NCBI RefSeq assembly: GCF_037975245.1
Contig: NC_092568.1
Location: forward strand, 41,899,631-41,963,630
DNA: 64,000 bases
Direction of reading: 5' to 3'
Origin: Apostichopus japonicus
Lineage: Eukaryota > Echinodermata > Holothuroidea > Aspidochirotida > Stichopodidae
The notes below the pieces were generated by a model. It saw only the letters and a program-made list of their open reading frames with translations. It was not told the DNA's origin and did no database searches. Positions 1-64,000 of the stretch are shown here, piece after piece; position 1 is the stretch's first letter, and each line of letters begins with the position of its first letter. The translations under genes were made by a program, and so were the position numbers.

Positions 1-1430
1 GCCTCATCTCTGGAAGCAATCTAGGATAGCTCCTGTGTCTAAGCGGCCGGTCATATCGTGTATGAATGACCTCCGCCCTATTGCCCTAACGGCTGTGCCC
101 ATGAAAGTCTGTGAGCGTTTATTTTTGAACCACTTTAAGCCTTTGGTCACCCCTTTTTCAGACCCCTTACAATTTGCCTACAAAGCCAGTCGTAGCTGCG
201 AGGATGCAATCCTCGTTCTACTTCAGTGGTTATATTCTCACTTAGAGCAACAAGGCACCTCTGCACGTGTGACGTTTTTCGATTTCTCTTCCGCCTTTAA
301 TACCATCCAGCCACACATTCTCACAAAGAAACTGATCAGAATGGACATCCCTCATGGGTTCATTAACTGGATAATGAATTATATGACAGAAAGAACCCAG
401 TTTGTTAGTCTCGGTCCTACATGCCGGTCAGGTGTAATTTTGTCCAACACTGGAGCTCCCCAGGGAACTGTCCTTGCACCTTTTCTCTTTACTTTGTACA
501 CGGCTGACTGTAGGTCTCAGGAGGAGATGTGCCCCCTCATCAAGTTCGCTGATGATACAGCCATGGCTGGTCTCATCCATGGTGATGATGATGAGGCATA
601 TCTCCGCCAGCTGCAGTCATTCGTGGACTACTGTGACACCAACTTTCTTCAATTGAATATCTCCAAAACGAAGGAGATGGTTATTGATTTTCGCCGTAGT
701 ACTGTCCCACCACCACCTGTCATTATCAAGAGTATGGAAGTTGAAAGGGTGTCCTCTTACAAGTACCTTGGCGTTCACTTGAACGATTCTTTAACTTGGG
801 GCGATCAGGTGGATGCTCTAATCAAGAAGCTGAATAGCAGGTTGTATTGTTTAAATAAAATGGCCAGTTTTAACGTCCGTACTTCTATAATGGATATTTT
901 TTACAACGCTACTATCTGTGGCGTATGGCGGTATTGTCTCGTCGGTTGGGGCGGGAACGCCACGGGGACTGACAGAGACCGTATTGACAGCATTATTCGT
1001 AAAGCGGGTAGAGTCATTGGAGACCCCCAATCAACAGTTGAGGAAATTTATGTGTGCTTGCTCCAAAACAAACTAGACATTGTTTGGAATGACCATGATC
1101 ACCCGCTTCACTGTTATCTGCACGATAATATCATAACTAGGGGCACTGGCAGACTGCGTCTCCCACCCATGAGAACAAACCGTCATCGCAATTCGTTTAT
1201 TCCACGTGCAATAAGGCTTTACAATGATAACTTGAGCCGTTAGGTCCTGCCTATGTGTGTTTTATTGTTCGATTGTTTAATGTTTTATCATTCCGTTCTT
1301 TCCCTGTTTTTCATATTTGTAACATAGCTATATTTTTGTACTGTCTTTTACATTTTATGTGCAAGATCTTAATTTCCTTCTTTGGAGCAATAAAGTTCTA
1401 CTTATCTTATCTTATCTTATCTTATCTTAA
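1..1430 (+). mobile_element. Non-LTR retrotransposon (LINE), 3' end with pentanucleotide tail
   Basis: After the RT stop at 1243 there is a short AT-rich 3' UTR, an AATAAA at about 1388, and a tail of repeated TTATC units to about 1430. Short tandem-repeat tails instead of poly(A) are typical of CR1/Rex1-like elements. The element ends about 60 bp before the receptor terminal exon at 1492, so it sits in what was the last intron of an older receptor copy. Confidence 0.85.
2..1243 (+). CDS. LINE reverse transcriptase, C-terminal part (CR1/Rex1-like)
   Basis: The frame is open from base 2, so the protein is cut by the window edge. Reading on from base 2 gives the fingers-region motif LRPIALTAVPMKVCERL, then the palm with FFDFSSAFNTIQ (motif A), GAPQGTVLAPFLF (motif B) and the catalytic FADD box (motif C, about residue 180). 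The end matches the C-terminal tail usual in CR1/Rex1-type non-LTR elements (IPRAIRLYNDNL before the stop). It would copy its own RNA by target-primed reverse transcription. The frame is undamaged for over 400 codons, so the insertion is young. The apparent start at 35 is a GTG inside the domain and not a real initiator. Family placement is by motif memory only; the RT identity is certain. Confidence 0.93.
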   Translation, partial: PHLWKQSRIAPVSKRPVISCMNDLRPIALTAVPMKVCERLFLNHFKPLVTPFSDPLQFAYKASRSCEDAILVLLQWLYSHLEQQGTSARVTFFDFSSAFNTIQPHILTKKLIRMDIPHGFINWIMNYMTERTQFVSLGPTCRSGVILSNTGAPQGTVLAPFLFTLYTADCRSQEEMCPLIKFADDTAMAGLIHGDDDEAYLRQLQSFVDYCDTNFLQLNISKTKEMVIDFRRSTVPPPPVIIKSMEVERVSSYKYLGVHLNDSLTWGDQVDALIKKLNSRLYCLNKMASFNVRTSIMDIFYNATICGVWRYCLVGWGGNATGTDRDRIDSIIRKAGRVIGDPQSTVEEIYVCLLQNKLDIVWNDHDHPLHCYLHDNIITRGTGRLRLPPMRTNRHRNSFIPRAIRLYNDNLSR

Positions 1431-1491
1431 ATAAAAAACTACTTTTGCTAGTATGCATATGAATGATTACGTTTTACGTATTTCTCGTCAG

Positions 1492-1566
1492 TTGCAGCAA
1501 ATGGTCCTTCAGAGGACACGCGAAACAACTGCAGGTGGTTCGAACAAGATGTTCACCGGTGATTAG
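1492..1566 (+). pseudogene. Terminal coding exon of a third GABA-B-like receptor copy
   Basis: A pyrimidine-rich tract ending TCGTCAG is followed by a 24-codon frame starting LQQMVLQRTRETTAG and a TAG at 1564-1566. Gene A's last exon starts LKQKVRKRTGVSSAG. The similarity continues beyond the stop: AATCATGAGTAACGAAAC here against AATCATAAGAAACGAAAC in gene A. The exon itself is undamaged. Whether the parent gene is alive cannot be told, because its other exons would lie upstream of this window and a LINE has landed just before the exon. I call it a partial gene or relic. Confidence 0.72.
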
Positions 1567-4500
1567 AAATCATGAGTAACGAAACGTTCATAACTAGAGC
1601 GAATATTTGTCTCAAAGCTGACAAACACTTGAATAGTTTTGTATTATTTGTTATGCGTTTTATATATATTATATGTTCTGTAAAAGACAATTCATTGTTT
1701 CCTGTGCCAGGGTATTATAGCCTTATTTAGATGACAGTAGGCATCTGCATTTAATAGGTTGGTTACATATCTATATCTGCAAGTAGAAGCATTGTGATAC
1801 TTCCCATGTCATATGACTTTACAGTTAGTAAACACTGAAACAACAATATACAACATATGTTATTTACCTACATATCCTTACTACTTAAATGCTCATTGCG
1901 GTTTCCTACTTGGTGCAGTGTTTGGAGTATTTGGCTAACACGTTTGTTGTAGGCCTTTTGGTTAAGATCATGTGCAGCATTATATATATTCTTCTTGCAG
2001 GTAAACCCTGATACACACCTGACTATGATCAAACACAGACAAAATCTCAGTCGGTTCGTCGTTTAGTTTTTCCTGCCCGGGTTCTTTCCTATCATTGTTG
2101 CTGAATTTCAATATTTCAGTCTTCATTTTTCAAACACTAATCGTTTCCAGTATTTTGACTGATAATTCAGTGGTTGAAGTAGCAGTTTAATTCGTCTGTA
2201 AATTTAACGAGCACTCTTTCTAGCTTTAACTATTGAGTAAATTTAAATGAAAGATGTAATATATCTATATATTAAGGTTTCATAACAGGTTCGTTTGAAG
2301 GTTCAATTTTAATGATTTTTAAAGTTTGACTGACATGTGAATAAGTGAATAAAAAGTTCTTAATGTTCATAAGCTACATATCGTGTTTATTTAATTGTTT
2401 ATTTAGTTATAAAAATTCGTCAATATTACAATATAATTGGTATATAACAAATAAAATAATACAAGAAAAACGTATTTGAGCACAACCATGAAGATAATTA
2501 TCATTAAGAACATATACCTTTACACGTTCATGAATTATATTTAATAATTAAAGCCTCGGAACTTCCTTCCCCAAAGACAAGCATATCCTTAGGCTGTTAA
2601 TTAGACCCGTCATTACGTAGTAAACCTTACAAATTCGTTTCCCGTAGGCACACAAGCTAGGTGAATGTATAACTCTTTCTATGGCTTTACTTAGGCTTGT
2701 TAACATCAGCTAACAAACAAACAACTAAGTCAAAATGCTAACACCATATTAGTATACGTGTGTTACATGTAAACTGAGCGTTCAGATTGACTGTATAAGA
2801 TATATGAAGTATGATGTTTATCCGAACCCAAAGACCCTAAAAAACGGTAAGTGCAGTTGATCGCCTGTTTATAAACGTTGAGTACATATAGATTAAAATG
2901 AACACCCTTTTATGCTACTCGGATTAATTGCCCGTTACTTACCACTATCGCATCACCCCCACCCCGCCATCCTATCTTACCACTCACACAAAAACACGCA
3001 CATAACGGTCCGATTTGACACTATGTCTACCGGATACACACCATTCTGTCAAGTCTATTGTTGCTACTAAATCTCCCCTTTAACACACAATTTCACTCTA
3101 TCCGCTCTCCAGCCCCAAGCGACACCAACGACCTCTTCATACCCTGCTTTCACACTCGCTGTAGAGATTCAAAGATGTTAAGAGGGTTCCAATGATAACT
3201 AAACATTATAGTAATTATGATAGAGTATTGCAATTCAGCAGATTGGCTGTATATTACAATGCATTCTCACTTAATTAACCAATGAACTATAAGACATAGT
3301 CATTAGCTTTCACCATCACTCCTCAATATGTCGTAATGATCACGCATTGATGAATATTCATGGGTTAATAATGTAATATTTACAGGAAATACAAAACATT
3401 GCGTGCATCTCAATGGCTTGTTCCTACATTGTATTAATTTTATTTTTGCCAATAAACCCTTCGTTAATCAAATACGTCAGAATCGCTACTTTGCTATCAA
3501 CTAACAATAAATGTTACATTGCAATACGAGACATTAGACAAAATAATTAGACATTTGGAAATATTCCCAGAGTGCCAACATTGAAGAATCCTTGAAAAAA
3601 AACTACTTTTTACAGACAATTATGAAAATATAGTAGTACTGTAATATTATACTATTTTGGACAAAAACTGCAAAAATTGGCCAGAAATGAAACAATGAGA
3701 CATTTTGACCTACAAAACAGAAACCTTCATTTCTGAAGATATGGATATCACAACCACATGTGTTTGGGGTGGTAGGATGCACATTGGGCTGTTAGGCCAT
3801 GACTCAACTTTTATAGCTTGTCGCTCGTTAGTCAACATGTCGATCCCCCGTGTAGGCTTGCAATGTATTGTTTGATGATAAACAGTCATACTGACTTGTA
3901 GCCAAATTCTGTATAGAATATACGTGTAGCATTTCATTATCACTGATACAAACAATATTGATATCATCAAGAAACAAAGATAGTCAGACAACAGTCATCA
4001 TAAAGAATGCAATATATTTTCGGACCTAAAATAGATCACCATAGTGCATATCATAGTTCTGCGTGTATGGTAACATTATCTGTCACCGAGTAATATTTAC
4101 CTTTTACAAAGTAAATACTTCCATGCTTTACGGAGTTCAATATACACATATTATATAGGAATTATAGTTTGATAACTGTTGGAAAAGTAATTCAAAGAAC
4201 TACCTCTTATACCATTATGATAGTAGGCTTCAGAGACGACTTAGATGGTGGATCATGTTGAATAGCTTAAAAATATACCGAAATACCACATATATTGACA
4301 TAAATTGAAATGAAATAAAGTATTCAATCGCTGAATGAAATGTATTGACTATAGAAACAATGTATGACTATAGCTAAATGAAACTATGAAAGTATGTATA
4401 ATACTTGCGTAAATAAAATGTCTTCTCTGTATAGGTATAACATTGACATCTGCAGGTTGCCAAGGAAACCCTCCTGTTTTAATTAAAACTTGTCGCGACA

Positions 4501-5559
4501 TACATGATATACTTCCTAAATGGTGCTATATCAGAATTGAAGCATACATTATTGTTTGGCTAAAATTCTAGCTCTAGTTATAGAACTACCTTGTCCGCGA
4601 TCTCTTATACGGGATACTCTGTCATAGAATAAAGGGACCGAAGAGTTATAAGATATGGCAAAGTCTTTCATCTGATGATGGTTCACGCAATGTACATGGC
4701 TTGATCAGCTTGTACTGTGAATAAAAGACAACCGTTAATCAGTATAAACTGAGGTGTTATAACACCGTAAACATGTTAGACCTGTCAGCATATGCTACTG
4801 TGCAAAAGTAGTAACCGAATTCATTACTCAAGGCTGTTTTTTCAACTAATGACTGGCTAGGAGTCTAAACAACTATTCTTTTATAAGTATACCTTGTACG
4901 GATGGCTCAAATTTCAGATTTAAAGCGTTTTTTGTTATCCACTTTCTGTAAATGTGGACGAAATTATTGGCGAGACCTAATTAGTCTTGAGTAGTCTTGT
5001 AAGTCCAGTCAATCAATATGCATAGGATTTTGTGTTTAGTATTTTCTGTTTGTAAGTCATTCTCATAAGCAACTGGTTATATATATAACACTCATCAATT
5101 TTAACTGATTAACGGGTACTCGCCTTTACCAGTTTTATCTGATAAAACCATGAGAATAGGCTGGATGTTTTTTTATTGTTATGTGTATGTAATGTGTATG
5201 TGTTATTGTAATGTAACAAGACATGGCACATTCGTTTTGTTATATTGCACACTGTAACACGTGTTACATGAAGTGGTTGTATTCCTATTGGGAATGGAAG
5301 AAATGAGACTGAGTACAGTAGGTTCGTAGATAGCCTCTTGCGGTATGATGTGGGAAATACTTATTTGTCTCCAATTCACAGAGTAAAGCTTAACTAAACC
5401 AAACCATCTTTTACGCTGAACAAAATGCACATTCGCACAAACCCTGCAGCCCAATAGTCAGCCCATCCAGGTGAAAGTAGCACCCTTTCTTAGACTTTTC
5501 AATAACAAACATTATCTTGTCTACAAGCAAATATCAATGTAAAAATCTTTATTAACAAT
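1567..5559. other. Intergenic, AT-rich; contains 3' flank shared with gene A
   Basis: I see no gene here; the short open frames have no recognisable motifs. The stretch at about 2400-2770 resembles 32400-32720 downstream of gene A: both contain ACAAnCnTATCCTTAnGCTGTTA followed by CATTACGT and a run of shared words. It therefore looks like duplicated 3' flank. The rest is unassigned. Confidence 0.5.
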
Positions 5560-5818
5560 TCTATTGGAATACAACATACATTATAATCAAGAAAAGACTA
5601 GTGGATCACTAGTAGTTGTTACTCAGAGTTTTTCGCTTTGAGCGATCATCAGACAACTGTTAACAACGCAAGTCCCCATTTATACACCTGGGTGAAGAGA
5701 GGCAATGGAGATCAATTACCTTGCCCAATGACACAACGCAATGATCTGGCCAGGGCTCGAACCTGTAATCCTTAGATCACTAGTCCACTGCCTTAATCAC
5801 TTGACCACAGCGCCCTCA
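5560..5818 (-). mobile_element. tRNA-derived SINE with hammerhead-like 3' part
   Basis: Read on the minus strand, the head begins GAGGGCGCTGTGGTCAAGTG. It has an A-box-like TGGTCAAGTGA and a perfect B box GGTTCGAGCCC, so it is derived from a tRNA and would carry an internal polymerase III promoter. The body (GGGCAAGGTAATTGATC, then CCAGGTGTATAAATGGGGAC) is of a type common in marine invertebrate SINEs. It is followed by a hammerhead-like module at 5658-5614 and the palindrome ACTAGTGATCCACTAGT. The tail boundary is uncertain. A (TA)n tract lies directly beyond the head. Confidence 0.7.
5614..5658 (-). ncRNA. Hammerhead ribozyme motif, probably inactive (G12 changed)
   Basis: On the minus strand: stem I AGTTGT/ACAACT, core CTGATGA, stem II CGC/GCG with loop TCAAA, stem III ACT/AGT with loop CTG, and cleavage triplet GTA. 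The module is 45 nt, the same length as the intact copy at 25479-25523. The GAAA of the core reads AAAA here, so the catalytic G12 is an A, and self-cleavage should be lost. Confidence 0.6.
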
Positions 5819-5828
5819 CACGGTTGAC

Positions 5829-5883
<55 letters not shown>
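5829..5883. repeat. (TA)n microsatellite
   Basis: About 27 uninterrupted TA units between the SINE and the LINE fragment. Insertions in this window are repeatedly bounded by TA tracts. Confidence 0.95.
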
Positions 5884-5884
<1 letters not shown>

Positions 5885-5886
<2 letters not shown>

Positions 5887-6706
5887 GTCAAAAGTGTGAG
5901 GGCGTTGTGGTCCCGGTCATCAAACTTGGCAACTCAACACTCAAAGTTGTAGACGAGTTTACCTACTTGTGCTCCACCATCTCAAACAGCTTTTCACTGG
6001 ACTCTGAGCTAAACAGGAGGATCGGAAAAGCTGCCTCAGCTATGGCTCGTCTCTCTGCGAGGGTCTGGGAGAACCGCATGCTGACCACCAACACTAAGAT
6101 GCAAGTCTATCAGGCCTGTGTGCTCAGCACTCTTCTCTATGGCAGCGAGGCATGGACGCTCTATTCGATCAGGAATGCAGACTCAACACTTTCCACCTGC
6201 GCAGCCTTAGGAAAATTCTTGGCATTAAATGGTAAGACCACATCCCAAATACAAGTGTCCTGGAACTTGCAGGCATCCAAAGCATGCATGCAATACTCAG
6301 CCAAAGGCGCCTACGTTGGCTTGGCCATGTCAGGCGGATGGATGACGGACGTATCCCCAAAGACATCCTGTATGGTGAACTTGCAACTGGCTCCAGACGC
6401 ACTGGAAGGCCCATTTTGCGTTACAAAGACACCTGCAAACGAGATATTGACCCAACTAATTGGGAAGCACTCGCCGCAGATAGAAGCAAGTGGAAAGCTG
6501 CTGTCAGGACTGCCGTAGGGGGAAAAAGGGAACAGAGGGGAGAGCAGTGGGAGGAAAAGAGGAAAAGACGTCATCATAGTGGGATCCCCTTGCCTGATAA
6601 CTCAACCTCTTTTTCAGGTTTTATCTGCAGCACCTGCAACAGAGCCTGTGGCTCAAGAATCGGCTTATTCAGCCACTCTAAGCGCTGCAACTTCAATAGA
6701 GTCTGA
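5885..6706 (+). pseudogene. LINE fragment: RT thumb and C-terminal zinc finger, frameshifted
   Basis: The first frame (5907 to about 6170) reads the RT thumb region (FTYLCSTIS, then VYQACVLSTLLYGSEAWTLY). The reading then shifts frame at about 6170 and continues as RLRWLGHVRRMDDGRIPKDI, a hallmark of the C-terminal part of many animal LINEs. It ends with a zinc-finger-like CSTCNRACGSRIGLFSHSKRC before a stop at 6706. It is 5'-truncated and has at least one frameshift, so it is dead. The clade is not assigned. It is flanked on both sides by (TA)n. Confidence 0.85.
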
Positions 6707-6752
6707 CCAAGAGTGCAGTTATTCCATCGTCTCGCGAGACGGAAGGTTGCCA

Positions 6753-6756
<4 letters not shown>

Positions 6757-6784
<28 letters not shown>
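6757..6784. repeat. (TA)n microsatellite
   Basis: TA tract directly after the LINE fragment, mirroring the tract at its other side. Confidence 0.9.
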
Positions 6785-7390
6785 CTCATTATTATTTTCA
6801 TAAGTTTGAATTAGCAACACCATATGCTGCAGGCGATGATTTCTACCTCATACATCGCGTCACACTGTTAGCTAAACCATTGCATGTGCTGTTACGAATG
6901 AATACATACCTCATGTCAGACATCAACAGTTTGGCTTAACAACGTTGTTTGCTCTATTTATTTTTTACAATTGATCTAGTTTATGGCATAAGACTGCGAC
7001 AAATTTATCAAACTCTTATCTGTAGATTACGTTTGTTTTACTCATAATCTCATGGTGCAATTTTTTGGATAATCTTACTCATGTGAAGTAATCTTTTTGT
7101 CAAGTTTTATTCCACTAATCGATTTATTTTTTTCAAACCACTTCCTTGGCTTTTATAATTTTGCTATTGAAGATCTCTGTTCTGTTTACAATCTAAATAT
7201 GATTTTATTTTGATATTACACGTCGTAATAAAAGAGGGCATTCATGCCCTTCCACAGTGTATTCCAATTACTGAAACACGTGTGACGATTGATCGTTGGT
7301 CGAGTTTCTTAAAAGCCGTGTTATCAGTTCTTGAATTAGCAGGATCTATAAATTTAAGACACAATGTTCGTCTTGTTTTACATATTTCTT

Positions 7391-7582
7391 AACAATCTCA
7401 TTTGAACCCGGTGGGAGAGAGCAACCAGTTCGCCGTCGTAATCTCTAATATTATCTTGGTGTCTGTGGTCTCATCTCGACGTTCTTCCCCAAGAACACAC
7501 CAACTGAGACCTTTATATTTACATCCTCCCTGATTACACTACCGTCACTATATTGCTCTTGTACTTACCCAAGATGAAATTA
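7391..7582 (+). pseudogene. Decayed TM6-TM7 exon of a GABA-B-like receptor
   Basis: The stretch from CCGGTGGGAGAGAG to CTTGTACTTACCCAAG matches exon 17 of gene A (27529-27717) almost word for word, including CTGTGGTCTCATCT and ACATCCTCCCTGATTA. Small deletions break the frame: the CTGTATCTATAACATC region is shortened and the TGCTGC of the TM7 part is missing. The similarity runs into the intron (GATGAAATTAGTATGAT against GGTGAAATAAGTATGAT). This is a dead exon copy. It lies downstream of the terminal exon at 1492, so it belongs to a different lost copy or to a local exon duplication. Confidence 0.85.
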
Positions 7583-8963
7583 GTATGATCATCTTCTTCT
7601 TAATAACTAAGGATCCAAGTTATTATTCTAATGAATGGTAATATATATAGTCTATATTTATATCAATTGTTTGAACCTTGAATTTATGCCTTTTTGAGAA
7701 AGCATTTTCATATAGGCCTTTGAAATGACGACGCACTTGAATTTTGCCTAAAGAACATTGATTTAACATTAATAAGACTGGCAAACGATATCTACACATG
7801 ATTACTCACCAAGGGTCATTTTATCACGAATGGAATGTGATATGTAAAAGTAAATGCTATCCAATAAAAGTTGGAGAAGTTAAACTTGAAATAAATATAT
7901 AGATAGAAAGATTATATTATCATCGCTTAAGCGATAATTGTTGACATAAGTGGTTTGGTTCTCAACACGAAATTTTCGAACTTCACTTCACAGCCATGTA
8001 AGAACTGGGAAAACCCCTTAAATGTTATCATATAATGAACCATTATATTGACCTTTGTTTGTTAAATATTTTGCAATAAATCAATGTGATTTGACTTGAC
8101 TTTTGATTGTCATTTTAGCCAGATACCCATAGTACCAGTAGCTTTATGAACACTGAGAGAAACAGAAACTCTCATGTTAACTGATCAGATTGCAGCTGAA
8201 CTTTGATTGGAACGATCGTACATATAGGTGATCGAGCCTAACGTTATATATCGCATTGAGTGTTCTCATCTAACAGGATGAACTAGTGTCCTATAAAACA
8301 TTTGTCGGGAACTTTATCGTTCAGAATACTTTTCATAAGGTCAGATTTAACCAGTCTGAAACATCGCGGATTCTTGACCTTACCGTAGAACCTCCTTTTC
8401 AAGCTTGAGAGATGGTTTGTGTCTTTTATGTCACTATGACCTAGACATGTCAAGGCTTTTCTATGGTCATTGCATTAGCTATTTTATATAGTAAATATAT
8501 TTAACAAAAATACGACAAACCCTTTAAGACCAATACATTAAAAGGAAAGACTTAAAATATTATATTCCATAGAATTTTTTGGTCGAGTTAATGAAGGTAT
8601 AGCCATTAAATTCTCATTACCGAACATATTTTAGGAGATTGAGCTGTCCGTTAAGACAATTCAAATCTACATTTCACTGCAAAGCACCTATATGGAAGAC
8701 AATAATCGACATTATAGGTGTCGATTAAGCGAGGAAAGTTTACTGTAAATTATCTCAGTGCACTTTCATCAACAAACGAAGCTTGTATAAATTCTCTCAG
8801 TTGATATTCAACTAACATTTATTTCTACGTATTGAATCAAATGCATTCTGGTTTCGGAAGATTGAATTGCTACGAAATACAATTGCTGTTTAAAGGAGGA
8901 CCTGTTTTGGGGTTTCTTGATTTTTGTTACTCATATTGAGTAGTCAAAATTTCGATTTGGAAA
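7583..8963. other. Upstream region of gene A
   Basis: I see no gene here. This is the presumed promoter and 5' UTR region of gene A. A TATAAA lies at about 8786, some 180 bp before the first ATG. It is the only promoter-like word I noticed and is weak evidence in AT-rich DNA. Confidence 0.3.
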
Positions 8964-9200
8964 ATGGCCAGTCATTTACTCACTCTTTGTGTGTTGATCA
9001 TAGTTTGGTGTTTAGTTACGCCTGTTATTTGTTACAATTCATCGAAGATTCCTCTCTATATTGGTGGAAATATGCAGCTGACAGGAGGATGGGATGGTTC
9101 TGGATGTGTGGTATCAGCTGAACTAGCACTGGAACAGATCAACAACCGATCAGATATTCTACCAGATTACGAGCTTAAGATGGTTTGGAGTGATTCACAG
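8964..9200 (+). CDS. Gene A exon 1: signal peptide and first flytrap strand
   Basis: 79 codons, phase 0, donor CAG|GTATGT. A hydrophobic leader (MASHLLTLCVLIIVWCLV) is followed by IPLYIGGNMQLTGGWDGSG and ELALEQIN, the standard opening of a GABA-B ligand domain. Confidence 0.92.
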
Positions 9201-12200
9201 GTATGTTCATACGTTACTCACATGATTTCATTTCATACCAATGCTTGACTCACCGCCCTAAGCGTAATATAGCAGACAGGAAATTAATTTATGTATTAAC
9301 GAAATATAATTATTCAGTGTAAATGGACGACTTATTTTAATGACAGTAATTGTAAAATAATTTTGTAAAGATGTTAAGTGGGCGGCAAATATGAAAGGAT
9401 CGATCAGTCCTGGATCAAAAATTATTTGTAAAGAGATTTAGAAAGCAAATTTAGGATGTTACCCCTTGTACCATGCGTATATCAGGTCGCAGGTTGGGGG
9501 AGGGGATGATGGAGCCATTAGGGTAAGCAGATCATTATCGAGAATCCTCTTATAAAGTACTATGATGTAATTTCTTGAAAAGTCAGGGGGACAAGTCATA
9601 AGTTTGCAGAGAAGAAAAATATTTCGTCCCAGCACCAAAATTAGCATAAATTACAAGGCATTTTTAAGCCATGACACCTACAAAAGTCAAAATGACCTTT
9701 TTTTAGCGGTGTTTCACAAAACGCATTAATTAATTAACAAGTGCTCAAACATAGAAATTATATTTATTTCTTATATCATAACAAAAATGAATAGAAACAA
9801 ACTTTAATGTGAACTTTACGTTAGAAATCGTTACTGTATGTTAAGCCGAGTGAAACCATCCCTCCCACACCTTGTACAAAGTGTGGTGGTGAAACTAGAT
9901 CAGAACTCTAATTAAGAAATAATTACGCCAGAGATAAAAAAGAAAGTTATATTTAATCATTGAAATCAAACGAAAATGAATATACATTTAGTGTGAAATG
10001 AACACAATATAAAACAGAAAGTTTTTAAGGTTTATTCTGTTGAAAATGCTTTATCATTAGGAATAATTTTAACCTCCACTATTACAAACAATTTTGATGA
10101 TTCATTTTCAATAATGCAAAGTTTGTTTGACCGCCTTTTACCGTGTCTATTGACATGTTGTTAAGTGCTATAATTTCTTTTCAACTTTGTTTGATAGATA
10201 GCACAGTTTAACTTAACTCCGTAAGGTATTCAGGTTGTACTGTTATGCACAATTTGTATAATAAGCTGAGTAGGCATGTAGAAGTTGTACATAGGGATTG
10301 CAGAATAGCCTACTTGTGTAAAAGTAAAAGCTAGTAAGACAACATATTATCTGGGCTAGCTTGTTCTCTTTGTACTCGGTACAAAGTAGACACAACGAGG
10401 AAGCCACAGCTTTGTAAAGAGAGAGAAGGGGTTGATATGGAGCTTAGTTGGAGAGTGCTTAGTTGGAGAGTGCTGTGAGAGTAACCTGGAGATATATGGT
10501 CTGCAGTCTCTTTCGGTTGAAGAGGATTGTAGAATAGTTCTGTCTGTATGAGATTGTGCGGGAGTATTGCCACGCTGATTGATATCGGAAATATAATGTG
10601 GAAGAACTAGACAACTTTTATGATGTTTAATGTTCGGATCTAACACCTTTGGTGCTGCTTAAACCTAGGCAACGTGAAGATATAAACATCTTTTGTTAAG
10701 GGGAATCGCCCAACATCCGTATTTTAAGGTGTATGCCTGCCTGTGCGTTACTCGGCGCCAATAAATATCTAACAAGTTCATCACTTTTGTCCCATTCATG
10801 TCACGCAATGATACGTGAAGTGACATATTTTCATGACTTTCATTACCGAATGGCATCAATAGGTTTCTTACTTAAATTTAATTTTCTCATGGTTAATTCT
10901 GCAACTACAGAAGACAGCGTTTGAACCATGCTATATATCGTTTGCTGTCATCATGGGTTTGTCAGTATGTTGCCGTGAAAATTATCATTCTAGTGACGGG
11001 CCGTCGAATCTTTCAAAAGTACCTTGTGCTCTATGATTACAATGCATCTGGACCTCTTTGTATCACGGCAGCTTTTCTCTAACACTGTATTGACAATTGA
11101 CACGCAGTTTCCACTAAACATGTCTTTTTATTTTCACTCGGGAGTAGTAAAATGGACTCCTTGTTTTTTATATGTCGTCAAAATTTTAATAAATCTGTCA
11201 ATAAGTTTTATCAGTTGATGTTTTTTCTTTGAACCTTCTGACAACATCACTTACAGTAAGTGCATATTTAATCGACTTTTACCTGCTTCTTCATTATCCT
11301 GTGGTAAAAATACTAGATCAGCTTGATGGATGCAATTATTAATTGCATCGAAGCTATTTACACTAATTTTTCGTGGAATACATGTGGAGGGTGTTTTTAT
11401 TAATTTGCCTGATTCAATATCATGAACTACCTTCGTCGGAGTTAAATTCTTTTTATCCAAGAATACCATTATTTCAGCTGTCCATTTCTCGTTTGATAAA
11501 GTGTATTGTTCTAATGCTAAATGTTATGGCTTCTTTCGGCTGCTGCAAAAGTGCTATAATTCATCATAAGAATGCATAAATCATTATACAATTTATTATC
11601 ATGATATTAGCAACGCAAAATAGTTAAATTTTAATTCTGATAGTATTATGGTGTACAAAAGAGGAATAGAATTTCGATATTGCGATCTAGGATATGTTGC
11701 TTGAACATCACAGTAATCTTTCAGATTTCTTGAACGGCTATTGAGGAGAACAAGAAGAAAACTCATAATTTGCAAGAAACACTGACCATTGTTGTAGATT
11801 ATCTGATTTTTATTATGAATATTAAAATATATGATTTATTCGCTGTAGTGAATACTCGATTGATATAGTAGTTTAATGGAAACACATATTTTCTTGAAAT
11901 TCCCAGGTTTCATGACATAACATATATATATGTGTTCTTTACTTGATAAAATAAATGAATAACATTTCTATATATTTTGTTAGAGTATATTTCGTGTGCC
12001 AACCTTGATTGGGATGGATTGGGGGGGGGGGGTCGAACAGGTACCTTGCTTGCAATGGTTGCGAGTAATTTGGTAATTTGGCTCGTTGGTGGTCAAATGG
12101 AGACTTGGGTCCTGCATTTGAAGAAACTACTGCATGTTAATTTATAAGATGGTGTTTCGTAAATGGTCTACTGCCTCGTCTGCTGCTCCATTAAAATCCT

Positions 12201-14299
12201 TTGTATTGAGATTGTGTCTTGTTTTAAGATATATTTCAGTCTATTGTATTCTTGTACATCTTCTTTCCTAACAGTGCAATCCAAGTAGAGCCGCTCGGAT
12301 TCTCTTTCGTCACATCTACAGTGAACCTCAAAAGATCCTTATACTGAGTCCACCTTGCTCACCCGGTGCTCAGTTGGTTGCATCGACTTCGAGATATTGG
12401 AATTTAATCAATGTAATTATACATATTTGACCTGTTTCTACTGACAGTACGTTTAGATTTTTATCTCTATGTTAGGTTTGAGCCAGTGGCGGCGGAACCG
12501 GGGGGGCTTGGGGGGGCTCAGCCCCCCACTAAAAAAGTTGAGGGGGCAAATGCATGATAAGCCCCCCCAATATTTACCAAGGCTCCGAAACGTGCATCTG
12601 CCCATTTTTCAATGCATACTTGCCGATCTGTCCGATGCACACGTATACTCTATAGGTGTAATAATTTTAGTAATTGCTGGGGGACCCTCGGCCCGTCCCC
12701 TGGCTATAGACCACATTGTCACCCCAACCGCGTCTTCACGAGGTTGGGAAGCAGTGAAAAGTGGAAGCAGTGAGTGTGAGTACCGGTAAGCGTACCACAA
12801 CTTCGTCTTAGGCCAATGACTTGCCTCATTTCAGCCAGTTCTCCAACATCCCCTTACTTAGTGGCGGAGCGTCCATATATACAGTCAGGGGGCGGAAGCC
12901 CCCCCCCCCCTGACGGACTCAAATGGACTGCTGGCGCCCTTTTCAGCTTTTCACTACTTTTTACTTATTCGCGATTTTTGACTATTTTATTGCGCTCTCA
13001 TATACCTATTGACATTTGTCATATTCTGTTGGTTTAATTTTCCGACAAAATGGCGACGACACCTATTTATTCTCCGTTTATCTGCAAATTAGCAAGGCCC
13101 CGGAAAGGGTCATTTCCTGCAGTCTAGGGAGTATCTTTAATCAAAAAATTTCTGTACGCTCCGCGCCAACCTGTGGTGGCGCTCCGCTTAGATAGTGTCG
13201 AAAGCGCCCCTACAGACCATTCTTGCCCTCCCTGACCAATACTCTAGCTCCGCCACTGCCCTTACTACCCTCAAAAACATCTTTGCGAGTACACTACGAG
13301 TAATAGCTACTCTCTTAAAAAACCATCGAATATACAAATTACAATGTTTTTACAGACTTTTACGTGCAATCTGAGAAAGTGCAGGCTTGAGACCCATATT
13401 TTAGGGCTGGGTATTCGCAGCATAAAACACTCGGAAAGTGCCGTTTCCGGCCATCTGGGGGTTTGAAAAAACCCAAAATTTTCTTGTACGCTCCGCGCCA
13501 ACCGATGCTGGCGCTCCGCTTAGGTAGTCTCCACACATTAGCCCCCCCAATAATTTTCCCGTTCCGCCGCGCCTGGTTTGAGCTTCTCCAAGTACAAAAA
13601 TAACGTCGTTTATTTTTAAAGTATGATCTTTCACTAAAGAATTGCAAACTAGTTCCAATTATTCTAGTGTTAATTTAGATCAATTAGACATTACTTTGGA
13701 CTTTTGGAAAATTCAACTTTTGTCGCTTTTTAACAAAGCAGTGCTGCCAGTGCTCAAACCAAACCCTTTTCAAACATCGAGTCAGTAGACTACTTTCCTC
13801 AACTTGACTCATTTCGTTTACACAGAAGTTCCTGTATGCAATTATCAATTTGAATAGACGCATTGTTTGCTCATCGTCTTCTATTAAATGTCTTATCAGC
13901 TTCACCTGATTTCAATTTTGAAAAAAAGGAGGTTAGTTTCAATCCTGGTTTATATTTTCTAAATACACAGGTCTTTATCGTACTGTTATATATAAGATAC
14001 CGGTACGGTACGTCTCCATTCCGAAATCTCCAAATTTCCATCATAAAGGGTTTACATAAATATTGCTACATGTATATTGCAGTTCTTTAAAGAGTGGAAG
14101 AGGCGGCGAAGGTGTGGGCTATTGAATTCCTCATTTGTTTTGGGAATTTCCGAATTTCCACAATCCATATGAAGGTTTCATTTCAGTTATTGTAGTTCTC
14201 CAGGTGAATATAGACTTGTCAATTCAACAAGGTTTTTTTCACACTTCAATGCATTTATATAATATTTTAATTTGTTCGTTCTTTATATAGATATGTATG

Positions 14300-14334
<35 letters not shown>

Positions 14335-16384
14335 TGAAAATTTTCCTTCTATTTACGTTTTCATTTATCTATATTCATTTGCCTTTGTCGTTTACCTCCA
14401 TTCCATTAACATAAAGTCTGTTCAATGAATCTCTTTCGAGATTCGGCTTTAGGAATTACAATGATTTTCGAGTTGGTTAGCATCATGTTTGATCTCTAGA
14501 GTAAGGCAAAATATGTCACCAAAAACAGAACTAGTATTGTTCCAATGTTGGACATTATTTTATTCATACACTACTTGTCAGTACTCTTTGAATTAATTTG
14601 ACATTATTTTCGCCCAATTTTCGGCGACTTGAAATCCTTTGGCACTGGGCTGTCAAGCCTTAGTTGTCTTGGATACGTACATTAGTTCTGCGAAACTTAT
14701 TTGTGTGTGTGATGCACACTTTAACTATGTCTACCTCCATGCCGAATGCACAGTGTGCAACTGCATGCAGGCAAACCTATTGTGTTGTTTTCTTTGCCTA
14801 TCATCAGTGCATGCATTTGATTGTAGAGACAAGAAGAAGCTGTGCACATCCTCCTTGTATAATATGCTGGACAATGCATCTCAACTCTATCCGAATTTTT
14901 TCTACATCTGTAACTCTTGTAATTAGACAAAGAGGCTAGTGTCAACTCCCCTGATCAATCGAGAATGTGTGATATAGAAAAGAAAGTCGATCGCCTGGAG
15001 CTCAACCTGAAAGAAATTAAGAATCTCATTTAATCTAATGGCCAATCTCAGCAATCAGCTGAACAAGCCAAAGGATCTTTTCATGATAGTGTTCCGATTG
15101 TCCCTATCATCGGTAAGTGTTGGTCAAATGAGGAGAAAATGATCGAAATAAGGAAGGCTCGTGTGAGTAAATCTGCACTGGTTATTCCAAAATCTCATAT
15201 TGACACCACCACACTTGAGAAAGCTATTGTTGATCGCATTGTCCAAATTAGCAAATCTTTCAAAAACAAATCTGGCGAAACCATTATTGTGTTTGACTCA
15301 GCTTCATCACGTGACAAACTGTCTAATGTCATCGTTAACAACCTGCCCACAATTGGAACTATTAAATAGCTGGTACCATGCTGCCAAACTATTGCAGTTG
15401 TCGTTTTTTCTGCTTCCTTTGCTGATGACCCTTTGCCTGTTCTAGTTCAACAAAATCGTTGGTTGGCAGAATATTTGAAATCACTACTCTTGGAGATCAT
15501 ATAACTAATCTTGTTTCAAAGCCGTTGAGAAATAATGAAACCATTTTTCAAGCCATATTTAATGTGTCCCAATCACTTCGTGACTTCATGAAGAAACATG
15601 GTGATCGTATCATCTTGGGCAGGAACTCCTGCAAAATTAATGATAGATTCTATGTCAAGCGATGTAGCATCTGTCAATTGTTTGGGCATTACCATAAAGA
15701 ATGTTCTAACAAAAGCATGAAACCAGACTGTGCAAGATCTCCGTTGATGAAAAAGATAAACAATTTTGCATTAATTGCAAACGTGCCAACTCTGGACCTT
15801 TCGCAAATCACATGGCGTCATCTATGACTTGTCCTCAGTACGTCGATGCGCGGAACAAAGTAAAAAGATTGATTGCTCGTTTAAACTAGACATTATTTTC
15901 CAGGACGGCAATACTAAGACTTGTCGGCAGTCACAAATGAAATTTATATTCGAGACTGTTAATGTTCGATCAGCTCGAAATAAAACTTCCTTAATTGTTG
16001 ATCACATTGTTCATTCTGGCACTGATGTTGTTTAACCGAAACTTGGCTTAAGTCAAGTGATACTGTTTCCGAAGCTGCCTTAGCGCCTGAGGGTTATTAT
16101 TACCTTGGAGTGCCTCGACCGCAGGATAGAATTGGTGGTGGGAATGGTTTGGTTTTCGGGCTCAATTAAGATCAAATTATTTCAATGTGATGATAAGTTG
16201 GTTTTTGAATATTCTGAATGGCTGTTCGCTATTAATAATCTCAGAGTTCGCTTAATAATTATCTCCCGTCCTCCATATTCCGAAGCTCAACTTTTTTTCC
16301 GAGAATTCATTTATCACCTTGAAAACTGTGTGCTTTGTCCAGAAAAGTTCTAGTATTATATTCTATAATATTTAATATGTCTGA

Positions 16385-16427
<43 letters not shown>

Positions 16428-19412
16428 CGTGTCTGTGTGTGTGTGTGTGTGTATTAAGATATTTCTGCTTAATGCCGACCTCTCCAGGCCAGTTAACATT
16501 GCTGTTAACTATTTTTACTTTCAGAACCTGAATGTTTATTGATAATTCTTTCCTATTTACCACTGTCCATAATTATTGTGTAATCATGCATTCAGATTGT
16601 CTACGGAGCGCTTAGTCACGATTTGGCAAATCGTGTCAAGTACCCTAACGTTTACCGTGTTAATCCGATCGCTACAAACTTATTCAACGAAGTCTATTTC
16701 TGGTTGATGAAAACGTATGGCTGGCGGAAGATAGGCTATTTGTCAGATAATGCTAACTCAAAGGTAGGCTGCAAGAAAAAGTGTGTCAATATATTTTGTA
16801 CATTAAATATTAGTTTATTTTAGTGACCATCCATCGCCTTGAGTTTTAATAACAGTTGGTTATTATAGTAAGAAATGCTTAAAAGCTCAACCATAACTAG
16901 CAATATTTCCACGTATCTAATAACGAAGTATCACCAATGTTTCGTAGTAATTTATTGTTTGTATAATTTTCTCAGATATAAACGAATTAATTTTTGTTCG
17001 TCAGGATTGATTTATGAATCTTGTAATGTCATTTTGTAGGCTCAGAATTTATTCATCGAGCAGGTTAAGTCCCTTAACGCAACTCTAATTCCAGAGCAAA
17101 TTAATGATGTAGCGAAAAACCAAGTTGAGAATCTCATGGTAAGTATAAGGATCTAATTTTATTTTTCCTTTCTAGTTATTCTTATTTTATTTTTTGCTTT
17201 AAATTGAAATTATCACGATTACCATGGATCATAGGGTTAGGTCTATATTACTTACGTTACCAATAATTAATGTTGTCGGTATTGCAGAAGGAGCTATGTT
17301 AATTTTCGTTTACAATATTAATCGCATTTGCTAAATTATGACTGATAATATTTGCGAATGACATATTTGTTCAGTAATTTTCTTGTCTGATAAATTTGAA
17401 ATATTTGAAGCAAATAAATGTAATATAATTATTTTTAAAATTACCTTAAACTTTGATTTGATATGTTATTGCTAACATTCTTTCCTACATTCTTCTCGAT
17501 ATTTATTCCATAACCATCAATTAAATAGCTATAAACTCATTAAAACATGATATTTTTAAACTTAGTATTAATACTACTTTTTGCATTATGATCTGTTATA
17601 TTTCATGTCATTTTCTCTATGTGTATTATATTTCTTGTTATGTTATTTCGTATGTTTCAAATTCAATAATATTTTGAATTCTTGTAGAGTCAAGATGTTC
17701 GAATATTTTTTTCAATCGTGTATGAAGCTCAGACAAGGTTAATTTTTTGTGAGGTGAGTTTCAGTATTAATTGACAAATCATTTTTAAAACCTCCCTATA
17801 GCTTAGCCTGTGTTCCTTCGTTTCTTACTTTCATTCATTTGGAGCTATACTATAGGTTCCATTTGAATTATATTTCGTATCAAATATTACTTTTGACTCA
17901 CGTAGATCATGTCCAACCACCTGTCACGTTATATCACATAAGCCGTTACCAAAAATATAAAAGCAAGTGATATCTTTAAAGACCTATAACTACACTATTA
18001 TTTCATGTAATGACTTTTGTAATTACAGTGTCACTTTGGGGAGGGGGAGGGGGTATTTTGTTCTGTTAAACAAATGTTTTTTGTTTTGTTTTTTTGCATG
18101 TAAACTTCTGTTATTTTAACAGACGTTTTATGCTAAGAAAGTGGGTTACCCAAAAAAAAGAAGTATTTTTCCCTTCATTGAAAATATACAGGAAAATCCT
18201 GTAAAATATTGCAGAATATGTCAGTTTTTTATTTTTACATGTAACATTCTGTGATGTCATGTAGTTTAAAGAATAAGTTTGTTTGCAATGTCATGCTAAC
18301 TTGGAAGTTGAAGAAACAAGGTTCAAAGGAATGGTATACGACAACCTCCATCGTCAAGGAACTTGACCGTATGGTTAAGAAAAGAATAAAATCCAACCCA
18401 CTAAAGTATCGTGTTAAATAACCGTCAAAATAAAGTAATTTCACAGACGAAGACCCATACAATACAAGGATAAAACTGTATAGGGTTTATAACATTTAAG
18501 ACTGTATACTTCACCTAAAAGATACAGTTAAATAACAGTCACCATATAGTTATTTTACAGGGGAAAAAAAGACATATTGCAAGTAAAAAGACTGTATAAA
18601 TAATGTCTCCAGACTGTTTACTTTACATAGAATTTAGTGTACAATACGGTCGTCATAGTAAATTTACAAACAAAGACTTTTATAATTCAAGTAAAAACTG
18701 TATTAAGAACATTTTTAGACTGTATAGTTTACCTAGATTATCTACTGCTTGAATTTACAGACATATCCTGGAAACTCTGCTGCCAGAAAGTTTTATTTTT
18801 TAACAGACATTTTTAACAATTGTGTACTTATTGAAAATTATGTTGTATTAAGTTGTATAGTCTAATCCAGTGATATTTTTATTCCATGGCGTGTAAATCC
18901 CCGGGTTAACCATACCCGTATGTTTCCAAGTGTCATTGAAATATCCCATACCAATTAGTTGGTTTGGAAGAGAATGCATGAAAGTATTCGTATCGTGTTT
19001 AACTTGAAATTACAGCAATATACATTTGAAGTTTTCATTGTTAAATCATTTCTTAGTTAAGTTGTAATTGTATATCGTTGGAACGTTACGTCGTTCACGT
19101 CACGCTGTCTTTGTGTCCAGTACATTGTCATATTTTACCAATCTACAGACTTACAAGGCCGGATTTTATGGTCCGCATATAGTTTGGGTGATACCATTTT
19201 GGTATAAGCCAAACTGGTGGTTGATCGAAGATGTGAACTGTACTGTAGAGGAAATAGAAGAGGTACTTTTCTCAACCACCGTTCTTGGAGTGGACGTACC
19301 CCTCATCAGTCCACTGGAGAAACCGACTATTTCCGGACTCGTAAGCTTTCAGTTAGCCACGAATTGTATCATTGATAACACATCGGCAAATTTGAGTTCC
19401 CTTTTTTTTTGA

Positions 19413-19472
<60 letters not shown>

Positions 19473-22400
19473 TGATGCAGAGAATAGTGATTTGCCGCAA
19501 GAAGGTCTTCTAAGAAAAGAGAGTCTCTGTAAATATTGGGCTGCAAATGATCGATACGATCAGTTCCCGAACACGTTCGAACTTTATCGAATCTGTCTAT
19601 AAATCCCTCATGTCTCTTTTAACTAGTTTTCGCTCTGGCCTTATAAAGCAGCCACATCCCACCATTCAAACACAAATATACACCAAACAGATAAATGAGT
19701 TCGACTCTCGTGAAGCTTAGTAAATCCACGAGAAACGATCAATTTCTTTCCTTAAATGATATCACTGACTTGTCATTGTCATCATATCTTCCATGTCGAC
19801 TGAATTTGATATTCACTGAATATGACTTAATATTACGAAAGGAGAATAAAGTTACATAATCATAAATGAAACATGAAAATAAAACAGCAAGGATGCAACC
19901 CTGCAATTTTAATATTGAAACGATATCAGGTTTTTAATAGAATTTTATAAAGTTTTATAAGGTGTTTAACAATTAAAAATTGTTTGCAAGATGCCAACGT
20001 GCATGTCAGTTTTCTGCAAGCGGTAAAACATTGCTGATATGTATGATACATTGACCTTTTATATCTATATATTTACCAAAGTATTCTCTGATTTTGGTTG
20101 TACATTGGTCTGCAGCTGGCCTAGTAATTAAATCTTCACACGGTTGTTTGTATTCACCTCACGTTAAGGCTTATAAGCTTCTCTAAAAGCTAGGAATATC
20201 TTGCTCAGTGTAGGAGTTAGGATTTTATGATGGCGTATCAGAGGCTATTGTTTTGTCAACGTGTGACTGCTATGTGTGATAGCAAAGTGGTGAACATTTA
20301 AGATTTTCTATGGAATGTAAACAGTTTTGTAACTGAAACTAATGCCAGTATACAAGCAGAAAAGATATAAAAGCTATGTTGAGGCCAGTAATAAAACTTA
20401 AAACATTCCAGAAAAAATGAAAACATCACTACCAGGTACTTAAACAATTGGATAAACAATTGTTTGATTGATTCATCAGGTGATTCAGTGGCTTTGTGGC
20501 TGAATGAATGCATTAATTACTTATTTACATTCTGGCATTTTATTTTGCATCATGTTGTCAGCATATTAACTTGAAGTATGTCACTATATTTTTGATCGTT
20601 TATTTTCATTCGATTTAAAGACTCCAATCGGATTTGTAGAAGAGACGAAACATCGGTTAACTTGGCCTAAGTACCAAGCTTATACTTTCAATAGTTATAC
20701 AGCTTACACTTATGACGCAATATGGACTATTGGTTTATTACTAAACCGCTCAGCAGGAATACTCCAAGAATCTAGTAGTCCTAAACATCTTGAAGATTTT
20801 ACCTACACAGATGTCGACTTGTACCAACTCTTCCTGGATGGATTATCAACGACAGATTTCTTTGGTGCTTCTGTAAGTCACATGTAGCTTTTAAGAGGGT
20901 TTTTAAAGTTTATTAAACTGTAGGTTCCGTTTCTAGTTTCCCTCATTTATCATTTAGGATATACAACAATCGTCAAAATAAAATTTACTGACCAGAGATT
21001 TGCAGAACGATAAAATTGTAATCACATGAGTTTATTCATTACTTTGAAATTTCTCTAAAACATAAAGAGCTTATGTCCCATTAATTCTGTAGGGACACGT
21101 GAAATTCGCAAAAGGAGAAAGACTTGGTGGTTCTGAACTATTTCAACTACAAGGTACGTATACATACATCAGTGCAGTCAGTGGTCTTGGATTCTCAATA
21201 TACATTTGACCACTAAACGATCACACAATTTAGTAACCATGAACGAAGTTACATCGAACGTTGGGTTTTGAGGCCTGTTGGCAATATTGGGACAGGTTGG
21301 ACATGTTTCCTACGCTCTGACCAAGTGAATCGCTCAAAATCCTCAAAGCAGAAAGGTTGGCAAAGGTTGAAAACTTCAATACTCCTAGAGTAATGATGCC
21401 CTTCTATATATGTCCCCACTACAGCACCCCGACAAGAGCACCTACAGCTTCTATAGTACCGATGACCCTTTTAAGATGCCCCTCCTGTGCCAATTATTAT
21501 TTTCCATTTTAGTTCGATGTCCTCCTGACTGGTTTCTACATACTCGTTATTGTTTTCTGTTGTCTAACAACCAAACGGCTGATTGGAGTCAAGCTGTCAC
21601 GTCCTGTACCATAGCGGGCGCAAACCTTGCGGATTTGTCAACGGACGGGGAGATTTCGTTCTTATCAAGAAAATGGATAACAAACTGGTACGGTAATACT
21701 AGCTTAATATTGAAGCAATGTAAAGCACACCTGGTTCTAAATATGAAGTTATTAATGATTTAAGCAATACATTTCTGAATAAATTAACATGTTAGCAGCG
21801 AACATTCTGTACACACTCTCATAATGTATATGTTAGATTATAGGTCATGATTATAAAACTTACAAGAGAAAAATAAGCCGTCAACAGACTACTCAACTAC
21901 TACAAAAAGCCTGAGTATGGTAAAGATATATAAGTAACAGGGAATAGCGTTTCGATCCAACCCGGATCTTCTTCAACTAGTATCGATCCTACTAGGGTGC
22001 AAACATCAGCCCCGTTAACTTTTATATAATTATCAAACTTGGAATAGCATCAATAATAATTTATTCTTGAATTGCAGGCGTGGTGGTCGCCAGACATTGA
22101 ATCAAACAAAATCAAACATCGATGCAGGCACATCAGTCTGGATAAGGGACGAATCACGTGACTGTGCCTACGTTGATTTTGGCGCAGAAAATAAAGTATT
22201 CGCTGGGGATTGTAGTGAAGAAAGGGCATTTATTTGCAAGGCTAAAGCAGGTTTGGAAATTCACTAAGAATCTTACAAAATTGTATCCCATGTGTGTCAT
22301 GTAACTGAAGCTATTATTAGGATATGGATCACCCACGACTGTTTTATTGTTTGAGCTCATGCTACTCCTGGCAAATGTGAATTTTTACTCATCGGGTATG

Positions 22401-25400
22401 GTTACTTTACCGAGAAATATAAATGTACAAATTAAGCAGATGAAGATTTTCAAAAACTCATTTCGACTCATTAACATAGAAGTGTACGCTTCACAGCTGT
22501 TCAAACCGGCTAGATCCATCCATGCCGGGATATGCGAACACAGACATACACCATTAAATCGCGTGGTAATGATATTGCAGTTCATTTTATGACAAAAAGG
22601 GGCCATTAAACGCCAGTGAATAGCTTAAATTATCTATATAAGCACCATGTAGATAAAATCACCCGATGATCTTCAGAAAATAGGTTCGATCTTAGCTCCA
22701 ATGTTCTTTATAACTATTTCTATTGTGTAAAGTAAGATGGCTTGACGTTTCGATCCTAGCAGGATCTTCTTCAGAGTCTAAATGACAAGTGACATTTGTC
22801 ATTTAGCCTCTGAAGAAGATCCTGCTAGGATCCTGCTAGGACCAAAACGTCAGGCCAACTTACTTTACACATTTTCTTACACAGGCTCTCTAGTGGATAA
22901 GTAGTTTGCTAACAGTTTTATTTTTATGTTAGTTTTATTTTATTTTAACTATTTCTATTGTTACAGCTATTGTTGGTGTTTCACTTGCAGTTTACACCTC
23001 AGCTACAGATGAAATGCTTTGGAAGACTCCCATCGTATGGGCCGGTAGGATGAATCATTTCTACTGCTCACTGGTTTCCTGAAAACAACGGTTTTAATTA
23101 ATAAAATGGTCCATGCGCCTCCATTTGCTGCAAATATGCTTTCACATATTATACAAAGCATGACTCTTGATTATTTTGAATGTATGATCAACCATTTAAG
23201 TTAGCCTACCTTCTTTCATATGTTTATGTCTCTCTTGATATATGATTATCTAGAATCTAGTCTTTATTACAAACCGCTGGTTATACATGACCATATTGTA
23301 ATAACGCCTTAGGTTTATGCTTAACTGGATGGACTATTTTCTCCATAACTCACTTTTGTTAATTCCTTTTTTGATCATTAGTTTTTGCCTTTGCTTTTTT
23401 TTCATCTTTTTACTTTAATCAGGTGGCGAGGTTCCTCTGGATTCCCCGATTACTATCCCTATAACGACTGATAGAATAGAGAGACTGATACCAGCATATT
23501 TACATATTTTGGTGACGTCATTTTCATCAGTTGGAACAGTGATTATTCTTATAACCACCTTGCTCATCATTCGTTATATCAGAAGAGGGTTTGTTCTCAA
23601 TTTGTCATTTTGTTTTATGCTTTCTTGAATAAATAATCAATAGTGTTGTTTGTGTATGATCAATGCACTTATGTTCAACTGATCACTAACAACAAATCAA
23701 ATTCATTTCACTTATGTCAGTAAGAAAATAGCAATTTTACAAAAAGGTGAATCATAAATTGAAATTAGCTTTTAATCATAAAGACTTTCAGTATTATATA
23801 TTTCCAGTGTTTGCACTGTTTTGACACTCACAGATCACGTCTCGGCCTGGATGCTGTCTTCGATTACGTCACACTATTCGGTGGTTTCCTAATGTTTGTC
23901 TCAGTGTCGTGTACCAAATCTGATCTGCTGCCCTCTCTATCAGACCAACATCATCTCCTCGTTTGCAAGGTTATAAGAATTACCATGGTCGCATCACCCA
24001 TTAAATAAACCTTTATGACTGAGCAAGAAACAACATATCAAGTTATGGCTGAATCTTATTCATAACTGTTTTTTCCGTTGAAATATCAACCAAAAATAAA
24101 AGAACTATTAGTAGTATTTATCAGTCTTAAATATTAAGCTTTTAAATTAAGATAAGTAAGTGCCAGCTTATCGAATTTCCAAGAAGATTTTTTTTCAAGG
24201 ACAAACTTTCTTACTATCTATTTATATATATCGTATGAAAGTCAGCAAATATAAGACAGGAAAATGTATACAAATGTCTATGCATGATTACTAATGATAA
24301 TTTTATACCACAAAAGCTGAGTAACCTACTAAGAAGCGAACAAGTGGGTCACATGTAAAGCAGGACTGCTCCCTGATTAATAGGTGTAATAATATTTTCA
24401 TTTTGATAACGCGTTTTTCTTTACTTCGTTTATTTTCACTCTTGATGCATAGATTCACGGTGCCTTTACTTCCCTGGGATTTACAATAGCTGTGTCTACG
24501 CTGGTTGCCAGGATATGGCTGGTTTATGATTCCTTTACATCACATGGTCACGTGGTAGGTGATACACGGTCCAGTCACCATTGTAACACCAATATATATA
24601 AATATATATATATATATATGCATACATACATACATGTAGCTGAGAAGCAAAGGTGCTTCGTAGTTAGTTAGATTATCATTCCATAAAGCTATCATTCAGA
24701 CTTAAACATTCTTTTCTGTTTTATCTTTCTCAGAACAATAGCGTTTTAAAATTTGGTGGCATTATTGCAGCTTTCTTAACATTTGATGTGATCTGTCTAA
24801 TTCTGCAAAGCGTTCTTTACCCTGTTAACCTCAAATCTGTGTCCTCGGGAAGCGCGGTGAGCTTTATTTTACACAAATTTATTTAATAAATGCATAAATG
24901 AAGATCAATCCATACTAACTAATACAAACACAAATCAAATGAAATAGGTGAGCATCTTGAAAATGTTAGCAACAAGCAATTGATTGTCACAGAATATAAG
25001 TGACTAGAAAACATAAATGATGATTGGTAGTAACTATTCTCTTTCGAAAGGACTAGTGATACTTGACTTAACGCAACATCGTCATTATTATACATTGTAA
25101 CAGTCTCAATCAAAGTGGAACGGGGTTGAGATGGGATCAAATTGCTTGTAACCAGTCCCTATTTTGCGGAACTTTTGAAATAGTATTCCGTTTATTTACT
25201 TATTCCTGTCAGGTGGATCCAGAGGATTCCAATCATTTCATTGAATACTACTTCAGTGAATGTTCCTCGGGAGATGGAGTCATCCCTCTCCTCCTCTCGT
25301 TTGCTGATAAAGCTGTCATGCTTCTCACCGGGTCATTTCTATCTTATGAAATAACACAAGTAATGTATCTTCCCTACTTTTGCATGGACATACATACACA

Positions 25401-25410
25401 CACATACACG

Positions 25411-25442
<32 letters not shown>

Positions 25443-25623
25443 AATATATCTTCAGACAACTCTAACAATATATAATCGAGTTGTCTGAAGATCGCTCAAC
25501 GCGTGAAACTCTGAGTAACAACTACTAGTGTTCCACTAGTCTCAACTAGTCTCAACATATATTTCGCTCTGTCCACCGGACATAGAGCACTCTGCGCCAA
25601 GATATACGCCAACCAACCAACCA

Positions 25624-25693
<70 letters not shown>

Positions 25694-27067
25694 AATAACG
25701 GAAAAACTGTTAAACAACTATGCTGCATTTAGAGAAAGGCTGGATCTCGAGTGAGATACAATAATTGAATTAGGTAAGTGATTGGAAGTAAAACAGCCAA
25801 TGTTTGGTTTTTGCAGAGCTTTCGAGCAAAACTAGCTCTTCTTCAGTGCATGATCACCGAAAGTGACAAGGAGTAGCAGGAATTGAAACTGTTTTATAGA
25901 GAAGATGTCGGCATGGTTGTAAAGGCAAAGCGACTTACTGATTTCTGCTGAATAGAGCAGAAGTATTAGAAATTCGGATTATTTTAATCCGCGTCGGATT
26001 ATTTTAATCCGATTCCGTCGTAATTGTAAAGGAATTGTTTTGGTTTATCTGGGACGGCAAATCGTTTCTGATGTTTAAACCGAATGGTGCCGTGGTCTTT
26101 AGGTTTAGTTCCCAGAAATTTTCTTTCGCTTTCCTAGATTTATCTGTCCAAGAATCGTTCTGGTCAATGGCAATAACACGCAAATTCTCAATTGAATGAT
26201 TTTGGAGATTGAAGTGATTTGCAACAGGTTGGTAGATCTTTTTTGTTTTGATCGCCGATCTATGTTGTGTCATTCTCATTCTAAGAGTGTTTTTTGACTC
26301 TCCAATGTATTGTAAGTTACAAATATTGCAGTAGATGAGGTAAATGACATTTTTGGATAGGCAGTTAATTTTGTGCCGAATTTGGAACGTGCGTTTGGTT
26401 TGGTTGCTCTGAAAGGCCCCGGTCGAATCGACAAGTAAGCACGTTTTGCAATTTTGTGTACAGGGCGATGATCCTGTAGTTTCTGTTTTGTTTTCCCCTA
26501 ATGGGGTGTCATCCCGAAAGGATGCCCGAACTAAGATATCCCGTAGGTTGCTGGGTCTTTTAAAAGCGATGACAGGTAATTCTGGGAATACTGATTTCAG
26601 GCGTTCGGTGCCTTGAAGTAGGTGAAAATTCTTCTGAATGATATTAGCCAGTGGTGGGAGACCAGGGTGGAATTCAGTAACCAATGGTACCCTTTTGGAA
26701 CTGGTTTGACGAGTTTTGTACGTCAATGTTTCGGTACGGGGTTTGCTTTTAGCCTTTTTGATGGCATTTTCAATAGTACCCCGAAAATACTGTCTGTTTA
26801 GGAGGTGTTGTGACAGTTCTTTAGTGCGTGAATCAAAATCGACTTCAGAGGAGCAAATGCGTCGAATGCGCAACGCTTGACTGTACGGAATATTTCTGGT
26901 ACAGTGACGTGGATGGCAACTGCTTGGTAAGAGGTAGTTGTGCTTGTTCGTGGGTTTATTGAACAAGTCTGTTTTGAGTGAACCATTTTGTAGGGTCACG
27001 GTGGTGTCCAGAAAGTGAACGCCATGTCCAGAAAAATCAGCAGTGAATTTGATAGTGTGATGAAACG

Positions 27068-27133
<66 letters not shown>

Positions 27134-30100
27134 ATGGAGGGAAACGACAAAGGCAAATGAATATATATATTTATATAGCGGAAGGCCCGTGGTTCGAATC
27201 CCGGTGGAGGCTGAGAGTTTTTTCACTGTTCTTGATTTTCCAACTCATTACGATTTTCATTTATATATATATATATATATATATGCTTATATATTTACTT
27301 GTCTAATACTTATTTATACAGCATGTTGTTAATCGAGTTTCACACCTGCAGTTTGCGGCGATCATCAGACAACTGGACGTAAGCGGCTGTGTATGTGACC
27401 TTATTTCTTCCTAGGCACGGCACATGAAAGTGTTTTTGTTAAATGATTTGCATATAACACCTTCAGAATACGTTCTCTTGATAATATCAATTCGTGTGCT
27501 TTCCTTTTATATTTTTTATCGTCTTTAGGCTAACTTGACTCCGGTGGGAGAGAGTAAGCAGGTCGCCATCTGTATCTATAACATCATCTTATTTGGTGTC
27601 TGTGGTCTCATCTTGACGTTCCTCCTCAAGAACACACCCACTGCGACCTATATATTTACATCCTCCCTGATTATCTGCTGCACTACCGTCACTATCTTGG
27701 TCTTATACTTACCCAAGGTGAAATAAGTATGATGAACTACTAAGCTCCTTAATTTTAAATTCAAGATAATTCTAATTTATGCAAAGTTGTCAAACGTAAT
27801 GGGTTTGGCCGTGATAAGCTTCACTTTGAAGAAAAATTATCATAAATGCGATTACCAACTTAAGACCTTTGATATCTTTATATTAACGCATTTCTGACGC
27901 ATTATTACGCTGGTTGGTTTAACGATGGTTGTCTGAACTAAATATTCCTGTTTCTTCATCCTAAGTCAAGCCAATGTCAGTTGCTAAAGAATCGTCTTTT
28001 AACCATTCATTATACGTGTTTACGTGTTAAGTTAACTAGGTAGATAAAATTTCTCATTTCAGATCATCTATTGGAGCAAAAATCGAGAAATAGACGAAAC
28101 TCATGAATTAAGAAAAAGTCAATGTACGTCATCAACAGCTGAAGTTTCATCGGTAAGCTGTCTAAATCACGTCATTCTTACCTATACAGCCTAGCATTGT
28201 CACAGGAGGCTGGTGAATTATTCACAATAATCAAATATATCGCTGTAGTTAAAAATTAATACTAATAATACTTGATATTACACACAAAGTAGAATGTTGA
28301 TTGTTTGGAAACTTTTTTTAACTGTATTGAGCATTTAGTTTCAAATAAATAGTTGAACCCTATTTCTTATTTCCTATTTCCAATGTAAAAATTCTAATCT
28401 CCTTAAAGAAGGAATAGGCCTACTGTGACTACGAATAATCAACACAATTCAATGAGAATTGACTGTCATTTGATGAGGCGATTTCTTGTGATGCTTATTG
28501 GTCTATTGAATGGTTACATCGCAAATAACATCTAACTTGAATGATGTCGAGCTTGTGTAAGCTGTAGGTGTCGTACAACAAATCAATTGCTCCATTGACT
28601 AACACACTCAATTCGTCACATTCCAGGGCCGCTAGATCAAAGATAGAATGTATCAACTGACATGTCCTACTCCTCCGTATCATAGCTGATGGGTTGAGCA
28701 TAATATGTCACATACATGTTTACCCACCAAGACCGTTTAGATTTTGAGCTAGAAGAGGTCAAAATGTAGCACAGTACTCCTCAACCCATCTGCCACCTCT
28801 GCCCGCAGATTACACTTGTTTCAGCCAGGAATGTCTAAACCACCTTCATTCTTCTTCCATCCTACCAGTCTTCAGACTATCAGCAGTCTATTTAATACTC
28901 TTGAACATCTAAGCATAAAGAAAAATGATAATAACTGAAAACATGCCTAAACAGTCACCTAAACAGGACCATTTAGGACTAGTCTCCGTTTTTTTAGGTA
29001 GCTGTACACACATGTTTGTATTACATTCAGACCGAGGACCCCATTGTATTTCCCATTGTTCAAATCCACGTACCCTAACCTTAACAATACCCCATACAAT
29101 AGAATTCTTCCGAGGAAGTGGAATTCTTTTGTTCAAGTCCTCGGTCAGAATACAAAACAAACGCACTACTCTCAATGTGGCACGGTACCTTTATCTTCAC
29201 CTTTATCTTCACGAAGCACTTCATTTAAACAATTTTTAATTTTCGGCTTGACTTATTTTCTAATAGTTCAAACAGTTCAAGTTTACTCTTATGGTTTATA
29301 TTACTCACCATATAAATAAACTTTGTAATTTAGATCTACCAATATTTTGATTTTTTGTCAAGAACTAATGATAATTTAATCGTAAGAAACTTTCTCTATT
29401 TTGGTGTCACTTGTTTAGGCCTCTGTATCAACTCATGAGAATCTGCGAGGCAAGGTACCAAAGGAGTTATTGGAAGAAAATATCCGACTGAAAAAGCAGT
29501 ACGAGGAGGTAAAATATATCATCATATACCGTTATGTTTTATACTTCCTCTAAACGTTCGAACAAATCATTTGATATCGTGCAACCGGTACACAACGTAC
29601 TTTATTGAAATGTTTTTTTTTTTTTTTTTCATTTCTGTCAGGTTGTGGTGTCTTCATATTTTGTGACAATATGACTATGAGAACTGCATCTTTAGATGTA
29701 ATAATAACAGAGGTGTTTTCACCTTTTGTAGGTATTATCAGCTAGAGTAAGGTAGTAACGTTATAAATAGTATGGTAACTGTATGCATGCAGGATCGGGA
29801 ATATTCAATGAGAAGGCTGTTGACTTCTGATTTCATGTTGACAAAATGTGAAGTGATTTGATTTAAATGAATCTGTCGTGTAAATACACTGGGTCCAGTA
29901 GGCGTGGAAGCCAACAATAGTATAAGCCACGGCAAAGTTTGGTTCTTGTCATTCATTGTTAGATTCATTAACCTCTTGTTCTACTCTGACTTTAATGCTA
30001 CCTTTATGTATATATATATATAGATATATTTAAATATAGTTTACTACAATACTACATATATCTGTATACACATATACGTAGGTAATGTTTATATCTAGCG

Positions 30101-30275
30101 TTCTTTAATTAAACAACCGTATGACTGCAGATGTTCGCCATTTTATTCCTCATTCACGCCATGACAAATTAAACTTTACAATCAAGGAAACTGATCATAT
30201 TTGCGCCTTTCTTTTCAGTTGAAACAAAAGGTCCGGAAGAGGACAGGCGTATCATCTGCTGGAGACTTGAATTAG
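8964..30275 (+). CDS. Gene A: GABA-B-like class C GPCR with nested C-type lectin domain (20 exons)
   Basis: This is a predicted plasma-membrane receptor of about 912 residues. Joined exons give: signal peptide (1-25); Venus-flytrap domain (about 30-404, resuming at 521-560); C-type lectin-like domain (405-520) inside it; TM1 (about 570-600) to TM7 (ending about 834); and a cytosolic tail with coiled-coil heptads (about 875-905). An in-frame TGA at 8937 fixes ATG 8964 as the first start. The overall sequence reads nearer to the GB2 than the GB1 subunit (FYGPH..WVIPFWYKPNWW, FFGASGHVKFAKGERLG). The flytrap disulfide cysteines and the TM3/loop-2 cysteines are kept. Known GABA-B receptors work as GB1/GB2 dimers through Gi/o; such signalling is inferred here. 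All introns except one have ordinary GT-AG ends with good consensus; the exon 13 donor reads GTTATA. No stop or frameshift was found. Confidence 0.9.
12275..12412 (+). CDS. Gene A exon 2: flytrap lobe 1
   Basis: 46 codons, phase 0, acceptor CCTAACAG, donor AAT|GTAATT. It encodes CNPSRAARILFRHIY, then SPPCSPGAQLVAS and YWNLIN. The two cysteines match the first flytrap disulfide of GABA-B receptors. The frame lies 71 bp before the compound hAT insertion. Confidence 0.9.
12484..13575. mobile_element. Compound hAT-type non-autonomous element, copy 1
   Basis: The ends are CAGTGGCGGCGGAAC and GTTCCGCCGCGCCTG, an imperfect terminal inverted repeat, flanked by the 8-bp target duplication GTTTGAGC (12476-12483 and 13576-13583). 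CAG ends with 8-bp duplications are the hAT signature. No transposase frame is present. A second hAT element is nested inside at 12859-13258. A near-identical copy lies at 45649-46735. Confidence 0.9.
12859..13258. mobile_element. hAT-type MITE nested in copy 1
   Basis: About 400 bp with ends TAGTGGCGGAGC and GCTCCGCCACTG, flanked by 8-bp duplications CCCTTACT (12851-12858 and 13259-13266). No coding capacity. Confidence 0.88.
14284..14333. repeat. (TA)n microsatellite
   Basis: Imperfect TA tract upstream of the LINE 5' fragment. Confidence 0.85.
14640..16353 (+). pseudogene. LINE 5' fragment: ORF1 and start of endonuclease, decayed
   Basis: Frames in order: a cysteine-rich PHD-like stretch (14640-14925, several CxxC pairs); a coiled-coil segment (KKVDRLELNLKEIKNLI) broken by a stop at about 15030; a region at 15139-15369; and at 15459-15827 a frame with a zinc knuckle CSICQLFGHYHKEC. 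From about 15940 it reads ETVNVRSARNKTSLIVDHI, the opening of an AP-type endonuclease, then RVRLIIISRPP. Stops and frameshifts separate the pieces. The architecture (PHD-like ORF1, knuckle, AP endonuclease) fits CR1/Jockey-group LINEs. The RT is absent; the fragment ends before the TA tract at 16387. It sits in intron 2 of gene A. Confidence 0.75.
16385..16453. repeat. (TA)n/(TG)n microsatellite
   Basis: A TA tract passing into TG repeats, directly after the LINE fragment. Confidence 0.9.
16596..16763 (+). CDS. Gene A exon 3: flytrap hinge and lobe 2 start
   Basis: 56 codons, phase 0, acceptor TTCAG, donor AAG|GTAGGC. It encodes IVYGALSHDLANRVKYPNVY, then WLMKTYGWRKIGYLSD. The position of the GABA-contacting serine of GB1 (in its YGSSSP segment) reads Leu here. 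Confidence 0.92.
17040..17138 (+). CDS. Gene A exon 4: flytrap lobe 2
   Basis: 33 codons, phase 0, acceptor TTTTGTAG, donor ATG|GTAAGT. It encodes AQNLFIEQVKSLNATLIPEQ, with an N-glycosylation site NAT. Confidence 0.9.
17688..17753 (+). CDS. Gene A exon 5: flytrap lobe 2
   Basis: 22 codons, phase 0, acceptor CTTGTAG, donor GAG|GTGAGT. It encodes SQDVRIFFSIVYEAQTRLIF then CE, matching the [20 protein letters not shown] region of GB1 and supplying one cysteine of the second disulfide. Confidence 0.92.
19149..19340 (+). CDS. Gene A exon 6: flytrap lobe 2
   Basis: 64 codons, phase 0, acceptor ATCTACAG, donor CTC|GTAAGC. It encodes GFYGPHIVWVIPFWYKPNWW and VNCTVEEI. The Trp of the FWY motif aligns with a GABA-contact Trp of GB1. 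Confidence 0.93.
19412..19471. repeat. (GAC)n trinucleotide repeat
   Basis: About 20 GAC/GAT units in intron 6, which produce spurious poly-Arg frames on the other strand. Confidence 0.95.
20621..20872 (+). CDS. Gene A exon 7: flytrap lobe 1 return
   Basis: 84 codons, phase 0, acceptor TTTAAAG, donor TCT|GTAAGT. It encodes YTAYTYDAIWTIGLLLN, KHLEDFTYTD and TTDFFGAS. The Glu that binds GABA in GB1 (six residues before the YD) aligns with Tyr. Confidence 0.93.
21093..21153 (+). CDS. Gene A exon 8: flytrap strand before the lectin insertion
   Basis: 20 codons plus one base, so it ends in phase 1. Acceptor CTGTAG, donor AAG|GTACGT. It encodes GHVKFAKGERLGGSELFQLQ, matching the GQVVFRNGERMG strand of GB2. 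The next flytrap strand comes only after two lectin exons. Confidence 0.9.
21513..21687 (+). CDS. Gene A exon 9: C-type lectin-like domain, first half
   Basis: Starts in phase 1 and ends in phase 2; acceptor CATTTTAG, donor TG|GTACGG. It encodes RCPPDWFLHTRYCFLLSNNQ, then WSQAVTSCTIAGANLADLST. The CPxxW(x6)CY hairpin and W..A...C...GA.LA motif are diagnostic of a long-form C-type lectin fold. Confidence 0.93.
22078..22250 (+). CDS. Gene A exon 10: C-type lectin-like domain, second half
   Basis: Starts in phase 2 and ends in phase 1; acceptor ATTGCAG, donor CAG|GTTTGG. It encodes DCAYVDFGAENKVFAGDCSE then ERAFICKAKAG, giving the C..C.....FIC end of a lectin fold. No EPN/QPD or WND calcium and sugar motif is present, so ordinary calcium-dependent sugar binding is unlikely. 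Confidence 0.92.
22728..22925. mobile_element. Palindromic Penelope-type repeat, copy 1
   Basis: The inverted arms are AAGTAAG...GGC.TGACGTTTCGATCC...TCTTCTTCAG and its complement, with a second palindrome (ATGACAAGTGACATTTGTCAT) at the centre. It is followed by ACACAGGCTCTCTAGTGGAT. The same sequence recurs at 31686-31830. Each arm holds a hammerhead-like core: CTGAAGA, stem II GATCC/GGATC, GAAAC, GTC. It lies in intron 10. Confidence 0.6.
22967..23044 (+). CDS. Gene A exon 11: last flytrap strand after the lectin insertion
   Basis: 26 codons' worth, phase 1 to phase 1; acceptor TTACAG, donor CCG|GTAGGA. It encodes AIVGVSLAVYTSATDEMLWK, matching the KVGEYNAVADTLE strand of GB2. This shows that the lectin exons interrupt the flytrap and do not follow it. 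Confidence 0.9.
23423..23588 (+). CDS. Gene A exon 12: linker and TM1
   Basis: Phase 1 to phase 2; acceptor TTAATCAG, donor AGG|GTTTGT. It encodes PITTDRIERLIPAYLHIL, then a hydrophobic helix VIILITTLLIIRYIRRG. There is no cysteine-rich domain, as expected for GABA-B and unlike mGluR. Confidence 0.9.
23834..23969 (+). CDS. Gene A exon 13: TM2
   Basis: Phase 2 to phase 0; acceptor ACACTCACAG, donor AAG|GTTATA (weak). It encodes FDYVTLFGGFLMFVSVSCTK and LLVCK. The final Cys is the conserved TM3-top cysteine. An alternative acceptor TTTCCAG at 23807 would break the frame, so 23834 was chosen. Confidence 0.82.
24453..24554 (+). CDS. Gene A exon 14: TM3
   Basis: 34 codons, phase 0; acceptor ATGCATAG, donor GTG|GTAGGT. 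It encodes IHGAFTSLGFTIAVSTLVAR then IWLVYDSF, the class C TM3 (compare KIWWVHTVF in GB1). Confidence 0.9.
24734..24856 (+). CDS. Gene A exon 15: TM4
   Basis: 41 codons, phase 0; acceptor TTTCTCAG, donor GCG|GTGAGC. It encodes GGIIAAFLTFDVICLILQSV then LYPV, the position of the conserved Q.VDP of GABA-B receptors. Confidence 0.9.
25213..25359 (+). CDS. Gene A exon 16: extracellular loop 2 and TM5
   Basis: 49 codons, phase 0; acceptor CCTGTCAG, donor CAA|GTAATG. It encodes FIEYYFSECSSGDG with the loop-2 cysteine, then ADKAVMLLTGSFLSYEITQ (compare YKGLLMLFGCFLAWET). Confidence 0.92.
25479..25523 (+). ncRNA. Intact type I hammerhead ribozyme motif
   Basis: All core elements are present in order: stem I AGTTGT (25479-25484) paired with ACAACT (25518-25523); CTGAAGA (25485-25491); stem II CGC/GCG around loop TCAAC; GAAA (25505-25508); stem III ACT/AGT around loop CTG; and cleavage triplet GTA with predicted cleavage after 25517. 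Hammerheads of this type are known in Penelope-like elements, and a Penelope relic lies 500 bp downstream on the other strand. Cleavage activity is inferred from the base pairing only. Confidence 0.78.
25620..25690. repeat. (TA)n microsatellite
   Basis: Over 30 TA units, 3' of the hammerhead locus. Confidence 0.95.
25700..27075 (-). mobile_element. Penelope-like element, 5'-truncated
   Basis: It carries the coding frame at 26004-27075 and, 3' of its stop, a repeat with GCACTGAAGAAGAGC paired to GCTCGAAAGC (25811-25848, minus), the kind of hairpin found in Penelope ends. The (TA)n at 27072-27130 marks its truncated 5' side. It lies in intron 16 of gene A, antisense to the gene. Confidence 0.8.
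26004..27075 (-). CDS. Penelope-like RT end and GIY-YIG endonuclease
   Basis: The true coding part starts after the TA tract; the Tyr-Ile run ahead of it is microsatellite. In order: the end of the reverse transcriptase (FLDTTVTLQNGSLKTDLFNK, then KHNYLLPSSCHP); a linker; a cysteine cluster CTQNCKTCLLVD; and a GIY-YIG endonuclease (NVIYLIYCNICNLQYIGESK, then LRMRMTQHRSAI and NHFNLQNHS). These are the marks of Penelope-like retroelements. The catalytic RT palm is missing, so the element cannot move by itself. The remaining frame is unbroken for about 350 codons, which suggests a recent insertion. Confidence 0.9.
27072..27130. repeat. (TA)n microsatellite
   Basis: TA tract at the truncated end of the Penelope element; another short TA tract follows at 27262-27285. 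Confidence 0.95.
27178..27261 (+). mobile_element. tRNA-like SINE fragment
   Basis: Contains the B-box-like GGTTCGAATCCCGG between two TA tracts. Only the B-box side remains. Confidence 0.45.
27325..27374 (-). ncRNA. Degenerate hammerhead motif
   Basis: On the minus strand: AGTTGT, CTGATGA, a stem II CGC/GTG with a long loop, GAAA, a weakened stem III, ATTA and ACAAC. It is the same family as 25479-25523, but stem III no longer pairs well. Confidence 0.5.
27529..27717 (+). CDS. Gene A exon 17: TM6 and TM7
   Basis: 63 codons, phase 0; acceptor GTCTTTAG, donor AAG|GTGAAA. It encodes ESKQVAICIYNIILFGVCGL and LIICCTTVTILVLYLPK, matching the IYNV and FVPK ends of GABA-B TM6 and TM7. Confidence 0.94.
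28063..28152 (+). CDS. Gene A exon 18: cytosolic tail
   Basis: 30 codons, phase 0; acceptor CATTTCAG, donor TCG|GTAAGC. It encodes IIYWSKNREIDETHELRKSQ and a Ser/Thr-rich end. Confidence 0.82.
29419..29508 (+). CDS. Gene A exon 19: coiled coil
   Basis: 30 codons, phase 0; acceptor TTGTTTAG, donor GAG|GTAAAA. It encodes VPKELLEENIRLKKQYEE, heptads like the LLEKENRELE coil by which GABA-B subunits pair. Confidence 0.87.
30219..30275 (+). CDS. Gene A exon 20: C-terminus
   Basis: 18 codons and a TAG; acceptor CTTTTCAG. It encodes LKQKVRKRTGVSSAGDLN. The tail is far shorter than that of mammalian GB2. Confidence 0.85.
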   Translation: MKQKVRKRTGVSSAGDLN

Positions 30276-30569
30276 ATGCTTATCAATGATTAACAATCAT
30301 AAGAAACGAAACATTCATAACTGCAGAACAAATGTCCCAGTATATCCTGACTCATTGCTAACTGTTTTTAATAGTTATGTGTTATTTGTTCTGTGCATTC
30401 TAAATGATATCTTCTATGTGTTCTTGGAAAGATGAATAATTGCATTTTGTACTACTATAAGTTAATCTTCGATTCACCTACACGAGTCCTCGTATGCCCA
30501 TGCCATCGATAGTGTTGGTACGTATTTTCGTATATGCCCAAGGTAATATGGCTCATTCCATTTCATTAG

Positions 30570-31390
30570 AACATATTTTGTAAAGACTTGTGGACTGCTT
30601 TGATTCTTGCAGAACTCAACGACCCTTGGTAAAAATGATTGTAAACAGCTTACCTCAATTTCTTTAACTCTAAAAGAAGGATGATTTAAATTGTTATTTG
30701 CCTCACTATCGTTCGGATTGAAATAATGGTCAAGCAAGACCATTCTATCTTATATGTCACTAAGTTTATCTATATCTCTCTTTTAATTCGGAGAAAGAGA
30801 AATAAGAACTGGAATTAAAACACCCTCAAAGTAATAATCGATTTTTTGTCTGTTTGTTAGAGAGTGAGATCTCAGTTATATACTCTGTATCAGTAATGCA
30901 TCAGCCAGCATGCATGTAAGGTAAGGAAGTTTGAGTACTAACTTCATATAGAGCTGATGAATCAGGACTTGTTAGCAAAGAATGGCTACTCAGTTCAACA
31001 TAGTACACACTTAGATGTTCTAGGAGGAGTACCCGACTAAATATGTTTCATTCATGTACCAAGACTGCATGTCGTTGTAAAATGAGTACTCATGTGTATT
31101 TGTTCATAATTGTGCCTGCAGGAAAGGATGATTAGAAGTTAGTTATTAATTATGCATATTTCCTCAATGTACCATTTTGTAAAGACGTGTGGACAGCTTT
31201 GATTCTGCAGAGCTCAACGACCCTGGGTAAAAATGATTGTAAACAGCTTACCTCAGTTTCTTTAACTCTAAAATAAGGATCATTTAATTGTTATTTGCAT
31301 CATTACCGTTCGGATTTAAATAATGTTCAATCAGGAAAGGTTGATTAGAAGTTAGTGATTAATTATGCATAGTTTCTTAATGTACCACAT
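30570..31390. repeat. Diverged duplicated blocks
   Basis: A block of about 165 bp at 30570-30735 (TTGTAAAGACTTGTGGACTG onward) recurs at 31170-31335. The GATTAGAAGTTAGTTATTAA word at 31128 recurs at 31343. Confidence 0.8.
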
Positions 31391-31685
31391 ACTGACGAAC
31401 ATACTGACTGGCTGACGAACATAGAGCACTTGAATGTAAGTTTCTTTGGTGTAAAAGAACAAGTTGATTAGGAGTGAGGTCTCAATTGTATTGCCTGTAT
31501 GTTGTAACAGGATTGATTGACGAGAAGTGATTATTCATGTATATATAATTCATGATGAATTGGGACTGGTTGACAAGGAATACATAATCGTTTATCTGTT
31601 ATATGATATGTTTAATTTAAATTACATAGTAGTAATATATTCGTTCATTAAAGTGTCTGTGATATTTTCTGATCATTTCCATATG

Positions 31686-31830
31686 TGTAAAAGTAAGTTG
31701 GCCTGACGTTTCGATCCTAGCAGGATCTTCTTGAAGGCCTGCTAGGATCAAAACGTCAGGCCAACTTACTTTTACACATTCTCTTACACAGGCTCTCTAG
31801 TGAATAAGCATTTTGCTAACAGTTTTATTT
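31686..31830. mobile_element. Palindromic Penelope-type repeat, copy 2
   Basis: A near-perfect hairpin with arms of about 40 bp (AAGTAAGTTGGCCTGACGTT and its complement), followed by ACACAGGCTCTCTAGTGAAT, as in copy 1 at 22728. The minus strand of the left arm keeps the stem II hairpin and GAAAC, but the loop side is shortened. Confidence 0.65.
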
Positions 31831-32889
31831 TATTTTCATTTCCATATATAAGGAATCACATATATCTGAAACTTAGTAAACGCTTGTTGCACATTGATAT
31901 TTCTAGCAAAGTGAAAGGAAAGTTGAATAAAATCGAAAGCTGTATGACTGTAATGATGTTTAAATTTCATTTCAATTAAAGCATTGTACTGAATTGAATA
32001 AATGTTATAATGCTTATAACTTAACCTATTTCTTACATTTAAATGTAAGGCGTTTGTGGTTTTTCAGACATCTAGTTTTCTAAATATCCCTTAACATCTC
32101 TCGTGAAGGAGCTTTGAAGATATAGTTACACTCATTACTTAATAGCATTTTTAATTGAAATTCGATTTCATGATAGATGTATATCTCACGTATGGTAATT
32201 GCTATGGGATGAATATTTTAGTTAGGTTATAGTTTATATTACTGATACAGTCATTAATTTATCATCACTCACGCATCACGGAAGTGTACTGCAACGTTTC
32301 TTATGCAGCCAATTTAAACGTTAGGCATCCTATTTAAAGTGTTTGTTGGTACAATTATAAATGTCATTATTAAAAATATAACCGGTACCAAATCTCTCAA
32401 TTAGTTAAATTAAACACAATAAATAGGACAAGAGCATCATCATTTAGAAACAGTCCATATAATAGATCAAAACAGTTATATGTTCACGAATTAGTCCGGT
32501 AATGAACAGACTTTCTTTCTCCTAGCACACAAACTTATCCTTACGCTGTTAGGTCTATGTTATCATTACGTTATATGACTTATCAAGTCCCTTACTACAA
32601 AATCACATGTACAACAACGTGATGGCACCCATGAACATACTTTAATTTACGAGCTTGGTCTTAATAGCTAGCAACCAATCAACGAAGCCACATTGCTCTT
32701 AGTATGCGAATTACGTCATCACTTATTTGTTTGAATTTGAGTGTAGTTGTTTGTCTATTGCCAGTGAATAACCGTGTGCAAACTGTATCCTTATTTTCTC
32801 ACACTGTGGCTGGATACCATTTAATTCCACTTCCATTCCGTCCCCTCCCCCTGCCACTCCCACCTGTCCTACCTCTGTGAAAGCGAAAA

Positions 32890-33455
32890 AATATGGTAGC
32901 TGCAATACAACCCCACCCCAACTGTGTACTTTAAGTATATACCAATGGGACCCATGTCCCGTTTGCAATACAACCCCACCTCCAGTTGTGTACGAAGTAT
33001 ATACCAATGGGACCCATGCCCTTTTGAAAGACAACCCCCCCCCCTCTAGCTGTGTAATCTAAATATATGCAAATGGGACCCATGTCCCTTTTGCAATACA
33101 ACCCCCCCCCCAACCTCTAGCTGTGTAATCTAAATCTATGCCAATGGGACCCATGTCCCTTTTGCAATACAACCCCCAGCTCTGTTATCCAATTTATGCC
33201 AATGGAACCCATGCATGTCCATTTTGCTATACAACCCCCCCCCCCCCCAGCTGTGTAATCTAAATCTTAGCTGAATGTGTGACCTCAATCCATGCCAATG
33301 GGACCCATGTCCCTTTTTTAATAAACCCCCCCCCCCTAATTGTGTAATCCAAAGATATGCCAATGGGACCCATGTCCCTTTTGCAATACAACCCCCCACC
33401 CCCCCCCATCAGCTGTGTATCTAATTCTATGCCAATAGGACCAATGTCCCTTATG
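32890..33455. repeat. C-rich minisatellite
   Basis: About nine copies of a roughly 60 bp unit containing CCAATGGGACCCATGTCCC, a poly(C) run and AGCTGTGTAATC. It yields spurious repetitive frames on both strands. Confidence 0.92.
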
Positions 33456-34617
33456 CCATGTATGCTCTCTTCCTCCGATACTTGTTATTACCGATTCCAT
33501 AAACACCGACACATTCGCTGCAGACACTGCAGACACCAGAGACACCAGAGACTATTTATATCTTGATTTTATAGAAGGGGTGATTTGGAGGATAAAATTA
33601 AATATGAAGGGCTATTCTCGTTTGGGGTAAATAGTTTGGGCCCAGCTAGGCTAATTTTCTATGAGTTTGTTTTGTGAACAGTGTATTACTCTGAAGTTTC
33701 TCAGATATTAATCTCAACGTCTTATTTTGTAAACAAAATTCAAATATGTTAACAGAGATCCAATGATCATCGCAGTCACCATCATGAAGTTGTTAAGCTG
33801 TAAAAGTCCTAATAGTCCCTGTGCCAGCCACGTTACTGGCAATGGATAAGTGTACTCACTCAACTCTATAATAACCTGAAAATATGCAATGCATTCCCTC
33901 TGAAATTAGAACTGAAATATTACCAAGTCACCAAATCGCCTGTTATTCCCACTCCTATGATCACACAACGATAAATTCAAGGATGAAAGGCGCGGTCGAA
34001 ATATATAACACTTACGGGGAATTGAAAACGTTCCACATATCAATTTCTTGTTCCTTTATATTAGGGAAAATGTTTTAGCCAAATATTCGTTATTGAAATT
34101 CTTCAGAATTGCCAACTCATATTCTTCTCTAATCTTGCACTATATGGTGTTTTTTTTTTTTTTAATGCAATACATTAGAATGTTTGCTTTGGTGGTAATT
34201 TAACCAGAGTGGAAATGGTAACAAGTCTTTGAAAGATTGTTAACCTCCAAATACAATTTTGAAAATAGGTTAGTTAACTATACAGACTACATCACACAGA
34301 ATATGAACGATATAAATTGCCATGACAATGGCACGGCTCTTTCCGGTTTACTTTATTAGAGTCATCCATTAAATTTTCAATGCTTTCAACTTTCATATCT
34401 TGCGATCATAATGCATTATAATATGGCTTTAACTACGTTACGCTGTTATGAGAGATATTGTCAGACATATGCGACCGATTACTTGTGCAAAATTGTCGGT
34501 AAATATCTGCGCATGCGTGTTACTTTGTGATAAATTTGAGTAATGATACCCGAAGCGAGTAAATAGAGTAGCAATACTGATTTCTGGCTTATTATTCCGT
34601 AGGATGGCAATTTGGTT

Positions 34618-58784
<24,167 letters not shown>

Positions 58785-61735
58785 GACAAGGAGCAAAATA
58801 TTCAGAGATTGCTGGTGACCAGAGCTGTGTCAGAATTCGAGGATTCATGAACCGTAGAACCCTAGACGGACCTTTGATATTCTTGTAAAATTACAATATT
58901 TAGTCGCACAAATACTTTAGTCAAACTGCACTGTTACTTAGGCTTGTCTGTTAATGTATATACCACAATACTTGTACATGTTTGGAGAAATGCTTTTGTA
59001 CTAAGCAAATGCCAACACTAATCAAAGGTCAACAGCACCATCTTATAGATCTGATAGATATGTCTAAAACCACTCTTCTTCAGATTCATGGCTACAGTAA
59101 TTCATTTAGTTGTCATCGTTACCGATGTGTATTTTTTCCTTAGCGTGGTTAAAGGGAAATTGGTCGAGGTCGGGCAAAAGTCAATGCTGCCCTCTCCCAA
59201 AGGTGTTTAGGGTGCGACCTTTTATACACGCATCTTTGCTTTGCATACTTACGTAATCGATGCATACTTACGTATTATGGGAGTTACATGCGTCATGCCT
59301 CTCCTGGTTCAGAGTGGCGTCGCATGTGCTCTCGTATCAGAAATCCTTAGTAGTATGTTAGGATCCTATTTGTTTTATATATAGGCATTAAAGGGCTAGA
59401 TATCCTAACTGAATACCTCTTTTAATATCACATTATTGATATTTGCTTTTAATGTGATATTGCTATATGCTTGTGCCTGTGATTATTGTTGCCTATTGTG
59501 CATTTGTTGTTTTGCTTATTTGTTAGAGTATCTTGATTTAGAGTATCGTCTTTGAAGAGTATTCTCCATGGGTTATCATTTTGTCGGTATATTTATACAT
59601 TTTCCAGAAAGCCGCCGTAAACCCCAGAAAGCCGCAGTAAACCACAGAAAGCCACTGTAAGCCCCTGTATGTCGCAGTTTGTCATGCGGTTAGTTTTGCC
59701 CGGCAATGGTTGCAAGTTGAGCGTTATTATCATTAAGAATGTAATTGTTGTCAATCTTACTCTATATTTTGTTTCATGTTACCAAATGTTATTTGTTATA
59801 ATTATTCATTATTGTGCATTATTTATAAGGGGAAATATAAACGTATTGTACTCATTGACAGATTATCGAACCAGTTTGAACGTGATGAACTAAGTTACGA
59901 TGTGGATCTTATTGAGCTAAGGTGGTTTCATTTAGTAATAAACAGCATTGACTGCTTTACTACGAGACATTGGTGGGTGGCACTTGCTTGAAAAGCGCTA
60001 TTACATCTGAAGAAAAATTTATGTAACCCTTACCCAAGGATTTTGCATGGTAAAATCTTGAGTTGTACCCACGTGTTATGAGCCAAGAAACGCAAATCGT
60101 AATTTCTCAAGAGGAATCTCATTTAAAAACAACATGAAGCTATCGTTCATAGAAATGGCATAATTGCTTTGCTGCCTCTGAACAGAAGATTAATTGGACG
60201 CAGTATGCTATAGTGAAAGGGAAATGATATTATCCTCTTTTTTTTTACAGTTTACCGTCTTTGGAATTATTTTGAACTAGGCTTATTCTTTACAAAGTAT
60301 GGCTTTCCATTGAGTAATGTGTCTGACAGAAATATTAAGAGTGAAATGCGTGTGGTATGATTTAATGAAATACAGCAGTTATTGGGTTACTTTTGTTGTC
60401 CTTTCTACCTCTCCCTTCAACATATTGGAAAAGGATTTATTGAAGTAATGTATATTGTTGTCGGAGGCAAAGCATGATGCAATCAATTATGTTTGGTTTA
60501 ATTGTAGCCACCTATGTTTTTAAGTAATTCGTCTAAATTTAATCTATACTGTTATAGCTTAACATTAAAACGTTAATACAAATGAACCTTTTGTAATTTC
60601 TGTTTCGTTAGTTGATTGTGCTTAATATATTTATTTGTATGAATCTGCTTTTATTAATTGTATATTTTGTGCTAATTATTGTTTAAATTAGTCTAAATGT
60701 TTTAGCAATATATAGAGAGTGTTACACCAAACATATGTCTTTTATATTGATTTACTTTCAAGATAGGCTACATGTTACCAAAAACGTTATTTATAACCTA
60801 TCAATAATCAAGTATTTTATTACACAAAGACACCACCATAATTGCTCCCAAAACGAACATTTATAAAAACGTTAGGAAAATAACATTATGACATTTCTAA
60901 TTTGTTAGATGAGTATATTTAATGTACATATATAGCATGAATCTTCATTAACAAATTGTATCTTGTTCCCTAATATTTGATTAAACTATTCTTAATTCAT
61001 CACCTAGTAAATATATCTCTGGTGACTTGACATAGGCTTACAGGCTATGCATCGCAGTCAAGTAGGCATGAATTCTATATTTGAAAGCGTTTTCCCAGAT
61101 AATCTTCATCTATGGCATGAAATTGCTGGTGGCGTAATGAAGTCATGCTCAGTTTTCAAATTGTCATAATTAATAGGGACAGGGCTTCATGCAAGTTTGC
61201 TAAAGAAAATGCTAAATTGAAGTAATTGCATTATCTGTATGGATAAGCACCAACACTGAAGATTGAGGATGTTAGGTTGCACACTCACAATTGAGTTCTT
61301 GTTCAAATCTTCAAAGCTCCTGATAAATCAACATTAAAACAAAAGTGACCGTACTATGGAATAACAATATGCTAGCAAACTTCTGTTAATGTTAGTTGAT
61401 AAGCATCACAATTTACATTGCATCTGAGATTTGGTTCAGTTCACCAGCAAAAATAGTCAATCTAATACATTTTAGCTAAACTTCCAGAATGTGATAGACA
61501 ATTTAGCTAGATTGGAAGAAATATGAAAAAACCCGGGTAAAGATTATGTCTGTTTATTGTGGCAATATTAAATTACATTTTTTTGTATCAACACTAATAA
61601 GATAATGACTTAAATGTCTTTGGCAGCTTTCATTCCTTTTTTGTTCAGTAATAAGTAAACTATCAATTGCCTACTGTGGCACTTTTATTTGCAAGTTTTG
61701 ACATTTTTGACTGGACCTATAAAGATTCTTGGTTA
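58785..61735. other. 3' flank of gene B
   Basis: No gene recognised; short frames lack motifs. A small tandem repeat (AGAAAGCCGCAGTAAAC-like, about four units) lies at 59607-59668. No polyadenylation signal could be fixed. Confidence 0.5.
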
Positions 61736-62585
61736 AAATCATTACTAAAAAGCAGGGGTCGGTTTCTTCCGAAAGAAACCTATTTCTTCCGGGGACGTGG
61801 AAGAAACTGTAAGAAATCTGTTTCTTCCGGGTTTCTTCCAGTTTCTTCCGGAAGAAACTGGAATAAACTGTAAAAATTGGCATATGCGCAGCACAACCCA
61901 CATACATGATAAAGAGACAAATGGTTTACCACCATCTGACTGAAATGCATACCATTGAAACCATCAAAATATTGATTTGATTTAATTATAATTTTGGGTT
62001 GTTTTTCTACACCAAAAGATGTTTGCTTATAAATCACAATATTGAAGGACTACTTATCATCTTGCGTTACCCCCATCCCAGTTCATTCAGCTCCATTGTA
62101 AGTGTAACAATGCAGGCTTCAGGAGTAGGATTGAAACATATGGTCATAGTAGTCAATGTAATCGTAGTAGTGAGTGTGCATTGTAGTAGGCCTACACTAG
62201 TTTCCAGGGAAAACTTGCCCCTCCACTCAGAAACTAGTTTTTAACTAAGAACCGGGCTTTAATCAGGACCATCCTGGTCTGCAAAATATAGCTTGCCTAT
62301 AGTTGTTCCCTGAATTGTCTGCTCCTAGTAGCGTAGTACTATATTGTGTACAGAATATTCTGGAAGTAGGTCATGTGCTCCAAACCTAGATATAGACTAC
62401 CCAAATCACACTGTAGTGTTTCTTGTCCATTTATTACATAGTTAGAAATCATTGCAGGTTGTTATGAAACTTTATCAACATTTTTTCCCCAAAAAAATGA
62501 GTTTCTTCCATTTTGTCCGGAAGAAACTGGAAGAAACCTATTTCTTCCGAGTGGAAAAAACCGCGGTTTATTCCGCGGTTTTAAG
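61736..62585. repeat. Element bounded by TTTCTTCCGGAAGAAA-type palindromes
   Basis: Clusters of TTTCTTCC and GGAAGAAAC words occur at 61758-61872 and again at 62500-62550. The right side ends with the palindrome AACCGCGGTTTATTCCGCGGTT. The paired clusters suggest subterminal repeats of a non-autonomous element of about 850 bp. No target duplication was identified. Confidence 0.5.
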
Positions 62586-64000
62586 CAGTTTAATGTTTCT
62601 CATTCTAAATGCACTCTGATCAGGTGGGTTTACTTGATAAAAGCTGCCGCAATCGAAAGGAAGAAATTTATTTTCTGTCGCCCATTATGGTGTGAACGAT
62701 TTACCGTGAAATCACTGAGATAGCCCATATCAGCATGTTCATTAAACAAATGTAACCAATATATATATACTCGCATCGTCCACTCGTAAGTCATATGATT
62801 AACTGATCTAAACGAAACAGAGATATTTGATTGTGGCATGATCTGTTGGGCGGGGCTTGAAAATTTTGAGTGAAGTTTGAAGAATCTACGAACTCGTTAT
62901 TAGATCTGGCAAATGTTATCAGCTCAATATGTTTAACGACATGTAACTCAATAAAAATAATGATTATTAATATGAAAATTGCATAGAACGGTGTTATTTT
63001 CACTGAGCTTTTAGGGCAGTAAGCTGGAAGGATCAAAGTTATAATTTGGCAAACACACATTGAAGCTTTAAGCAAGCGTCCCCCTAAGGTCATCTAAAGT
63101 ATCATTTTTCCCCACTTTGCAACTTAATGCTATAAAATTGAAAAAGAAAAATATGGCCTAATGGGAAACTTATGACATGTAGTATGGAATATAACATACC
63201 TTGAAACGAGTACATATGAAAGTTTCTAACAAAATAGGGTTGACAAATGCAGTTCTGACTGGTTGGTCAATAAAGACGCAATGTCACAATGTTGAGTAGA
63301 AAATTAATATCAACATTAGCTTTAGAATGTAATCAACATATTTGGGTGGACAGAACGGATAAATAGAACAAAATCACTTCAAATATTAAGTAAGCCTATC
63401 AAGGTTTACAGAGTTGTGGTACTGTATTGCACCAGCAAGACTGAAAATGATAAGATTCTACGTCTTCTAAGTGAGCTTTATTACAGACTTATAGAAATAC
63501 AGAGGGGCTGTGCAGAAGGATAACACAGTCAAAATTTAACCATCTCCTTTACCACTTGTGCATTTAGTAAGCACACTATAGCCTCCGCAGTACACTAGGA
63601 AGTTCTTAGATGGAAACTGGGTCAGCTCCAATTTCTACAGCTTACCTCACATGAAAGCAGCTCTGGTGCTGAAAACAACAACCTTCTCACTACTCAAGTT
63701 TATAACTGGAATGCACTTTTTCAATATCTTTGTTTTGAGTGGGAAGAAATATGGCGCTAAAATTCAATATCAGTAAGCCTACATGGTCCCTCCAACGACT
63801 TTATTATGACAATGTAGCGTAAAGTAGCAATTAAGTTCCACTATCAACATCTCCTGAGTCCTGAAACCACTATCATTCCATGTGTCCCAAATGTACCCTA
63901 CAAACTTCAGTATTCAAGGTTTTTAAAGCAATGTGACACAATGTTTCACCTAAATTATCAGTTGGATTGCATGTCTAGCAAATTTACCTTATTGAAGTGA
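62586..64000. other. Unassigned AT-rich sequence
   Basis: I see no gene, motif or repeat with support in this stretch. A short TA tract occurs at about 62760. Confidence 0.5.

Follow-up and report, generated by a model that had tools for sequence, protein, structure and literature searches.

A predicted C-type lectin-like domain nested in the Venus flytrap of a family of GABA-B-like receptors from Apostichopus japonicus

The GABA-B receptor subunits GB1 (GABBR1) and GB2 (GABBR2) join an extracellular flytrap to a seven-helix membrane domain (7TM), with no cysteine-rich domain between the two, and they pair as an obligate heterodimer whose C-terminus bears a coiled coil. In class C receptors the flytrap closes and the lower lobes come together. 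The GB1a isoform has an extra extracellular module, its sushi domains, which are N-terminal and lie outside the flytrap; the module serves partners and sorting (PMC7411975). C-type lectin-like domains (CTLDs) of the six-cysteine long form are those of mannose receptor/LY75, DC-SIGN and NKG2D/CLEC2D, in single-pass or secreted proteins. Venus kinase receptors and Hydra Sweet Tooth, both receptor tyrosine kinases, are unusual invertebrate cases in which a flytrap, or CTLDs, came to be joined to another signalling domain; the passages of PMC2680970 consulted name no CTLD within a flytrap.

Here we describe two genes, A and B, from a window of 64,000 nucleotides (the whole stretch of DNA analysed). 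The mitochondrial code and the mitochondrial gene order also point to an echinoderm. We read them as GABA-B-like (class C) GPCRs that carry a CTLD in a beta-hairpin of the membrane-proximal flytrap lobe, just upstream of the linker to the seven helices. We give this a probability of about 0.6, a joint figure for the nested receptor family together with the origin and the mechanism proposed below. Like GB1a these receptors have an added extracellular module, of another fold and nested within the flytrap. A CTLD spliced into a GABA-B-like flytrap is a layout for which we found no description in the literature searched, that is, in titles and abstract openings of the open literature among the best matches listed.

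Gene structure and receptor scaffold

Gene A (8964–29508, + strand) is modelled as far as exon 18, and gene B (34660–58094, + strand) carries the same CTLD cassette (Table 1); the frame is open across all 18 exons in both. Exons 8 to 11 of gene A span 21093–23044, where every border is AG/GT, the junction phases are 1, 2 and 1 and the joined frame has no stop. The first-pass annotation had placed the CTLD exons 9 and 10 in frame between exons 8 and 11, and the splice sites agree. It had also read the gene as a GABA-B-like receptor with a flytrap, and in a Pfam scan the flytrap and 7TM profiles exceeded their cut-offs in both proteins. The flytrap (ANF_receptor, PF01094) scored 101.6 bits in A and 130.3 in B (cut-off 25.4), with a match that ends at the CTLD border (A404, B429); 7tm_3 (PF00003) scored 72.5 and 78.2 bits (cut-off 33.5), covering profile positions 7–251 in A and 6–251 in B, of 251.

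GABA-B subunits are the best PDB matches of gene A (residues 19–404 against 19–405 of the GB1 chain 7ca3_A; whole-sequence E 2.3e-86). In the alignment of the joined protein A with this chain, A404 corresponds to GB1 405 and the alignment restarts with A527 at GB1 412, so that only GB1 406–411 are unaligned between the two blocks. The flytrap stretches of exons 8 and 11 are thus neighbours in GB1, as had been noticed from the sequence; unlike in GB1, about 120 residues with the CTLD stand in place of about six. As for a cysteine-rich domain between flytrap and TM1, reading by eye found no cysteine in A 521–573, a likeness to GB1 and GB2. The C-terminal flytrap hairpin is interrupted by the CTLD in genes A and B and uninterrupted in the coding sequence of GABBR1 and GABBR2 of the same genome.

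Table 1. Exons of genes A and B, numbered from the first letter of the window
Feature	Position	Strand	Content
Gene A exon 1	8964..9200	+	Carries the start codon and, judged by eye, a signal-like hydrophobic stretch; first flytrap strands ..GGWDGSGC.. (GB1 alignment)
Gene A exon 2	12275..12412	+	Flytrap
Gene A exon 3	16596..16763	+	Flytrap
Gene A exon 4	17040..17138	+	Flytrap
Gene A exon 5	17688..17753	+	Flytrap
Gene A exon 6	19149..19340	+	Flytrap
Gene A exon 7	20621..20872	+	Flytrap
Gene A exon 8	21093..21153	+	Flytrap hairpin, first arm GHVKFAKGERLGGSELFQLQ; phase 1 out (GB1 alignment)
Gene A exon 9	21513..21687	+	CTLD N-terminal half with cysteines 1-3; entered in phase 1, left in phase 2 at the shared W codon
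Gene A exon 10	22078..22250	+	CTLD C-terminal half with cysteines 4-6; entered in phase 2, left in phase 1
Gene A exon 11	22967..23044	+	Flytrap hairpin, second arm VSLAVYTSATDEMLW, then linker start (GB1 alignment)
Gene A exon 12	23423..23588	+	Linker and TM1 (Pfam)
Gene A exon 13	23834..23969	+	7TM domain (Pfam)
Gene A exon 14	24453..24554	+	7TM domain (Pfam)
Gene A exon 15	24734..24856	+	7TM domain (Pfam)
Gene A exon 16	25213..25359	+	7TM domain (Pfam)
Gene A exon 17	27529..27717	+	7TM domain end, ..LYLPK (Pfam)
Gene A exon 18	29419..29508	+	Cytoplasmic, heptad-like by eye KELLEENIRLKKQYEE
Gene B exon 1	34660..34959	+	
Gene B exons 2-7	36950..43900 (36950-37087, 38350-38523, 40327-40425, 41629-41694, 42167-42364, 43649-43900)	+	Flytrap
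Gene B exon 8	48947..49007	+	Hairpin, first arm GDVSYSNGERLGNSDVTQLR; phase 1 out
Gene B exon 9	50169..50361	+	CTLD N-terminal half
Gene B exon 10	50995..51197	+	CTLD C-terminal half, starts at W|YVGF
Gene B exon 11	51566..51643	+	Hairpin, second arm VAVYTAVTDEMIW
Gene B exons 12-18	52363..58094	+	Linker, 7TM (Pfam), heptad-like tail

The lectin-like domain and its recurrence

The GABA-B-like receptor with a nested CTLD reported by the first-pass annotation was borne out as a receptor, although as a gene family and not the single gene described. We read the CTLD cassette in 14 genes of one chromosome, which belong to the array of the window (G2–G7, A, B, G10 and G11) or lie at other loci (C8, at 18.49, 20.05, 38.75 and 3.09 Mb), and at least five more are known by match position only. 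The CTLD exons lie between flytrap and TM exons at all 14 loci read, with exons 8 and 11 both seen to flank them at 13 (the exception is L027). Phases 1-2-1, with an inner intron that cuts a shared tryptophan codon, were found in 12 of 12 genes with resolved splice sites, namely A, B and ten paralogues in which sites of that phase were chosen. This placement recurs more often than chance would give. It could be argued that exons 9 and 10 form a small lectin gene of their own within a receptor intron and are never spliced to the receptor. We rejected this reading as highly improbable, since their splice sites match the receptor frame in the 12 resolved genes, a stop is found at just one of 14 loci (G3, exon 9) and the same placement recurs, so that frame, phases and recurrence tie the CTLD exons to the receptor.

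The inner splice sites of array gene G10 could not be fixed. Six cysteines in the long-form layout were present in 12 of 12 spliced CTLDs, a count from which G3 (stop) was left out and in which G10 was not included (uncertain splice sites, four cysteines in the piece taken). The CTLD of gene A is compact, with six cysteines in 115 aa, and lacks the WIGL motif; given this shortness and the missing motif, its fold could be partly degraded. Taken in isolation it passes the Pfam Lectin_C cut-off of 22.6 bits with 24.9, whereas that of B does not (22.1), and within the full-length proteins both score below this cut-off (A 18.8, B 16.7 bits). The C-type lectin-like fold earlier seen as complete in exons 9 and 10 of gene A is thus to be corrected to a short version with no WIGL, and the expected Lectin_C match was obtained from the isolated domain of A but not from that of B or from either full-length protein. 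The isolated spliced CTLDs exceed the cut-off in nine of 12 cases (7 of 10, and both of two further ones); those below it are G5 (18.1), G6 (21.1) and B.

A loose WIGL-like core pattern is present in half of the 12 spliced CTLDs (G2, G4, B, G11 and the loci at 18.49 and 3.09 Mb; for G11 the motif-giving one of two candidate acceptors was preferred) and in none of A, G5, G6, G7 and the loci at 20.05 and 38.75 Mb. The WND motif, which precedes the fifth cysteine, marks Ca2+-dependent sugar-binding C-type lectins; it was found in 0 of the 12. These domains resemble the CTLDs of mannose receptor/LY75, DC-SIGN and NKG2D/CLEC2D in their six-cysteine long form and in PDB sequence matches (gene A, locus 20.05), and are unlike those kinds in having no WND and in sitting in a GPCR flytrap. 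The best PDB match of the gene A CTLD stretch is DC-SIGN (E 2.5e-4), followed by CLEC2D, KLRB1 and NKG2D, and the paralogue at 20.05 Mb has matches down to E 3.2e-13. Given the latter and the six cysteines in every spliced copy, a chance likeness to a CTLD was rejected. Between paralogues the CTLD sequences diverge widely.

Origin and selection

In the same genome a phase-1 intron splits the homologous hairpin of both GABBR1 (C22) and GABBR2 (C16), and no CTLD was detectable in these two introns, which suggests that the module probably entered a pre-existing intron. We propose that a phase-1 CTLD module would have entered an ancestral phase-1 intron splitting the hairpin, probably once, and that the receptor gene would then have multiplied on one chromosome. 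This would be domain nesting by way of an intron that was already there, and the homologous site persists in the same genome in its empty state. A tree of the hairpin and TM stretch fits one origin, weakly (support 59/22). No donor of the module was found among three two-exon CTLD loci tried (L028–L030), in which the frame continues beyond WIG before the exon end, placing their internal intron further downstream. A 65-residue GABBR1 hairpin query gave no match although L025 contains the hairpin, hence an insensitive search; the 18.49 Mb CTLD query listed no CTLD near GABA-B-like genes on other chromosomes, but it missed the array of the window too and so excludes nothing.

Omega of the CTLD was 0.18–0.62 in the eight of ten gene pairs with defined values and at most 0.36 in seven of these eight; some genes are common to several pairs, so that the pairs are not independent. 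In bootstraps of six pairs, 1 was reached in 0 to 9 of 1000 replicates (A–G4: 0 of 849 usable). These values show the CTLD codons to be under purifying selection, with a constraint similar to that of the flytrap and 7TM. If the array genes were decaying duplicates and the CTLD a relic, the state of G3 (a stop in exon 9, several exons absent) and the shortened gene A-type CTLDs would be expected, but A and B are open throughout and the low omega values speak against it, leaving decay very unlikely. That the CTLD is nested between neighbouring flytrap strands is supported by the splice sites and the frame that runs on across them, by the alignment with GB1, by the recurrence in paralogues, by purifying selection and by the empty homologous intron of GABBR1 and GABBR2.

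The same data bear on whether exons 9 and 10 are always used. They could be jointly included or skipped, giving a flytrap with a CTLD or a plain one from the same gene: the flanking phase-1 introns of A and B (and of the ten paralogues, given the choice of sites there) would preserve the frame, and the predicted skip product of gene A, ..FQLQAIVGVSLAVYTSATDEMLW, is a hairpin of about canonical length. However, a shuffled module needs symmetric phases too, and a constraint close to that of flytrap and 7TM is that of a mostly included exon; we consider alternative use of the cassette rather doubtful.

Ligand pocket and proposed mechanism

We compared the pocket in eight array genes (G2, G4–G7, A, B and G10), adding G151 and E349, which we take to be GABA contacts of GB1, to the published contacts. 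The latter are W65, S130, S153, H170, Y250 and W278 (PMC7411975). W65 and S130 are kept in 8/8, W278 in 7/8, and Y250 and G151 in 4/8 each; S153, H170 and E349 are kept in 0/8 (an alignment gap adjoins E349), a difference from GB1 that would make GABA an unlikely ligand. GB2 also lacks the ligand residues of GB1 (PMC7411975), so the pocket loss bears on the ligand and not on kinship.

In the mechanism that we favour, the flytrap would probably sense a small molecule other than GABA, with W65 and S130 kept and H170, S153 and E349 not. The CTLD would fold autonomously with three disulphides and, tethered at both ends in the lower lobe, would move with that lobe on flytrap closure; lower lobes form an interface upon activation (PMC7411975). 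Having no WND, it would probably bind a protein partner (a further subunit, matrix or another cell), a step weakened by the sugar receptor DC-SIGN being the top match of gene A, and the bound partner would stabilise or block the active lower-lobe arrangement. This layout fits a putative second ligand or partner-binding surface coupled to the conformational change, as the first-pass annotation had suggested. Tentatively, one echinoderm chromosome may encode a family of dual-input receptors, 14 to 19 or more in number, in which a surface or matrix partner on the CTLD gates small-molecule sensing through a variable non-GABA pocket. If so, a chemical would be reported only in the right contact context, and the genes would form an undescribed class C family, chemosensory or immune-type. 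To our knowledge this receptor family is unstudied, and little is known of the chemical senses of its phylum, Echinodermata. A folded domain in the lower lobe is also a natural experiment on the sites at which a flytrap can accept or exploit an added module, and its placement may guide biosensor building.

Many lectin-like domains dimerise or bind chaperones, and the CTLD could serve mainly for assembly in this manner and sense nothing. The protein-binding types CLEC2D, KLRB1 and NKG2D among the matches of gene A, and the WND count of 0 in 12, are in keeping with such a role. We nevertheless regard it as unlikely, because a common assembly role disfavours the wide divergence of the CTLD among paralogues and because the top PDB match of the gene A CTLD is DC-SIGN, a receptor for sugars.

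Gene structure and the tandem array

Nesting of a C-type lectin-like domain (CTLD) in the Venus flytrap of GABA-B-like receptors is recurrent, selected and in frame, so that the first-pass annotation, which had claimed such an in-frame domain for gene A, was right and the case is stronger than it was put there. A reconstruction guided by splice sites and paralogy gives gene A 18 exons, with an open frame and AG/GT at all junctions, and puts exons 8, 9, 10 and 11 where that annotation had them. The suggested Pfam scan finds the flytrap in exons 1-8 (ANF_receptor, A50-404, 101.6 bits) and the seven helices in exons 12-17 (7tm_3, A573-834, 72.5 bits). Aligned with the GABA-B subunit GB1 (7ca3_A), a first block runs up to A404/GB1 405 and a second resumes at A527/GB1 412; the CTLD, encoded by exons 9 and 10 (the cassette), thus stands in place of about six GB1 residues. 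The domain parts and the receptor class were known already; we found no description of a CTLD nested in a GABA-B-like receptor in the open literature, among the titles and abstract openings of the matches listed. Between exons 10 and 11 we saw by eye a fold-back, an inverted repeat around ..CCTAGCAGGATCTTCTTCAGA.., which is perhaps a small mobile element.

A tblastn search of the remaining window with the gene A frames gave a second 18-exon gene, B, with identical exon order and phases and its own CTLD exons; homologous exon blocks of A and B share about 37-62% identity. When the 671 Mb genome was searched with protein B, the two genes proved to belong to a tandem array on contig C8, of which the window spans 41899631-41963630. 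Ten array genes (G2-G7, A, B, G10 and G11) carry exons 9 and 10 flanked by exons 8 and 11, and G1 is covered from exon 12 onward only. G3 is probably a pseudogene: its CTLD exon 9 contains a stop, and the interval examined for it yielded no exon 1-3, 5, 6, 15 or 18. Upstream of the first exon of A, G4, G5, G6 and G7, at a distance of about 1-2 kb, stand solitary exon 17 copies, some of them incomplete or broken, which are likely scars of tandem duplications. The window also holds two copies of an element of about 1.1 kb, whose translated blocks are mostly 85-100% identical, and an open frame similar to LINE-type reverse transcriptase, of which we take its FADD motif to be a mark.

Cassette loci outside the array were found on C8, five of them recognised by the order of matches only; among these the 18.883 locus has no TM match listed and the 20.099 locus a weak CTLD match (E 2.4). 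On other contigs no CTLD near GABA-B-like matches was listed in a search with the CTLD of the 18.49 Mb locus, an insensitive search that also missed the window's own array. Its best matches off C8 were single-open-frame CTLDs on C17 (33-34% identity, E about 1e-7).

Coordinates of the features (window positions, or positions on the contig named)
Feature	Sequence	Position	Remark
Gene A	window	8964-29508	
Exons 8-11 of gene A	window	21093-23044	
Fold-back	window	about 22727-22870	
Gene B	window	34660-58094	
CTLD exons of gene B	window	50169-50361, 50995-51197	
1.1-kb element	window	12486-13549	gene A intron 2
1.1-kb element	window	45651-46729	gene B intron 7
Reverse transcriptase-like frame	window	2-1240	
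Array stretch examined, with window	C8	41735001-41993000, 42013001-42023000	gap 41993001-42013000 left out
G3	C8	41770851-41771325	
Lone exon 17 copy	window	7396-7573	
Lone exon 17 copies	C8	41798177, 41830458, 41856024, 41879679	
Cassette locus L022	C8	18.49 Mb	
Cassette locus L024	C8	20.05 Mb	
Cassette locus L026	C8	38.75 Mb	
Cassette locus L027	C8	3.09 Mb	piece shows only exons 9 and 10; flytrap and TM matches on both sides
Further loci, by order of matches	C8	18.594, 18.708, 18.745, 18.883, 20.099 Mb	
GABBR1 hairpin intron	C22	22541033-22545927	phase 1
GABBR2-like hairpin intron	C16	7754647-7755826	phase 1
Single-open-frame CTLDs	C17	13108248, 13335411, 13536471	
COX1 pieces	C29	14745-31219	

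Phases, origin and selection of the cassette

In all 12 genes with resolved splice sites (a set omitting G3, for its stop, and G10, with inner splice sites that we could not assign) the cassette begins and closes in phase 1, and the border between exons 9 and 10 falls in phase 2 within a tryptophan codon. Phases in A and B were taken from the open joined frame and in the other ten only expected-phase sites were kept, so the multiple-of-three length sum in those ten follows from the choice of sites; the tryptophan is independent of it. Six cysteines in the same layout are present in all 12 CTLDs, and nine score above the Lectin_C cut-off. The 18.49 Mb locus comes closest to the canonical form (54.3 bits, WYIGL); in the gene A type the core motif WIGL is lost and the length is down to 115 residues. 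The sugar motif WND, which we presumed to be the one to seek before the fifth cysteine, is found there in none of the 12.

Within the same genome, the C22 gene clusters with human GB1 (support 100/99), and the C16 gene we take to be GABBR2-like from its hairpin, the tree being without human GB2. Both hairpins (..WTQIEQMR / N-GTYHKIGYY in GABBR1, ..HKQLQ / D-HDEVKVAEYY in GABBR2) are split by a phase-1 intron; the hairpin of the canonical receptors therefore holds such an intron, which can admit a 1-1 module with the frame unshifted. A single insertion event is suggested by the internal intron that the cassettes have in common; weak agreement with this (59/22) comes from a tree built on 175 columns in 11 rows. 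In the two hairpin introns, tblastn with eight CTLD exon queries found no CTLD above noise (best E 0.085 in GABBR1, no match in GABBR2).

Of ten gene pairs, which are not independent because genes are common to several of them, eight gave CTLD-exon dN/dS (NG86) values of 0.18, 0.27, 0.29, 0.62, 0.32, 0.32, 0.27 and 0.36; the ratio was undefined for A-G2 and A-B, where synonymous sites are saturated. Pairs with defined values gave 0.12-0.37 for the flytrap and 0.22-0.44 for the 7TM. Six pairs were bootstrapped, the highest pair, G6-G7, lying outside this set; the CTLD value reached 1 in 2, 9, 0, 0 and 1 of 1000 replicates in five pairs and in 0 of 849 usable ones for A-G4. The A-G5 comparison gives 77% identity for exon 9 and 73% for exon 10, with matches over 31-34% of alignment length in the three surrounding introns. 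For A against G6 and G7, which are closer to it, identity of these exons is 95%, and matches cover 45-81% of the intron alignments.

Putative ligand and partner

Among eight array genes compared, the GB1 contacts W65 and S130 are kept in all, W278 in seven, and Y250 and G151 in four each; S153, H170 and E349 are kept in none, G151 and E349 being counted as ligand contacts on our assumption. The available text of PMC7411975 gives W65, S130, S153, H170, Y250 and W278 as contacts. From sequence we infer that the flytrap ligand would be a small molecule other than GABA, different among paralogues.

In the PDB, the gene A CTLD stretch matched DC-SIGN best (E 2.5e-4), a sugar receptor, followed by the protein binders CLEC2D, KLRB1 and NKG2D. 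These matches and the missing WND point, not strongly, to a protein as a likelier CTLD partner than a sugar. After class C structures, we presume that the inserted hairpin lies in the lower lobe. In GABA-B activation, according to the available text of PMC7411975, an interface is formed between the lower lobes, and the linker touches loop ECL2. Since the hairpin with its insert comes immediately before the linker, a bound CTLD could bias the lower-lobe interface or the linker-ECL2 step.

Mitochondrial and related sequences

The mitochondrial contig (C35) has a COX1 that is open with the echinoderm code (517 residues) and, read by eye from the frames, the order COX1-ND4L-COX2-ATP6-COX3-ND3-ND4-ND5, which we take to be an echinoderm mark. 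In addition to this copy, C29 contains COX1 in broken pieces, either nuclear copies or an assembly leftover.
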